From NCBI GenBank assembly GCA_014382585.1, contig JACNJL010000038.1:21726-85725 (forward strand): 64,000 bases of DNA, read 5' to 3'. The notes beneath the pieces are model-generated. The model saw nothing but the letters and a program-made list of their open reading frames with translations, did not search any database and had not been told where the DNA came from. Below are positions 1 to 64,000 of this stretch, piece after piece; position 1 is the first letter of the stretch, and the number at the start of each line of letters is the position of its first letter. The translations under genes were made by a program, and so were the position numbers. Origin of the DNA: Limisphaerales bacterium (GTDB lineage: Bacteria > Verrucomicrobiota > Verrucomicrobiia > Limisphaerales > UBA1100).

Positions 1-206
1 TTGAAGGCACTGGGATCAAACTTGGGTGGAACTGAACCTGATGGCAGGGTTATTTCCTTCATGTCCCTTAATTGAATCCATTCCAGTAGTCCCCCGTGCC
101 AAGCTAGATCTGCCCCTTCAAGGGTTCCCTTGACTAACCCTTGATTGACCTGCTCTATGCTCAATGGACCAGTTTGGTGGCCATTTTTTAAGATAAAAAT
201 TTGCAT
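1..206 (-). CDS. GYF_2 (DUF4339) domain protein, 3' part cut by window edge
   Basis: The frame starts at ATG 206-204 and runs off the left edge, leaving about 68 residues. They carry the GYF_2 pattern: MQIFILKNG, then QTGPLSIEQV, then ADLAWHGGLLEWIQL. A very similar domain begins the protein at 27701-28492, where it is followed by a membrane helix and MORN-like repeats, so the missing part may look the same (inference). GYF_2 domains are usually protein-interaction modules in bacterial membrane proteins. The 207-403 gap to mtnA is AT-rich and shows no further gene. The gene is probably the edge of another accessory island lying against the mtnA 3' end. Confidence 0.75.
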   Translation of the reverse strand, partial: MQIFILKNGHQTGPLSIEQVNQGLVKGTLEGADLAWHGGLLEWIQLRDMKEITLPSGSVPPKFDPSAF

Positions 207-403
207 GGAAAATTTATTCCAACCATGGCAGTTCTAAATGTTCGAAAGACTGTAATTGGCATCAAAAAGTACTTTTGTAAACTCTTTTTCTTAATTAATG
301 CATTATAAATGTTATCCAGAGTCTGCCAGACAGGGGCCATCTTAAGCCAAAATGCAATGAAATACAGGCCCAGTTTATACTCCGAAGAGTGGTTGAACCT
401 ACT

Positions 404-1507
404 TTACTTGGTAGACTCAAGCACTTCTCGATTAGCCCACATTTTGTGAGGCTTATAAATCCCCTTCGGCGTAATGATGCCGGTGATGAGTTCTGGGGGT
501 GTTACGTCGAAGGCGGGATTTCGAGCAGGGCTGGTGGGGTTGGCGATTTGGATTTGGCGGAAGTGGCCTCGGGTGTCGGTGCCCCAGGCGCACAACACTT
601 CGGCTTCTTCACGTTCTTCAATGGGGATATCTTTGCCGTCTTTTAAATTCCAGTCGAGGGTGGAAAGAGGGATGGCGACATAGAAGGGGATGTTGTGGCG
701 GGCGGCTAATACGGCTTTGGTGTAGGTGCCGATTTTGTTCGCGACCTCGCCGGTGCGGCCGAGGGTGCGGTCGCTGCCGGTGATGACGAGGTCAATCTCG
801 CCGCGGGCCATTAGGTGTCCGGCGGCGTTGTCGGCGATGACTTGGTGAGGGACGCCTTGCTGCGCGAGTTCCCACGCGGTGAGCGCTGCGCCTTGGGAGC
901 GCGGGCGGGTTTCGTCGCAGTAGACGTGAAAATTTTTGCCCTGCGCTTGCGCGGCGTACATCGGGGCGGTGGCGCTGCCGATGTCCACGAAGGCGAGCCA
1001 ACCGGCGTTGCAATGGGTGAGCACGCGCGTGCCGTTCTTAATCAATTTCGCGCCGTGTTTTCCGATGGCTTCGCAGTGGGCGATGTCGTCATCGGCAAAA
1101 TTCTCGGCAGCGCGCAGGGCGAGTTTTTGTTTTTGGGAAATGGTTTTTCCAGCAGCCATCGCGGCGCGGACTTCGTTGAGGGCATTTACCAAATCAACAG
1201 CGGTGGGGCGCGCGGCGGCGAGGGTTTCGTAAACGCGCTGGAGATACCGCGCGAAGGCGGCTTCGGTTTTGCCAGTAAAAGCGCGCGCGCCTTGGGCGAA
1301 TCCATACGCGGCGGTAGCCCCGATGGCGCCGGCGCCGCGCACGGTCATATTGGTGATGGCGCGGGCGGTTTGTTTGAAATTCTTGGTGCGTGTGAGCTCG
1401 AAGGTGTGCGGGAGTTTGCGCTGCTCAATGAGGACAACTTCGTTGGTGCGCGCGGAAAAGGAGACGGTGCGATAATGACGACGGCGGCCCTTGACGCGGA
1501 CGATCAT
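404..1507 (-). CDS. mtnA: Methylthioribose-1-phosphate isomerase (MtnA)
   Basis: Isomerises 5-methylthioribose-1-phosphate to methylthioribulose-1-phosphate in the methionine salvage pathway. The 367-residue frame has the family landmarks: VRGAGAIG at about 57-63 (usually VRGAPAIG), THCNAG with the candidate catalytic Cys166, DETRPRSQG at 198-206, and GSDR with the acidic Asp246 (usually GADR). I chose ATG 1507 rather than an ATG 10 codons upstream because a GAGG sits six bases before it, inside the end of the TPR gene. It closes a minus-strand run mfd, TPR, mtnA with very short gaps. Related eIF2B-like isomerases are the main alternative. Confidence 0.9.
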   Translation of the reverse strand: MIVRVKGRRRHYRTVSFSARTNEVVLIEQRKLPHTFELTRTKNFKQTARAITNMTVRGAGAIGATAAYGFAQGARAFTGKTEAAFARYLQRVYETLAAARPTAVDLVNALNEVRAAMAAGKTISQKQKLALRAAENFADDDIAHCEAIGKHGAKLIKNGTRVLTHCNAGWLAFVDIGSATAPMYAAQAQGKNFHVYCDETRPRSQGAALTAWELAQQGVPHQVIADNAAGHLMARGEIDLVITGSDRTLGRTGEVANKIGTYTKAVLAARHNIPFYVAIPLSTLDWNLKDGKDIPIEEREEAEVLCAWGTDTRGHFRQIQIANPTSPARNPAFDVTPPELITGIITPKGIYKPHKMWANREVLESTK

Positions 1508-1508
1508 T

Positions 1509-1937
1509 TCACACCTCGCCTGTTTCGCCTGTTTCAAACTCGGCGATTTCTTTTTCGAGTTGGGCGTAGATGGATTGACCGCGTAGGGGTTCGAGGTCGG
1601 GATCGATTTTCAGAAAATCAAAATCGCGGTAGCCGTAGTGTAACGCTTTGCGCAGGGCATTGGCCGCTTTTCGAAATTCGGCGGTGAGGGAAAAACTGCA
1701 CGCGAGATTGTAATGCACCAGCGGATCATCGGGGCAAAGGCGGGCGAGCCGACAATCGACTTTCAGCCCTTCCTCGAAGCGACCGCGGCGGGTGTAATCG
1801 TCGCCCAAAAGTTGCAGCGCCTCCACGTAGCGACGATCGCGCTTCACGACGCCTTCGAGAAAATGGATCTCGATGTCGAGGTCGCGCTGTTCCTGGCGCG
1901 ATAGTTTTTTCGGATTGTTAGTTTTTTTCTCGGCCAT
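1509..1937 (-). CDS. Small TPR-repeat protein
   Basis: 142 residues with a basic N-terminus and at least two TPR-like helical pairs: one around YVEALQLLGDDYTRRGRFEEGL and one around DPLVHYNLACSFSLTAEFRKA. The end resembles the TPR protein at 14770-15300, since both have NLAC, a leucine-rich helix, then DPDL-x-PL, so they look like distant paralogues. No signal peptide is evident, so a cytoplasmic scaffold role is likely. Its stop codon is just ahead of the mtnA start and supplies the mtnA ribosome-binding site, which suggests co-translation. Function unknown. Confidence 0.8.
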   Translation of the reverse strand: MAEKKTNNPKKLSRQEQRDLDIEIHFLEGVVKRDRRYVEALQLLGDDYTRRGRFEEGLKVDCRLARLCPDDPLVHYNLACSFSLTAEFRKAANALRKALHYGYRDFDFLKIDPDLEPLRGQSIYAQLEKEIAEFETGETGEV

Positions 1938-1969
1938 ATTGGCGTGCGCGCAAGATAGCGTTGCGGCGG

Positions 1970-4900
1970 TTACAATGCCAATAACAACTTTTTCACCTCG
2001 CGCAGGCGCGGCCCGGCGGTCTTTTTTTGCAGACGCGGGAATTTGCCGGCCAGTGAAATATAATCCTCATTGCGGAGGAGTTTAAGGCGGTCTTTGTCGG
2101 CCACAATCGAGGTAATTGCTTTGCTGGAGGCGATGATTTTCAGCTCGGAAACCAACAGTAAATGCTCCATCGCCTCGGGCAACGGACCAAAGCGATCCAC
2201 GATTTCCTCGCGCAACGCCTTGAGCGCCTCGCGCGAATCGGCCTGCGCGAGGCGACGATACACGTCGATGCGCTGGCGCGGCGGCTGGATGTAATTGAGC
2301 GGAATATACGCAGGCGCGATGGGGCAGGTGTTCTCCTCCTCGGCGCGTTCCACGACATCGTCGTACTCGGCCCATTCCCATTCCTCGCGCGGCACGGCGA
2401 TCTCCGGCGATTTTTTGCGCGGCTGCGCGGTGGGTTTGACTTTGGGGCCGGTAATTTGCTCGGGGCTGAGCGCGAGAAAATCAAAGCGGGTTTCCACGTC
2501 GATGCGCGGTTTTACTTTTTCACCCTTAAGCCGCGCGACGCTTTGTTTGAGTAACTGACAATACATTTCGAAACCCACGGCGGTGATGTGGCCGCTTTGT
2601 TCGGAGCCGAGCAGATTGCCCGCGCCACGAATTTCCAGATCGCGCATCGCGATTTTGAATCCACTGCCAAGGCTGGAATATTGTTTGATGGCGCTAATGC
2701 GTTTGCGCGCGTCGGCCAACAACGCGGCGTGGCGCGGCAGCAAAATATAAGCGTACGCCTGATGCTTGTAACGGCCCACACGACCGCGCAATTGATAAAG
2801 ATCACTGAGGCCAAAGCGATCGGCGCGGTCGATGATAATGGTGTTGGCGTTCGGAATGTCGATGCCGCTTTCGATGATGGTGGTGGAAAGCAGCACGTCG
2901 GCTTCGCCATTGATGAAGGCGGTCATTACTTTTTCCAGTTCATGACTTTTCATTTGGCCGTGCCCAACGAGGATGTTTGCTTCGGGAACGATGGCGCGCA
3001 ATTTTTGTTCCATCGTGTAGATGGAGCCCACGCGGTTGTGCAGGAAAAAAACCTGGCCGCCCCGATGCAACTCGCGGCGAATGGCGCGTTGGATAATTTT
3101 TTCGTTATAGTCAGCCACAATGGTTTCGACGGGCAACCGATCTTGCGGGGCGGTCTCGATGGTACTCATATCGCGCGCGCCGGTGAGGGCGAGGTAGAGC
3201 GTGCGCGGGATGGGCGTGGCGCTAAGCGTGAGCACGTCCACGTGCGTGCGGAGTTGCTTGAAGCGTTCTTTGTGCGCGACGCCGAAGCGTTGCTCCTCGT
3301 CGATCACCACGAGGCCGAGGTCCTTGAATTTCACATCCGACTGCACGAGCCGATGCGTGCCCACGACAATATCCACCGCGCCGGCGGACATCGCCTCGAT
3401 CGTTTTGCGCTGTTGTTTTTTGGTTCGAAAGCGCGAGAGCAATTCCACGCGCACCGGATAATCCGCCATCCGCTCGGCGAACGTATTGAAGTGCTGCTGC
3501 GCCAAAACCGTGGTGGGCACGAGCACGGCCACTTGTTTGCCGGCCATCACCGCCTTAAACGCCGTGCGGATGGCGACCTCGGTTTTGCCAAAGCCAACAT
3601 CGCCGCAGATCAACCGATCCATCGGCTTGGGCCGCTGCATATCGCTCTTGGCGTCGTTGATGGATTTTTCCTGATCGGCCGTTTCTTCGTAGATAAACGC
3701 CGCTTCGAATTCGCGTTGCCACGCGCTGTCCTCCGGAAAACCGTATCCTTCCTCCGCCTCACGCACAGCTTGGATGCGCAACATTTCGCTGGCGAGATCG
3801 GCCACCGCGCGCTCGGCTTTCTCTTTCGTTTTAATCCAGCGCTTGCCCCCCAACGTATTGAGCGCCGGACTGGCATTGCCTGCGCCAACATATTTACTAA
3901 CTAGATGCGCTTCACTCACGGGCACATAAAGTTTTGGCGGTGGATTGTCCGGATCGGTGGAGGCGTATTCGATGACGAGGCATTCGTGGCCATTCTCCGA
4001 TTCACCTTCGCGCGCGCCGGAAAGCGGCAGCACTTTCATCCCCTCGAACCGCCCGATGCCGTGCTGCACGTGCACCACGAAATCGCCCTCCTCTATTTCC
4101 GTGAAATTAATATCAAACGCTGAACGCATCGCCGAGCCGTGGCGGCTCTTGAGCCGGCGCGGACGTTGCACTTTGTAGCGTCCAAAAATTTCCGCATCAC
4201 TCACCACCACCCATTTGCCGGCGGGAAATAAAAAGCCACGACTCAACGCGCCCTGAGCAATCTCCAATGCGCCATCTTCGGCAAACCCATATTCGCGCCA
4301 AAGCTCCTCCAAGCGTTGCTGCTCGCCCTCGTTATTGCACAGCACCACCACCGCATGATCCTGCCTCCGCCAGCGGTGAAGTTGCGCAAAAAATTCGCGC
4401 CGCTGCGCTTCCACCAACTGCGGCTCCACCGCGCGCTGATCCATCGAACGAAAGGCTTCGAGGCTGTGAATTTCCAATGTGAGATCAGCCGCTTCGTCAG
4501 CCAGTTCGTGCAGTTCCACGCACGAAAGTTTGCGGTCATCAATGCGTGCGAGCAGCGTCGTCCACTCCACATGAAATGCATCGCCCGGGGGAACCTCCAT
4601 CACCTTCTCCGCTGCGGCCTCGGTGATGGCATCGGGATCGCAAAAAAGCAAAATGGTGTCGTCCGGCAAATGATCCAGCAACGTGGCGCGTGATTTATCT
4701 TTGAGATCACGCAGCAAACCCATTTCGCCGCCGGGCGCGAAGGTGGCGCTGTCGATTTTTTCGCGCGAAACTTGGCTGAGCGGATTGAAGTAACGCAGCG
4801 ATTCCAATTCATCACCAAAAAATTCGCAACGCACCGGCCACGGCGTCGTAAATGGAAACACATCGACGATGCCGCCGCGCAACGAAATTTCCCCGCGCGC

Positions 4901-5443
4901 GGTGACTTGCGCTTCCGGCTCGTACCCCTGCGCCTCCAGCCATTCGATGAAGTCCAGCGGATCCAACCGCTCGCCCAGCCGCAACGTGCGCGTGCGATGG
5001 GCGATCTCCGAAGGCGGCAGCGTGCACTGCATCAGTGATGCAACCGTGGCGGTGATGACCGGCACTGATTCGCCCGCAAGCGATTGCAAAGCTTCAAGCC
5101 GTTCGCTGATGGCATCGGCGTGGGGGAGTTTGTTTTCGTGCGGCAATACTTCCCAGTCAGGATAAAACCGCGCGGGCGCGTCCACCTCCATCAGGCGCAG
5201 CCACGTTTCCAAATCCTGCTGCAGTGTTTCCTGAAACTTAAGCTTGGCGACCACGAGCACCACCGTGCGGCCGGTGCGGACGCGGATTTCCGCGGCCAAA
5301 TGCGCCCAACCGGCGGCGTCCACACCGGCGCAGGACACAGCGCCGCCCGCCGCCACCGCTTCCCACAGGGCATGGCCCGAGGGCGTGGCGGAAATCTGAT
5401 TGAACAATTTTGATCGTCCACTCATCCAAGGGACGCGGCGCAC
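1970..5443 (-). CDS. mfd: Transcription-repair coupling factor Mfd
   Basis: Superfamily 2 translocase that removes stalled RNA polymerase at lesions and recruits UvrA. At 1157 residues it is full length. In order I see a UvrB-like N-terminal half, the CarD-like RNA polymerase interaction domain ([19 protein letters not shown]), the Walker A block [11 protein letters not shown], the DEEQ box in [11 protein letters not shown], the SATPIPRTL motif, the helicase C block ending in QLRGRVGR, and the C-terminal TRCF domain. First gene of the minus-strand run with the TPR gene and mtnA. A second ATG six codons in (MSGRSKLF) is an alternative start. Confidence 0.97.
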
Positions 5444-5545
5444 AGCTATGCACGCACGACGCCGGCAGTCAAGCGCGCCCCGAAGTGATTTGGCGTAACC
5501 CTTTCCAACGAAAACGCGTCAAAAAGGCGGAAGTTTTTTTATAAA

Positions 5546-6907
5546 ATGAAAATTATTGTTGCCATTATTGCAGTCGCCACAGTTTCCATCGCGGGAACGT
5601 ACGTCATCGTCTCCGGCCAGAAAACGGTGAACCGCGAAGCGCGCGCGGAATCCTCCACCAACAAACTCGAGGAACAACTCGCCAGTTTGCGCTCTGAATT
5701 GAACGCCGCCAATGCGCGCAAACCCAAAGTCATCGTCCAAGAAGTGGTGGTGCCCGGCGCGGCCACGGGATCGGCACAGGAAGTGTTGGACTATTTGAAG
5801 CAGATTGATCTCTCAAACGAAGACCGGCGCTCGAACAATACCGACGCCCACCGCATCCAGGTGCGGCAGGTCATTCGCCAGTTTGAGGAGCTCACCTCAA
5901 TGGGCATACAAGCGCTCCCGGCCATCGAAAATTTCCTCAACCAAAATGTCGACCTCGAGTATCGCGAAAACACATCGGAAATAATCTCAGGCGTCTGGCT
6001 GGAAGGCCGGATTTATCCCGATCCCATTTTTCCACCCAGCCTTCGGATTGGTTTGCTGAACACCGTGCGCCACATTGGCAAGCGCGATGCCAACGCCATC
6101 CCCGCCGCCGAACAAGCGCTGCTCAGCGTTCTCAAAAAAACCCAGCGCGCCGTCGAGGTGGCGTACATCGCCCAAGCCCTCGAGAATCTTTCGCCCGAGG
6201 TGCACATGGAAACGTATCTGCTCGCCACGCGCGATTTGCTTTTACTGCCCATCCGTGAGGAAGGGCGCGAGGTTTCCGCGCTCGACCGCCAAAACCGCGG
6301 AATGCTATTTAATATTTTGCGCCAACACAAAGACACCCGCTTCGTTGACCAAGCCAAAACCCAACTCGTCCGCACCGGCAAACGCCGCGAGCGCGATGGC
6401 AACGAAGTTGAGTTCACATATATCGACCGCTCCGTGCTCGGCTACCTTACCGGCGTGCTCGGCTCCAAAGCGATGCCCATCCTTGCCAATCTTTACGACA
6501 ACCCCGACTTGGACGACCGCAACCGCGGCAGCATCCGGCAGATTGCCGCCAACTACATCGGCGTCAACGAAGACGCCAACATCATCATCAACAAGCGCAT
6601 GGTCGAAAGTTTTCAAATGCTCGCCTCTCAGGATCCCGATCCCAACAAACAAAAACGCAATCGCTACGACGGCTTGCGCAACGTCCAATATTATCTCGGC
6701 CGCCTCGGCGAAGGACGCAACGTACCCGCCGAAACCCTCCAAGCCCGCCAACAATATCTCGCCACCCTCCGCGTGCAAACGCAGGACAAAGAAGTGCTCG
6801 TGTGGATGGACCGCGTCGGCCAACGCCTCACAGATATGGGCGACCCCGAGAAAGCCAAAAAACTCGACGGCCGCTTCGACCCCCGCCGCGCGCCGCGTAA
6901 ACCCTAA
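5546..6907 (+). CDS. Membrane-anchored HEAT-like repeat protein, paralogue of 55405-56652
   Basis: 453 residues. It begins with one hydrophobic segment (about 3-22) that can act as an anchor or signal, then a short coiled coil (about 32-58, rich in E, L and K). The rest is helical and HEAT-like, with IPAAEQALLSVLKKTQRAVE as one helical pair. It aligns along most of its length with the protein at 55405-56652: both share PPSLR followed by an LLxVLKKT helix, a conserved LDRQ, and a conserved histidine-aspartate just after it. The C-terminus is basic (DPRRAPRKP). Function unknown. No clear ribosome-binding site precedes the ATG. It lies divergently from mfd and just upstream of pyrF. Confidence 0.8.
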   Translation: MKIIVAIIAVATVSIAGTYVIVSGQKTVNREARAESSTNKLEEQLASLRSELNAANARKPKVIVQEVVVPGAATGSAQEVLDYLKQIDLSNEDRRSNNTDAHRIQVRQVIRQFEELTSMGIQALPAIENFLNQNVDLEYRENTSEIISGVWLEGRIYPDPIFPPSLRIGLLNTVRHIGKRDANAIPAAEQALLSVLKKTQRAVEVAYIAQALENLSPEVHMETYLLATRDLLLLPIREEGREVSALDRQNRGMLFNILRQHKDTRFVDQAKTQLVRTGKRRERDGNEVEFTYIDRSVLGYLTGVLGSKAMPILANLYDNPDLDDRNRGSIRQIAANYIGVNEDANIIINKRMVESFQMLASQDPDPNKQKRNRYDGLRNVQYYLGRLGEGRNVPAETLQARQQYLATLRVQTQDKEVLVWMDRVGQRLTDMGDPEKAKKLDGRFDPRRAPRKP

Positions 6908-6956
6908 AACTGCTTCCGGCTGTTCAACCACACGCGCGGATGCTAACCTCCGCGCG

Positions 6957-7664
6957 TTGAATCATCAGAATCCCATCATCGCCGCGTTGGACGTGCCCGA
7001 CGCCACCCGCGCACTGGCGCTCGCCGAACAACTCGCCCCCGCCGTCGGCGCATTCAAAATCGGCAAAGAACTCTTCGTCGCCGAAGGGCCCGACATCGTC
7101 CGCCGCGTGCGCGACACCGGCGCGAGCGTGTTCCTCGATCTCAAATTTCACGACATCCCCAACACCGTCGCCAAAGCCGTCGCCAGCGCCGCGCGGCTCG
7201 ATGTGCAAATGCTCACCGTCCACGCCAGCGGCGGCACCCAAATGCTCCGCGCCGCCCAAGCCGCTGCTGATGAATCCGAGAACACCCCCCTCATCCTCGG
7301 CGTCACCGTCCTCACCAGTATGGACACAAGTGATTTGGAAGAACTCGGCATCCAAAAAAATCCCGCCGACCAAGTCCAACACCTCGCCACCCTCGCCACC
7401 GCCGCCGGCCTCAAAGGCCTCGTCTGTTCCCCAATGGAAATCGCCCCCCTACGAAAAATCCTCCCCGACGACATACAGCTCGTCACCCCCGGCATCCGCC
7501 CCGCCAACAGCGCCACCGGCGACCAAAAAAGAATCATGACCCCCGCCCAAGCCATCGAAGCCGGAGCCAGTTGGCTCGTCATCGGAAGACCCATCTGCGC
7601 CGCCAAAAACCCACGCGCCGCCGCCGAGGCAATCCTCGAAAGTTTGGCCGGATTGGCGAAATGA
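6957..7664 (+). CDS. pyrF: Orotidine 5'-phosphate decarboxylase (PyrF)
   Basis: Decarboxylates OMP to UMP, the last step of de novo pyrimidine synthesis. The 235-residue frame has the type I signature DLKFHDIPNTV at 61-71 (catalytic Asp61, Lys63, Asp66), the TVHASGG strand, VTPGIRP near the end, and IGRPI, the phosphate-binding turn. The frame is open far upstream, but homology begins at NPIIAALDVPD. I therefore choose the TTG at 6957, since no in-frame ATG or GTG lies close by. The last 13 codons are duplicated at 9620-9659 beyond an inserted island. Confidence 0.93.
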   Translation: MNHQNPIIAALDVPDATRALALAEQLAPAVGAFKIGKELFVAEGPDIVRRVRDTGASVFLDLKFHDIPNTVAKAVASAARLDVQMLTVHASGGTQMLRAAQAAADESENTPLILGVTVLTSMDTSDLEELGIQKNPADQVQHLATLATAAGLKGLVCSPMEIAPLRKILPDDIQLVTPGIRPANSATGDQKRIMTPAQAIEAGASWLVIGRPICAAKNPRAAAEAILESLAGLAK

Positions 7665-7724
7665 AAAGTTTGAAGCGCGGCTAAATTAAGCCGCGTTGGG
7701 GTTCACACACTTGGGGCCTCTGAG
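7625..7724. repeat. Left copy of a 100-bp direct repeat flanking island 7725-9619
   Basis: This stretch covers the last 40 bases of pyrF, a hairpin, and a relic of the last 11-12 codons of a ferredoxin gene on the minus strand. It matches 9620-9719 at 94 of 100 positions. The relic still encodes RGPKCVNPNAA and stop. Five of the six differences from the intact ferredoxin gene fall inside its coding part. Four of those are synonymous and one is Lys to Arg, so the two copies look like alleles that diverged while coding rather than a decaying duplicate. Confidence 0.93.
7676..7695. terminator. Bidirectional hairpin downstream of pyrF
   Basis: CGCGGCT (7676-7682) pairs with AGCCGCG (7689-7695) across a six-base loop, AAATTA. 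There is no strong T-run, so this is a likely rather than a certain intrinsic terminator. The same hairpin recurs at 9671-9690 between the duplicated pyrF tail and the intact ferredoxin gene. Its right arm also encodes the last Ala codons of the ferredoxin. Confidence 0.55.
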
Positions 7725-7752
7725 AAAAACTTGGGCGACATCAAATTTGCGC

Positions 7753-8208
7753 TTATTTTACTTTTTCAAGCTCATTATAGATTTCAATACCTCCAAACCG
7801 GATTCGGCCCCCTTTGCCAAATGAATAAATTTGCCCCTCAAAGTTTTCATACGGTGGGTAAATATAATCACCCCTTTCATTTGTGATCGACGAAAAGGAA
7901 TGAGCAAAAATAAAGTCCAACGGATGTCGGTGACTCAATCCGTTCTCCAACTCAAACCATTCTTCAATACAATGGAACTGGTGAAACGTTATTTCATTTT
8001 CAACCTTTGACCACAAATTCGTTTTGTCATAAAGAAGTTGCCCTTTGTAGAAAAAAACCTGCCGATAAGCTCCATCCGCATTCAACGTAATGGTCTCATT
8101 ACCATCGTAATAATGGCCAATGTAAACGCCTTCAGGGTCGCTGCATGAACAACATAAAAGTGTGCTGAATGCAAAATGTTTAATAAAATTAGAATTCAAA
8201 TATTTCAT
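7753..8208 (-). CDS. Small exported protein, probable lipoprotein
   Basis: 151 residues, not recognised. A short basic N-terminus and a hydrophobic stretch lead to LLCCSCSD, with several cysteines that could serve as a lipobox. The mature part is rich in aromatic and acidic residues and looks like a small beta-rich domain (GVYIGHYYDGNETITLNADG resembles a lipocalin/META-like opening). It lies 78 bases downstream of the exported protein at 8287-9543 on the same strand, in the order expected for a secreted effector followed by its protective partner. That role is inference only. Codon use is more AT-rich than in pyrF or mfd. Confidence 0.6.
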   Translation of the reverse strand: MKYLNSNFIKHFAFSTLLCCSCSDPEGVYIGHYYDGNETITLNADGAYRQVFFYKGQLLYDKTNLWSKVENEITFHQFHCIEEWFELENGLSHRHPLDFIFAHSFSSITNERGDYIYPPYENFEGQIYSFGKGGRIRFGGIEIYNELEKVK

Positions 8209-8286
8209 GCATCATAAACTTTTGCGATATAGTTGAAAGCGGCTTGCCTGCATCATTAATTTCCGGAAAAATGGAAACCGGTATTT

Positions 8287-9543
8287 TTAGCTCCGGTTGA
8301 GAATTAATTCGTACACGCTCGCAACATTGCGGCCTCCAACAATGCGGTCTGCGTATCCGATAACAGGAAAACGCGTAGCAGAGACTAGGCTTGAATCATT
8401 TTTGGCTATTATCTGAACCCCGCCAACCCTTGGCCAGCAATGTCCAATTGCCTCCCAGTTTCCAGCATAAGTTCCTAAAAAAGTTGAAGTTTTGTTGCCA
8501 CCCAATTTGTCGCCAATGATGAAAACTGAATAATCATTCAGAAATATTATTGGCCCATCCCATCCACCCAAGTCTTTCCTAAATGTACCTTTGGCAGTTC
8601 TTACGCCATCCATTCCCAATGTTAACAGGGATATTTCGGGATCGAATTTATAGCCAATACATTCTGTTGACAATTTCTCTTTCGCTAGCTCAACAATGCT
8701 TCTAATTTTCCTCGACCGCCTCAAGTCTTCAGTCATTTTATGCCCATCATAAAAATCCCAATGTTTTCGCGCATTTCCAGTTCCAAGCGCATATAACCAA
8801 CCCAATTCAAAAGCCGTTGGATTATCTATATTTTTCGGCCCTAGTTTAACCCTTAGATCCGGTAGTAATATTTTGTGTATATAAGCATCAATAACTTTCT
8901 TCTGGAGTTTAGCAGCTTTAGCTTTAGCTTGTGCTTCCAGCCATTTCTTCACGTCCGCTGGCGAAACAGCCGCCATTTTGTAATTCTCAGTAACATCGCT
9001 ATCGCCAGCAATTTGGAATTCTGTTTGTTGTTCCGAAGTTTTTTGTTGCTCTTGAGGCTCAGTGTTCTCATTGCTGATCTCGGTTTGTGCCTCAATATGG
9101 TAATCGGTTGTGTTTAGCAAATCGAAAAAGCTGCGATACGGGTCATTGTATGAATCGAGATCTGAAAGCAGGGTTGCCACCGAATCATACGCTTCATCGC
9201 CCGCCCCATATCCATCATCAAAATCACTTTCATTGAAAATGACATCTAGAAAATGGTTGCATTCCCCAAAGTCTAACTGGGCAATCTCTGGGTATTCAGA
9301 ACCCAATGTGGGCTCCCCTGAATCGGAGTAAACCGGTTGTGGGTATTCGCCTTTGAAAGCCCAAAACGTCTCGATATATTGGAATGCAGGCTCAATTTCA
9401 AAAGCCTCCTCCTCAGTGAGCCATGGCATATAACTAGTGAAGAAATCACCGTAGTGTGAGCTTCCATCTTGGGCTTGCAAGGATTGAACGCCTTGTGAGG
9501 TGATTAAAGAGAAGCCGAACAGTATATACAAGATGCGCTTCAT
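8287..9543 (-). CDS. Exported protein of unknown function, candidate effector
   Basis: 418 residues from ATG 9543. A start eight codons upstream is possible, but the 9543 start gives a clean signal peptide (MKRILYILFGFSLITSQG, cleavage near LQAQ). Residues 20-150 are acidic and low-complexity, followed by a Q/T/E-rich linker and an Ala/Lys-rich helix. The C-terminal half looks globular: GTGNARKHWDFYDGHK followed by TEDLRRSRKI recalls the GTG..R...F....T..L..S patterns of some polymorphic-toxin C-termini, but I cannot assign a family. The small lipoprotein gene at 7753 follows it. Both lie inside the segment bounded by the 100-bp repeats. Confidence 0.65.
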   Translation of the reverse strand: MKRILYILFGFSLITSQGVQSLQAQDGSSHYGDFFTSYMPWLTEEEAFEIEPAFQYIETFWAFKGEYPQPVYSDSGEPTLGSEYPEIAQLDFGECNHFLDVIFNESDFDDGYGAGDEAYDSVATLLSDLDSYNDPYRSFFDLLNTTDYHIEAQTEISNENTEPQEQQKTSEQQTEFQIAGDSDVTENYKMAAVSPADVKKWLEAQAKAKAAKLQKKVIDAYIHKILLPDLRVKLGPKNIDNPTAFELGWLYALGTGNARKHWDFYDGHKMTEDLRRSRKIRSIVELAKEKLSTECIGYKFDPEISLLTLGMDGVRTAKGTFRKDLGGWDGPIIFLNDYSVFIIGDKLGGNKTSTFLGTYAGNWEAIGHCWPRVGGVQIIAKNDSSLVSATRFPVIGYADRIVGGRNVASVYELILNRS

Positions 9544-9619
9544 TTCAAAAAAATGACAGAACCTCACATACGCGCAAGCTTTTATTTAGGTTCACCACCG
9601 AAAATCTACACACTACTAT

Positions 9620-9719
9620 CGAGGCAATCCTCGAAAGTTTGGCCGGATTGGCGAAATGAAAAATTTGAAGCGCGGCTAAATTAAGCCGCGTTTGGATTCA
9701 CGCACTTGGGCCCTTTGAG
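9620..9719. repeat. Right copy of the 100-bp direct repeat (pyrF tail relic)
   Basis: It begins with the last 40 bases of pyrF, identical to 7625-7664, but with no pyrF gene in front. It continues through the hairpin into the true 3' end of the ferredoxin gene. The simplest ancestral order is pyrF, hairpin, ferredoxin (convergent), later separated by the 7725-9619 insert. Confidence 0.93.
9671..9690. terminator. Second copy of the pyrF/ferredoxin hairpin
   Basis: Same 7-bp stem and AAATTA loop as at 7676-7695. It now lies downstream of the ferredoxin gene only, overlapping its last codons and stop. Confidence 0.5.
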
Positions 9720-9980
9720 GGCATCTTTGGCGGCTTCGATGACTGGGAATTCTTCGGCGGTCAGATTGATGGCGATCCATTCCTGTTGATCTTCGGGCAC
9801 ATCGTCTTCGGCGTGGATGGCTTCGACGGGGCACGCGGCGACGCACGCATCGCAGTCGATGCAGGTTTCGGGATTGATCAATAGTTTGTCGGGCGCTTCG
9901 TGAAAGGCGGCCACGGGACATTCATCCACGCAGCTCGTGTAAACGCAATCGACACAGGCACCGGTAACAACGTAAGCCAT
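9681..9980 (-). CDS. Two-cluster ferredoxin (FdxA-like)
   Basis: 99-residue electron carrier. Cysteines at 9, 12, 17 and 21 (each set ending in Cys-Pro) and 40, 43, 46 and 50 make two cluster motifs. The start AYVVTGACVDCVYTSC matches the 7Fe ferredoxins of the Azotobacter FdI type. The extra cysteine those proteins carry after the first Cys-Pro is Ala here. I start at ATG 9980 because GGGAG lies ten bases upstream. A longer frame to 10007 adds only MTRGREKKI. A relic of its 3' end is found at 7690-7724. Confidence 0.92.
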   Translation of the reverse strand: MAYVVTGACVDCVYTSCVDECPVAAFHEAPDKLLINPETCIDCDACVAACPVEAIHAEDDVPEDQQEWIAINLTAEEFPVIEAAKDALKGPKCVNPNAA

Positions 9981-10088
9981 AATTTTTTTCTCCCGCCCGC
10001 GGGTCATCCACGAGTTGCGGGAGGCTATTCATTTGAGGCTCAAAAGTCAATCTGCTTTGGAGTTTCACGTTTTGAGAATCTTCCATCC

Positions 10089-10176
10089 GGGAGGGCGAAG
10101 CTTCTGCTGAGCCGGGCGTGTGCTTTCGGAAGGGCGACTATGCCGCCCTTCGGCTCAGCAGGAGCTTCGCCCTCCC
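10089..10176. repeat. REP-like long inverted repeat
   Basis: Arms 10089-10114 and 10151-10176 are 26 bases each with one mismatch (GGGAGGGCGAAGC.. against ..GCTTCGCCCTCCC). A smaller stem, AAGGGCG with CGCCCTT, lies inside. The sequence type (GGGCGAAGCTCCTGCTGAGCC) is the kind of dispersed intergenic palindrome I associate with this phylum. It lies in the 9981-10320 gap, which otherwise holds only a gene-tail relic (10188-10229) and a promoter. Confidence 0.85.
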
Positions 10177-10187
10177 CCGATTTTGAA

Positions 10188-10229
10188 TCACCAAATCTAC
10201 ACGGAATCGGCGGCGAAAATTTCTTCCAA
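10188..10229 (-). repeat. Relic of the DsrH-like gene 3' end (direct repeat with 13788-13829)
   Basis: These 42 bases match the 3' end of the gene at 13788-13970 with only a few changes. In that gene's frame they still read LEEIFAADSV, followed by a stop where the intact gene has Gln. The two copies bound the 10230-13787 island, so the ferredoxin side was once adjacent to the DsrH-like gene. Confidence 0.85.
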
Positions 10230-10286
10230 CACAAACACCCCATTTGTCGGGCCGAATTAGCGGATCTTTCTTTCCCGAATTCCCTC

Positions 10287-10314
10287 TTGACAGTTAAAAC
10301 CGTTTTCATACCCT
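10287..10314 (+). promoter_or_regulatory. Candidate sigma70-type promoter, leaderless geometry
   Basis: TTGACA (10287-10292), a 16-base spacer, then TACCCT (10309-10314). The ATG of the next gene is at 10321, only six bases after the -10 box, so a transcript from here would start at or near the initiation codon. The box at 43127-43154 has the same geometry. Confidence 0.45.
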
Positions 10315-10320
10315 AAACGT

Positions 10321-11138
10321 ATGCGCAGGATTTCTGTATTGCTCCTTCTCTGGATTGTTACCTCCCCTTTCAGTGCGCGGCTACAAGCGCACGATGTCCA
10401 AAACTTGGAGCACTGTATTTCTACTGTTTCCGGGATTGCGGGTTCACAATATCCTCTGTTGCAAGCATGGGCCGAGGGGGGATTGAGGGAGAACAATCCG
10501 GCATCTTCCACCAAGCTGGAGCAACGCGACCATAGCAATGCAACCCAATGTCAAACGCCATTCACCGCAGACTTGGGCTCGCCCAACTATGTGAATGACC
10601 TCCGAGACTTAGCGGCTATGATGGGGGTGACTCTCCACAAGCACTGGCCCTCACATATGTGGGGCAAAGCTTGGTGGCAGTCGCTTCAAGTAGATGACAA
10701 ATATATGTTTTTTATGGACAGCAGTGAAACTCCCGCGGACTTAGCGATTGAGGTGATACGATACGCGCTTTACCGCGAATGGATGGCCCGGCGTCATGGG
10801 CACGTCTCCACTTTTGTGACTAATCCCCAAGGCATCCCCCAACTCCAATGGAGCCATTACGATGGTTCCTTCAGTTTTTTACCCATCTTGGAATTGTCCG
10901 AGCGGCAGTTGCGGAGTTCAATTTTAATGGAGCTAAAAATGGAATTCGATTGCCAAAGACACAACACAACGGATCGCACCCAAAATATACGAGTGCAATT
11001 GAATCTAAACTTGATAAGTTATTTAAAGAAAATCCGAATTTATCCCCTGAACAAGCCAGATCTATTCTCGAAAATTACACCGGCCGCATCAAGAACAGGC
11101 TAGCTGAACAAGTCAGCGGAACCCAAAGGCTAAGATGA
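10321..11138 (+). pseudogene. Exported HNH/AHH-type nuclease toxin, apparently frameshifted
   Basis: The frame from 10321 encodes a signal peptide (MRRISVLLLLWIVTSPFSARLQA) and about 170 further residues without a recognised domain. Around 10850-10920 the better coding signal moves to the frame ending at 11138. That frame reads NGIRLPKTQHNGSHPKY and then a helical tail with LSPEQARSILENY. NG-x-x-LP followed by H-x-G-x-HP-x-Y is the second half of AHH-type HNH/EndoVII nuclease toxins. The AHH triad itself is not visible in any frame, so the enzyme may be dead. Immunity-like genes follow directly. A sequencing error is an alternative to true decay. Confidence 0.55.
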
Positions 11139-11165
11139 TCCAATGGAAACATTCTCCTTACAGAA

Positions 11166-11660
11166 GTGGATTTGCAGCCGATTTTAGAAAAAGGGGGCGT
11201 CGAAGAAGGAGTCGCTGAGTTGGCGCGTTTTTATTACGCGGAAATATACCCGGCTCACCCGTACTCAGAATGGCCCATACTCATAATTGATTATTGGCCG
11301 CACGAAGGTTGGATTCAGGTTTATCCACGTCAAGAAGAAGGGCCACTGACACCCCAAGAGCTGAAGGAATTTTCTTCTCAAATTAAAGGGCTTTGCCTAA
11401 TTTCGATCAAAGAATTAAAAAAACGTTACGAACAAAATGATGCATTGCGTGGCATGGAATCATTCATACAAGAACAGTTTGATGAATTTGCCTCAAGGCA
11501 TACACTGTTGGTTTCTGAGATGGCGGACACAGTTGCCAAGGTATGGCCGGAGGTGCATACTAAAATGGCTCCAGGTGCACGAATAACAGCCCGCATCATT
11601 GAATCTTCAAATATGGATATGGAAGGACATCTAATTTCACTAAAGGACATCCCATTATGA
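11166..11660 (+). CDS. Immunity-like protein, single copy of a repeated ~150-residue domain
   Basis: 164 residues from GTG 11166, no signal peptide. The pattern GVAELARFYYAEIYPAHPYSEWP, then a W-rich strand pair, then a long helix ending in AKVWPEVHTKMAPGARITA, recurs twice in the next protein. So three copies of one domain lie in tandem. Its place directly after a toxin-like gene and its small acidic cytoplasmic nature suggest an immunity function (inference); I do not recognise the Pfam family. It overlaps the next gene by an ATGA. Confidence 0.65.
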   Translation: MDLQPILEKGGVEEGVAELARFYYAEIYPAHPYSEWPILIIDYWPHEGWIQVYPRQEEGPLTPQELKEFSSQIKGLCLISIKELKKRYEQNDALRGMESFIQEQFDEFASRHTLLVSEMADTVAKVWPEVHTKMAPGARITARIIESSNMDMEGHLISLKDIPL

Positions 11661-12691
11661 CCCGCTGGAAAAAACGACAGAAACAAAATGGGGATTACTT
11701 AGAGTGCAAAGGCCATGCTTTTAACAGCACCACAATGCAGAATAATATTCATGAATTTGCTCGAGTATTTTATGAAGACATCCTCCCACTCCATCAGAAT
11801 GAAGAATGGCAACTCGTGCATATCCACATTTCTGAAGGTGGATTCAAGGCAACCCCTAGGCGGTTGCCTCCAATTACTCCGCTCAAACGTGGAATGGTAT
11901 CGATAAATTCGCCATCTCTGAGTAAACGTTTTGATACACAGCTTCGTCCTTTCAAGGACGGAAAAGAACGGTGGAGGGCCTTCCGCATTGCTGCTGGGCA
12001 GGTGTGCGAGTTTGTCCGGCAGGAATGGCCCAAGGTGCACCAACAGTTTGAACCGAACCGCAAGCTGCACATCTACATCACCGCTGCTTCCAACCCGGTC
12101 AATCCCTATCCCCTCCTTGAATTCGATGGCGCCACCGGTACTCTCGAACACAACCCGGCCTGCTTTCCTACCCCCCAGCCAGCATCCGGCGAACGCCCCA
12201 TGGGGATCACTTGGGAACGCACCTCCGAAAAAGGCCATTTCGCTCTCGGCGAAGCTATCGGCGATTCCATTGAGCACTGCCTCGCCGAGCTAGCCCGTTA
12301 TTATTACCGCGAAATATTCCCCCTTCATGACTCCACAAACTGGCCGCTTCTGATGATTGAGCTTTGGCCTGATTCCGCTCGCGTGATTGTCTTTCCCCAA
12401 CGGCAAGGCTCCCTCAATCGCAATGAACGGGGCTGCTGCCAAATCACCATCCCCACCCTTCAAGATCAGTACGCCCACGCCCACGCCGTATATCAGGCCG
12501 ATTCCCCGACTCCGGAAGAGGATGACGAGTTTGAAAAACGCTATGAAGTATTGATGGCCAACCTCGTGGAATCCGTAATCAAGACTTGGCCCGCCATTCA
12601 CGCCAAAGCCGCCCCCTCCACCCGCCTCCTCGCCTGCATTACTGACTCGGGCCAGCTCCACCCTGCGCCTCTCCGGGAACTGAAACTTTAA
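11657..12691 (+). CDS. Two-domain immunity-like protein
   Basis: 344 residues. After a basic N-terminus, domain 1 (about 28-165) has HEFARVFYEDILPLHQNEEW and EWPKVHQQFEPNRKLHIYI. Domain 2 (about 195-340) has CLAELARYYYREIFPLHDSTNW and TWPAIHAKAAPSTRLLACI. Both match the protein at 11166-11660, so this looks like an in-frame duplication of one protective domain. Domain 2 is closer to the 11166 protein than domain 1 is. Translation is coupled to the preceding gene by an ATGA overlap. Tandem arrays of related immunity genes are known in polymorphic-toxin loci; function here is inferred. Confidence 0.65.
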   Translation: MTRWKKRQKQNGDYLECKGHAFNSTTMQNNIHEFARVFYEDILPLHQNEEWQLVHIHISEGGFKATPRRLPPITPLKRGMVSINSPSLSKRFDTQLRPFKDGKERWRAFRIAAGQVCEFVRQEWPKVHQQFEPNRKLHIYITAASNPVNPYPLLEFDGATGTLEHNPACFPTPQPASGERPMGITWERTSEKGHFALGEAIGDSIEHCLAELARYYYREIFPLHDSTNWPLLMIELWPDSARVIVFPQRQGSLNRNERGCCQITIPTLQDQYAHAHAVYQADSPTPEEDDEFEKRYEVLMANLVESVIKTWPAIHAKAAPSTRLLACITDSGQLHPAPLRELKL

Positions 12692-12794
12692 GCACGGCAA
12701 TCGGTACGGAGTATAGTACATTTTGGTTGGGGCAACGGGTGATCGCATACGGGCTTGGAAGCCCCCGCCTCAACCAAAACTTCCGACAACCAAT

Positions 12795-12989
12795 ATGGGA
12801 AAACAAATGAGCAGTGAGTGGGTTGAGGGTAATATAAAAAGAATGTTGGAAAGCAAGAATCAAAAAGTCGTTGAAACCGGCAGGATTTTGAACGAAGCAA
12901 TTCAAACGAATCCTAATAGTATCCGCCGAAAAATTAATGTGTTGGGCCCCGACGGAGTCAATCGTTGGAATGTAGTTAACATCCCATGA
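12795..12989 (+). CDS. Short orphan toxin-tail-like ORF
   Basis: 64 residues from ATG 12795. The frame is open from 12717 without a convincing start, reading RAWKPPPQPKLPTTN before the ATG. A short helical segment (MSSEWVEGNIKRMLESKNQ) is followed by a small beta-like end, NVLGPDGVNRWNVVNIP. It ends in an ATGA overlap with the next gene. Its size, the missing N-terminal part and the pairing suggest a displaced C-terminal toxin cassette, but no catalytic motif is recognised. Confidence 0.4.
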   Translation: MGKQMSSEWVEGNIKRMLESKNQKVVETGRILNEAIQTNPNSIRRKINVLGPDGVNRWNVVNIP

Positions 12990-13732
12990 ATGCAGAAGAT
13001 CTAGCGCGCATCAAAGAGAATTTAGAATATTATCGGGGAAGCTTGAACCGTTGTCACAAGATTATTGAAGAATCTGGCGACAACCCATTGGGAACGGTCA
13101 CGTCGAGCATGCAGGATGAATACAGGGCGATTGCCGTTTACCAAGGTGTTGTTGAGGGCGAATGGAATCTATTCCCTGAGTTTATGGCTAGTTCAGTGGA
13201 ATGTTGGCTTAACTTGCTTGCCAAGTATTCAAATGAAGGAACGGTATGTTGTTCTATGGTGGACGTCATACCCGCATACAAGTGCTCACTTGATGCATTG
13301 GCCGCTGGCAATGAAGCGCTGTCCAAACAGGTGGCTAACGAGATCCAGCAACGATGCGATTACTTAAGCCACCGTTTTTCCTGCTACTTTGCCTTTGCCG
13401 TCAAAAGCGTGACGCTTGAATCCGATGACGTCTCAGAGCGTTTGGAAGCACTGGATATTGAGTGCAAAACAAAAGACGGGGTCTATTTCCAAGGCCATGC
13501 CCAAGTGTTGCGATGCATCGCCGAACACAATGAAGCCCCACTCTCTGAAGCCTTTAAACTGTTGCTTAAGGGCCATCGCAAACTTTCACGTGGCGCGGGA
13601 ATGTTTAATCTCACGGTTGACGTATACCTCTCTGTCTGGGGTCTGGGCCTCGCCAACCTCTGCCACTTTCGGGGACTAACAGTGGAAATTGATGACCCCC
13701 TGATTCCCAAGCAACTTCTGCTTCAAACGTAA
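12986..13732 (+). CDS. All-helical immunity-like protein (resembles Imm49 type)
   Basis: 248 residues, no signal peptide, mostly predicted helix. RAIAVYQGVVEGEWNLFPEF, the SSVECWLNLLAKYSNEG helix, and a long Ala/Leu-rich middle resemble the general character of Imm49-type immunity proteins. The family call is tentative. The gene is coupled by ATGA to the toxin-tail-like ORF at 12795-12989, the order typical of toxin/immunity pairs. It is the last gene of the 10230-13787 island. Confidence 0.5.
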   Translation: MNAEDLARIKENLEYYRGSLNRCHKIIEESGDNPLGTVTSSMQDEYRAIAVYQGVVEGEWNLFPEFMASSVECWLNLLAKYSNEGTVCCSMVDVIPAYKCSLDALAAGNEALSKQVANEIQQRCDYLSHRFSCYFAFAVKSVTLESDDVSERLEALDIECKTKDGVYFQGHAQVLRCIAEHNEAPLSEAFKLLLKGHRKLSRGAGMFNLTVDVYLSVWGLGLANLCHFRGLTVEIDDPLIPKQLLLQT

Positions 13733-13787
13733 GTGGAAATCAAAAAACTAAGATGGTCTGGCGACACAGATATCATGACTTGTTTGC

Positions 13788-13970
13788 TCACCAAACTTGC
13801 ACGGAATCGGCGGCGAAAATTTCTTCGAGCAGGATTGAGTAGTCGCCGTTGGGGTCCACTTCGGTGAGGTCGATGACGCGGGTTTCGTGGCCGATGGTTT
13901 CCTGGGCGGCGATGATGCCGGCGGGCAACGGATCGTCTTCGCGGGTGAGGATGTGGATGATGCGGGCCAT
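13788..13970 (-). CDS. Short DsrH/TusB-like protein
   Basis: 60 residues beginning ARIIHILTREDDPLPAG and ending in LLEEIFAADSVQVW. TusB/DsrH proteins are usually about 95 residues and also end in a short helix with a terminal Trp. Together with two DsrE-type genes directly upstream, this makes a DsrE-F-H-like trio for sulfur relay (inference). The N-terminal cysteine region of TusB is absent, so it may not carry sulfur itself. Its last 42 bases are duplicated at 10188-10229. Confidence 0.5.
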   Translation of the reverse strand: MARIIHILTREDDPLPAGIIAAQETIGHETRVIDLTEVDPNGDYSILLEEIFAADSVQVW

Positions 13971-13971
13971 T

Positions 13972-14364
13972 TCAAAATCTCATTACCATTTCCGCTTCGG
14001 CGGCCAGCTCGGCGAGGGCGGGTTCTTTGAGGCGGTTTTTCAAAATCACTTCGGTGTCGAGGGCTTCCATTGTTTGCTCATCGGGCATCACGTACACGCG
14101 CCCGCCTTTTTCGCGAACCATCGGGAGGAATTGTTTGTACATTTTGCTGTCGGGCAAATCCGCCGCGGCTTCGCTGAGCGCGTGGGCGGCGGCGTGGTGC
14201 AGCACGACGCTCACTTCCACCTGTTCCCAAACGCACACGCCGCCCGCCAAACGCACGGCCTCGGCCGCGCGCGGATTGGTGCGCGGATCGGCATCGATGA
14301 TGATGAGCACTTTGCGCTTGGGCTTGAGGTCGACTTGCAATTTGTCGGCGAGGGTTTCCATCAA
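13972..14364 (-). CDS. DsrE/DsrF-like family protein
   Basis: 130 residues; the second in-frame Met (METLADK) is equally possible as the start. Rossmann-like pattern with KVLIIIDADPRTNPRAAEAV, GGVCVWEQVEVSVVLHHAAA, and a C-terminal VRFs-like strand VYVMPDEQT. The fold and neighbours fit the DsrE/F sulfur-relay superfamily. Only one cysteine (in GGVCVWEQ) is visible and it is not at the usual TusD position, so it could be structural. It overlaps neither neighbour but has gaps of one and six bases. Confidence 0.6.
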   Translation of the reverse strand: MMETLADKLQVDLKPKRKVLIIIDADPRTNPRAAEAVRLAGGVCVWEQVEVSVVLHHAAAHALSEAAADLPDSKMYKQFLPMVREKGGRVYVMPDEQTMEALDTEVILKNRLKEPALAELAAEAEMVMRF

Positions 14365-14370
14365 ACTATT

Positions 14371-14724
14371 TTAGTTGAAACTGACAAAGCGATCGGTGGA
14401 GGACATTACGTCGTTGAGCAATGTGAGGCCGCCGTACAAAGCGTTTTCGCCGGGGACAATTTTGCGCCGTTGGCAGGCATAGGCGCAGGCAAAAAGGCGG
14501 AGGCCGTGGCCGCGCAGGGTTTGGACGCGTTGGTCTTCCACCCCCGCCACGGCGTCGTCGAGGCAGTAGAGGTAGACTTCGTCTTTGGCGGTGAGTGCGG
14601 CGGCGGCGAGCTGGAGGCCGTGGTGAAAGCTGGCGTGCGTGGGCGCGACAGAAATCAGAATACCCAGTTTGCGCGCTTTCGCCACATTGGGCACATCGGG
14701 CGATTGCTCCTGCACCGGCTCCAT
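14371..14724 (-). CDS. DsrE-family sulfur-relay-like protein
   Basis: 117 residues. KLGILISVAPTHASFHHGLQ is the first strand and helix, AKDEVYLYCLDDAVAGV the second, and LFACAYACQRRKI near residue 80 is the cysteine-bearing loop expected for DsrE/TusD sulfur transfer. First gene of the three-gene DsrEFH-like set. A plausible role is passing sulfane sulfur between carriers; the target is unknown because no tusA-type or tRNA-thiolation gene is nearby. Confidence 0.7.
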   Translation of the reverse strand: MEPVQEQSPDVPNVAKARKLGILISVAPTHASFHHGLQLAAAALTAKDEVYLYCLDDAVAGVEDQRVQTLRGHGLRLFACAYACQRRKIVPGENALYGGLTLLNDVMSSTDRFVSFN

Positions 14725-14769
14725 AGGGCGAGGGTAATGAGGCCGCGCGAGGGTGTCAATCGGCGGCGT

Positions 14770-15300
14770 TTATTTGATCTTCACTCCGTGCTCCCACAGT
14801 GGCGTGAGGTCGGGGTCGTTGACGGCCATATTTTTGACGCGCTTGGAGTCGCCGACTTTGAGGGCGCACTCCAGCCATTCGCGAGCTTCCTGGATGGCGC
14901 CGCTTTGGCATTTGTAACAGGCGAGGTTGTACGGGATGGCCTCGTCGTGCGGAAAGCGTTTGAGCATCGGCACGAGTAAGTTGAAGGCTTCGTCGAAACG
15001 CTCAAGATAAAAGAGCGCGTTGCCATGGTTGATCCAGCCCTGCGGCATCTCCGGCTGCACCTCGATCATTTGAAGGCTGATGTTCAGGCAACGCTCCCAA
15101 TCCTGCATGCGATTGTGAATATGCCAACGCACCTGCAGCACATCAAAGTGCCGCCGGTAGTCCGGTGAAATTAACTCCAACTCAGCCAAGGCCGAATCGT
15201 AGTCCCCCAATTCCATCCACCCTTCAGCGCCGGACAGGAAATGCGTGTCCGGTGGTTCCAATTGTCCCATCTTCATTGCTTGCCCCAAATGCGAAAACAC
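14770..15300 (-). CDS. TPR-repeat protein
   Basis: 176 residues from GTG 15300, which has AAGGTG four bases upstream. ATG codons at residues 9 and 11 are alternatives. Four or so TPR helical pairs are visible: GWMELGDYDSALAELELI, HIHNRMQDWERCLNISLQMI, WINHGNALFYLERFDEAFNL and IPYNLACYKCQSGAIQEARE. The end DPDLTPLWEHGVKIK parallels the TPR gene at 1509-1937. Cytoplasmic, probably a scaffold. The 15301-15475 gap to ligA shows no gene. Confidence 0.8.
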   Translation of the reverse strand: MFSHLGQAMKMGQLEPPDTHFLSGAEGWMELGDYDSALAELELISPDYRRHFDVLQVRWHIHNRMQDWERCLNISLQMIEVQPEMPQGWINHGNALFYLERFDEAFNLLVPMLKRFPHDEAIPYNLACYKCQSGAIQEAREWLECALKVGDSKRVKNMAVNDPDLTPLWEHGVKIK

Positions 15301-15475
15301 GATGCACCTTCATAAAACGGCTGGTTGATTCCCCCTCCTTGGTGAATTCGTGCGGCTCCCTCGCAACGGCATAGTGTTTAGCAGAAACCGGGCCAACGCC
15401 CAAGCTCGGGTTATTCACCGCGCTTTTAGCTGAAAACAAAAAGATTGTGCGAAATTGGATGGCACCTTTTTCCCA

Positions 15476-17896
<2,421 letters not shown>

Positions 17897-17904
<8 letters not shown>

Positions 17905-18133
17905 GGGCGCGCTCCTCCCGGCGCATATCCTCGAACGCCTTCCAGCCACGCTTGGCCGCCGCGCGTGGAATCATACCGCGCAGTTTCTTCCAAGCATCCT
18001 TGGGCAGCGGCGTGCCGATGAGCAGACCGTCGCGGATTTCCCATTCCACGTGGGAACCGGGGGCCATCTCCAGTTCCTCGCACAGGGCTTTGGGGATGGA
18101 AATTTGTCGTTTGGCCGAAAGCAATGTTTTCAT
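17897..18133 (-). CDS. AbrB/SpoVT-type antitoxin
   Basis: 78 residues. The N-terminal half, KTLLSAKRQISIPKALCEEL followed by APGSHVEWEIRDG, is the swapped-hairpin AbrB DNA-binding fold. The helical basic tail would bind the PIN toxin. It overlaps the toxin by eight bases. The 18134-18199 stretch upstream includes a CCAAACTGGTTTGG palindrome at 18168-18181, a possible operator for autoregulation (inference). Confidence 0.85.
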
Positions 18134-18167
18134 ACCGACAACTTACGGTAAAACTTGCGATCCGTCA

Positions 18168-18181
18168 ACCAAACTGGTTTG
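18168..18181. promoter_or_regulatory. Palindrome upstream of the toxin-antitoxin operon
   Basis: CCAAACTGGTTTGG is a perfect 14-base inverted repeat about 35 bases upstream of the antitoxin start, repeated in part as TTTGGTAAAACTT just after. It is a candidate operator for the AbrB-type antitoxin. It also lies just after the lipA stop, so a role as part of a terminator is possible. Confidence 0.4.
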
Positions 18182-18199
18182 GTTTGGTAAAACTTGAAC

Positions 18200-19093
18200 T
18201 CATTGTGCCGGCAGCACGAAATCATCCGCGTGATACGAACTGCGAACCAACGGCCCGCTGGCGACGTGGGTGAAACCCATCGCCTCGGCGGTTTTTTTGT
18301 GTTCGGCGAATTGATCGGGATGGATGAATTCAACGACGGGCAAATGCTTTTGGGTGGGCTGGAGGTATTGGCCGAGCGTGAGGAGGTCGCAGCCGACGGC
18401 GCGCAGGTCGGCCATCGCCTCGTGCAGTTCGGCTTCCGTTTCGCCAAGGCCGAGCATGAGGCCGGATTTGGTGAAAATTTCCGGGGCGCGTTTTTTTGCT
18501 TTGCTCAAAACGGAGAGCGATCGGTCGTACGTCGCCACCGAACGCACTTCGGGGGTGAGGCGGCGGATGGTTTCGAGGTTGTGATTGAAAATTTCAGGTC
18601 GCGCGGCGAGCACGGTGTCGATGGCCGCATCGTCATCCAAAAAATCCGGCGTGAGGATTTCAATGATGGTTTCCGGATTTACCGCGCGTACGCGTTCGAT
18701 GACTTTTTGAAAATGCGCCGCGCCGCCATCGGCCAAATCATCGCGGGCCACGGCGGTGATGACGATGTGTTTGAGCTTCATCCGCCGCGTGGCTTCGGCA
18801 ACGCGTTCGGGCTCGTCGGCCTCGAGCGCCATCGGTTTGCGGGTATCCACCGCGCAGAAACCACACGCGCGCGTGCAGCGATCGCCGGCGATCATAAAAG
18901 TGGCGGTGCCTTTGCTCCAGCATTCCCAGTGATTCGGACAGCGCGCGCTTTCGCAAACGGTGTGGAGGTTGAGATCGTCGATGAGATTACGCGTGGCGAA
19001 GTACGCGCTGGCTGTCGGCAGTTGAAGCCGAAACCACTCCGGGAGGCGCGGGCGTTTTTGTGGCGAAGGGGCTGGTTCGGCGACGGCGCTCAT
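18200..19093 (-). CDS. lipA: Lipoyl synthase LipA
   Basis: Radical SAM enzyme that inserts two sulfurs into protein-bound octanoate. 297 residues from ATG 19093, which overlaps the glutaredoxin stop by ATGA. A start eight codons upstream is also open. Both cluster motifs are present: the auxiliary cluster CESARCPNHWEC and the radical SAM CTRACGFC. The C-terminal RSSYHA supplies the conserved serine ligand. VKHIVITAVARDD-type motif (KLKHIVITAVARDDLADGGA) is also typical. Translational coupling to a glutaredoxin hints at cluster supply or thiol maintenance for LipA (inference). Confidence 0.96.
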   Translation of the reverse strand: MSAVAEPAPSPQKRPRLPEWFRLQLPTASAYFATRNLIDDLNLHTVCESARCPNHWECWSKGTATFMIAGDRCTRACGFCAVDTRKPMALEADEPERVAEATRRMKLKHIVITAVARDDLADGGAAHFQKVIERVRAVNPETIIEILTPDFLDDDAAIDTVLAARPEIFNHNLETIRRLTPEVRSVATYDRSLSVLSKAKKRAPEIFTKSGLMLGLGETEAELHEAMADLRAVGCDLLTLGQYLQPTQKHLPVVEFIHPDQFAEHKKTAEAMGFTHVASGPLVRSSYHADDFVLPAQ

Positions 19094-19347
19094 TTTGATT
19101 TCCCGAGCCCTTCCCAAAATACCACCAACTCGCGCGCGCCGAAATCTGCCAGCACTTGGCCATCCACGGCGATCACCGGCGCGAGAGTTTGGCCGGAGAG
19201 CCGTTCCATTTCCTCGAAGGCTTCCGGGTTATCAATCACATCGACCGTTTCAAATTCGATGCCTTGACTGGTGAGCCAATGCTCCGCCTGGCGGCACCAG
19301 CCGCATACGGGCTTCACGTAAAGGATTACTGTTTCAGGCTGATACAT
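19090..19347 (-). CDS. Glutaredoxin-like protein
   Basis: 85 residues with a CGWC redox site at about 15-18 (VKPVCGWCRQAEHWL), a middle strand VDVIDNPEAF, and the conserved cis-Pro segment LAPVIAVDG. Glutaredoxin fold that reduces disulfides or carries iron-sulfur clusters. GFARELVVF-type C-terminal helix (DFGARELVVFWEGL) completes it. ATGA overlap with lipA. Confidence 0.88.
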   Translation of the reverse strand: MYQPETVILYVKPVCGWCRQAEHWLTSQGIEFETVDVIDNPEAFEEMERLSGQTLAPVIAVDGQVLADFGARELVVFWEGLGKSK

Positions 19348-19399
19348 ATTGCGCGGCCATCATTGGCTTTTTCCGGGCTGCTGGCAAATCACGTTTGGG

Positions 19400-20311
19400 T
19401 CATTCTTCCGGTTTCCGCCACGGCGCAAGGCCAATAACTACGCCTGAGACGACCAACGCCATGGCCGGCCAAAAGGTGGGCGTGATTTGTTCTCCAATGC
19501 ACTGCCACGCCCATAGCATCGCGAAGATGGGGATGAGGTTATTGAACAACAACGCACGGCTGACAGGCCAATAGCGCAGCACGTTGTTCCAAATGCCCAG
19601 CCCGACGATGGTGCCGGCAACAATGCTGAACCCCTGCCAACCGATGAATTGAATCTTAAGCGCGGGTGGATTCTTTGTGATTTCCCAAATGACAAATGGA
19701 AGCAGCAGCAGTCCCCCACGCCATGCCGTGTGCGCAGTATACAACATGCCGCTGATGCGGCTGGACATTTCGCGCGATTCGCGACTGTAAATCGTCCACG
19801 ACCAACTGGCGCAAAAGGCGATGACATCGCCGTGCCACGAATGGCCGTCCGCAGCAGTGGCGTGCAGCTTTGGAAGAAATAAAATCACAATGCCCGCCAG
19901 TGCGAGCAGCGCGGCTAAATATTTGCGCAGGCTTTCGCGGTTCAGCCGTGGGCGTTCCTCCAGCAACAGCCCCCAAACCGGCGAGGCGGCGAGGTACAAC
20001 GAGGCGTGCGACACAGGCGTCATAGTGACCGCCCACGAAAACCCCGCCGCCCATCCAACAAACAACGGCGCCCCGCGCACCCACAGCCGTCGATGCACAT
20101 CCGTCGGCACGGCTTGCGGTTCGCCAAAAATTTTTGTCCATCGCAACAGCCCCAGCAACAGGATTCCCGCGCCCAGCAATCGTGTGCCGGTGGTCCACAA
20201 CACCGGCCAGTCGCGCACGAGATAGCCGATGGCCGTGTTATTTGCACCCCACACGATGGTGGCCAGCACGAGGCTGGCGGCAATGAGGAAATTTTGACGG
20301 GATTCACCCAT
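19400..20311 (-). CDS. EamA/DMT-family transporter
   Basis: 303 residues with about ten hydrophobic segments arranged as two EamA halves. The first half begins LIAASLVLATIVWGANNTAIGY and the second DVIAFCASWSWTIYSRESRE. The C-terminal block ALLFNNLIPIFAMLWAWQCI followed by GVVIGL is typical of drug/metabolite exporters. Substrate unknown. Divergent from the rhodanese gene at 20370, with a 58-base promoter gap. Confidence 0.9.
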   Translation of the reverse strand: MGESRQNFLIAASLVLATIVWGANNTAIGYLVRDWPVLWTTGTRLLGAGILLLGLLRWTKIFGEPQAVPTDVHRRLWVRGAPLFVGWAAGFSWAVTMTPVSHASLYLAASPVWGLLLEERPRLNRESLRKYLAALLALAGIVILFLPKLHATAADGHSWHGDVIAFCASWSWTIYSRESREMSSRISGMLYTAHTAWRGGLLLLPFVIWEITKNPPALKIQFIGWQGFSIVAGTIVGLGIWNNVLRYWPVSRALLFNNLIPIFAMLWAWQCIGEQITPTFWPAMALVVSGVVIGLAPWRKPEE

Positions 20312-20369
20312 TCGGCAAATTGACCATCACGGGCTCGCTTCGCAAGCCAAACCGCGCTATCTTTTCGGG

Positions 20370-20735
20370 ATGAAGCATTCAGCCGGATTTCTCGCGCTTG
20401 TGGAAGATGCCCTGTCGCGGGTGACCGAAATATCCATCGAAGACTTACCGGCGCGCCTGACGGAAAATCCGGAAGCCGTGCTGCTGGATGTGCGCGAGGA
20501 AAGCGAATGGACCAAGGCGCACGCCAAGGAAGCCCAGTATTTGGGCAAGGGCGTTTTGGAGCGCGATTTGGAAACGCGTTTCCCCGACAAGACCGCGGAA
20601 ATTATCATGTACTGCGGCGGTGGCTATCGCAGTGCGCTCACTTGCGACGCCGCTCAAAAGATGGGCTACACGAATGTGAAGTCGTTGGCGAAGGGGTATC
20701 AAGGGTTGGTGGTGGCGGATTGGCCGATGGAGTGA
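20370..20735 (+). CDS. Rhodanese-like sulfurtransferase
   Basis: 121 residues, single rhodanese domain. AVLLDVREESEWTKAH is the CH2A-like motif, and the active-site loop is CGGGYRS with the catalytic Cys near residue 90. SLAKGYQGLVVADWP is the usual C-terminal part (typically GGxxxW). Cytoplasmic. Transfers sulfane sulfur; it may serve the DsrEFH-like set at 13788-14724 or lipoate synthesis, but it is not in an operon with either. Confidence 0.9.
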   Translation: MKHSAGFLALVEDALSRVTEISIEDLPARLTENPEAVLLDVREESEWTKAHAKEAQYLGKGVLERDLETRFPDKTAEIIMYCGGGYRSALTCDAAQKMGYTNVKSLAKGYQGLVVADWPME

Positions 20736-20776
20736 AATAAAGTGATCCATGTTCTTCGAGGCCACTTGAAAACTGA

Positions 20777-21316
20777 TCATTTGCCCTTCTTCTTCTCTCG
20801 CTTCTCAATCATCTTCTTCAGCTTGGGCCAATATTCATCGTCCACCATATAACCCACGCATTCTTTCGCGCCGCAGTTGCACGGGTTTTCGAAAGCATCC
20901 ACAAGGTCGTAGTTATAATTATAAAGCACTTCCTCGCCTTTCCTGATTGTTCTGAGGGCGTCAATCCACACGCGATCATCCTCAATATCCGATTCGGCGT
21001 TGGCGGCACAGCCGTGGTTGATGAAACGCGCAGGATTCCACGGCACATTGCCATCGATATCGAAATGCTTGTTGATGGTAAACACGTAGCCATTGCCATC
21101 GGCCAATTCCGCGGACGCTTTCTTTTTAGTGAGCGGACGACCGATGTATTCGATGATGCGCGTGCCTTTTCGGATGTCGCGCTTGGCGTACGCGCCCACG
21201 TTATGAATGCTCGATTTCCTAAAATCCAAATATTGATTTTCCACCTGTAATTGCACGCGCGCATTGAAGAGGCTAGAAGCAGCATGGGTCAAGCGACAGT
21301 TATTCGATTTTTGCAT
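20777..21316 (-). CDS. SET-domain protein (lysine methyltransferase-like)
   Basis: About 179 residues from ATG 21316. The frame continues upstream to 21406, but that would run into the sulfatase gene, and homology begins near SIHNVGAYAKRDIRKGTRII. SET motifs are visible: EYIGRPLTKKK, then RFINHGCAANAE (the RFxNHxCxPN-like pocket), then EEVLYNYNYD (the catalytic Tyr region). A post-SET cysteine cluster CNCGAKECVGYM follows. The tail is very Lys-rich. Bacterial SET proteins methylate lysine on proteins; the target is unknown. Divergently arranged with the sulfatase. Confidence 0.85.
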   Translation of the reverse strand: MQKSNNCRLTHAASSLFNARVQLQVENQYLDFRKSSIHNVGAYAKRDIRKGTRIIEYIGRPLTKKKASAELADGNGYVFTINKHFDIDGNVPWNPARFINHGCAANAESDIEDDRVWIDALRTIRKGEEVLYNYNYDLVDAFENPCNCGAKECVGYMVDDEYWPKLKKMIEKREKKKGK

Positions 21317-21350
21317 TGGCAAAATGCGCGTCACGGTTTGCAATACGCGC

Positions 21351-22778
21351 ATGCAACGTTCGCTCGCCCTGATACTGGCTCTGTTGCCGTTTTGGCTCAC
21401 GGCCACCCCACCGAATATTTTGCTTATGGTGTCTGACGACCAGGGCTATCGCGACCTTGGCTGCTTTGGCTCGCACGAAGTGAAAACACCACACCTCGAT
21501 CGCCTTGCCAAAGGCGGCGTAAAACTCACCAGTTTTTATGTCGCATGGCCCGCGTGCACGCCTTCGCGCGGCGCATTGCTCACCGGTCGCTATCCACAGC
21601 GCAATGGCATTTACGACATGATTCGCAACGAAGCGCCCGACTATGGTTATCAATACAAGCCCGGTGAATACGAGGCCACCTTCGAGCGCATCAGCGGCAT
21701 GGACACTCGCGAGGTGCTGCTGCCGGCGGTGTTAAAAAAAGTCGGCTACACCAGCGGCATTTTTGGTAAATGGGATCTCGGCGTACACAAACGCTATCTG
21801 CCGCTCGCGCGTGGCTTTGATGATTTTTATGGGTTCGTGAACACCGGCATCGATTACTACACCCACGAACGCTACGGCGTACCGTCGATGTTCCGCAACA
21901 ACGCCCCCACCTTCGCCGATCAAGGCAAATACTGCACCGACCTTTTCGAGCGCGAAGCCGTGCGATTTCTCAAGGACAACCACAAAAAACCGTTTTTCCT
22001 CTACGTGCCTTTCAACGCCCCGCACGGCGCGTCGAGCCTCGACCCCATCATCCGCAGTGGCGCGCAGGCACCGGAAAAGTTTAAAAAGATGTACCCCACG
22101 CTGCTCTCTCAGGCCGGCACGCAAAAGGGAACGCGCTATGGCAAACCCGCCATCGTCCGCAACCGCCCCGCGCGCCGATTAGAATTTGTCGGCTCCGTCA
22201 CCGCGATGGATGCCGCGATCGGCACGCTGCTAAACTGGCTCGATGATTACAACATTGCCGACAACACGATTGTGATTTTCTTCAGCGACAACGGCGGCGG
22301 CGGCGCGGCAGACAACGCGCCCTTGCGCGGGCGCAAAGGCCAAATGTTCGAGGGCGGCATCCGAGTGCCTTGCATCATCCGCTGGCCCGGAAAAATTCCC
22401 GCCGACACCACCACCGATGAATTCCTCACCTCGCTTGAAATTTTCCCCACCCTCTCCATCGCCGCCGGAGCAGCTCCAACCAAGGGGGTAGTGCTCGACG
22501 GCTTCGACATGCTGCCGGTATTGCAGGGCATAAGCAAATCACCGCGCAAAGAAATGTTCTGGCAACGCCGGCTCGACAAAGGCGCACGCGTAGGGCACTG
22601 GAAATGGGTGGCGGGAACACACGGCACCGGCTTATTTGATTTACAAACGGACATAAGCGAAAAGCACGATCTTTCCAGCAAGCACCCGGAGGTGTTAAAA
22701 ATGATGAAAGCTCGCTTCGCCAACTGGAAAAAAGAAATGGCAGCCGCCGAACCGCGCGGTCCGTTTCGGGATTATTAA
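21351..22778 (+). CDS. Secreted type I sulfatase
   Basis: 475 residues. ATG 21351 gives a clear signal peptide (MQRSLALILALLPFWLTATP); the frame itself is open from 21264. Formylglycine-site motif is CTPSRGALLTGR (C-x-P-S-R), so Cys would be converted by a formylglycine-generating enzyme, not seen here. The metal-binding DDQGY near the start and the FFSDNGGGG segment are also present. It hydrolyses sulfate esters, in such bacteria often on algal polysaccharides. The lipoprotein gene at 22784 follows after five bases and likely forms an operon. Confidence 0.94.
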   Translation: MQRSLALILALLPFWLTATPPNILLMVSDDQGYRDLGCFGSHEVKTPHLDRLAKGGVKLTSFYVAWPACTPSRGALLTGRYPQRNGIYDMIRNEAPDYGYQYKPGEYEATFERISGMDTREVLLPAVLKKVGYTSGIFGKWDLGVHKRYLPLARGFDDFYGFVNTGIDYYTHERYGVPSMFRNNAPTFADQGKYCTDLFEREAVRFLKDNHKKPFFLYVPFNAPHGASSLDPIIRSGAQAPEKFKKMYPTLLSQAGTQKGTRYGKPAIVRNRPARRLEFVGSVTAMDAAIGTLLNWLDDYNIADNTIVIFFSDNGGGGAADNAPLRGRKGQMFEGGIRVPCIIRWPGKIPADTTTDEFLTSLEIFPTLSIAAGAAPTKGVVLDGFDMLPVLQGISKSPRKEMFWQRRLDKGARVGHWKWVAGTHGTGLFDLQTDISEKHDLSSKHPEVLKMMKARFANWKKEMAAAEPRGPFRDY

Positions 22779-22783
22779 AATTT

Positions 22784-24016
22784 ATGAAAAAAATACTGTT
22801 TACTTCCCTGATGCTCGCCGTGATCGGCTGCGCCGCGCCGCCCAAACGCATTGCCGCGATCGTAACGGAGTACCGACACAACTCACACGCGGACGTCATC
22901 GTCAGCCGATTGCTGCTCACGCACACGCTGGATGAAAAAGGTAAACGGCCGAATTTAAAACTCGTTTCGCTGTATACCGACCAAGTGCCCGAGAACGATA
23001 CCAGCCGCAAATGGGCCAAACAATTCGATGTGCCCATTTACAAAACCGTGGAGGAAACGCTCACACTCGGCACCGGCAAACTGGCGGTGGACGGAGTGCT
23101 GCTCGTGGCCGAACACGGGAATTATCCAAAAAACGCCACCGGCAACACGATTTATCCGAAACGGCGGCTCTTTGATGCAGTGCAAAAGGTGTTCCGCAAA
23201 ACCGGCAACTCTGTGCCGGTGTTTGTGGACAAACACCTCGCCGACAATTGGGCCGACGCGAAATGGCTGCACGACACGGCGGCGGAATTAAACGTACCGA
23301 TGATGGCCGGCTCGTCACTGCCCGTGCTGTGGCGGTATCCGCCGGCGGATGTAAAACGTGGGGCGAAGCTCAAGGAAATTGTCGCCGTTTCGTATCACAC
23401 GCTCGACGCCTACGGCTATCACGCGCTGGAAATGGTGCAGTGCCTCGCAGAACGCCGCGCGGGCGGCGAGACGGGCGTGAAGCGCGTGCAGTGCCTTTCC
23501 GGCGATGCAGTTTGGCGCGCGATGGACGCGGGGATGTTCGACCGTAAACTGCTCGACGCCGCGCTCAAGCGGCTGAAAAAAAGCGCCATCACCCGCCAAC
23601 CGAAACGGCCGCTGCGCGAATTGGTGAAAGCGCCGGATATGTTTGTGATTGAATACCGCGACGGGCTGAAGGCTTTCGTGCTCACGCTCAACGGCGCGGT
23701 CAACGAATGGGGCGTGGCGTGGAAGACCAGCAGTGGCACACAAAAATCCACCACCTTCTGGACGCAGGAAGCTCGTCCGTACATGCACTTTACTTATCTG
23801 GTGAAAGGCGCGGAAAAAATGTTCCACACCGGCAAGCCGACTTGGCCCGCCGAGCGTACGCTAATGACCAGCGCCCTGCTCGATGCGTTGCTCATTTCCA
23901 AAAGCAAAAACGGCGCAACGGTGCCAACCGATTATTTGGATTTTAAATACACCTCCGCCTGGAACTGGAAACAACCCCCCCCACCCCCGCCGGGCCGGCC
24001 GTGGAATCAGCAGTAA
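22784..24016 (+). CDS. Gfo/Idh-like Rossmann-fold lipoprotein
   Basis: 410 residues with a lipoprotein signal (MKKILFTSLMLAVIGCAAPP, lipobox VIGC). RIAAIVTEYRHNSHADVIVS is the first strand-helix. The arrangement (substrate-pocket KHLADNWADAKWLHD, then a beta domain) is like Gfo/Idh/MocA proteins, though the GxGxxG dinucleotide loop is not evident, so it may bind a ligand without NAD. The end is a Pro-rich tail (PPPPPPGRPW). It follows the sulfatase closely, a pairing that suggests carbohydrate or sulfate-ester use. Confidence 0.7.
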   Translation: MKKILFTSLMLAVIGCAAPPKRIAAIVTEYRHNSHADVIVSRLLLTHTLDEKGKRPNLKLVSLYTDQVPENDTSRKWAKQFDVPIYKTVEETLTLGTGKLAVDGVLLVAEHGNYPKNATGNTIYPKRRLFDAVQKVFRKTGNSVPVFVDKHLADNWADAKWLHDTAAELNVPMMAGSSLPVLWRYPPADVKRGAKLKEIVAVSYHTLDAYGYHALEMVQCLAERRAGGETGVKRVQCLSGDAVWRAMDAGMFDRKLLDAALKRLKKSAITRQPKRPLRELVKAPDMFVIEYRDGLKAFVLTLNGAVNEWGVAWKTSSGTQKSTTFWTQEARPYMHFTYLVKGAEKMFHTGKPTWPAERTLMTSALLDALLISKSKNGATVPTDYLDFKYTSAWNWKQPPPPPPGRPWNQQ

Positions 24017-24018
24017 CA

Positions 24019-25482
24019 CTACCGCACAATCAATCGTTCGAGCTTCGCGCGGAAAATATTCGTAGAGACGGCCTCAGAGGTCATACACGGCGCACGAAAA
24101 TTCCACACCACATTTGGGCCTAGCTGGTTAGTGTAGTCATGGGCCTCGCCCAATTCGGTGCCACTTTGATCGTATAGTTTGAAAATAATTTCCACCTCAA
24201 TTAGCGTATCGCTCGTAATATTCTGTGCTGCACCGATCACATAAAACACATCCGGCCCCTGTTGGCCTTCGGTTTTCCGGTCGGTCTCCCGGCTGATGAC
24301 CAGCGATGACTCATCCACCTTCACAGACTTCACCACATTATTGCTGCGGTAATCATCGCCAAACAAAAACTGCAGAGTCACCGCCCGACGAACGCTGTGT
24401 TCCCATTGCGGATTGATGAATCCGGCCACCGTGGGCAATCCAAATCTGGAAAATAACAGCACAAACACAACCAGCACGACACCAAGTTTTTGTTTCTCAC
24501 GGTCTTTATACCAAGGGCCATCGAATGCTTCGGCGTCATCTTCCAATGCCGCGGAAGATTTGAGCTTGGGCACGCCGCCCCCGTGAGCGCCTCCGCCCGC
24601 GCCGGAAATCACTCCGGCTACTTTTCGTACAACCGGCCCGGATCCCATTGGCCCCGCCGATCCGGCTGGCATCGCCGGGTTGGGAGGCATCGCGGAAAAT
24701 CCACCCGGCATCGCGCCAGCCATCGGGTCCATCGATTCCTCAGGATCCGGCTCAATGCCCGCCGGTTGGCGACGAGTCATAGGCGCACTAGGCACGGCTG
24801 AGGGAGAATCACCCGCGGATCGGGTGCTGCGTTTGGGTTTGGGCCGACCACCGCGACGTCCACCGGGTTTCGGACGCCCAGATCGTCCGGCCCGCCCTTC
24901 ATCCGTAGGGGCTTCTTCGTCAGGCTTGGGTCCGGAGCCAGCTAATCGACGGCCAATTTTTTCTGGCCCATCGCCAGGCATGGCTCCCCCACCGCCAGGG
25001 CGTTGACGTAATTTTTTGGGCTGACGCGGCCTGGGTGGACCACCGCGCTTTGGCGGTCGTGGCTTGGGCGGGCCACTGCGCTTGGGCTCTGGCTCCGGTT
25101 TAGGTTCTTCCTCGTACTCTTCCTCGTACTCTTCCTCGCACTCTTCCTCGTACTCTTCCTGGTACTCCTCTTCGTATTCCTCCTCGTATTCCTCTTCGAA
25201 ATCTTCTACTTCCGCCGCCGAGGCCTTGTCTTCAACTACCAACGCCGAAGGCTGCAGCGCTGTTTGATTATGGCAATGGCCGCATTCAATTTCCATGCCG
25301 ATGGCGGCCGGATTGCCATCAAACGAAAGCGGCCCGTTGCAGTGCTCGCAATAATGCTTGAGGACCAGCTGCAGATTCACGCCACAGTGCGGGCAATTGA
25401 ACTCCACGCCCACCGCATCCACCGGCAGAGAAATTCGACCGTTGCATTCCTGGCACGCGCTTTTGCAATACTCCTCACTCAT
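24019..25482 (-). CDS. Zinc-ribbon membrane protein with acidic and Gly/Pro-rich linker
   Basis: 487 residues. The N-terminal ~85 hold two or three zinc-ribbon modules (CQECNG..CPHCG, then CEHCNG..CGHCH). Residues ~95-130 are an EEEY-repeat acidic block coded by near-identical 12-base units, followed by a long Pro/Gly/Arg-rich region. A membrane helix (LGVVLVVFVLLFSRFGLPTV) and an exposed C-terminal domain follow. Function unknown; it looks like a cytoplasmic zinc-ribbon sensor joined by a disordered linker to a periplasmic domain. An odd hairpin lies directly before its start (25489-25505). Confidence 0.75.
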   Translation of the reverse strand: MSEEYCKSACQECNGRISLPVDAVGVEFNCPHCGVNLQLVLKHYCEHCNGPLSFDGNPAAIGMEIECGHCHNQTALQPSALVVEDKASAAEVEDFEEEYEEEYEEEYQEEYEEECEEEYEEEYEEEPKPEPEPKRSGPPKPRPPKRGGPPRPRQPKKLRQRPGGGGAMPGDGPEKIGRRLAGSGPKPDEEAPTDEGRAGRSGRPKPGGRRGGRPKPKRSTRSAGDSPSAVPSAPMTRRQPAGIEPDPEESMDPMAGAMPGGFSAMPPNPAMPAGSAGPMGSGPVVRKVAGVISGAGGGAHGGGVPKLKSSAALEDDAEAFDGPWYKDREKQKLGVVLVVFVLLFSRFGLPTVAGFINPQWEHSVRRAVTLQFLFGDDYRSNNVVKSVKVDESSLVISRETDRKTEGQQGPDVFYVIGAAQNITSDTLIEVEIIFKLYDQSGTELGEAHDYTNQLGPNVVWNFRAPCMTSEAVSTNIFRAKLERLIVR

Positions 25483-25488
25483 ATAAAA

Positions 25489-25505
25489 AGCCGGCCCCTC
25501 CGGCT
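25489..25505 (-). promoter_or_regulatory. Hairpin with T-run and SD-like loop just before a start codon
   Basis: On the minus strand AGCCGG-AGGGG-CCGGCT is a perfect six-pair stem followed by TTTTT, only three bases before the ATG at 25482. It could terminate transcription from the nitroreductase gene. It also places the only SD-like GGAGGGG of the next gene in the loop, about 12 bases from the ATG, so it might control translation. Both readings are inference. Confidence 0.5.
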
Positions 25506-25554
25506 GCGGCTGAAGCTACCAAATAATGCCGATTATTGGCGACTTGTATTTTCA

Positions 25555-26229
25555 TCAACCCTGCCAATCCACAAAATCCGCCAACGGAAGCCGCTCCGGC
25601 ACGAATGTGTTCACCGCCGCCGCCGCCTCCGGCCAGCCCACTGACATCCCCGCCACCACCCAGCGATCCGCGCCCAACCCCAGCGCCGCCCGCACCACCC
25701 CCGCATAACCCGCCACGCTGAATTGCGGGCAACTCCCCAGCCCGTGCGCCGTGAGGCCGAGCATCACATTTTGCATAAACATCCCGACATCCAAAAAATT
25801 CCCCCGCTCCGCACCCGCTGGCAGATGAAAAATCAACTGCACCGGCGCGCCAAAAAAAGTAAAATTCTCCCGCCCGTGCGCCCGCCGTGCCTCCACATCA
25901 TCCCGCGCAATCCCCTTCAATTCAAACAATGAAAACCCGCACGCGCGCGCCCGATCCTTCCATTCCATGGGCGAAGGCAACAGCGAATACTCATAATCCG
26001 GCACCGCCTTTTCCCCCGCATCAAACGCCGCACAAAGAGCCGCACTCAACCCATCCCGCGCCGCGCCCTGAACGACCGTCACCTTCCACGGCTGCGTATT
26101 CTTCCCCGAAGGCGCCTCCCCCGCCGCCAACAAAACCGACTCCAGCACCTCGCGCGACACCGCCGCATCCGTAAACGCCCGCTGACAATGCCGCCGCGAA
26201 ATCAATGCAAGAAAATCAGCCGGATCCAT
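25555..26229 (-). CDS. Nitroreductase-family protein
   Basis: 224 residues, FMN-dependent NAD(P)H oxidoreductase fold. ISRRHCQRAFTDAAVSRE is the start motif (usually RRSxRxF), APSGKNTQPWKVTVV the FMN-contacting segment, and QNVMLGLTAHGLGSCPQFS the conserved helix before the C-terminal strands. Substrate not predictable. The first codons lie against a relic of the kinase gene 3' end (26242-26275), so this gene was probably next to the kinase gene before the 26276-28669 insert. Confidence 0.9.
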   Translation of the reverse strand: MDPADFLALISRRHCQRAFTDAAVSREVLESVLLAAGEAPSGKNTQPWKVTVVQGAARDGLSAALCAAFDAGEKAVPDYEYSLLPSPMEWKDRARACGFSLFELKGIARDDVEARRAHGRENFTFFGAPVQLIFHLPAGAERGNFLDVGMFMQNVMLGLTAHGLGSCPQFSVAGYAGVVRAALGLGADRWVVAGMSVGWPEAAAAVNTFVPERLPLADFVDWQG

Positions 26230-26241
26230 CGGCGCGGAAGT

Positions 26242-26275
26242 TAGCCGCCCTTCACTGCGATTGCAACTTTACGCG
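26242..26275 (-). repeat. Relic of the kinase gene 3' end (direct repeat with 28670-28703)
   Basis: 34 bases identical to 28670-28703 except for one. In the kinase gene's frame they encode RVKLQSQ and stop, where the intact gene has RVKLQSP and stop. The shared sequence also includes the post-stop TAGCCGCCC. The pair bounds the pseudopilin and GYF_2/MORN genes. Confidence 0.88.
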
Positions 26276-26416
26276 CACCCACAGGTGGTCTCCGCTCCAT
26301 CATCCACTTAAAATCATCTCCTCACAGCCACCCAGCCTTTCGCAAACAGGACTTTTTTTACGAAAAAATTGAGCCGATTTGTGAAAAATAGCCTTTTCCT
26401 GGCGTATTTAATTTGT

Positions 26417-27691
26417 ATGAAAAATCGTGCCTTCACCCTCATTGAACTTTTGGTGGTCATCGCCATCATCGGAATTCTAGCTGGAATGTTGCTCCCCGCC
26501 CTCGCACGCGCCAAAGCGAAGGCAGCCCGCATAAAGTGTGTTGCCAATCTTAGCTCCATCGGGAAGGCATTCATTGGTTTCTCTCACGACAATGCGGGAC
26601 GATTACCTTGGCAACTTACCCCCAGCCAAGTGGCGAACCATTTTGGAAACAATTATAAAGAATCACTAAGCCATATCTATTCTGTCCTTGCAGTGAAAGC
26701 TGGAGTGCAATCGGCTCAGATTCTTCGGTCCCCTTGCGATGCTATGCGAGAAGAAGCTAATGAATCATCTCAAAAGAGCTGGACTACATATGATGCAAAA
26801 AGAGGGCAGTACATTGACTGTGCTGCCATAAGCTATTCATTAATCAAAGGTGCGGACACCGTACGCCCTTCATCCATTTTAGCCACTACGCGCAACCTTT
26901 CCACTGACGACTTGGGTAATGCAAACTGGGCGGGCGCAGATGAAAACCCGCCCCCTAAAAACGCAATGACCGGTCTGAACGCCGGACAAGGCCAGCTAGT
27001 GTTGGCGGACGGCAGTGCCTCACAATCCACCGATGCAGATATTGGAAACAACGGTTCGGGCAAACTCGTGAATGCTCACATCTCCGCACGCGGCGGAGTG
27101 ATCCTCGGCCCAGGCAGCACCTATGTGATTGGATGCGGAGGAGGTGGATGCACTGGGGATTGGGATTTCAAATTCGGATACAAACACGTTTATGAATCCC
27201 ATGCAGATGATTACGTGACAAATACAACAAACCTAAGGAAATATACAGAGTGGCAATCCGATCCAATAACTTACTGGGCTCCCACCAAAAATGAACCTGC
27301 ATCCATCACCCAAATTTTCAAATTTAAAAAACCAACGTGCGAAGTTTACCTGCAAACACTTGTTGCATCGTTTAACTTTGGATCCAGTAAAGGCGAAAAC
27401 TCAATCTGGGCATCAAAAGACGGGCAAAACTGGACCCAATTGATTGACAACCCCATTCCAAGTCGAATTGATTCCTTGAAAATGTACAAAAAAAAATTAC
27501 CCGAAGAATTGCTCGGCGGAAATGCTATTCACATTCAAGTCCGCTTCTTGACGGACAATTCCCCGAATTCTAGTTATAGTATGGCACAATTTTGCAGGGC
27601 CCCGAAGAATGGTACTGGGCCTGAGCCGGGATATTTTGGAGAGGGGCAGAATGTTTTTGAATTGAAAGCTAAATTCAAGAAAAAACATTGA
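26417..27691 (+). CDS. Type IV pilin-like (prepilin leader) protein
   Basis: 424 residues from ATG 26417; an upstream frame to 26369 adds no leader. MKNRAFTLIELLVVIAII.. is a textbook class III prepilin leader, with cleavage after Ala5 and Glu5-like Glu in TLIEL. The rest is a large exposed domain with an Asp/Asn-rich middle and beta-like C-terminal (ASKDGQNWTQLIDNP, QVRFLTDNSPN). In this phylum such genes are numerous and usually described as DUF1559-like or GspG/H-like. It is probably exported by the type II/IV pilus system. The gene converges with the GYF_2/MORN gene. Confidence 0.85.
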   Translation: MKNRAFTLIELLVVIAIIGILAGMLLPALARAKAKAARIKCVANLSSIGKAFIGFSHDNAGRLPWQLTPSQVANHFGNNYKESLSHIYSVLAVKAGVQSAQILRSPCDAMREEANESSQKSWTTYDAKRGQYIDCAAISYSLIKGADTVRPSSILATTRNLSTDDLGNANWAGADENPPPKNAMTGLNAGQGQLVLADGSASQSTDADIGNNGSGKLVNAHISARGGVILGPGSTYVIGCGGGGCTGDWDFKFGYKHVYESHADDYVTNTTNLRKYTEWQSDPITYWAPTKNEPASITQIFKFKKPTCEVYLQTLVASFNFGSSKGENSIWASKDGQNWTQLIDNPIPSRIDSLKMYKKKLPEELLGGNAIHIQVRFLTDNSPNSSYSMAQFCRAPKNGTGPEPGYFGEGQNVFELKAKFKKKH

Positions 27692-27700
27692 ACCATAGCC

Positions 27701-28492
27701 TTAATTCGTTCGCGGCAGAATTCTAGGAATCGTGTCAAAGGGAATTTCAAATTCAATATGAGTTTTAGACGAAACCTCTCGACCGTCGGAAAATTCAGCT
27801 TCAATCGCCAGTTTTCCTTCAGGAGTCCACCATTTCACAGGCCCCGAATAACTTCCCTTTGAGTATTCCGCCTGATGAATCAAAGTTCCATCCTCGTGCC
27901 AAAGCTCATACATTCCATTTTCCCTCCCCTCCTGAAATTCTACTCTCACTTTCAACTTCCCATTCGGAAAAGTAGAAATAGCCACCCCAGTAAAAGACTT
28001 CGTATCGTCCCTCAAATAAACTACATTGTCTTCCATCACCAATTCCTCAAAGCTCACCTCAGTTTGGTGGATAAAAGTGTACCAAACCAATCCGGCCACC
28101 ACGCATATTCCAACCAATCCCACTCCTATTTTCTTCATCATTTTTGAGCTCTTTCTGGGCGAATCTTTTATACGTTCAGCATTTGCACTGTCATTCTGCC
28201 GTATGCCGGTATTACTGATTGAATTTGACGTCTTCACACTGAGTTCAGAAGACTTAGGCACAAACGCAATTGCCGGGGCCACTGGCGCAACTGGCATCAC
28301 GGGAATGGGTGCGGGCTCGAACAGATCAGTTAATTGTGTCCATTCTGCCATCCCTTCGTGCCACGCCAAATCTGTGGCCACGAATGCGCCGGACTGAAAA
28401 TGCCCCCACAAATCCTCCCGCGAAAACGGGCCATAGCTCTGCCCATTACGCGAAACATACACCGCCAATACTGAAACTTGCGTCGTTTCCAA
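27701..28492 (-). CDS. GYF_2 / MORN-like (YwqK-type) membrane protein
   Basis: 263 residues. Residues ~8-60 are GYF_2 (YVSRNGQSYGPFSREDL, then ATDLAWHEGMAEWTQL). A Pro/Ala linker and a membrane helix (KIGVGLVGICVVAGLVWYTF) follow. The C-terminal ~110 residues contain MORN-like units: GVAISTFPNGKLKVRVEF, GMYELWHEDGTLIHQAEY and GPVKWWTPEGKLAIEAEF. YwqK-type MORN proteins are sometimes listed as antitoxin or immunity partners. The partner here is unknown. The truncated gene at 1-206 looks like a paralogue. Confidence 0.82.
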   Translation of the reverse strand: METTQVSVLAVYVSRNGQSYGPFSREDLWGHFQSGAFVATDLAWHEGMAEWTQLTDLFEPAPIPVMPVAPVAPAIAFVPKSSELSVKTSNSISNTGIRQNDSANAERIKDSPRKSSKMMKKIGVGLVGICVVAGLVWYTFIHQTEVSFEELVMEDNVVYLRDDTKSFTGVAISTFPNGKLKVRVEFQEGRENGMYELWHEDGTLIHQAEYSKGSYSGPVKWWTPEGKLAIEAEFSDGREVSSKTHIEFEIPFDTIPRILPRTN

Positions 28493-28669
28493 AATAATAG
28501 GTGCAATCCCCTCCTATTCAATACGCTCAACCCCTCACATATTTCGCATTTAACCCCAACTTTTAAAAAATGAAAATCGAGCGAGCCTGTTAAAAACGGA
28601 ATCTTTATTTTGAAAAGGCAGCAACACGAGATTGTGGCCGGAATGTGATATGGATTTGAAAAAGAGTGC

Positions 28670-28703
28670 TAGCCGCCCTTCACGGCGATTGCAACTTTAC
28701 GCG
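28670..28703 (-). repeat. Kinase gene 3' end, intact partner of the 26242-26275 relic
   Basis: Covers the last codons and stop of the kinase gene and a few bases beyond. See the entry at 26242 for the comparison. Confidence 0.88.
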
Positions 28704-30809
28704 GAGTAGCGACTTGGTTTTCCAATCCACCTTTGCGTCGCTCGGAGCGCGGCCCAGTTGGGCGCCTGAAAGATTTGACGTGCCGCCTTCGGCCCTCAGG
28801 CGCACGCGCAGCCACAGCGTGGTTTGCCCCAGCGCGGCCTTGGGGCATTCGGCCACCAAGGCCCCCGCGCCGGTGCCTTCGCCCCATTGCGGTTGAGGTT
28901 CCAAGCCGTTGTACAGCGAATGCCAATCTTTGCCATCGGCCGAAACTTCGGTGGCAAATGACCCCCGCATCGGCGTATCGCGTGCGGGAGTGAGGTCCAC
29001 GCAATAAATGGGCAGCCGCAAATGCGCGCGTAAGATTGGGCGTTCAAATTTAAATTGATACCGCACTTCCGCAGGCTGACCGTTTGTTTGCGGCGACCAA
29101 TAAACTGCGCCGCCAGCTTCCTCCACGCGACGCAGATTTTTGGAAAGATTAAGGTGCTCGGATTCCGATGGCAAAAGTGCCGCCCACGAAAATGATTCGC
29201 TCCAAGCCTCGCCCGCTACGGTGGGTTGGAGGGGTTGTTCGGTATCATGAATTTCTTTGATTTCCTTTTCAGTCAACGCCCGCTGGTACATTCGCACCTC
29301 GTCCACCGCGCCTTGGAAGCCCAAAATCTCAAGAGGCGTTTTCACCGTGCGAAAGGGTTTCTCCGGTTTCCACCAAAACCGATTTTCATTTTTCACGTCA
29401 AGCGGCTCAAATTTTTCACCATCAAACCACACGCGAGATGTGCCCGATTTGCCTTCGCAGGTGATGGCCAGAAAATGCCAGCACTGCGTTTCAATTTTCC
29501 CCACATCAAACAACGCGCAAATATAATTGCCATCGAGCCCAATCAAACCGTTGCCCGTCATTCGTACCGAGAAGCCCGCACCACTCAGCAGTGGCGCGCC
29601 GGTGCCCGATGCCCGCTCCTCAAACCACCCCGCCTCGCATGCCGCCCATTCATCCACCCGAAACCAAAGCGCCACCGTGCGCGGCTGATCCGATGACCAA
29701 ACCCAATCGTGACTCGCCCGCAACGAGGCATCCGCGCCCATCGCAATCGCCCGGTGCGGTTGATCAAAACGATCCGCGGTGGCGCGCGTCCATTGCCCAA
29801 GCGCGTCGTTGTGGTTGCCGCTGGCATCGGCCAAGTCGCCATCGAACCGCCAGTGAATCAGTAAATCCGAATCCTTGACGGACGCGGGCCAGAATGCCCA
29901 ACCCAAAACCAGTGCCCCCAGCGCCACCGCAGCCGCCATGGGCCACAGTAATCTGCTGTGTTCGCGCACGGCTTCCGCGTGGCCGCCATCGGCGATGCGC
30001 GCCAAATCGGCCGCCAACGCCACGGCATTCAGATACCGTTCTTCCGGTGTGTGCGCGCAGGTTTTGAGAATGACTTTGTTCAGCTCGCGTTGTGCGGCGG
30101 TGGATTTTTCGCTGCGCATCGACTTGGGTAAAGCCGGAAATGACTGGCGATCCTCGCCCGTTAACGCCTCGTATAGCACCCGCCCGAGCCCAAAAATATC
30201 CGCCGAAGGCTGCCCTGCCCCTTCGCGTGGCAAATACCCATGCGTGCCCACAAAGGCTTCGCCGTCGCTCGCGGCCGTCACCATCCCGATATCCGCGAGG
30301 CAATAGCGGCCGCGCGTGAAAATTAAATTGGAAGGTTTTACATCGCGATGCACCAGCCCGTGCGCGTGCAAATGCTGCAGTGCTTCGGCCACGGTGATGC
30401 CGAGATCCAGGCAATCATCCACCGGCAACCGCCCGTGCGCGCGCAAATCCGACTGCAACGTGCGCGGCGCGTACGCCTCCCAATCACCCGCGCCTTCGCC
30501 CTCACTTTCCGGCGCGGCCAATTCCATCACGTAATAAAAAAAACCCACCGCCTCATTGCGCCCCACCAAAAACAAATCCACCAAGCCCGACTGCCCGCGA
30601 CTGATTTCCTCAAACTGCCGCACGCCATCGAATTCCCGCTCAAAGGGCACTTCACTTTCAAAACGATCGCGCCGGATAATTTTCACCGCGCGATGCGCAC
30701 CCGTCACACTGCGCGCCAGCCACACCTCGCCGTAACTGCCCGCGCCAATGCGGCGCAGCAATTCGTGCTCCGGAATTTCCGGCGGCGGTGTTTCAGGATT
30801 TGTGCCCAT
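28680..30809 (-). CDS. Ser/Thr protein kinase with LamG-type tail
   Basis: 709 residues. Kinase domain ~15-275: glycine loop GAGSYGEV at 22-29, Lys43 in AVKII, catalytic loop HRDVKPSN, magnesium loop DIG in place of DFG, and THGYLPREG activation segment. One membrane helix follows (LLWPMAAAVALGALVLGWAF). The exposed part contains a concanavalin/LamG-like domain (LLIHWRFDGDLADASGN to VDEVRMYQRALTEKEI) and a second beta domain. It is coupled by overlap to the 69-residue ORF upstream and so to an ECF sigma factor, the kinase-sigma pairing common in Planctomycetes-Verrucomicrobia genomes. It may sense external ligands and signal to that sigma factor (inference). Confidence 0.93.
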   Translation of the reverse strand: MGTNPETPPPEIPEHELLRRIGAGSYGEVWLARSVTGAHRAVKIIRRDRFESEVPFEREFDGVRQFEEISRGQSGLVDLFLVGRNEAVGFFYYVMELAAPESEGEGAGDWEAYAPRTLQSDLRAHGRLPVDDCLDLGITVAEALQHLHAHGLVHRDVKPSNLIFTRGRYCLADIGMVTAASDGEAFVGTHGYLPREGAGQPSADIFGLGRVLYEALTGEDRQSFPALPKSMRSEKSTAAQRELNKVILKTCAHTPEERYLNAVALAADLARIADGGHAEAVREHSRLLWPMAAAVALGALVLGWAFWPASVKDSDLLIHWRFDGDLADASGNHNDALGQWTRATADRFDQPHRAIAMGADASLRASHDWVWSSDQPRTVALWFRVDEWAACEAGWFEERASGTGAPLLSGAGFSVRMTGNGLIGLDGNYICALFDVGKIETQCWHFLAITCEGKSGTSRVWFDGEKFEPLDVKNENRFWWKPEKPFRTVKTPLEILGFQGAVDEVRMYQRALTEKEIKEIHDTEQPLQPTVAGEAWSESFSWAALLPSESEHLNLSKNLRRVEEAGGAVYWSPQTNGQPAEVRYQFKFERPILRAHLRLPIYCVDLTPARDTPMRGSFATEVSADGKDWHSLYNGLEPQPQWGEGTGAGALVAECPKAALGQTTLWLRVRLRAEGGTSNLSGAQLGRAPSDAKVDWKTKSLLRVKLQSP

Positions 30810-31002
30810 TTTTTTCTACCGTTTGCAGCTTTGCCCGCCACACCCGCCGTGCACGTTTTTTCAAACGCCGCCGCAAGCGCGGCGATTCCCACTCCAAACC
30901 CGCCAGCTCCGCCGCCACATCCGGCATCAACCAGCGATCCACCGCCAGCCAACCCCGCCGCACCCGCGGACGCAGCCAATCTTTTACACTCTCAACACTC
31001 AT
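30793..31002 (-). CDS. 69-residue basic protein between sigma factor and kinase
   Basis: It starts with ATG 31002 inside the sigma-factor stop (ATGA overlap) and ends 17 bases inside the kinase gene. The product is small and basic (WLRPRVRRGWLAVDRW, then ESPRLRRRLKKRARRVWRAK) with many Arg/Trp and no signal peptide. The double overlap indicates translational coupling of all three genes. Function unknown; it might bind the sigma factor or the kinase juxtamembrane region. It is easily missed because longer frames cover the same stretch. Confidence 0.6.
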   Translation of the reverse strand: MSVESVKDWLRPRVRRGWLAVDRWLMPDVAAELAGLEWESPRLRRRLKKRARRVWRAKLQTVEKNGHKS

Positions 31003-31613
31003 TCCTCTTCCTGCAATTTCTGAAGTTCCTTTTTGAAAATCGCGTTTACCCGATGCTTCGTCACGTACACCATCCCCGCGCTCACATCCAGCTGCGCCGC
31101 CACCTCCGCCACCGTCCATTCGCGCAGCACGTGGCAATGAAAAATCTGGTACTGACGCGGGCTCACCTGCCGTTTCACCTGTTCCAGCGCCGCCTGCAAA
31201 ATGTTCCGCTGCCATTCCTCATTCCAAATCCCCTCCAACTCCGGCGTCTGCGCACCCTCATTCCGCGCCTCCATCGCCTCGCCATATACATCCAGCTTCC
31301 GTTGCTGCCGGTATTCCTTGCGATAAAACATCGCAATCTTCGTCCGCGTAATCGCGCACAACCAACTGCGAAAACTCCCGGGCCGTTCCCGTTCGAACCC
31401 ATCGACACTGCCCGCCACCTCCACCACCGTTTCCTGCACCACATCCTCCGCATCCGCCTCCGCCAAGCCCGCCCGCCGCGCCACGTGATAAATCAACTGC
31501 CAATACTGATCGAAAAACACCTCCCAACTCGCATGATCACACACCCCCCGCAGCCGCTCCACCAAGCTACTCCGAGTCAATTCCGGCACCGGGCGCTGTT
31601 CCTTAATTAACAT
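30999..31613 (-). CDS. ECF-type RNA polymerase sigma factor
   Basis: 204 residues from ATG 31613; another start is ten codons upstream. Sigma2 region: WEVFFDQYWQLIYHVARRAG, ADAEDVVQETVVEVAG (region 2.4 start), SFRSWLCAITRTKI. Sigma4 region: LREWTVAEVAAQLDVSAGMVYVTKHRV, the helix-turn-helix. RTMLIKEQ-type N-terminus is typical of the planctomycete ECF group with kinase partners. Coupled to the small ORF and kinase downstream. No anti-sigma gene is nearby, so control may be by the kinase (inference). Confidence 0.9.
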   Translation of the reverse strand: MLIKEQRPVPELTRSSLVERLRGVCDHASWEVFFDQYWQLIYHVARRAGLAEADAEDVVQETVVEVAGSVDGFERERPGSFRSWLCAITRTKIAMFYRKEYRQQRKLDVYGEAMEARNEGAQTPELEGIWNEEWQRNILQAALEQVKRQVSPRQYQIFHCHVLREWTVAEVAAQLDVSAGMVYVTKHRVNAIFKKELQKLQEEE

Positions 31614-31755
31614 CGTCTGCCAAAACACTGCCCTGAACACCAAAATTCTTACAGTTTTTTAGTAAGATCACCTATTGTGAAGGCAGTTGGTTAGTTGTGG
31701 CTGGATTTGCCAATTAAAGAAATAGACCGTTGAATAGAACCCAATTCCCTAATAA

Positions 31756-32826
31756 ATGAAAACAATCACTCAAAATTGCTATCGGCACTTTCCGCTCGGC
31801 ACGATTGCTTTGGCTTTCGTTTTGTTCGTACAAATAAGTTTCCCCGCAAGATCGCAGAGCGGATCCAGCCTAGATCAGGGCTTAATCCTTTGGTATCCAT
31901 TCTGTGGAAATGCCAAGGACGAAAGTGGAAATGACCGCCACGGCGAAGTCACCGGCGCAACACTTACTACAGATCGATTTGGAAAAGTAGACCGAGCATT
32001 CAAGATGTCCATTGGGGACTCCAACATCACCACCCCATTTGTTTTTGAAGATAGTGCGGTGAACAGAAGCTTTTCAATGTGGTTCAAGGTTGATAAGTGG
32101 ATTCTGGGTGGCTCTGGATATTTCCTGAAAAATGCTGGGACCGCAAATGCAGATCTCCTCTATGGTGTAAATTCTGCATTAAAACTCTGGGAGAATGGGT
32201 CCGCCGGTCTTGATGGCCCATTTCATAATGCCGTTTTCACAAGCTCCTCAATTGCTAAAGATGAATGGCATCACATCGCCTTGACCTACGCAGGGAAAAT
32301 GAGTTCGATCAAGGTGTGGATTAACGGACAACCTATGAAACATTTGACTGAAGGATTCAACTTCTATGGAGGAGACCGTCCCATTAAAGTACACGATCAA
32401 AAAGTGATGATACCTGGAAGCGGAACCTGTGTCGATGAGTTGCGAGTTTACAACCGAGCACTCAGCGAAAGCGAAATCCACCAACTTTATAACAAAGAAA
32501 AAGCTCCGACATCCAGTAATTGCTCTAGTGAAGGCAATACTGGGAGCCCGCGAGGCCACCTGAGAACAACAATTCCCAGAGGCCTTATTCCTGCCAGAAT
32601 GCGATTTGAAGGCCCGCCACCAAGTTTATGGCGAACTAATTATGCGCCTCGATTACTTACAAACATCATCTTACCATCTAGCCCAAGAGGGCAAAGAATA
32701 GTTGTGAGGGGCAAAGTTGGTGAGACCACCATCGATTCTTCACCTTCGAATGTAACTCCGCAATTCAGCCCCACCAACACATCAGAAAATGAACTAATAT
32801 TACCGGAAGGGAAACCAACAGATTAA
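31756..32826 (+). CDS. Secreted LamG-domain protein
   Basis: 356 residues with a signal peptide (LGTIALAFVLFVQISFPARS) after a long polar start. Residues ~38-255 are a LamG/concanavalin-like domain: LILWYPFCGNAKDESGN, then WFKVDKWILGG, then CVDELRVYNRALSESEI. It closely parallels the LamG-type part of the kinase upstream, so the two may have a common source. The rest is Ser/Pro-rich. Likely binds a carbohydrate or surface ligand. AT-richer than its neighbours. It precedes the MORN lipoprotein gene. Confidence 0.8.
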   Translation: MKTITQNCYRHFPLGTIALAFVLFVQISFPARSQSGSSLDQGLILWYPFCGNAKDESGNDRHGEVTGATLTTDRFGKVDRAFKMSIGDSNITTPFVFEDSAVNRSFSMWFKVDKWILGGSGYFLKNAGTANADLLYGVNSALKLWENGSAGLDGPFHNAVFTSSSIAKDEWHHIALTYAGKMSSIKVWINGQPMKHLTEGFNFYGGDRPIKVHDQKVMIPGSGTCVDELRVYNRALSESEIHQLYNKEKAPTSSNCSSEGNTGSPRGHLRTTIPRGLIPARMRFEGPPPSLWRTNYAPRLLTNIILPSSPRGQRIVVRGKVGETTIDSSPSNVTPQFSPTNTSENELILPEGKPTD

Positions 32827-32839
32827 TGCCTTAATCCAA

Positions 32840-34030
32840 ATGCTGAAACTCATAAATCAGCTTACTATTCTTTTGTTTATACTCCTTGCATCCCCGGCCT
32901 GCAAGGAACCTCATCCAGAGCGAATTCCTGAAACTGTTTCTCGATCAGATCTCATCTATGAGACCAATCAAGCCGCTTATTATGCGGGGACCAACATCAA
33001 ATATACCGGACTCGTGGTAGATTACCACAACGACCAGAAAACTTTAAAATATCAGGCAAACTACGAAAAAGGATTCCCAACTGGGGAAGAATCTGAATAC
33101 TATTTTTCTGGGAAACCTAGACGGAAATGCATTTTTAATAATGGGGTAAAAAATGGGCCAGAATTCCATTGGTATCCTAATGGTTCCACTCAAAGCACTA
33201 CCAATTATGTGAATGGCATTCCAGCGGGGGAATGTCACTATTGGGCAACCAATGGTGTAAAAACCTTAACAGCTGTTTATTCATCTGGGAAATTAATCAG
33301 CCTTCTTTGTTTTCACAATTCAGGAGCACCAAAGAGGTTTTCAGAAATGATAGATGGCATTCAATACGGATACAGCAAACAGTGGTATGAAAATGGAAAA
33401 CTGGAATGGGTGGCCCCCTATTTCAAAGGTGTGAAACACGGACTGGCAATTGGGTGGGCACGAAACGGCAACAAGGCATGGGAATCTGAATGGAATAACG
33501 GTCACAGCCACGGCCTTTCAAAGAAATGGCATCCAAACGGAAACATGAGAAGTGTGACGACATTTAAAAAAGGGCTAAAAGACGGTGAAGCAATTGGGGC
33601 TGATGAATTCGGGCAACTGGAATGGAAAGCACAATGGAAAGGAGGCAAGCTTCACGGAGTGCATCGCGAATGGCATCCGAACGGAAACCGAAAATTAGAA
33701 CGAATTTATTTGGATGGTGAAAAGTTAAGCGAATTTCGTTGGGTTCTAGCGGGAAATGACCCCGCCTTGGAGCAATTCGAATACGGAAAAAAGATTAAAT
33801 GGTCCTCCCTTGAATTTATGAAATTCAAAAACCTGACCTGCAAACAAATTCACTTCGCGTTGGGAGCCCCAGACACAGTCAGTAAAAGGACATTAACCTA
33901 TCTCAATCTTGAAATTCAGGACCATAAAATGAAAATTTGGCAAGGAGCAAACTTTCAAATACAAAGCAATCGTGTCAGCACCTTGACATTTACAAATGAA
34001 TTCAAGGTGTCACCGGTCGAACAACCCTAA
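32840..34030 (+). CDS. MORN-repeat (YwqK-type) lipoprotein
   Basis: 396 residues with a lipoprotein signal (LTILLFILLASPACKEP, lipobox SPAC). Residues ~60-300 are about nine MORN-like units of the form GxxxxWYxNG with a basic or aromatic filler, for example GPEFHWYPNGSTQ, GYSKQWYENGKLEWV and GLSKKWHPNGNMR. Its stop codon overlaps the ndk stop by four bases, tail to tail. YwqK-type proteins are sometimes named as antitoxins; here a surface structural role is equally possible. Confidence 0.85.
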   Translation: MLKLINQLTILLFILLASPACKEPHPERIPETVSRSDLIYETNQAAYYAGTNIKYTGLVVDYHNDQKTLKYQANYEKGFPTGEESEYYFSGKPRRKCIFNNGVKNGPEFHWYPNGSTQSTTNYVNGIPAGECHYWATNGVKTLTAVYSSGKLISLLCFHNSGAPKRFSEMIDGIQYGYSKQWYENGKLEWVAPYFKGVKHGLAIGWARNGNKAWESEWNNGHSHGLSKKWHPNGNMRSVTTFKKGLKDGEAIGADEFGQLEWKAQWKGGKLHGVHREWHPNGNRKLERIYLDGEKLSEFRWVLAGNDPALEQFEYGKKIKWSSLEFMKFKNLTCKQIHFALGAPDTVSKRTLTYLNLEIQDHKMKIWQGANFQIQSNRVSTLTFTNEFKVSPVEQP

Positions 34031-34446
34031 AACACCTCGCCCGCGTTGAAGAAGCGCTCTACTTCGATGGCGGCGTTTTCGACGGAGTCGGAGGCGTGAC
34101 AGATGTTTTCCATACTGGTGGTGCCCATGTCGCCGCGGATGGTGCCGGCGGGGGCTTGGGTGGAATCGGTGGGGCCGAGGAGGTCGCGGATGGCGGCGAC
34201 GGCGTTTTCGCCTTCGAGGACGAGGGCGAGCACGGGGCGGGCGCTCATAAATTCAACGATCTCAGGGAAAAACGGGCGGTCGGCAATGTGCGCGTAGTGT
34301 TCTTTGAGGAGATCATCGGTGAGGGCAATGAGCTTGGCAGCGCGGATTTCGAACCCGGCTTTTTCAAAACGTCCGATGACTTCGCCGGCGTGATGACCGT
34401 TGAGGCAGTCGGGTTTGAGTAATATGAGTGAACGTTCAGTATCCAT
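34027..34446 (-). CDS. ndk: Nucleoside diphosphate kinase
   Basis: Transfers the terminal phosphate between nucleotides through a phosphohistidine. 139 residues from ATG 34446, giving the usual MDTERSLILLKPD start; a longer frame begins at 34488. The catalytic His is in MENICHASDSVENA (usually NxxHGSDS), and GTIRGDMG and RPFF are also conserved. The gene borders the 31756-34030 island at its 3' end. I see no duplication of its tail. Confidence 0.95.
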   Translation of the reverse strand: MDTERSLILLKPDCLNGHHAGEVIGRFEKAGFEIRAAKLIALTDDLLKEHYAHIADRPFFPEIVEFMSARPVLALVLEGENAVAAIRDLLGPTDSTQAPAGTIRGDMGTTSMENICHASDSVENAAIEVERFFNAGEVF

Positions 34447-34521
34447 TTCGGGTGGCGGCACTAGACCAAAATTGCAAGGGCAATGCAATCTGAATCGGAT
34501 GTTGCCGGTCGCGTTTCAGGA

Positions 34522-35571
34522 TTATTTTGCTTTACCTGTTGCATAACTGTTTTCCAACGGCATTGGAGATTTCCCGGTGACCGGCGGGCGCGTGAGCAGC
34601 AGCGCCATCGTTGCCCAGCTGCCGGCACCGATGGAGATGAACTGGTCCTTGCCGTGCGGGTAACCGGTCTCGAGATATTTTTGGAATGGCTTGCTACGGC
34701 TTTTCACGTGCCAGGAGCCATCGGCCTTTTGCGCGCGCAGCAGCCACGCGATGCCCTTTTGCCAACGTATGTCCTTCACCGGCGCGCCGCCGGCCAACTG
34801 CAGCGCGGTCAAGACTTGTCCCGTGGCGTACGGGTCGCTCTTCATCTGGGCCGTCTGCGCCCAGCCGCCGTCGGGGCGCTGTTCGCCCAAGAGCGCCTTG
34901 GCCGCTTTTGAAATGGCGGCACGGTCCACGCCACTCCATTTCAAACCCAGCAAATGCCAGATGCGATCCTCGGTCTCCTTCGGTTTCGCGGCGAGCAGCC
35001 ACTGGCGCGCGCGCGCGACGCGCCCGGAAATTTCCTTCGAGTTTTCTTTCTCCGCGAACAACTGCAGTCCCCGCAGCGAAAGCGCCGTGGAAGTGAAGTG
35101 GCTGTACTCCAGCGGCGGCCGGCGCGTGCCCATGCTCCAGCGGCCGCTCGCTTCCTGCCGCTGGAGCAGGTGCTGCACCATCAGCGCGGCGATGTCGTCG
35201 GCCTTCCAGTTTGCCGCCGAAAGCGCGAGCAGCGCGTAGCCGGTGGTGTAGGAGCCACCGGGCACACCTTTGCCTTTGGGCATCGCCTCCTTGCGATTGG
35301 CGAAAAATTCCTGCGTGAACTCCGCCTGCTCGGCCATTGCCTTGGCGTTCACGGCAAAGCCCCGCTCCCGTGCCAGCGACAACGTCACCGCCGGCAGCGC
35401 TTGGTGGTGGCAGGAAAAGCAGGATCGTTGCTCGGAGTATTGGGCCGCGCTTTTTTCCAGCAACGCCAAGCTCTTCCCAATCGCCGCCTCAATGGTTTTC
35501 GCATCAGGCTCGGCGGCCGAAGCAGCAACCCCACTCACCACAGAGACACCGAGGGCACAGAGTTTTTTCAT
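34522..35571 (-). CDS. Exported squalene-cyclase-like protein with CxxCH motif
   Basis: 349 residues from ATG 35571, which gives the signal peptide MKKLCALGVSVVSGVAASA; an ATG at 35601 would couple it to the DUF3500 gene by ATGA. A single haem-type CFSCH motif lies at about 50-54. Then come alpha/alpha-barrel repeats of the prenyltransferase/squalene-cyclase type, e.g. QRPDGGWAQTAQM and QKADGSWHVKSRS. This family is frequent in Planctomycetes and Verrucomicrobia and is often annotated only as squalene cyclase-like. Its signal peptide is encoded by a dispersed CTCTGTG-type repeat. Confidence 0.8.
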   Translation of the reverse strand: MKKLCALGVSVVSGVAASAAEPDAKTIEAAIGKSLALLEKSAAQYSEQRSCFSCHHQALPAVTLSLARERGFAVNAKAMAEQAEFTQEFFANRKEAMPKGKGVPGGSYTTGYALLALSAANWKADDIAALMVQHLLQRQEASGRWSMGTRRPPLEYSHFTSTALSLRGLQLFAEKENSKEISGRVARARQWLLAAKPKETEDRIWHLLGLKWSGVDRAAISKAAKALLGEQRPDGGWAQTAQMKSDPYATGQVLTALQLAGGAPVKDIRWQKGIAWLLRAQKADGSWHVKSRSKPFQKYLETGYPHGKDQFISIGAGSWATMALLLTRPPVTGKSPMPLENSYATGKAK

Positions 35572-35601
35572 CCGTATGAATCCGTGCAATCCGTGTCTCA
35601 T
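35536..35601. repeat. Dispersed CTCTGTG/ATCCGTG repeat encoding a signal peptide
   Basis: Minus-strand text CTCTGTGCCCTCGGTGTCTC followed by TGTGGTGAG gives most of the signal peptide, and ACGGATTGCACGGATTCATACGGATG lies in front of the start. Similar CTCTGTG units appear at 42238-42262 and 50777-50814. This is a recurrent intergenic repeat type in environmental genomes. Confidence 0.6.
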
Positions 35602-36620
35602 ACACGGGCGATGTTCACGAAGCAGTGGACGTGGCCGAGAACGCGGTAGTTCCAGACGAAGCCCGGGCCTTCGAGGCGCCAGAAATGCCAGCGGATTTTT
35701 TCATCGGTCGACTTCTTGTCCTTGTAGAAGGCGAGGTTGATTTTCTCGAGGCCACCGTTGGCCTTCACGATGTCCATCACCTCGTCGCCGTCCTCTTTGC
35801 GGAATGGTGCCACGCAGGCGCGCATCACTTTGAGCACATGAGCACGCTGATCGGGCGACAGCTCGGCGATGCCAATGCCGGGGTAGGGCCGCTCGCGGTG
35901 CTTCACGGATTTCGCTTGTTCGCCGGGCGTGCCCTGCGCGATCACCGCCGCCTTGCGTTGCTTGGCATCAAGCGCGTCGTACACGCTTTGCACGGCCTTG
36001 GTTTGGAAGCGGTAAACATTTTTCTCGCTGTAGCCACCCGCGATGTGGCCGTAGTAAATCGGTCCGCCGAAGGCCGTGCCGGGAATGGTGTTGCCATCGC
36101 ACCGCACAGTCAGGTGATGCCCGGTGAAGAGCCATGAAAACTTGCCCTTCGTCGGGTCGCCAAAGAAATGCGCGCCGCAGCCCTGCTGCGAGCCGCTGTT
36201 ATCAAACTCGCCATCGCGTGAAATCTTGTGATACCCCTCGTCGCCGGCGCAGATCGCCCGCAACGCGCGGTCGATCAATTCCTGCTGCGCCTTGGTGTAG
36301 ATGCCGCCGATCTTCTCGTTGTTCAACGCGCGATTGTACATGCCCAGGCGCGTGGGGATCTTGTTCTTTCCGGCGCCCTGATCAAAAGGTCGCGCCACCT
36401 TGGCGCGTTGCCCAGGCGTGAGCGTGCCGAAGAGTTCCTTCACGATGGCCTCCGCCGGCTTAGGCTTGGCCGGTTTGGCTTGATTGGCAAAAGCCATCGG
36501 AGCAGCAGCCGTCAGGGCCGCCGTGCCGGAGAGTTTCAGGAAATCTCGCCGCGCGATGGAGGCATCCTCCAGAAAATTGCAGTCGGGGCAGTCGCTTTCG
36601 ATGTGAAAATTAGGATTCAT
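35598..36620 (-). CDS. Tat-exported DUF3500 protein
   Basis: 340 residues. The Tat-type signal RRDFLKLSGTAALTAAAPM starts at about residue 24. The body fits DUF3500 proteins: EIVKELFGTLTPGQRAKV, CGAHFFGDPTKGKFSWLFTGHHLTVRC, and WHFWRLEGPGFVWNYRVLGHVHCFVN near the end, with conserved His and Trp pairs. Function unknown. It lies between the G8-domain gene upstream and the cyclase-like gene downstream on the same strand. Confidence 0.85.
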   Translation of the reverse strand: MNPNFHIESDCPDCNFLEDASIARRDFLKLSGTAALTAAAPMAFANQAKPAKPKPAEAIVKELFGTLTPGQRAKVARPFDQGAGKNKIPTRLGMYNRALNNEKIGGIYTKAQQELIDRALRAICAGDEGYHKISRDGEFDNSGSQQGCGAHFFGDPTKGKFSWLFTGHHLTVRCDGNTIPGTAFGGPIYYGHIAGGYSEKNVYRFQTKAVQSVYDALDAKQRKAAVIAQGTPGEQAKSVKHRERPYPGIGIAELSPDQRAHVLKVMRACVAPFRKEDGDEVMDIVKANGGLEKINLAFYKDKKSTDEKIRWHFWRLEGPGFVWNYRVLGHVHCFVNIARV

Positions 36621-36633
36621 GGGATGGGTTTGG

Positions 36634-38964
36634 TTATTTCTTGGACGCGTTTTTGGGGGGCAAGTTCAATTGGTGTGGATTTTTTTCGGTGTTGCCGGCG
36701 GCATCAGTGGCGGCGGCGGTGAGCTTCGCGGCGTTCGGCAGCTCGATGCTCCAGTCGGCCACGCCGTGTTGTTGGCGGTGGATGCGGGCGGCCTTGCCAT
36801 TCACGGTCACGGTCTTGATGAAGCCGTCGTCGTGGGTGGTGCCGGAGATTTTCAGCCGACCGCCCTGTTCGTCAATGCGGCGGATGATGGTTGCGGGCGG
36901 GAGGTCATCGACCGGCTGCAGCAGCTCGGGGAATGCCACGTTGACCACTTCCGCCACGACCGACTCGTCGCCGGTGAGCCCGGGCTCCTGCGCGTATTTG
37001 TTGCCGTCGCCGAGCAAATCCTTCGCACGCGTGCTCACCACTTTCGCGTGTTTGCCGGGGCCGAAATGATTGTGCAGAAAATACGGCACGCCCTTGGGCG
37101 TGGACGGCTGCAGGCGCGGACCGCCGCCGAGGTTCATCAATGGCCAGCGATCCGGGCGCGAGCGGTCGCGCACGGTCACGTTGCGGAAATGCGACTCGGC
37201 CTTGCCGGTTACATTATTGGCGCTCATTTGTATCAACGGCATCCGCCCGCCGTAGCCGAGCTGGCTGAAGGTGAGCCCGTCCACCGTGATGCTGCCGTGT
37301 TGCAGGCTGCGGTCGTCGAGGCCGCGATTGAACGGCTCGGCGCCGGTGGCGGCAATGTGCAGGTTTTTGTAAACGTGATTCTCGAACAACGGCCGGTAAA
37401 TACCGTACGCCGCGTGGTCGATGTGCACGTCTTCAATGAGCATCGTGGGCAATTGCGCCCGCAGCGCGTAGTGGGTTTGCCACAGCTTCAGCCCGCTTAC
37501 CCGATGCGGATGCCGCGTGTCCGGGCCCACGCCATCGGTGCCGGCGAGCGCCACGGAGTAGAGGCCTTCGGTGTGGGATTCGTTGCCCGAAAAGCGGCTG
37601 ATGGCCAGCGTGCGAATGTCGACGGTTTGGGTTTTGCCGTCGGGCATCAGCACGTCGAGATTGCTGTCAAAATTGCTGCGGCGCTGGCTGTCGTAGCGGT
37701 AACCGTATTGGTCATTCTCCACCGCCACGTTTCGCGTGAGGGTGTTGCGTCCGTTGGCCCACCAAAATGCCGCGCCGTCATTCGGGTCGAAGGGCAGCAC
37801 TTGATCGGGCAGCCGCCGCCCACGCATCGCCTGCACGCCGAGATTGCGGTCCAGCAGGTTGAACACCTCCGTGCCGTCCTCCAGAAAATACCCGTGCCCC
37901 ACCGATTGATAGCCCACGCAGTCGCGCACCAGCAGGTATTGCGTGCCGTGAACGGTCACCCAGCGGTTGTGCGAATCGACAATCGCCGCGCCGACCACCG
38001 CGCTGCCGCGCATGGTGGTGCCGACGAGATGAAAATGAATCGCGTATCGTCCCAGCACGCCTTCCTTGCCGAGGTGCGCAAACCGCGCGTAGCTGATGCC
38101 GCCCTTGCTGTAGCGATGAAACATCGTGTGCCCGCGCACGCCCTCGGGATCGGCGCTCTCGATGATCACGTTGCGCGACAGGTTCGCCACCTCACTGCGA
38201 AACTTGCCCTCGCCAAAATGTTCCGCGCGCAACGGCCGGTCGAGCGTCAGCACGCGCCCGTCCATCGCCTTGATAACGCGCTCTTCGGTGCCAATCTCAT
38301 CACGCTTTTTCGCGCCCGTCACAATCACCGAATCGCCTGCGCGCCAGCCCGTCACCGGCTCGGCCAAGGTCACCCGCGAATCTCCCGCCTTCGCCCCGGC
38401 CCCGAGCTTGACCCAAGTGCGGTTCATCGGCGCGCCGTGCAGCTCCATCCGCGCCGAGCAACACACCAGCGCCGGCGCGTCGTCCTCGTCCATCCCTTTG
38501 ATAAAGTGCAGCCGAATGCGCGCGGTGTGTTTCGCCGGAATCGGATTTTGCAGCGTGCCGACCTCCAGCGTCGGCATCGCGCCGGTGGGCACGGCATTCG
38601 GCTCGCCCGCCCGGTTGACACCGTGGAAATCACACGCGAACCCGCGCTCAGTGCAGCGATTGCCCGCCTGCACCTTCAGCAGTGCCACATTCAATTCCGT
38701 GCTGCGGTCGCGCGCAAACCGCAACGTGCCCGCCACTTGCAACAGCCGAATCACCGGCGTGCGCCGCGCCTCAAACCGCACCACTGTCCCCGCGCTGACC
38801 AACACGCGGTCCCCCGCCTTCGGCACACGCTTGGGCTCCCAAGTTTTCGCGTCCGTCCAGTCACCATTGGCCACCGACCGCACAGAAAATTTCACTGCGC
38901 CATTTTGAGCGGCAACAGACATGGCGGTGAGAAGACAAAAAACAAGGAGACGATTCATGGCCAT
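36634..38964 (-). CDS. Secreted G8-domain / beta-helix protein
   Basis: 776 residues from ATG 38964 (another ATG two codons later), with signal peptide MNRLLVFCLLTAMSVAAQ. Residues ~30-160 are a G8 domain (WTDAKTWEPKRVPKAGDRVL, then VQAGNRCTERGFACDF). The long middle is a right-handed beta-helix region (NNVIIESADPEGVRGHTM, HFHLVGTTMRGSAVVGAAIV, NTLTRNVAVEND), like CEMIP/TMEM2-type hyaluronidase relatives. A C-terminal Ig-like part holds WSIELPNAAKLTAAATDAAG. Likely acts on, or binds, a polysaccharide outside the cell. Confidence 0.88.
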   Translation of the reverse strand: MAMNRLLVFCLLTAMSVAAQNGAVKFSVRSVANGDWTDAKTWEPKRVPKAGDRVLVSAGTVVRFEARRTPVIRLLQVAGTLRFARDRSTELNVALLKVQAGNRCTERGFACDFHGVNRAGEPNAVPTGAMPTLEVGTLQNPIPAKHTARIRLHFIKGMDEDDAPALVCCSARMELHGAPMNRTWVKLGAGAKAGDSRVTLAEPVTGWRAGDSVIVTGAKKRDEIGTEERVIKAMDGRVLTLDRPLRAEHFGEGKFRSEVANLSRNVIIESADPEGVRGHTMFHRYSKGGISYARFAHLGKEGVLGRYAIHFHLVGTTMRGSAVVGAAIVDSHNRWVTVHGTQYLLVRDCVGYQSVGHGYFLEDGTEVFNLLDRNLGVQAMRGRRLPDQVLPFDPNDGAAFWWANGRNTLTRNVAVENDQYGYRYDSQRRSNFDSNLDVLMPDGKTQTVDIRTLAISRFSGNESHTEGLYSVALAGTDGVGPDTRHPHRVSGLKLWQTHYALRAQLPTMLIEDVHIDHAAYGIYRPLFENHVYKNLHIAATGAEPFNRGLDDRSLQHGSITVDGLTFSQLGYGGRMPLIQMSANNVTGKAESHFRNVTVRDRSRPDRWPLMNLGGGPRLQPSTPKGVPYFLHNHFGPGKHAKVVSTRAKDLLGDGNKYAQEPGLTGDESVVAEVVNVAFPELLQPVDDLPPATIIRRIDEQGGRLKISGTTHDDGFIKTVTVNGKAARIHRQQHGVADWSIELPNAAKLTAAATDAAGNTEKNPHQLNLPPKNASKK

Positions 38965-39012
38965 GGAGGATGTTAGCCGTTGGACGGTTAGCGGCAAGTG
39001 TAATTCGGGGGT

Positions 39013-39129
39013 GGTAATGACCAAGGCTCAAGAACCAACGACCAAGGAATGTCCAACCCCCAAATTGATCAACGGGCATTTCATTTTGGGACTTCCTTGG
39101 ATCTTGGGAATTGGACCTTGGTCATTACC
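39013..39129. repeat. Nested intergenic palindrome (GACCAAGG type)
   Basis: Outer arms GGTAATGACCAAGG (39013-39026) and CCTTGGTCATTACC (39116-39129) are a perfect 14-base inverted repeat, and CCAAGGAA/TTCCTTGG and CCCAAA/TTTGGG pairs lie inside. It fills nearly the whole gap between the selenoprotein candidate and the G8 gene, and the stop codon of the former lies in the right arm. It is likely a dispersed MITE- or REP-like element that can also terminate transcription. Confidence 0.75.
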
Positions 39130-40246
39130 GGATATACCCGGGCAACCAGCCGCGGGAGCCTTGGGGCGGTATGGTGTCGGCCGCGTCCTTGCCGTCGGCC
39201 AGCGTGAAGGCAATGGCGAGGGGAAATTTGCCTTTCGGCGCGTTGTGGGTGTAGGGGCCTTCGCCGTGGAATGGGCCGTGAGCGACGAGGTCGAGGCGGG
39301 TGACTTTGCCGTTCTTGGTTTCCACGCGGCCGAGGAGTTGCGCCTCGTAGCCGCGGTCGCCATTGGCGGTTTGCAGGTGAACGGTGGCGCGGAGTTGGCC
39401 GTTGGTGAGCTGGCCCTTCAGCGTTTTGATTTCGGTCTCGCGCCACATGGGCGGTTCGCCGCGGGTGTTGTCCACGAGATGAAATCGCGCGAGGCGTTTC
39501 AAGAGGCTGGCCGGAAATTGCCCCTTTGCGAGCGCCGCGTGTTCATCGGCGCGAATCCACAGATTGTCACGGCCGAGGGAGGTTTGAAAAATGCGGCGCC
39601 ATTCGTTTTCTGGTTCGTCGTAGCCGCTGAGGATTTTGGAGGTCACGCGCACAACGAGGCCACCCTTGGGCGACTGCGGATTGTACCGGGCATCCGGCGC
39701 GCCTTTGGCAATGGCGGCCACTTTCACGGGCTGATGTTGTTGCAGGGAACCGTTCATCATCCGCAGCACGCGATCGGCGCCGCGGTTGTTGGTGTAGGCG
39801 AGCAACCGGCCGGAGGCATCGGCGGTGTACAAGCCCTGCGTCGTCCCGCGGCCGATCTTGCGGGGGCCTTGGTTGGCGATCTTTTGGTAGAAGCGACCTT
39901 CGTTGTCCTTCTGTCGGCGCTGATACGCTTGATCGATGGCCACGGGGATGAAGCGCGTTTGCAGGAGCTTCACAATTTGCGGATTGGCAAAGGTCGACTC
40001 ACGGTCGAGCACGCCGTTGTTTCATGTGCACCCCAGCGGATGGCCATCCATCGCCCAAATAAAAATCGGCTTTCCCTCCCGGGCCGCGGCGGCTTGGGCA
40101 TCGAGCACGGAAGTCTTCCACGGGATGGTGCGCCACGTGGCCTTGGGATCGGGCTGCAGTTCGCGGTGCAGTTTTTGAAACTCCGCCTCCGTCAACCCGA
40201 GGGTAGCATAAACAAAAATAAATGAAACAAGCCAAAGCACTTTCAT
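39125..40246 (-). CDS. Thioredoxin-like protein with in-frame TGA: candidate selenoprotein
   Basis: 373 residues when the in-frame TGA at 40024-40022 (codon 75) is read as selenocysteine. The frame before it carries a signal peptide (MKVLWLVSFIFVYATLG) and GKPIFIWAMDGHPLGCT, the first strand of a thioredoxin-type fold. After the TGA the same frame continues for 298 codons with NNGVLDRESTFANPQIVKLL and RFIPVAIDQAYQRR, as such proteins do. So the redox motif would be Cys73-Thr-Sec75. A hairpin fitting a bacterial SECIS lies just after the TGA. A Cys-to-stop mutation or error is the alternative. No sel genes are in the window. Confidence 0.72.
39986..40015 (-). promoter_or_regulatory. Candidate bacterial SECIS hairpin
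   Basis: Reading the mRNA, six bases after the TGA, GGC (40015-40013) pairs with GCC (39988-39986). After a small internal loop, UCGAC (40008-40004) pairs with GUCGA (39998-39994) around the loop CGUGA. The loop starts 18 bases after the TGA and has a G-U at its second and third places, which meets the known requirements for bacterial SECIS elements (16-37 bases, G in the first two loop positions). Confidence 0.6.
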
Positions 40247-40315
40247 GCCCTGAAGATGACGCCTGATGTTAATTGGGGCAAGGACTTGTTGCGCTTTTCA
40301 AGGAGTATAACGCAA

Positions 40316-41845
40316 CTACTTCACGCAATGCTCGGCCAAGGCCACGGCTTTGATCATGGCTTTGGCTTTGTTGACGGTTTCTTGAAATTCGGCTTCGGGA
40401 ACGGAATCGTTGACCCAACCGCCGCCGGCTTGGACGTAGGCTTTGCCGTCTTTGAGCATGGCGGTGCGGATGGTGATGCAGCAGTCGAGGTTGCCGTTAA
40501 AGCTGAAGTAGCCGACCGTGCCGCCGTAGGGGCCGCGGGTGGTTTGCTCGAATTCGCTGATGATTTGCATGGCGCGAATCTTCGGCGCACCGGTGAGAGT
40601 GCCGGCAGGGAAAGTGGTGCGGAGGAGATCGTAGGGCGTTTTGTCAGCGGTGAGTTTGCCGGTCACGCTGCTGACGATGTGCATCACGTGACTGTACCGT
40701 TCAATGACCATCAGGTCGGCCACCTGCACGCTGCCGTACTCGCACACGCGACCGATGTCGTTGCGGGCGAGGTCCACGAGCATGACGTGTTCGGCACGTT
40801 CTTTGGGGTCGGCGAGTAGATCTTTTTCGTGCGCCAAATCTTCATCCGCCGTCTTGCCGCGCGGACGCGTGCCGGCGATGGGCCGGATTTGCACCTGCCC
40901 TTCCTCGCTGCGCACATGGATTTCCGGCGAAGCGCCCACGAGCGAAAAGCCATCGAGCTCCAGCAAGAACATGTAGGGCGAAGGGTTGATGGATCGCACG
41001 GCGCGATAGACATCGAGCGGATCGGCCTTCACTTCAGTGGAGAAGCGTTGCGAGCCGACCACCTGGATGATGTCGCCCGCGCGAATGTATTCCTTGCTCT
41101 TGGCGACGTTGGCGAGGAAAGCGTCCTTCTCCATGTTGGATTCAAACGACGCCGCGGGCGGCTCGGCAGCGAGCGACACCGGCCGATGCTCCAGCGGTTG
41201 TTCAAGCAACGACACGAGCCGCTCGACTTCCTCAACCGCATCTTCGTAGGCGTCCTCCGGCTTGGCGCCGTTCTCGATGATGGCGTTCACGAGAATGGTC
41301 ACCGTCTGCCGCACGCGATCGAAGATCAGCAGTTCATCGGCGATCAGAAAATACATCGTGGGTGTGCCCAGCTCATCCTTGGGCGGGCGCGGCACCACCG
41401 GCTCCACGTCATGAATAAATTCGTACCCCACAAACCCCATCGCACCGCCGGTAAATCGCGGCAGCCCCGGCAGATCCACGGCGCGATACCGGCCCAGCAC
41501 ACGCTCCACCACCTCCAGCCCGTCGCGCACATGATGCTCGCCCGGCTCGCGACTCACCGTGTAGGTAGCCGTCACCTTGCCGCCTTCCACCACCTGCACC
41601 TGATCGCCATCCTGCCGAATGATCCCGCGCGGATTACAGCCCACAAACGAGTACCGGCTCAAGTGCTCGCCGCCCTCCACGCTTTCGCACAGAAACGCCT
41701 CGCCGTCCGAACGAATTTTGCGATAGGCCGAAAGCGGCGTCTCGAAGTCCGCCAGAATCTCGCGGTACACCGGGATCAAATTCCCCTCCTGCGCGTGCTG
41801 CAAAAACGCCTCGCGCGAAGGTGTAATGTGCGAAACTTCACTCAC
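40316..41845 (-). CDS. trpE: Anthranilate synthase component I (TrpE)
   Basis: Converts chorismate and ammonia to anthranilate, first step of tryptophan synthesis. 509 residues. The N-terminal part has [19 protein letters not shown] and the feedback-binding [16 protein letters not shown]. The chorismate-binding part has [36 protein letters not shown] and [13 protein letters not shown], all standard. It overlaps hisI by ATGA, so tryptophan and histidine genes share one operon here. TrpG is not in the window. Confidence 0.96.
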
Positions 41846-42228
41846 GACTTCTTGCCGTACAATTCCTCAGGATCCACCAACCGTTCCTCGGTCACCACAC
41901 CGGCATCCTCTTTTACGCTGCGGAAGAAACAACTCTTGTAACCCTCGTGACAGGCCGCGCCGATCTGCTCCACCTGAATCAACAACGTGTCGCCATCGCA
42001 ATCGTAGGCCACATCCTTCACCTGTTGGGTGTTGCCGCTGCTCTCCCCTTTCATCCAATACTTCTGCCGACTGCGGCTCCAGAAATGCGTCTTCCCCGTC
42101 TCGATGGTATCGCGAATCGAATCCGCATTCATCCACGCCATCATCAACACTCGGCCTGTCCCTTCCTCCTGGATAATCGCCGGGATCAAGCCGTCGTCAT
42201 TAAATTTCAAACTATCGATAAAGGACAT
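41842..42228 (-). CDS. hisI: Phosphoribosyl-AMP cyclohydrolase (HisI)
   Basis: Third step of histidine synthesis. 128 residues, single-domain HisI without the HisE part. [17 protein letters not shown] and [19 protein letters not shown] are signature segments. The zinc ligands are in [19 protein letters not shown] and SCFFR. It follows hisF after 42 bases and overlaps trpE. Confidence 0.96.
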
Positions 42229-42237
42229 GGGCGGAAC

Positions 42238-42270
42238 TTAACCACAGAGGCACAGGGAGCACACGGAAAA
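42238..42270. repeat. ACCACAGAGGCACAG-type dispersed repeat in the hisF-hisI gap
   Basis: TTAACCACAGAGGCACAGGG followed by AGCACACGG fills the 42-base gap between two operon genes. The same repeat type appears in complement at 35536-35601 and as a palindrome at 50777-50814. Confidence 0.6.
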
Positions 42271-43047
42271 TCAAACCACCCGCACGGGAATCTCGGCTTG
42301 GGCGAGATGCGATTTCACATCGGCCACGGTGTATTCGCCAAAGTGAAAAATGCTGGCGGCAAGAACGGCATCGGCTTGGCCTTGTTTGAGGACATCCACC
42401 ATGTGATCGAGATTGCCTGCGCCACCACTGGCCACCACGGGCACGCCGACATTCTCGCTGATGCGGCGGGTGATCTCGATGTCGTAGCCCGCCTTGGTGC
42501 CGTCGGCATCAATGCTGTTTAAGACAATCTCTCCCGCGCCGAGTGCCACCGCTTCCTTCGCCCATTCGATGGCGTCCAGCCCGGCTTCCTTGCGGCCGCC
42601 GTGGGTGAACACGCGCCATTCTTCATCGCCGATCTTCTTGGCGTCGATGCTCACCACGATGCATTGGCTGCCAAATTTTTCCGCGCCCTCGCGAATGAGC
42701 GGCGGGTTGGCGATGGCGGAGGAATTGATGCTCACCTTGTCCGCCCCCGCCTTGAGCATCGTGCTCATGTCTTCCACGGTGCGAATTCCGCCGCCCACTG
42801 TGAGCGGCATGAAACACTGGTCGCCGGCGCGCTCGATCACATCCACGATGGTCTTGCGTTCATGCGCACTGGCGGTGATGTCGAAGAACACCATCTCATC
42901 AGCACCTTGCCGGTTATACTCCAACGCCAGCTCCACCGGATCACCCACATTGCGCAATTCGCCGGCCTCGGCCTTGCCGAACTGCACCCCACGGGTCACT
43001 TGTCCATCGTGAACATCGAGGCAGGGAATGACGCGTTTGGCTAACAT
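42271..43047 (-). CDS. hisF: Imidazole glycerol phosphate synthase subunit HisF
   Basis: Cyclase subunit that forms IGP and AICAR using ammonia from HisH. 258 residues, TIM barrel. The N-terminal catalytic Asp is in [12 protein letters not shown], the second in [15 protein letters not shown]. Phosphate sites are in [10 protein letters not shown] and [13 protein letters not shown]. First gene of the hisF-hisI-trpE run. HisH is not in the window. Confidence 0.97.
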
Positions 43048-43126
43048 CTTAAACGGGCGGCGAGATTAGCGACAGGATGAAGCCGCCACGAGTGAAAAAG
43101 TATTTGTACGTGTGCACACTATTCTG

Positions 43127-43154
43127 TTGCCAGCACACTGGGAAGGCGTACACT
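43127..43154 (+). promoter_or_regulatory. Candidate promoter, leaderless geometry
   Basis: TTGCCA (43127-43132), a 16-base spacer, then TACACT (43149-43154), with the ATG of the next gene six bases later at 43161. No SD sequence precedes that ATG. Same spacing as the site at 10287-10314. Confidence 0.45.
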
Positions 43155-43160
43155 TTTTGA

Positions 43161-43604
43161 ATGTTACGACTAATTGGCTTGCTTTCGATTTTGGTGACAC
43201 TGGGTTTTGCCCCCCAACTTTCCGCGCAACTTTTTGGCCCCGGCGTTTTGCGCACGGGCCCGGGGATGGCCGATCGCACCATTGAAATCAAACTGCCCGC
43301 CCGCCCCGGCGCGCAAGCGGCCACGGTGCTCATCACGCCGCCTGCACAGTCGATGCAGCAGATTCAGCAGATTCAGCAGATTCAGCCGCAATTGGTCGCA
43401 CCGGTGCCCTATATGCCGGGCTATTTTCCTCAGCCAAATTACTTTGGGATGCCACGCGGGTTGCCGATGCACACGATGGCAATGACGCCGGGCGCCCAAT
43501 ATGCGTGGCCAATGTACGTTCAGCCGACGGCTGGATCGGTGATTATTATCACGCCACCGCGCGTAAATGCCGCATATCCGGCCCGAGCACTGTTTGGGCG
43601 ATAA
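43161..43604 (+). CDS. Small secreted Pro/Gln-rich protein
   Basis: 147 residues with signal peptide (LIGLLSILVTLGFAPQLSA) cleaved near AQLFG. The middle holds a QIQ repeat coded by three tandem nine-base units (about 43360-43387), then Pro/Tyr-rich sequence. It ends in ARALFGR, like the KLFGR end of the next protein, and both mature parts start QLFG. Function unknown, perhaps a structural envelope component. A strong terminator follows. Confidence 0.7.
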   Translation: MLRLIGLLSILVTLGFAPQLSAQLFGPGVLRTGPGMADRTIEIKLPARPGAQAATVLITPPAQSMQQIQQIQQIQPQLVAPVPYMPGYFPQPNYFGMPRGLPMHTMAMTPGAQYAWPMYVQPTAGSVIIITPPRVNAAYPARALFGR

Positions 43605-43627
43605 ATTCAAAACTTCAATTTCCAGCC

Positions 43628-43664
43628 AAAAACCGCTGTTTTTAGCATAAAACGGCGGTTTTTT
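43628..43664 (+). terminator. Strong intrinsic terminator
   Basis: A 15-base stem (AAAAACCGCTGTTTT with AAAACGGCGGTTTTT, one T-G pair) with a six-base loop, TAGCAT, ends in a T-run. It separates the 43161 gene from the next. Confidence 0.88.
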
Positions 43665-43769
43665 GTTTGCCCGCACAAACTTGACCCAAAACGGCACGCG
43701 GTTTGCTGTGAATAACCTGTTAACAAATCCGGTTTCCAAACTGAAAAAACCAAGGAAGGTATCGTTATT

Positions 43770-44345
43770 ATGAATAAAACAGCCATTTTCGCCCTCTTTT
43801 CACTAACGATTTCTGTGTGCACAACGCAGGCACAACTTTTCGGAGGCCTGAATATTCCCGGCTTACGCGCAGCAGGTGAGCCCGCCCCCGCGCCGCAGCC
43901 CGCGCCGCAAACACGCGCACCGGCGGCAACGACCACCACGGTTTTGGGCGCAGCAATCGGCGGTGTGGTGGGCAGCAAAAGCAATCGAACCACCGAAGGC
44001 ACGGCCATCGGAGGCGCATTGGGTTTATTGATCGGCCAAATGATGGACCGCAAGGCGGCACAAAAAGCCGAGGCCGATCGCCAAGCCGCGCTGGAACGCG
44101 CACAGAATCCCCAAAGCTCAAACCCCGAAATTGGCCCTCAACCGCAGATTGATCCCGCGACAGGTTTGCCGATTGATCCGAATGCGCCTGCCGTCGGCAC
44201 TGCTGCCCCAACAATTGATCCCGCAACGGGTTTGCCTGTGTTCGGCCCCGGCGGGGGAGTTACCGCGCCCGCGTCCACAACAGAAGCTCCGGCAAAGCCC
44301 CGCCTCTCCCCGCGCAAACGCGTGAATAAACTTTTCGGTCGATGA
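43770..44345 (+). CDS. Secreted glycine-zipper protein with IDPATGLP repeats
   Basis: 191 residues, signal peptide (AIFALFSLTISVCTTQA), SD AAGGAAGG before the ATG. VLGAAIGGVVGSKSN and AIGGALGLLIGQMMD are a glycine-zipper pair, able to sit in a membrane. Two copies of IDPATGLP follow; the same octapeptide occurs in the lipoprotein at 46582-47355. It ends in KRVNKLFGR. Likely an outer-membrane or periplasmic envelope protein. Confidence 0.75.
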   Translation: MNKTAIFALFSLTISVCTTQAQLFGGLNIPGLRAAGEPAPAPQPAPQTRAPAATTTTVLGAAIGGVVGSKSNRTTEGTAIGGALGLLIGQMMDRKAAQKAEADRQAALERAQNPQSSNPEIGPQPQIDPATGLPIDPNAPAVGTAAPTIDPATGLPVFGPGGGVTAPASTTEAPAKPRLSPRKRVNKLFGR

Positions 44346-44382
44346 CTTTTCTGCCATATTCTCCCGTCCAAAGGAGTACGGT

Positions 44383-45000
44383 ATGAAATACATCATCACA
44401 CTTTTTGTTGGCACGGCCCTTTGGGTTGTGACCGGTTGCAACACCAACGGCAATTCCCCAAACGGCCCGAGCGTCACCGAAATGCGCCCGGGCGAGCGCG
44501 GCTTTGTGGCTGGGCTGGGCATTGAGTCGCAGGATCTCGTCACCATTTCCGAGAAGATGGCGCGCGGCATTCTCGGCGCGGATCCCATCGCCAAGGCTGA
44601 GGGCAAACCGGTGGTCGTGCTCGAGCCCATCAACAACGACACGCGCTTCCCCATCGACAAAGATATTTTTCTGATGCTGATCCGCGACAAACTGCTCGAA
44701 CACGCGGCCAGCAAAATAACTTTTGTGGCGCGTGAGCATATGGACAAATTAGAAAAAGAACGCGACCTCAAACTCAGCGGCCAAGTCACCGGCGGCGAAA
44801 AAATCACCGGCAATCAATTCAGAGGCGCGGACTTCATTCTCACCGGCACCTTCAAGGGAATCTCAGGCCGGGGAAATTCGGGGGCCAGCGACTACGTCCT
44901 GTACTCGTTCCAACTCATCGATCCGGATACCAGCGAAATTGTCTGGGGAGGAAATCATCAAATCAAAAAACAGGGCAAGGACGACGTCACTTATCGTTAG
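44383..45000 (+). CDS. LpoB-like lipoprotein (PBP activator family)
   Basis: 205 residues. The SD AAAGGAG precedes the ATG; the lipoprotein signal ends in ALWVVTGC. The body fits the LpoB family: VVVLEPINNDTRFPIDKDIF, then IRDKLLEHAASKITFVARE, then GADFILTGTFKGIS and YVLYSFQLIDPDTSEIVW. In enterobacteria LpoB activates the peptidoglycan synthase PBP1b. Neighbours COG3014 and YcfL-like match the conserved LpoB-linked cluster, which strengthens the call. Confidence 0.85.
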   Translation: MKYIITLFVGTALWVVTGCNTNGNSPNGPSVTEMRPGERGFVAGLGIESQDLVTISEKMARGILGADPIAKAEGKPVVVLEPINNDTRFPIDKDIFLMLIRDKLLEHAASKITFVAREHMDKLEKERDLKLSGQVTGGEKITGNQFRGADFILTGTFKGISGRGNSGASDYVLYSFQLIDPDTSEIVWGGNHQIKKQGKDDVTYR

Positions 45001-45024
45001 TCCGGCGCTTGTTTTTTCACGGTG

Positions 45025-46170
45025 ATGAAAATTGCCACGAGCATTTGTCTGTTAAGCGCGTTGGGATTCGCCGCGTGCCAAGCGCCGGTCATCCAGCGTG
45101 CACCGGAGTTTGATGGGGATCTCGTGGCCGCCGGCCATCGCAAAATCGCCCAAGCCCCCGCACACGATAAAAATCGCTGGCGGCTCATCACCGCCGTGCA
45201 CGCGCTTAAGCTCGACCGCCATTCCGAAGCACGCGCGCTGATCGCCACCGCCATGCCCTCGGCCGGGCAAATCCTGAAAGCCGATGCCCAAACGCGTTTG
45301 GCGCAAAGCCTGTTCTCGCCTGAGAATGTGAAAGGCTTCCACGGCGAATCGCACGAGCGCGCGATGGGCTGGTTTTATCGCGGCATGTTTTACTGGATGG
45401 ACGGTGAACCCGACAACGCCCGCGCCTGTTTCCGCACCGCGCAACTTATGGACGCGCTCGCCGCGCAGCCGGAGCATCGCGCCGATTGGATATTGCTCGA
45501 TTATCTCGATGGCTACATCACCACCAAACTCGGCAGCGATGGCGGTGACGCCCGCACCCGCGCCCAAGCCAATGCCCGCACCACTGCCCTGCCCGCTTAC
45601 AATTCAAAAGCCAACGTGATGGTGTTTTTGCAATTCGGCTTTGGGCCGATGAAAAAAACCGGTGGCGATGTGGGTGAAAAAATCGTGTACGACGGAGGGC
45701 ATTCCCAAACCCACTCCGCACGCATCACTGCGGGTGGACGCACGCTCACCGCGCCGGTTTTTGACAACCTCACTTTCCAAGCTACCACTCGTGGCGATCG
45801 CGCGATGGACGCCATCCTTGCCCGCAAAGCCACAATCAAAAAAACCGGCAACCTGGTCGGTGACATCGGCGTGACCGGTGGCGCCATCCTCGCAAACCAA
45901 CCCGAAACCGAAGGCGCAGGCGCAGCTTTGCTCGGTGCGGGTTTGGTGGGCAAAATTGTGGGCGGCTCCGCCGAACCGCGCGCGGATACCCGGACGTGGA
46001 CCAATTTGCCACAGCACCTCAGCTTTGCCGCGCTGCAACTGCCCGCAGGTGCCCACACGATTGCGATTGAATTCCTCGATACCAACGGCATTGCCTTGCC
46101 GAATCGACAAAAAAATATTTCAGTTACCGTACAAACTGGCCGCGACACCGTGGTGTTTGTGACCGATTAA
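45025..46170 (+). CDS. COG3014-type lipoprotein
   Basis: 381 residues from ATG 45025 (a GTG one codon earlier is possible). Lipoprotein signal CLLSALGFAACQAP. A helical TPR-like first half (WFYRGMFYWMDGEPDNARAC, then FRTAQLMDAL) and a beta/Gly-rich second half follow. COG3014 proteins are found beside LpoB and YcfL in other bacteria, as here. Function unknown. Confidence 0.8.
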   Translation: MKIATSICLLSALGFAACQAPVIQRAPEFDGDLVAAGHRKIAQAPAHDKNRWRLITAVHALKLDRHSEARALIATAMPSAGQILKADAQTRLAQSLFSPENVKGFHGESHERAMGWFYRGMFYWMDGEPDNARACFRTAQLMDALAAQPEHRADWILLDYLDGYITTKLGSDGGDARTRAQANARTTALPAYNSKANVMVFLQFGFGPMKKTGGDVGEKIVYDGGHSQTHSARITAGGRTLTAPVFDNLTFQATTRGDRAMDAILARKATIKKTGNLVGDIGVTGGAILANQPETEGAGAALLGAGLVGKIVGGSAEPRADTRTWTNLPQHLSFAALQLPAGAHTIAIEFLDTNGIALPNRQKNISVTVQTGRDTVVFVTD

Positions 46171-46182
46171 TAAAGAAGAATT

Positions 46183-46569
46183 ATGAAAACCAAACTCGTC
46201 TTAATATTGAGCGCCGGCGCCATCATCGCCGGCTGCGGCACGCCAGTCGCGAAACAAGCGGCGGCGGCAAACAACAGCAAATTTGTTGCGCTCGGCACTC
46301 TCGTCGGCCGCACGGTAAAATGCACGGCGATGCAGGAAACGCAACTGACCGATGGCCGGCTACAGGTGCGCGCGAATATTTTGAACCTCATCAACAAGCG
46401 CGTGGACTTGCAAGTGAGCTGTGCGTTTAAGGACGAACAGGGATTCGCCATCGACACCACGCCGTTTCAAACGCTTATCCTCGACGAAATCGCAGAGGAA
46501 ACCGTGGAGTTCAAATCGCTTAACGCCAAAGCCAAGGATTACACCGTGCGCGTGCGACTGGCGCGCTAA
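46183..46569 (+). CDS. YcfL-like (DUF1425) lipoprotein
   Basis: 128 residues; signal with lipobox IIAGCG. A beta-sandwich core follows, with GRLQVRANILNLINKRVDLQ, then CAFKDEQGFAID and LDEIAEETVEFKSLNAKAKD, the pattern of the YcfL/DUF1425 family. Lies 12 bases after the COG3014 gene in the LpoB cluster. Confidence 0.85.
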   Translation: MKTKLVLILSAGAIIAGCGTPVAKQAAAANNSKFVALGTLVGRTVKCTAMQETQLTDGRLQVRANILNLINKRVDLQVSCAFKDEQGFAIDTTPFQTLILDEIAEETVEFKSLNAKAKDYTVRVRLAR

Positions 46570-46581
46570 CTCCAAAACATT

Positions 46582-47355
46582 ATGAAAAAAATTGCACTAC
46601 TCATTCCCGCGCTGCTGCTCGTTGGCTGCGGTGCGCCCAGCGCCAACCGATCCGCGATGGTGGTGTTCAAAAAAACCGCCGCGCCGGTGGAAGGCAAAAA
46701 ATATGTATACACCGTGTCGCCCGCCGTGCCGCTTTCTCAGATTTATAATGCGGATCAGGCGCAGCAAATTGTGGAGGATTTCCGTGCGGCCTATGTGAAG
46801 CTCGGCGCGCCGCGCATTAATATTAACGTGAACCTTCCGCAAGGCGCGTTTGAGGTCCCTCAGTTGCCCACTGTGGGCGTGGGTGGCACACCGCAGATTG
46901 ATCCCGCCACCGGCTTGCCCATGCCCGCCGGAGCGGGGGGGGGCGCACCCGCTGCGCCAGCCGCGGGGCCGCGCATTTTTGATGCGGACGAATTGTCGAC
47001 GCGCCAAACCAAGCGCGAAGTGGAGTTGCTCTTTGGCCGTCCGCTGCGTTTGGCGGGCGCCACGCTGATCGATCCGGCTCAAACGAATCTACCGGAGTTG
47101 ACGCTGGAAATTTTATTGGGCGAACGTGAGATCAACTTACCCGGCATCAACGACACTCAAACGCACACCGTGCCGGACATCATCGTCACCGCCACGCGCG
47201 CAACCGATGGCCAAGTACTGGGGCAGGCCACGGTGCTGGATTTATTTTCGCATCAAGCGGCCGCGGCCCGGATGTTGAAGCGATATAATATCCAGCAACT
47301 CACCGAGGCTACGGCGTTGGCGTTGATGAAGGATATTGCGTCGACGGCAAAGTAG
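46582..47355 (+). CDS. Lipoprotein with IDPATGLP motif
   Basis: 257 residues; lipobox LLVGCG. A first alpha/beta part has YTVSPAVPLSQIYNADQAQQ. A linker follows with QIDPATGLPMPAGAGGGAP. A second domain, with ELSTRQTKREVELLFGRPLR and THTVPDIIVTATRATDGQVL, resembles the CsgG/LpoB-like group of regulatory lipoproteins. Last gene of the envelope cluster; its stop codon abuts the ubiE stop with no gap. Confidence 0.75.
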   Translation: MKKIALLIPALLLVGCGAPSANRSAMVVFKKTAAPVEGKKYVYTVSPAVPLSQIYNADQAQQIVEDFRAAYVKLGAPRININVNLPQGAFEVPQLPTVGVGGTPQIDPATGLPMPAGAGGGAPAAPAAGPRIFDADELSTRQTKREVELLFGRPLRLAGATLIDPAQTNLPELTLEILLGEREINLPGINDTQTHTVPDIIVTATRATDGQVLGQATVLDLFSHQAAAARMLKRYNIQQLTEATALALMKDIASTAK

Positions 47356-48060
47356 TCACTTCACCCCCACGTTGATCGTCATCGCGCTGCCGAGGATTCG
47401 GTGGATGGTGATTTCTTTGCAGCCGAGTTCGCGCATTACTTTATCAACGCCGTCTTGGGCGGGATAGTTTTCGAGGGACTCGTGGATGTACGCATAGGCA
47501 GGCGCATCGCGGCAGATGAGGCGGCCGAACCACGGGACGATCCATTTCAAGTAACCAAAATAAATCCATCGCCACGGAGCGAAGGTGGGTTTGCCAAAAT
47601 CGAGCACCAGCATTTTGCCGCCAGGCTTGGTGACGCGATGTATTTCGCGCAGGCCATTTTCAAAACTGGCGAGGTTGCGCAGCCCGAAGGCAATGGTGAC
47701 GCAATCAAAATGGTCATCGGGCAAGCCGGATTCCAACGCATCGCCTTGGCGGAACGTGACGGTCAGGTCGCAATTGCGACGGATGGCTCGATCGAGCATC
47801 GGTTTGCTGAAATCAAGGCCGACAACGTCCGCGCCGCTGTTTGCCAAAGCAAAGGCGATGTCACCGGTGCCGCAGCAAAGATCGAGCACGCGCTGACCGG
47901 GACGGGGGGTGGCGAGAGTGACGAGGCGTTTTTTCCAGCGGCGATGGAGCCACAGACTTTGCAGATCGTTGATAAGATCGTAGCGCGGGGCAATGGTATC
48001 AAAGAGGTCGCGCACACGCTCGGCGCGCGTTGCATCACTGGAAAAATAGCCCTCTGCCAT
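47356..48060 (-). CDS. ubiE: Demethylmenaquinone methyltransferase (UbiE/MenG)
   Basis: Methylates demethylmenaquinone (or the ubiquinone intermediate). 234 residues from ATG 48060, where homology begins (YFSSDATRAERVRDLFDTIA); a frame from 48156 adds 32 residues without support. SAM motif I is VLDLCCGTGDIAFALAN, and the family blocks APRYDLINDLQSLWLHRRWK and TIAFGLRNLASFENGLREI are present. Given the nuo genes and the phylum, menaquinone is the likely product. Divergent from topB. Confidence 0.92.
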   Translation of the reverse strand: MAEGYFSSDATRAERVRDLFDTIAPRYDLINDLQSLWLHRRWKKRLVTLATPRPGQRVLDLCCGTGDIAFALANSGADVVGLDFSKPMLDRAIRRNCDLTVTFRQGDALESGLPDDHFDCVTIAFGLRNLASFENGLREIHRVTKPGGKMLVLDFGKPTFAPWRWIYFGYLKWIVPWFGRLICRDAPAYAYIHESLENYPAQDGVDKVMRELGCKEITIHRILGSAMTINVGVK

Positions 48061-48199
48061 CGGGGCGGAAGATAGCACGTTGAGCCCTGCGGGGCTGCGC
48101 AAAAAAGTTTTTTCAATGAAACGGCCCGTGAGTGCGTCAGGAAAAGGGGTTGCCAAAAGGCCAATGGGCCACTAAACCCCGCCGCAACGTTTGTAACAA

Positions 48200-50797
48200 A
48201 TGGGCAAAACTCTAGTCATCGCTGAGAAGCCGTCGGTCCAAACCGACCTTGCCCGAGTTCTGGGCAAGGAGCTGGGCAAGTTCGAGCGGAAGGGCAAGGA
48301 CCGCAACAGCTATTTCGAAAACGACAACGCGATCGTCACTTCGGCGGTGGGGCATTTAGTGGAGCTGAAAATGCCGGAAGGCCCGAACGGCAAAAAGCTG
48401 CCGTGGGGCATCAAGCATCTGCCGGTGATTCCAAAGAAGTTTGAACTTCAGCCGATTGAAAAAAGTGAGAGCCGCCTGAACCTGCTGCTACGCTTGATCA
48501 AGCGCAAGGAAGTCGATCAAATCATCAACGCCTGCGACGCGGGCCGCGAGGGGGAGTTGATCTTCCGCTACATCATGGCGCTGGCGGGCGTGGAGAAACC
48601 GATGAAACGGATGTGGATGCAGTCGATGACCGATGGCGCCATTGTCGAAGCGTTCCAAAAATTACGCGAGGATGGCCGGATGCAGCCGCTGGCGGACGCT
48701 GCGTTGTGCCGGTCAGAGAGCGATTGGCTGGTGGGGCTCAACGGCTCGCGCGCGCTCACGGCATTCAACTCACGGCACGGTGGATTTAATATGACGAGCG
48801 CCGGTCGCGTGCAAACGCCAACGCTCACGATCCTCAGCGAGCGCGAACGATTGATTCGCGATTTTGTGCCGCGCGATTATTGGGAAGTGCACGCGGAATT
48901 TGAAGTGCACGCGGGCACGTACGCGGGCCGATGGTTCCGCGAAGATTTCAAGAAGGACAAAAACGACGACCAAACCCGCGCCGAACGCATTTGGACTGAG
49001 GCCGAAGCGACATCGGTTGTGGAGCGTTGCACGGGCAAAACGGGCATTGTCGAGGAAATCAAAAAACCTGCCAAGCAAACGCCACCGCAGCTGTATGATC
49101 TTACCACATTGCAACGCGAAGCCAGCAGCCGGTTTGGTTTCAGCGCGCGCAATACGCTCGGCATCGCGCAGGCGCTCTACGAAAAGCACAAATTGTTGAC
49201 GTATCCGCGCACGGATTCGAAATGTCTACCCGAAGATTACCTCGACACGGTGCGTGGCCATCTCCGCGGATTTTCCAGCGCCAAACCCAACGCTACCCTT
49301 TCGCCAGAGGTCATTGCCGCTTCGGCTAAGGCGCTGAAAAACGATTGGGTAACGCCCAACAAACGCATTTTTAATAACGCAAAAATCAGCGATCACTTTG
49401 CAATCATCCCGACCGGGAAAATTCCCGCGGGTGGGCTCAAGGAACAGGAGCAAAAAATTTACGACCTCGTGGCGCGGCGGTTTGTGGCGATCTTTTTTCC
49501 GTCGGCAGAATTCGAAAACACCCGCCGCATCACGCGCATTGAGCAGGATTCGTTTTTGACCACCGGCAAAGTGTTGGTCACACCCGGTTATTTGGAGGTG
49601 TACGGCCGCCGTCCCGGCGTGGCCACGGAGAAGGACGAACTCGTGCCGGCCGAAACCGGCGAGAAAGCCGACGCGAAAGAAGTCACACTCAAAGGCGACC
49701 AAACCAAACCACCCGCGCGTTACACCGAAGCCACGCTACTCTCCGCGATGGAGACCGCCGGCAAACGCGTGGACGACGACGAACTGCGCGAAGCGATGAG
49801 CGAGCGCGGCCTCGGCACACCCGCCACCCGCGCGGCCATCATCGAAGGGCTCATCTTTCACAAATATGTTTTCCGCCACGAACAAATGAAGCGCGACCTC
49901 GTGGTTTCCAACAAAGGCCTCGCGTTGATCGATTTACTGAAAGACATCGGCATCGAGGCACTCACGTCACCGGAGTTAACGGGTGAATGGGAATACAAAC
50001 TCAAGCAAATGGAATCCGGCGCGCTCAGTCGCGAATCGTTTATGGGCGAAATCAAATCGCTCACCAAAGACATCGTCGAACGTACGGTCGGCAAAATGAC
50101 GGAGCTGGCCAATCGAAGCTATCCCGACCTCGAAGCCATTTGCCCCAGCTGCGGCACCACCACGCTCAAGCAAACCGACGGCAACTACGAATGCACCGGT
50201 GCGGACTGCAAATTCAAACTCAACAAATACATCGCCAGCCACAAACTCGTGCCCGCCGAGGCTAAGATGCTTTTGGAAAAAGGCCGCGTGGGGCCGTTTG
50301 AAGATTTCAAAAACCGCTTCGGCCAACCCTTCGTCGCCGAGATTGCAATGGCCGAAGGCGCGCGCGGCGCGTGGAAACCGGAATTCATTTTCGAAGGCGA
50401 CGATGAACGCGAAGCCGAGGCCAAGAACCTCACCGACGACCAGCTTCTGTGCGAAGCTCCGCTGGCCGATGGCACCGCCACTAAAGTTTACGAAACCGAC
50501 CGCGCCTATCTTTGCCCCGAGATGGCACCCGACAAACAAAAGGGCGGCACCCGCATCGCGAAGGAAATTCTCAAAAAAGAAATCCCCGCCGAACAAGCCA
50601 TCAAACTTTTCACCGAAGGCAAAACCGACGTCATCGCCGGGTTCATCTCCAAAAAAGGCCGCCCCTTCAGCGCCTTTTTGTTGCTCGATAAAACCACCGG
50701 CAAACTCGCCTGGGAATTTCCGCCCCGCCCAAAGAAACCAGCCAAGAAGAAAGCTGCAAAAAAAACCACCGAGACTCAGAGTTCACAGAGCGAATAA
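48200..50797 (+). CDS. topB: Type IA DNA topoisomerase (TopB-like)
   Basis: 865 residues. TOPRIM start [18 protein letters not shown] and the [11 protein letters not shown] acidic motif; the active-site Tyr is in [25 protein letters not shown] follows. A C-terminal zinc finger ([18 protein letters not shown], then CK) and lysine-rich Topo C-terminal repeats complete it. The TopB-type N-terminus separates it from TopA. Its last nine residues (TETQSSQSE) are coded by a CAGAG-type dispersed repeat. Confidence 0.93.
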
Positions 50798-50814
50798 TTT
50801 CTCTGTGCCCTCTG
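50777..50814. terminator. Repeat-derived hairpin after topB
   Basis: CAGAGTTCACAGAG (50777-50790) and CTCTGTGCCCTCTG (50801-50814) pair at 12 of 14 positions. The left arm lies in the last topB codons. No long T-run follows, so termination is uncertain. The same unit type appears at 42238 and 35536. Confidence 0.5.
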
Positions 50815-50866
50815 CGCCCCTGTGGTTCAACTTGTTTTCCCGCCCCGTTTCTGTTAGCATCAATGA

Positions 50867-51877
50867 ATGCCGGGGAGGGCAGCCATTTCCAAAACATCCA
50901 TCGCGGATGACGACGCGTTTGTGTCGTCATTCCTCGATTACTTGCATACCGAGGCCGGCGCGTCCGTGTACACGCAGCGAAATTATCGGCAGGCGCTCAC
51001 GGAATTTTCGCAGTGGTATTTTGGCGAACGCAAATCCGCGCCGGATTGGTTGCACTTAAAGAAACTCGATTTCCGTGGCTACTTGCGCTTCCTCGGACGC
51101 GGCAATCTCAGCCGTTCGGCAGTGCAATTACGCTTCTCCGCGCTGCGATCTTTTTATAAACATCTGATGCGGCGCGGCAAACTCGATGCCTCACCCGTCC
51201 GCGACATCACACTGCCCAAAAAAGAAAAACGCCTCCCGCAATTTCTCACACTCGAGCAAACCACCGCGTTGATGGACGCCCCGCTCGCGGAACTCGCCAC
51301 CGCCCAAGAGCAAGCCAAAGAAGAAGCGGATGACGAAACCGAAATCGAAATCGACCCCGCGCCGTACCTTCGCGATGCCGCCATCCTCGAGGCCATTTAT
51401 TCCTGCGGGCTGCGCATCAGCGAAGTGTGCGGACTGCGCGTAGTGAATCTTGACCGCACCGAGCGTCTGCTGCGCGTCCACGGCAAAGGCAAAAAGGAAC
51501 GCCAAGTGCCCATCGGCGCACCGGCCGTGGCGGCCATCGAGCGCTACTGGGCTGCGCTGGAGCATCCTCCCACCGACGAGATGCCCGTTTTCCTCGCCAA
51601 CCCCAATGAGCTTCGGCCTGTTTATCCCCGCCTCGTGCAGTTGCATTTTAAACACTACCTCGAATCCGCCAATCTTGATCCCACCCTCACCCCGCACAAG
51701 CTGCGCCACAGTTACGCAACTCATCTCCTTAACGCCGGTGCCGACCTCCGAAGCGTGCAGGAACTCCTCGGCCACGAAAATCTCGTCACCACCCAAGTTT
51801 ACACCCACCTCACCACCGATCGCCTCAAGCAAGCTTACGACGACGCCCACCCGCGCGCCAAAGTTAAGTCGCAGTGA
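50867..51877 (+). CDS. XerC/XerD-type tyrosine recombinase
   Basis: 336 residues. An N-terminal SAM-like domain (YLHTEAGASVYTQRNYRQAL) is followed by the catalytic part: Arg in YSCGLRISEVCGLR, Lys in GKGKKERQVP, HKLRHSYATHL, the second His in LLGHENLVTTQVYTH and the nucleophile Tyr in the same block. Between the domains an acidic insert (EEADDETEIEIDP) is longer than usual. It could resolve chromosome dimers; I cannot tell XerC from XerD. Islands in this window carry no recombinase of their own, so this is the only one in sight. Confidence 0.9.
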   Translation: MPGRAAISKTSIADDDAFVSSFLDYLHTEAGASVYTQRNYRQALTEFSQWYFGERKSAPDWLHLKKLDFRGYLRFLGRGNLSRSAVQLRFSALRSFYKHLMRRGKLDASPVRDITLPKKEKRLPQFLTLEQTTALMDAPLAELATAQEQAKEEADDETEIEIDPAPYLRDAAILEAIYSCGLRISEVCGLRVVNLDRTERLLRVHGKGKKERQVPIGAPAVAAIERYWAALEHPPTDEMPVFLANPNELRPVYPRLVQLHFKHYLESANLDPTLTPHKLRHSYATHLLNAGADLRSVQELLGHENLVTTQVYTHLTTDRLKQAYDDAHPRAKVKSQ

Positions 51878-51912
51878 TTGCCACCCGCCCCCCCTTCAGC
51901 CCATAGTCGCCC

Positions 51913-52989
51913 GTGCACCTGGGGCATTTGCGATTACGGGATTTCCGAAACTACCGGAGGCTGGATGCTGACTTCGGGCCGGGCTTCCACGTGCTACTCG
52001 GCCGCAATGCGCAGGGCAAAACCAATCTACTCGAAGCCGTGCATCTACTCGCCACGCTGCGGAGCTTTCGCGGCGTCGGCAGCGCCGCGATGGTACGCCA
52101 CGGCCAACCCGGCTGGTTCGTGGGCGGACGCGCCATCGCCACCGGATCGCACGCCATCAAACTTTACTGGAGCAAAAACGAACGCCGCCTCACGCTCGAC
52201 GAACAACCCATCCGCAAGCTCAGCGATTACCTCGGCACACTCCGCACCGTCGCCTTTTGCACCGAGGATCTCCAGCTCATCAAAGGCGCCGGACGCGGCC
52301 GCAGGCGTTTCCTTGATTTTCTCCTCACCCAAACCCTGCCCACATACCTGCCCCTTTTGCAAAACTACACCCGCGCCGTGCGCTCCCGCAATGCATTGCT
52401 AAAACGCCGCCCCGTCGACGAAGCCACCCTCGAAAGTTTCACACACGAAATGGTAAAACTCGGCAACCAAATAATGACCCACCGCCACGCGCTCCTGCCC
52501 GAACTCGCCCCGCGCATCACCGCCGCCCACGCCCGCATCGCCCCCGATGGCGAAGAACTGCACGTCGAATACCAACCCCGCGTCAAAGAAGATTTCGCCG
52601 CCGAACTCCAGCGCGTGCGCGAACGCGAGCGCGCCCTCGGCTCCACCCTCCTCGGCCCGCACCGCGATGAATTGGGCCTCCAACTCAACCACAAACCCGC
52701 CGCCGATTTCGCCAGTGAAGGCCAAAAACGCACCCTCGCCATCTCCCTCAAGCTCGCCCAAGCCGAGCACCTCGCCGCCACCCACGGCGCCCCGCCCATC
52801 CTCTTGATCGACGACGTCATGGGCGAACTCGACGCCCCCCGTCGCCAAGCCTTCCTCCCCCTCCTAAACCAATGCACCCAAGGCCGAGGCCAAGTCTTCA
52901 TGACCTGCACCGAACAAAACTGGCCCGAGGAATTAGGCGAAGAATTGCAAAAATGGGAAGTGAATGAAGGAGCGTTATGCGAAAGGTAG
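51913..52989 (+). CDS. recF: DNA replication/repair protein RecF
   Basis: 358 residues. Walker A GRNAQGKTNLLEAVHLL, the lid, the ABC signature FASEGQKRTLAISLKLAQ, and Walker B LLIDDVMGELD. Loads RecA at gaps with RecO and RecR. The start is ATG or GTG at 51913 (LHLGHLRLRDFRNYRRL is the usual RecF opening). Its last 35 bases and the following hairpin are duplicated at 56777-56876, and its stop TAG lies in the hairpin arm. Confidence 0.95.
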   Translation: MHLGHLRLRDFRNYRRLDADFGPGFHVLLGRNAQGKTNLLEAVHLLATLRSFRGVGSAAMVRHGQPGWFVGGRAIATGSHAIKLYWSKNERRLTLDEQPIRKLSDYLGTLRTVAFCTEDLQLIKGAGRGRRRFLDFLLTQTLPTYLPLLQNYTRAVRSRNALLKRRPVDEATLESFTHEMVKLGNQIMTHRHALLPELAPRITAAHARIAPDGEELHVEYQPRVKEDFAAELQRVRERERALGSTLLGPHRDELGLQLNHKPAADFASEGQKRTLAISLKLAQAEHLAATHGAPPILLIDDVMGELDAPRRQAFLPLLNQCTQGRGQVFMTCTEQNWPEELGEELQKWEVNEGALCER

Positions 52990-53038
52990 GGCGTGCTCTC
53001 CGAGCGCGCCAAGGCGGTTTCGGAGAAATCGCCCTACC
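52951..53038. repeat. Left copy: recF tail plus hairpin
   Basis: recF 3' end (52951-52989) and a nested hairpin at 52985-53038, outer arms GGTAGGGCG / CGCCCTACC, inner arms TCTCCGA / TCGGAGA. It recurs at 56777-56876 with a 12-base insertion there. In the recF frame three of four substitutions between the copies are synonymous. Confidence 0.9.
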
Positions 53039-53234
53039 CGAATCTCAAACCCACAATAAAGCCAGTTGTCAACAGTAAGAACTGACCCCTTTAAGGAATA
53101 GGAACATTTTCCGGGCCGGAATACGTTGGCTGCCACTTCCCATTCAATGAAAATGTGTATTCGTATTTTGAAGCATGCATAGAAGGTCTATGCAATTTAA
53201 ATAGATCGGATTTCGCCTCCACGATTCCCACAGT

Positions 53235-53636
53235 TTAATACAATCGCGCATGATGTGTGGTAATTATATTCCCGCCAGGGACCGCGTGCTTTTTTGCGCC
53301 AAAAGTAATCCTGCTTAACCGAAGGTAAACAACTGGAATGCATCCGAAATATTTTGAAGTTTCCCGACCTGTTTGATAATTTTTAAATATGCTGTTTATG
53401 CGTTCTGCTGTAGCCTTACTTGCAAACGTAATACCACTGGGCGCAATAAGCCCATCGACAGGCCTGCCGCGATCAACAAAAACCACATGACAATCCCGCA
53501 GCCTCACAGTCCCAATCCCATCCGACAACTGATGCGACCATATGTGCCGATAGAACAGCTCCATGTCCGACACCTGAGGCGCAGTATGGCAACCGGCGCC
53601 CGTGGCTATCATCAAAAATAATACAATTTTATTCAC
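53235..53636 (-). CDS. Small lipoprotein of unknown function
   Basis: 133 residues with a lipoprotein signal (KIVLFLMIATGAGCHTAP, lipobox GAGC). The mature part is mixed alpha/beta (FVDRGRPVDGLIAPSGITFA, KYFGCIPVVYLRLSRITFG) with no family I recognise. It overlaps the protease part at 53629 by eight bases and lies downstream, so it may be its protective or regulatory partner (inference). The 53039-53234 stretch beyond it holds no gene. Confidence 0.6.
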   Translation of the reverse strand: MNKIVLFLMIATGAGCHTAPQVSDMELFYRHIWSHQLSDGIGTVRLRDCHVVFVDRGRPVDGLIAPSGITFASKATAERINSIFKNYQTGRETSKYFGCIPVVYLRLSRITFGAKKHAVPGGNIITTHHARLY

Positions 53637-54330
53637 TCTTGTATTCCCACTCTTTTTTTTCTAACGCTTTTCCGAAAACTTCAGCCCACACACTGTCAGG
53701 GTTTTGCCCTGGCATTATCATTGGATACATAATGTTCGTTTTTACTTTTGAGTGAGTACGATTATTTGATGAATACTCCCCGCCTTTAACAGGTAAATAA
53801 TTAAAAGAATGACCCATCTCATGGGCCAATAGCCCCTTACCGTAAACAAGTGCAAGCCTATTCAAATTGAAATTTAAAATTGCTCCCGGCTCGTCAAAGC
53901 CTCCCATTGCAGCCGCAAAACCTATGACCTCTGCCCCCTCATTAGTGAGCCCCAAGTGATCCTCGGTGACTATGACAGCAAACCCCCTCCATTTTGCATT
54001 TTTTCTTATTGATTTCAAACCCGCCCTTCTTTTTTCAACAGATTCTTTAATGAGCATTTCACGGGCTCTTTTCACAAATTCCGTTTCTATTCCCCCGTCC
54101 ATTAAGCGATTATTTGAAGTCCAGCTCACCAATGGGGGCTTGATTTTAAAGTTCGGATGATAATAGAGGTTGACTTTGGAAATTCCAATTTGTTTATGGC
54201 CCTTAGTTATATTGCTTGTTGCGATTGAATTAGCCAGCCCAGTTGCATTTTTGTACATCATCGGAAAATAATCTCTGATAATTTTTTCATGGCGCACCCC
54301 TTCTTCAGCCCCTACGAGCACGGTCATCAC
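53629..54330 (-). CDS. Metzincin-type metalloprotease part, possibly split from upstream gene
   Basis: 233 residues, starting GTG 54330 or ATG 54327. The zinc motif HEMGHSFNYLP lies near residue 165-175 and a Met-turn candidate, NIMYPMIMP, follows about 30 residues later, both typical of metzincins. The third zinc ligand is unclear. It has no signal peptide, unusual for a metzincin, and begins in a 17-base tandem repeat. It may be the C-terminal part of a longer gene that starts at 55374 (see the repeat entry). Confidence 0.7.
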   Translation of the reverse strand: MMTVLVGAEEGVRHEKIIRDYFPMMYKNATGLANSIATSNITKGHKQIGISKVNLYYHPNFKIKPPLVSWTSNNRLMDGGIETEFVKRAREMLIKESVEKRRAGLKSIRKNAKWRGFAVIVTEDHLGLTNEGAEVIGFAAAMGGFDEPGAILNFNLNRLALVYGKGLLAHEMGHSFNYLPVKGGEYSSNNRTHSKVKTNIMYPMIMPGQNPDSVWAEVFGKALEKKEWEYKSE

Positions 54331-54383
54331 CCCACCTTCTCCATCACCCCACCTTCTCCATCACCCCACCTTCTCCATCACCC
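54325..54383. repeat. 17-bp tandem repeat (3.5 copies) at a gene junction
   Basis: Units of CATCACCCCACCTTCTC at 54325-54341, 54342-54358 and 54359-54375, plus CATCACCC to 54383. In the minus frame this reads GDGEGGVM in the first frame and again in the second. Because 17 is not a multiple of three, each added or lost unit shifts the frame. Three units end the upstream frame at 54344, whereas one or four units would fuse it with the protease frame. Confidence 0.9.
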
Positions 54384-55063
54384 GCTTGAATACTAGCAAA
54401 GACTTCCCCAGTTTCTTGCAAATGGTAAATATTGCCGATTGCGTAAGCCAATTGTCCCTCAAGTCCTAACTTTAGCTGTTTGTAATGCGCTTGCAGCCTT
54501 CTCATTCTTACAGTTCCTTCTTGATGTTCTTTCCAGAACTGTTCCCATTTCTTCTTAAAATCTTTTTTCTTTATCTCTTCAAAAAATAGCTTTGAAACTA
54601 ATCGACGATGCTCTTCAAGTGCTTTCTCCAAAGCATCCAGCTTTTCGTCAATGTTGATTATTCTTTCTTTGATTTTAAACTTTTTAAAATCGACCGGCAA
54701 AGGGTTTTTCATGTCGATAACATAATTTAACAACTCCTCTTCTTTGCACATATATTTCCCTTGTTCGGCAAGCCATTCTGAAAATCTCATTTCATTAAGC
54801 AAAACCCAGTCTGGATCTCCGGGCGATGGCCAACTCCACCCATCTTCAAACTCTATCAACCCATCGTGAGGCATGATCCCAGTGTAATCCCAAAACTCTT
54901 TGATTGCTGTTTTTAGGGTGTTGGCTGAAATTTCTAATTCGCAAACAAACCCGTCACTCTGTTCGCCTTCAATCTCATAATCATCTTCGCCCACCCACTC
55001 CTCCTCATTTTCCTCAAAATGGATTAACTGTTGTTCGTGCCCCCAATTCACCTCTTCGCGCAT
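54344..55063 (-). CDS. Coiled-coil / acidic protein, likely middle part of a split protease gene
   Basis: 239 residues, no signal peptide. Residues ~45-115 (EFWDYTGIMPHDGLIEFEDG, GDPDWVLLNEMRFSEWLAEQ) match the module in the 55075-55374 protein. A long charged helix follows (DEKLDALEKALEEHRRLVSK). Its stop is within the 17-base repeat. It follows the 55075 gene by 11 bases, and its frame is open upstream into that gene, suggesting a frameshift. Confidence 0.65.
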   Translation of the reverse strand: MREEVNWGHEQQLIHFEENEEEWVGEDDYEIEGEQSDGFVCELEISANTLKTAIKEFWDYTGIMPHDGLIEFEDGWSWPSPGDPDWVLLNEMRFSEWLAEQGKYMCKEEELLNYVIDMKNPLPVDFKKFKIKERIINIDEKLDALEKALEEHRRLVSKLFFEEIKKKDFKKKWEQFWKEHQEGTVRMRRLQAHYKQLKLGLEGQLAYAIGNIYHLQETGEVFASIQAGDGEGGVMEKVG

Positions 55064-55074
55064 CCATTTCTCTT

Positions 55075-55374
55075 CTAGCCAAGCTTGGACTGTTTGATCA
55101 AACTAGAAACGTCTTCTGGGTATTCATTATAAAGCCAGTTGAAGTAATCTTCAAAATCGATGTTAGTCCAATCCGGATCTTCCAAATCTGGAATCCAATC
55201 GCCTTCGGGGAAGGAGATTTCTCCATCTTCGGGAGCTTCGCCTACAAATTGCCAATATCCGTGCAGCGTTTCCAGAGTGAGCGTGTTTATATCGCTCTCA
55301 TCAGCTTGAGTTATTGAGGGGATACCCAATAGGACAATCAAGAGGAGTTTTAGGAGTGTTTGTTTTGGGTTCAT
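55075..55374 (-). CDS. Small secreted protein, likely N-terminal part of a split protease gene
   Basis: 99 residues with signal peptide (TLLKLLLIVLLGIPSITQA). The mature part, GYWQFVGEAPEDGEISFPEG, DPDWTNIDFEDYFNWL, is a module repeated in the next protein. It ends in IKQSKLG; in the other frame the same DNA reads TVQAWLEEKW and joins the next gene smoothly. Confidence 0.65.
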   Translation of the reverse strand: MNPKQTLLKLLLIVLLGIPSITQADESDINTLTLETLHGYWQFVGEAPEDGEISFPEGDWIPDLEDPDWTNIDFEDYFNWLYNEYPEDVSSLIKQSKLG

Positions 55375-55404
55375 GGTTGGGGTTATTTTAGGTTAGGAGT
55401 TGGT

Positions 55405-56652
55405 TTATTTGAGATGCAACATCCGATTCAGGATGTTTTCGATGGAGTGGATTCGTTTTCGTAAAAGGGGATCACGGTTGGTTTGTTTCAACCAATCTAT
55501 CATACGAAGGCGGTTGAGAATCAAGGCTGGGTTTTTAGATAATCGCTGGCCGGGGATGGGGCTAAAGCTGAGGCTTAACAGGGCGGTGCTCACATCGCGC
55601 GAGGTCATCCCATCGCGTCCGGCTATTGCGGCTTGGAAAGTCTCTTTGTAGAAGGTGTCCATTCCCGGTTCCGTGCCCACGTATCGTAACAATCGGCTGC
55701 GCACTGCGCGGCGTTCGTCGGCATCGGTTATACGCGTGTGATAGATTTCCCGCAGGGTGGTCAGGCCGGCCGTGCCTTGGACGTCCAATACATAACGGAA
55801 GGCTAAAGGATCCAACCGGCCCTTGGCATCCACGAGGTTTGCCTGAAAATGGGAAAGCAAGTTTAGGTCGCGATGCCGGATCAACACGGCCAGCAAATAT
55901 CGTTTGGATTGCCGATCCAACAGGCTGGTGTCATCCGTGGCTCTTTCAATCTGGAGCACCGCACGCGCGGCCTCCAGCACTTTGTCCCGGTGCGTGCCGG
56001 GATTGAGCCGATCCAAAATCTCATCCAGCCACGCAATCTCCGCCCCACTGGCGGTTTTCTTCAATACTTGCAGTAACACCTTTTCCGCTTCCGGCCCGCC
56101 GATTTGCAGTAGTACCGTGAAACAACCCAAGCGCAATGAAGGCGGGCTGACGAAATTCAGATTGGGTTTGGGCAAAGGGTTACTGATCGCCCGCCGTACT
56201 TGTTCGGCGGCACTGACAGGCCGCCCATTCAAGGTAAGCGATTGACGCGTGGTCAGATATTCACGGTCCACTCGTTCTGCCAAAAACGTGCCAATCGGCC
56301 CCACCGACTTGGGCCCCAAATCCACCAGGCTTTCCAAATAATGCACTGACCGGCGCTGAATAAATTCCGGGCTGTTCGCCTCCACCGTTTTGAGATTTTC
56401 AATTAACTCAATCGCCGAACGGCCCACGTCCACCGATTCAAAAATTTTGGTTTCGATCACCTCCACCCGATTAGCCCGCGCCCGCGCAGCCTGAAGCTCT
56501 GAACGATGTTCCACCAAAGAAATAGATTCCTCCGCATCCGGCCCATCTGAAATCGAACGATTCGGTGTCACCGAACCCGCAAGCATCCAATACGAAAATG
56601 CCGTGCCCACTGCAAATCCAACCGTCAATAACAAACCGTGGGCAGGTTTCAT
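55405..56652 (-). CDS. Membrane-anchored HEAT-like protein, paralogue of 5546-6907
   Basis: 415 residues with an N-terminal hydrophobic segment (LLLTVGFAVGTAFSYWMLAG) and an E/R-rich helix. HEAT-like helices follow, e.g. PPSLRLGCFTVLLQIGGPEA and EKVLLQVLKKTASGAE, then DTSLLDRQSKRYLLAVLIRH. These align with the 5546-6907 protein. The function is unknown. This copy lies in the recF-nuoN island, the other next to pyrF. Confidence 0.78.
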   Translation of the reverse strand: MKPAHGLLLTVGFAVGTAFSYWMLAGSVTPNRSISDGPDAEESISLVEHRSELQAARARANRVEVIETKIFESVDVGRSAIELIENLKTVEANSPEFIQRRSVHYLESLVDLGPKSVGPIGTFLAERVDREYLTTRQSLTLNGRPVSAAEQVRRAISNPLPKPNLNFVSPPSLRLGCFTVLLQIGGPEAEKVLLQVLKKTASGAEIAWLDEILDRLNPGTHRDKVLEAARAVLQIERATDDTSLLDRQSKRYLLAVLIRHRDLNLLSHFQANLVDAKGRLDPLAFRYVLDVQGTAGLTTLREIYHTRITDADERRAVRSRLLRYVGTEPGMDTFYKETFQAAIAGRDGMTSRDVSTALLSLSFSPIPGQRLSKNPALILNRLRMIDWLKQTNRDPLLRKRIHSIENILNRMLHLK

Positions 56653-56776
56653 ATAGGAACCGTAAGAACAGCAGGGGGGGCGTCAACAAAATAGCACACT
56701 AATCTCTATGAAAATAATTTATGAAACCTATGAATTAAATTTATAGCACCCATTTCAGCACGGCAGGGCAGCGTTG

Positions 56777-56876
56777 AAATGGGAAGTGAACGAAGGCGCA
56801 TTAAGCGAAAGATAACGCAAAAGGTAGGGCGTGCTCTCCGAGCGCGCCAAGGCGGTTTCGGAGAAACCGCCCTACC
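56777..56876. repeat. Right copy: recF tail relic plus hairpin
   Basis: It encodes KWEVNEGALSER and a TAA stop in the recF frame, then a 12-base insertion and the hairpin 56823-56876. The nuoN stop (TAG, 56878-56876) overlaps the hairpin end. So recF, hairpin, nuoN were probably neighbours before the island arrived. Confidence 0.9.
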
Positions 56877-58375
56877 TAAAACAAATACAACCGAATATAT
56901 TCCACCACCGGCTCAGGCCAGACGCCGAGTGCCACGGTCAGCAGTGCTAGCACGAGGATGGCGACGGAGGTGGGCAAGCCTACCGGCGTTTTATCCATCT
57001 CACCGGTTTCCTCGCGCACGAAGACGGCTTTGAGGATTTTTAGGTAATAATAAAGTGCCACCACGCTGAAGGCGAGGGCCACGGCCACGAGCCAATATAA
57101 TCCATCGCTCCAATATTCCATTTGTGGCGCGGCGTGAATGGCGGCGAAGAATAAATAAAATTTCCCAACAAATCCCGCGAGCGGGGGAATGCCCGCGAGC
57201 GACAGCACAAATACCAATAACGCCAGCGAAAGGCCGGGGCTGGCTTTCCACGCCCCGCGAAAATCATCGATGAGCGCTTCGCGCCCGAGTCGGTCGTTCC
57301 ACACACTCACCACCGCGAACGCGCCCAGCGTGGCCACGGCGTACACGATTGCATAAAATAGTGCCGCCGCGCGGCCGTCATCGGTGAAGGCCACGACGGC
57401 CACCAAAATATATCCGGCATTGGCAATGGCGCTGTAGGCGAGGAGGCGTTTGACATTGGCTTGCCGCAACGCGCCGAGGTTGCCCACCGCCATGCTGGCC
57501 ACGGCCATTAATAACAACAACGGCACGATCGCCGAATGCGCCGAAGGCAGCGAAACCGGCCCGAGCAAGGCAAGCAACAACGCCACGCCGGCGATTTTGG
57601 AGCCGCTGGCAATCCACGCCGCTGCGGGCGTGGGCGCGGCTTGGTACACATCCGGCGCCCACAAATGAAATGGCGCGAGCGCAAGCTTGAAGCCAAGCCC
57701 GACCAAAATAAACAAATAAGCCACCACCACTAATCGCGGTGCTTCGGCCAGTGTGGCTTGCGTAATAACCAGTTGCCCCAATGCGCCAAATAAATAACTG
57801 ATGCCGAATAAAAGAAACGCTGACGCCACCCCGCCATAAGTAAAATATTTAAGTGCGGCTTCAGCGGCTTCAGCGGATTTGGCCGACCCCTTTTGCGCAG
57901 AGTTCAGCGCCGTGAGCGCGTACAAGCTCAAGCTCACCAACTCCAACGCCACGAATGCCCCGAGCAGGTTGCGGCTCGTCACCATAAAACCCATCCCCAA
58001 AGTAGCCAGCAACAGCAACGCGAAATATTCGCTCACTTGCGGTGTGGAAATTGTTCGCGCCGCCAGCGGCAGCACCAATAGTCCCAGCAAAAACAACAGC
58101 GCCTTTAGCGCCAACGTGCCGGCGTTCAAAACCAATTGCCCGTGCGTGGCCACTTCCAGCGCGTGGCCGTCCAAGGCGAAGCTGCCGGTCAACTGAAATG
58201 CCAATGCCACCAATGCGCCCACCAGCCCCACGCCGCAAATGCGCAAAGCGGCGCACGCGCGGTCGGCCAATGACGCGCCGCGCAGTTTGGTGTAATCCAC
58301 GCCCAGCGCCGCGAACAATGCCACCACCACTATTAGGTCGGGCAACAGCGCGGTGAATATTGCGGAGTAATCCAT
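56876..58375 (-). CDS. nuoN: NADH-quinone oxidoreductase subunit N
   Basis: 499 residues, about 14 membrane segments. Antiporter-like proton-pump subunit of complex I. EYFALLLLATLGMGFMVTSR, SLYALTALNSAQKGSAKSAEA, APFHLWAPDVYQAAPTPAAA and FSLAGIPPLAGFVGKFYLFF are typical NuoN blocks. Last gene of the nuo run. Confidence 0.95.
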   Translation of the reverse strand: MDYSAIFTALLPDLIVVVALFAALGVDYTKLRGASLADRACAALRICGVGLVGALVALAFQLTGSFALDGHALEVATHGQLVLNAGTLALKALLFLLGLLVLPLAARTISTPQVSEYFALLLLATLGMGFMVTSRNLLGAFVALELVSLSLYALTALNSAQKGSAKSAEAAEAALKYFTYGGVASAFLLFGISYLFGALGQLVITQATLAEAPRLVVVAYLFILVGLGFKLALAPFHLWAPDVYQAAPTPAAAWIASGSKIAGVALLLALLGPVSLPSAHSAIVPLLLLMAVASMAVGNLGALRQANVKRLLAYSAIANAGYILVAVVAFTDDGRAAALFYAIVYAVATLGAFAVVSVWNDRLGREALIDDFRGAWKASPGLSLALLVFVLSLAGIPPLAGFVGKFYLFFAAIHAAPQMEYWSDGLYWLVAVALAFSVVALYYYLKILKAVFVREETGEMDKTPVGLPTSVAILVLALLTVALGVWPEPVVEYIRLYLF

Positions 58376-58376
58376 T

Positions 58377-59843
58377 TTAATTAAATCGGTTCAGCAAAAG
58401 TTGCAGGCTACCGGCGATGTGATTGGTCAACAGCCACGGGCAAAGCCCAATAACCAACGACGCGCCCAGCAACAACGCCACCCCCGCCTTTTCCGGCAAG
58501 GTCATTGGCGGATATTCCGCATCGCTTTCCCCGTTGTTGCTATTGCTCCGCTCGCGAAAAAATGCTTCGTGAATTTTTGCCAGCGTGTAGCCGAAGGTTG
58601 CGAACACTCCAACGCCCGCGCCGATGACAATCCAGGTTGGCAAACTCGCCCACGCCCCGAGCAGCACGTACAGCTCGGACACAAACCCGCTGAACCCCGG
58701 CAAGCCCATCGACGCCAATGCCACTATGATGAACACCCACGCGATGCCCGGCATCCGTTCCATCAACCGGTGCAGTTCGTCGAGCATCCGCGTTTTGGTG
58801 CGCGTGTAAATCACCGTGCCCACCACCGCGAAGAGCAGCGCGCCGATGACGCCGTGCGAAAACATTTGCAGCACCGCGCCCGTCATTCCCGTGAGATGCA
58901 ACGTGCCGATACCGAGCAACACAAAGCCCATATGGCTCACGCTGGAATAGCCGATCACGTATTTGAAATCCTCCTGCCGCAACGCCGCCAGCGCTCCGTA
59001 AATAATATTGATCACCGCGAACACTGCCACCCACGGCGCCCAAACCATCGCGCCTTCAGGCATCAATCCCACCGCGATGCGCAGGCAACCATACGCGCCG
59101 AGCTTCATCACCACACCCGCCAACAGCATACTCGCCGCTGTGGGTGCTGCCGAATGGCCTTGCGGCGCCCACGTATGGAACGGCCACATACCGGCCAAGA
59201 TCGCGAAGCCCACGAACATTACCGGAAACACCACCGCTTGCAGTCCGCTGGAATAATCCACTTCCATCAGCGCGCGCAAATCGAAGGTGTTCAGCCCCGA
59301 AGCAAAGAACAGCGCCAGCATTCCGATCAACACCAACGCGCTGCCGCCGAAAGAATACATCACCAGTTTCATCGCCGCGTATTCGCGCTTCGCGCCACCC
59401 CAGATTGCGATCAGAAAATATTTTGGCACAATCGCAATTTCATAAAACACAAACAGCAGAAACAAATCCATCGACAAAAACACGCCGTACACGCCGCCAA
59501 TCAGCGCAAAGTAAAAGGCATAAAATTGATTGGCGCGGTGATCGAGATTCCAAGTGAAGAGCACACCCGCCACCGCCACCAATCCGGTCACCAACAGCAA
59601 CGGCAAACTGATCCCATCAAAGCCGGTGTTGAAGCCAACCCCCATCGAAGGAATCCAAGTCCGGCTGATGATATCCTCCATCCCCGGCCCCGTGTAACGC
59701 AAGGCACAGCAGAAGGCCGCCGCAAACCCCAGCCCCGCTGTCAACAGCGCCACCCAACGAATCCTTCGATGCGCAGGCGCCGGCATCAACCCACAAACCA
59801 GTGCGCCGGTAAAACTTAAGATGACTGTGAGCAGGGCAATCAT
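58377..59843 (-). CDS. nuoM: NADH-quinone oxidoreductase subunit M (second copy in order)
   Basis: 488 residues, about 14 membrane segments. Conserved GFNTGFDGISLPLLLVTGL, FYEIAIVPKYFLIAIWGG with the key Glu, and WPFHTWAPQGHSAAPTAASM with the Lys/His pocket. Pumps protons as part of the membrane arm. It follows another NuoM-type gene, so the operon has two M-like antiporters. Confidence 0.93.
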   Translation of the reverse strand: MIALLTVILSFTGALVCGLMPAPAHRRIRWVALLTAGLGFAAAFCCALRYTGPGMEDIISRTWIPSMGVGFNTGFDGISLPLLLVTGLVAVAGVLFTWNLDHRANQFYAFYFALIGGVYGVFLSMDLFLLFVFYEIAIVPKYFLIAIWGGAKREYAAMKLVMYSFGGSALVLIGMLALFFASGLNTFDLRALMEVDYSSGLQAVVFPVMFVGFAILAGMWPFHTWAPQGHSAAPTAASMLLAGVVMKLGAYGCLRIAVGLMPEGAMVWAPWVAVFAVINIIYGALAALRQEDFKYVIGYSSVSHMGFVLLGIGTLHLTGMTGAVLQMFSHGVIGALLFAVVGTVIYTRTKTRMLDELHRLMERMPGIAWVFIIVALASMGLPGFSGFVSELYVLLGAWASLPTWIVIGAGVGVFATFGYTLAKIHEAFFRERSNSNNGESDAEYPPMTLPEKAGVALLLGASLVIGLCPWLLTNHIAGSLQLLLNRFN

Positions 59844-59844
59844 T

Positions 59845-61284
59845 TCAAAAAAGTGTCTCGCTAAACCGCAACCACGTGGCCGGCGCCATTCCAGCCCAGA
59901 AAACGAGGATGAGCAGCGGGATTAAAACCAGCGTTTCCATCAAAGACAAATCGGGCATCGCACGATGCCGTTCGGGCGTGGGGCCGGTGAACACTTTTTG
60001 CAGCATTGTCAGCAAAAACACCGCCGTCGCCAATAGCCCCAGCGTAGCCACCGCCGTGATGCCCGGCGCCACGGCGAAGCTGCTGCTGAAAATCAAAAAC
60101 TCCGCTGCAAATCCCGCCATAAACGGCAGTCCGAGCGAGCAGAATGTGAGAATAAAAAACGCCGCCGCAAGACGGGGCGTCACCGAGCTCAGTCCTCCGA
60201 AGTCTCCCAAGCCGCGCGTGCCGCCGCGTTCCTCCAGCAACCCCACGAGATAAAATAATCCTGCCGCTGCAATACCGTGCGCGAACATTTGCAAAATAAT
60301 TCCCTGCGTGGCCAGCGCCCGCACATCAATTTTCGCACCGTCGGCCACAAACCCTAACGCGCCCACAGCAAGCACGCAAAAGGCCACATGGTTGAGCGAT
60401 GAGAAAGCGAGCATCCGTTTGAGATCCGTTTGGCGTAGCGCGAGAAATGCGCCCCACAAAATCGTCACCAACGCAAACGCCATCATCGCCGTGGCGTAGT
60501 GCTGCAAATGCGCCGGAAAAATCGGCACCACTAATCGTAGAAAACCGTACACGCCCATCTTGCTCATCACGCCGGTGAGCAGCATCGCCACCGGCGCGGG
60601 CGCGGCGGCATACGCGGGGGCCTGCCAAATGTGAAGCGGCGCCATCGGCACTTTCACCCAAAGCCCCGCGAGCACCGCGCAGAAAATCCACGGGCTGACA
60701 TCCACGCCCATATTAGCGAGCGTAATGAAATCAAACGTTCCTGTTTTTTGAAACAGAAACAGGAATCCCAGCAGCATCGCCACGCTGCCGACCACGGTGA
60801 ACAGAAAAAAGTTCAGCGCCGCGCGATGGCGTTCCTCGCCGTTACCAAAAAGTTTGATGAGGAAAAATGCCGGAACCAAAGCCAATTCCCAGTAGAGGAA
60901 CCAATGGAAAAAATTCAACGCGGTAAACGTGCCAAAGAGACCTGTGAAAAGCAGACTGATCAACGCAAAATAAGTACGCGGCCGGTCGGTGTGATTCCAC
61001 GAGGCCAACACCCCTAACGGCGCGAGCACCGCAGCGAGCAACAGCACGAGCGCATTCAAGCCATCGAGGCCGACAAAATAATCGATCCCGAGCGCAGGAA
61101 TCCAATTGAATTTTTCCTGAAACTGAATGCCGGTTTCCGTGAGGTCAAACCGCGTGAGCATACAAACCGTCAGCGCCAGCGACACCAACGCGCCGCCGAG
61201 CGCGACCATTCGCGCGCGCGCCGCCGGCACAGACAAAATCAAAATCGCCGCCAGCACCGGTGCTAATGTAAGTGCGGTAATCAT
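59845..61284 (-). CDS. NADH-quinone oxidoreductase subunit M-like (first copy)
   Basis: 479 residues from ATG 61284, which overlaps the nuoL stop by ATGA; an upstream frame to 61407 lies within nuoL. GIDYFVGLDGLNALVLLLAA, FYWELALVPAFFLIKLFG and VPMAPLHIWQAPAYAAAPAP place it in the NuoM/MrpD family. It is distinct in sequence from the next copy. Extra antiporter-like subunits can add proton pumping. Confidence 0.9.
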   Translation of the reverse strand: MITALTLAPVLAAILILSVPAARARMVALGGALVSLALTVCMLTRFDLTETGIQFQEKFNWIPALGIDYFVGLDGLNALVLLLAAVLAPLGVLASWNHTDRPRTYFALISLLFTGLFGTFTALNFFHWFLYWELALVPAFFLIKLFGNGEERHRAALNFFLFTVVGSVAMLLGFLFLFQKTGTFDFITLANMGVDVSPWIFCAVLAGLWVKVPMAPLHIWQAPAYAAAPAPVAMLLTGVMSKMGVYGFLRLVVPIFPAHLQHYATAMMAFALVTILWGAFLALRQTDLKRMLAFSSLNHVAFCVLAVGALGFVADGAKIDVRALATQGIILQMFAHGIAAAGLFYLVGLLEERGGTRGLGDFGGLSSVTPRLAAAFFILTFCSLGLPFMAGFAAEFLIFSSSFAVAPGITAVATLGLLATAVFLLTMLQKVFTGPTPERHRAMPDLSLMETLVLIPLLILVFWAGMAPATWLRFSETLF

Positions 61285-63188
61285 ATCATCCAAAACAGGA
61301 GCAGCCCCAGCACCACCGCACCAAAGGCGATGAGCCGAAGGTAGCTTGGCAAAAATCCATTTTGCGGCCGCGTGACCGCCCAACCGCAGTCGCGGAGTTT
61401 TTCGCACAAGCCGTCGAAGGCAAAGGTGTCAATGAACCGACGATCACCGCCAATGGCCACCGCGCTGCTGAGTGCGCGCGCCAGTGCCACGGCCATTTCG
61501 CGAATGAAAAGCAGTAACTCGTTGAGCTGTTCCCAAATGATGGCCATCAAATTCCAAAGGCGGCCGACGGTGGCGGCGTACAATTCATCGAACCAAAGCT
61601 TCTCGCGCAACGGCGCAACCGCCAGCGGATCGGGCGCGGCACCCAGTTCGCGTTTGCCGTAAATCAACCAGCCAATGGCGATGCCGCCGAGCGCCACGGC
61701 GATGCTCACGACGATGACGATGGTTTCGTGCGGGAACGCCGTGCCCGGCAGTTTTTCAAAAATGGTTTCGTGTGCCACCGCGCCTAATCCCAGCGCGGCC
61801 ATGGCGAGGATGACGAGCGGCACGGTCATTACTTTGGGACTTTCGTGTGGCTCGTGTTCGCCGCGATGCGTGCCGGTGAAGACGTACAAACATTGGCGCG
61901 TCATATACACTGCCGTAAGTAGCGAAGCGAAGGCGGCGATCCAAAAGATGGGGCGATTGGCCGCCCACGCGCCCGCGAGGATTTCGTCTTTACTGAAAAA
62001 TCCGCTCGTAAATGGAAACGCCACCAACGCCGCCGTGCCGCACAAATAAGCGATGGAGGTGATGCGCATCGATTTCCACACGCCACCCATTTTGCGGATG
62101 TCCTGTTCCTCGTGGCAACCGTGGATGATACTGCCCGCGCCAAGAAAAAGCAGTGCCTTGAAAAACGCGTGCGTCAGCAAATGGAACATCCCAATCGCCA
62201 CGCCGCCCACGCCGAGCCCCACCATCATTAGGCCGAGTTGGCTCACGGTGGAGTACGCAAGAATGCGTTTGATGTCGTATTGCCCAAGCGCAATGAACGC
62301 CGCCACCAACGCGGTGAGTGCGCCCACCCAAGCGACCACCGGCAACGTGCCGCCATCGACGAACAGCGGCATCGCGCGCGCCACAAGGAACACGCCCGCC
62401 GCCACCATCGTGGCCGCGTGGATGAGCGCGCTCACGGGCGTGGGGCCTTCCATCGCGTCCGGCAACCACACGTGCAGCGGCAACTGGCCGGACTTGCCCG
62501 CCGCGCCGCAAAATAAAAGCAAGCTCACCACGGCGGCAGTTTTGAAGCCCAACACTGTGCCGGCCATTCCGGTTTCCAACAGGCCCGCGCCGCCATCGTA
62601 GAGCATCAATGTGCCGGTGGATTTGAAGGCCAACAAAATGCCGATGAGAAAACCCATGTCCCCAATCCGCGTGACGATGAATGCTTTTTTGCCGGCGGCG
62701 GCGGCTTCGGGTTTATGATTCCAAAAACTGATGAGCAGGTACGACGCCACGCCGACAATTTCCCAGCACATAAACAACAGCAACAAACTGTTGGCCAACA
62801 CGAGGCCGAGCATTCCGGCGGCGAACAGCGAAAGGTAACAAAAGAATCGTGCCATCCGTTTGTCGTCCTTCATATAGCCGAAGGAGAAAATGAAAATGAG
62901 CAGCCCGACGAACGTGACCATCGCGGCCATCGCACCGGTGAGGGGATCGAGCACGAAACCAAAATTGATCGCGGTACCGCCAACGGCGAGCCATTCGATG
63001 TCGAACGTTTTGTGCGTGTCCGCCGCCATTCCCCACGACTCGTGGCACGCCATCAGCGCGAGCACGCACGAGCCGAGCATCGCCGCGATGGCAATGCCCG
63101 CCGAGCGGCGTCCGCATTGCACGCCGCTCGTGATGGCAGCAGCCACCAACGGCAACAACGGAATCAATGCTAGTGTTTCGAGGGTCAC
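61281..63188 (-). CDS. nuoL: NADH-quinone oxidoreductase subunit L
   Basis: 635 residues, about 16 membrane segments and the long lateral helix near the C-terminus. FVLDPLTGAMAAMVTFVGL, FMCWEIVGVASYLLISFWNH, LPLHVWLPDAMEGPTPVSAL and STVSQLGLMMVGLGVGG are standard. It overlaps both nuoK and the M-like gene by ATGA. Confidence 0.97.
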   Translation of the reverse strand: MTLETLALIPLLPLVAAAITSGVQCGRRSAGIAIAAMLGSCVLALMACHESWGMAADTHKTFDIEWLAVGGTAINFGFVLDPLTGAMAAMVTFVGLLIFIFSFGYMKDDKRMARFFCYLSLFAAGMLGLVLANSLLLLFMCWEIVGVASYLLISFWNHKPEAAAAGKKAFIVTRIGDMGFLIGILLAFKSTGTLMLYDGGAGLLETGMAGTVLGFKTAAVVSLLLFCGAAGKSGQLPLHVWLPDAMEGPTPVSALIHAATMVAAGVFLVARAMPLFVDGGTLPVVAWVGALTALVAAFIALGQYDIKRILAYSTVSQLGLMMVGLGVGGVAIGMFHLLTHAFFKALLFLGAGSIIHGCHEEQDIRKMGGVWKSMRITSIAYLCGTAALVAFPFTSGFFSKDEILAGAWAANRPIFWIAAFASLLTAVYMTRQCLYVFTGTHRGEHEPHESPKVMTVPLVILAMAALGLGAVAHETIFEKLPGTAFPHETIVIVVSIAVALGGIAIGWLIYGKRELGAAPDPLAVAPLREKLWFDELYAATVGRLWNLMAIIWEQLNELLLFIREMAVALARALSSAVAIGGDRRFIDTFAFDGLCEKLRDCGWAVTRPQNGFLPSYLRLIAFGAVVLGLLLFWMI

Positions 63189-63496
63189 TCTTCTTTGAGG
63201 GTATCAAGTTGTTCGAGATCCACGGTTTTGAAATGACGGTAAACGGCGATCACCAACGCAAGGCCGACGGCGACTTCAGCGGCGGCGACGGCGATGGTAA
63301 ACAGAGTAAACAGTGGCCCGTGCAGTTCGGCTGGGTTGGGGCTAAATCGCCAAAAGGCGATGAAATTCAGGTTGGCGGCGTTGAGCATAATTTCGATCGA
63401 GAACAGTACCACCACCGCATTGCGCCGCGTAAACGCGCCGAGCAATCCGATGCAAAAAAGCACCGCGCCGAGGATGAGGCAATGCTCAAGCGTCAT
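63185..63496 (-). CDS. nuoK: NADH-quinone oxidoreductase subunit K
   Basis: 103 residues, three membrane helices. ATG 63496 is favoured because GGAGG lies six bases upstream; the next ATG upstream (63502) is less well spaced. LFSIEIMLNAANLNFIAF carries the conserved Glu36-like residue, and FTIAVAAAEVAVGLALVIA the second. Overlaps nuoJ by 11 bases. Confidence 0.95.
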   Translation of the reverse strand: MTLEHCLILGAVLFCIGLLGAFTRRNAVVVLFSIEIMLNAANLNFIAFWRFSPNPAELHGPLFTLFTIAVAAAEVAVGLALVIAVYRHFKTVDLEQLDTLKEE

Positions 63497-64000
63497 CGGC
63501 ATCCTCCTTCTTTTTTTCGCCACCCTGCGAAGCGGCCACCGCGCCGACCAGCGCGGCGGTGAGCAGCAGTGCCAACACTTCAAGCGTGACGACGTACGGA
63601 TTCATCATTTTAAACCCGAGCGCTTTGACCGATGGATTAATCGGTTGGGCGGTTTGCGATAAATCCGCACCCTGAATGGCCGGCAATAAAAGGAACACCA
63701 ACACTGCCAGCGCCGCAGCCCAGCCCCAAAAGCTGCCGCGTGAACTGATGTCGCGCGCGTCGTCGCCCGTGACACGTTCGGTGAGCATAATGGCGAACAA
63801 CAACAGAATGCCCACCGCGCCGATGTAAACGAGAATTTGCACCGCGGCGATGAACTCCGCCATCAACAACAGGAAGAGTCCCGCCAGTGCCGCGAAGAAA
63901 ACCATCAGCGCGAACACGCCGTGGATGAGATTACGCCGCCGTACCGCCATCAGCGCGCCGAGTACGGCAATCACCGCCAACACCCAAAATGTAATTTCCT
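63486..64000 (-). CDS. nuoJ: NADH-quinone oxidoreductase subunit J (5' end beyond window)
   Basis: The reading frame is open to the right edge; only one to a few N-terminal residues are missing (visible from EITFWVLAVIAVLG). FFAALAGLFLLLMAEFIAAV, then QILVYIGAVGILLLFAIML with the pi-bulge region, is typical NuoJ. The C-terminus has a Lys/Asp tail. First visible gene of the J-K-L-M-M-N run. Confidence 0.93.
   Translation of the reverse strand, partial: EITFWVLAVIAVLGALMAVRRRNLIHGVFALMVFFAALAGLFLLLMAEFIAAVQILVYIGAVGILLLFAIMLTERVTGDDARDISSRGSFWGWAAALAVLVFLLLPAIQGADLSQTAQPINPSVKALGFKMMNPYVVTLEVLALLLTAALVGAVAASQGGEKKKEDADDA

Follow-up and report, generated by a model that had tools for sequence, protein, structure and literature searches.

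The locus raises the question of whether an in-frame TGA in a thioredoxin-like gene of a Limisphaerales bacterium is a stop, a defect, or a codon for selenocysteine (Sec). Within the window (the whole stretch of DNA that was analysed, 64,000 nucleotides) the gene occupies a single frame on the minus strand (39125-40246), running from ATG to TAA and containing one in-frame TGA only, at codon 75; the two halves of the protein, which an earlier note had placed in one frame split only by the TGA at 40024-40022, do lie in that frame, and its estimate of about 298 open codons behind the TGA agrees with the in-frame count of 298. The readthrough product has 373 residues, with Sec at residue 75, and the context of the codon is ...IFIWAMDGHPLGCT-TGA-NNGVLDRESTF.... 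The features are, in order along the gene:

39125..40246, minus strand: predicted selenoprotein gene, 373 residues, Sec75; TAA stop at 39127-39125; from the frame and homologues.
40193..40246, minus strand: hydrophobic N-terminus, residues 1-18, probable signal peptide; inferred from a low-confidence, variable segment.
39722..40192, minus strand: thioredoxin-like domain, residues 19-175; from AlphaFold2, Foldseek and sub-threshold Pfam matches (Thioredox_DsbH/Thioredoxin_7).
40022..40030, minus strand: C73-T74-U75 motif (TGC ACA TGA); from the sequence and homologues.
40022..40024, minus strand: predicted Sec codon TGA; TGA in 80/80 distinct core homologues.
39994..40008, minus strand: bacterial SECIS hairpin UCGAC-CGUGA-GUCGA; from covariation and collapse of codon choice.
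39128..39664, minus strand: C-terminal domain, residues about 195-373; confident AlphaFold2 model, no significant PDB match.

Seen in one genome, a pseudogene with a nonsense mutation or a sequencing error would give the same picture, one TGA within a long frame. When GTDB contigs were scanned, 87 encoding loci emerged, of which 80 were kept (48-83% identity); these belong to Verrucomicrobiota and Planctomycetota, the phyla being taken from titles, a few of which name other groups, and most family members derive from metagenome-assembled genomes. All 80 loci and all 80 distinct core sequences have TGA as the codon that aligns with residue 75. Among 196 relatives that were searched, full-length matches with one internal TGA each occur in six of six same-genus genomes and in some members of the family and of the order; 22 loci from this set likewise carry TGA at the aligned codon, and the remaining seven relatives' loci are distant (about 24-30% identity), with a TGA of their own that aligns one or two residues away. 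A sample of 388 genomes of the phylum, mostly from other orders, returned only the gene itself and one distant TGA-bearing relative. Both sides of the codon are under strong purifying selection (dN 0-0.02 and dS 0.8-2.9 before the TGA; dN 0.12-0.14 and dS 0.7-1.1 after it). Since the TGA is common to all loci, the reading as pseudogene or error is already refuted, and its probability is negligible.

The same comparison bears on the identity of the residue. Every close homologue has TGA (Sec) where residue 75 aligns, and none has Cys, which departs from the usual pattern; the earlier note had supposed a context in which related proteins would carry a redox Cys. Neither Cys nor any other sense codon occurs at position 75 among the 80 GTDB loci and the 196 relatives, where only remote CxxC proteins of the thioredoxin fold appear; because the query carried C at position 75, Cys versions would have scored higher, not lower. 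The sole match spanning the active site without an internal stop (L039) was considered as a Cys ortholog and rejected, being a CxxC (CHWC) DUF255-type protein aligned over 66 residues only.

Immediately 3' of the UGA lies a hairpin with a short apical loop and a conserved G, which are the features of a bacterial SECIS element; minimal elements described elsewhere consist of a 5/6-bp hairpin with an invariant loop G (PMC4607533). Its 5-bp stem is formed by arms 40008-40004 and 39998-39994 around the loop CGUGA (40003-39999), with G in loop position 2. The stem length, the loop, its start 18 nt past the TGA and the G in position 2 are all as the earlier note described them; its placement of the hairpin six bases after the TGA needs correction, as the conserved stem begins 13 nt past it, and lower-stem pairs from about 6 nt after the TGA form only in some single-sequence folds. 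The folding energy of the hairpin alone is unremarkable compared with shuffled sequence (z = -0.64), and the case for it therefore needed homologues. Across 40 distinct sequences, each of the five pairs is standard in 100% of cells, and four of the five show double changes (9 double-changed cells), as where C-G becomes U-A while the codons shift from CTC to CTT (Leu) and from TCG to TCA (Ser); in L096 a C-G to U-A change falls at the top of the stem. None of 500 shuffles matched the conservation of the hairpin, no slid register came close, and RNAalifold recovered the same helix unaided. Synonymous choice is collapsed in the hairpin codons (Asp+6 is GAC and Arg+7 is CGT, each in 79/80; Glu+8 is GAG in 42/42 sequences with Glu; Ser+9 is TCG in 70/78, the rest covarying), and the flanking codons Thr+10 and Phe+11 vary freely among synonyms. 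The hairpin is selected as RNA, and covariation and codon choice across homologues confirm the SECIS-like element proposed earlier. When the genome was searched with a covariance model of the hairpin, no other site was convincing (next best E 0.81), and Rfam at gathering scores gave no match in the whole window. Within the window, the hairpin model also shows a weak match at 30766-30795 on the minus strand (15.7 bits, window-wide E 0.035); this match does not reach the length of the model and is probably due to chance.

An open frame at 39125-40012 starts with GTG at 40012 (295 aa), and the locus could accordingly be read as two proteins, a short one that stops at the TGA and another that begins at this GTG. 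The residues NNG, which lie between the TGA and the GTG, and the upstream MDGHPLGCT are nevertheless near invariant, and Cys73 is kept in 80/80 core members; the conservation of the hairpin as RNA also speaks against two proteins, as does residue 75 itself, which lies centrally within a confidently folded domain. In the AlphaFold2 model (mean pLDDT 92 over the full length) this residue stands just ahead of helix 76-83 and after strand 61-66, where thioredoxins have their active site. A pair of separate proteins is thus very improbable, and a single 373-residue product is preferred. When the N-terminal domain of this product was submitted alone, Foldseek matched it to 3ira (DUF255-type), 3f9u (cytochrome-biogenesis related), 1sen (ERp18) and AGR3, and more weakly to 2ju5 (DsbH) and 1uc7 (DsbD-gamma), with probability 1.00 and TM about 0.5-0.6; the domain alone was needed, as nothing significant came from a PDB-sequence profile search or from Foldseek run on the full-length model. 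On this modelled structure the N-terminal domain is a member of the thioredoxin fold superfamily (E 2e-4, probability 1.00, TM 0.55-0.58). The C-terminal domain, which is confidently folded by AlphaFold2 and carries the conserved motifs HLVDNTRGEPPMW and FPLAIAF-LADG-D-AD, has no significant relative in the PDB profile search or Foldseek.

An open frame by itself is silent on which residue is inserted, and TGA might be decoded as something other than Sec, through a reassigned code or by programmed readthrough that inserts Trp, Cys or Arg. In 35 of the 78 family genes whose end can be seen, the terminating codon, located about 300 codons past codon 75, is itself TGA; TGA is thus a real terminator in these genes, so that there is no general reassignment and only codon 75 is recoded. 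The SECIS-type hairpin with its loop G argues in the same direction, as does the Sec machinery. The source genome (3.7 Mb, 95% complete) contains selA, selB, selC and selD, the set that the earlier note had proposed looking for, arranged as selC-selD-selA-selB along a single strand of contig C36 (58230-63533, a compact 5.3 kb; G000; L001, L002, L130), and the tRNA-Sec (selC) has anticodon TCA. Across the same order, selA is present in 19 of 21 genomes with a TGA-bearing relative vs 77 of all 196 (Fisher p 4e-7, a value that overstates independence because the genomes are related); another 33 genomes carry the gene, and 32 of these have selA. The exceptions in the first set are G019 (50% complete) and G088 (82% complete, with a distant match), and in the second G611; the lack of selA in these three is most simply explained by incompleteness of the genomes. 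Insertion of another residue is therefore highly unlikely, and the gene is almost certainly a genuine selenoprotein gene, as judged from sequence comparison.

Because the signals are conserved and the sel gene set is complete, we infer SelB-dependent insertion: SelB with Sec-tRNA(Sec) would bind the hairpin that starts 13 nt downstream of the UGA, and Sec would be placed at residue 75. The protein is probably exported by way of its putative signal peptide. Cys73 and Sec75 may form a reversible selenenylsulfide, by which the protein would act outside the cytoplasm as a thiol/disulfide or peroxide oxidoreductase, with the C-terminal domain perhaps supplying substrate or partner specificity. From fold and motif, an extracytoplasmic Sec-dependent oxidoreductase is the likely product.

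Distant thioredoxin-like paralogue subfamilies were also observed in the same order or class (L031, L041-L043, L032, L033, L044, L034-L038, L046, L047 and L129), each having one TGA within the same loop and varied Cys spacing; by their sequences these are probably further undescribed selenoprotein subfamilies. In distant relatives the Cys is shifted and Sec kept (HPLCAGU in L040, HPLCNTU in L042 and L043), or the Cys is absent (HPLANTU in L031 and L041); other motifs are APIGVCU (L033, L044) and RCU (L034-L038, L047). The family seems to depend on Sec, since Sec is kept in every relative while the adjacent Cys moves or vanishes in distant subfamilies. A broader proposition, which we regard as evenly poised between true and false, is that these proteins form one thioredoxin-like superfamily of Verrucomicrobiota and Planctomycetota in which Sec is ancestral and indispensable, the partner Cys is mobile (CTU, CAGU, CNTU, VCU, RCU, none) and Cys-for-Sec forms do not occur. 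If that is true, searches based on Cys homologues would miss such proteins. Nearly all known selenoproteins have many Cys homologues, on which prediction methods depend, and the authors of one such method state that it may itself miss selenoproteins without them (PMC12013277).

No NCBIfam or Pfam model claims the protein at threshold. The best NCBIfam match is NF041383 (VPGUxxT thioredoxin-like (seleno)protein, type 2), at 17.3 bits vs a cut-off of 275; hhalign of A3 against three NF041383 members aligned 70 columns (probability 90, E 1.9e-6, in a one-template comparison), and NF041383 proteins occur in some genomes that carry the gene. The two have a homologous thioredoxin-like domain with Sec in the active-site loop. 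However, unlike NF041383, where Sec leads U-x-x-C, Sec here aligns with that Cys and not with their Sec, and the motif is HPLGCTUNN, not VPGUxxT; the second domain of NF041383 proteins looks MsrA-like by its motifs, whereas the C-terminal domain here is without a known relative. One NF041383-type protein (L135, about 1501-2355) has two in-frame TGAs, the second of which aligns with the Cys of the MsrA-like HCYWEG in L134 and L136, and is by its sequence possibly a double selenoprotein. The best Pfam matches, Thioredox_DsbH/DUF255 (PF03190) and Thioredoxin_7 (PF13899), reach 18.2 and 15.8 bits vs a gathering score of 27; these families have the same fold but contain CxxC where C-T-U occurs here, Sec taking the position of the second CxxC Cys of DUF255, and they do not have the additional C-terminal domain. 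Listed thioredoxin-like selenoproteins include Sec.1 (CxU, PF13192) and Trx7/PDZ (NF041199, CxxU) (PMC13188914), which share with the present protein the thioredoxin-like domain and a Cys shortly before Sec but are other families; at the thresholds applied, the protein matched neither PF13192 nor NF041199.

A May 2026 review counts 119 prokaryotic selenoprotein families or subfamilies, none of which fits by domain and motif, and its text names neither Planctomycetes nor Verrucomicrobia. A 2016 paper reported selenoproteins in two planctomycetes, and an earlier single sighting of a family member among its candidates is possible (PMC4807772). The selenoprotein family is very probably missing from current catalogues and appears new, as judged against a literature thin in subscription journals, with a mechanism that appears to be the known bacterial one. 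It is found in two phyla, is absent from family libraries and has no Cys homologues among those found; the gene is therefore probably annotated as truncated or split. The family indicates a blind spot in surveys of selenoproteomes, and is a natural test of why certain proteins cannot give up selenium.

Comparison of gene neighbourhoods across the family revealed no conserved partner gene. The upstream neighbour is an anthranilate-synthase-type chorismate-binding enzyme, and directly downstream (window 36634-39024, minus strand) lies a protein with G8 and CEMIP beta-helix domains, a homologue of which adjoins the gene only in L053 and L057; both neighbours are local only. An antisense open frame of 434 aa (window 38921-40225, plus strand) overlaps the gene, and similar antisense frames in many homologous loci are most simply a by-product of codon composition.
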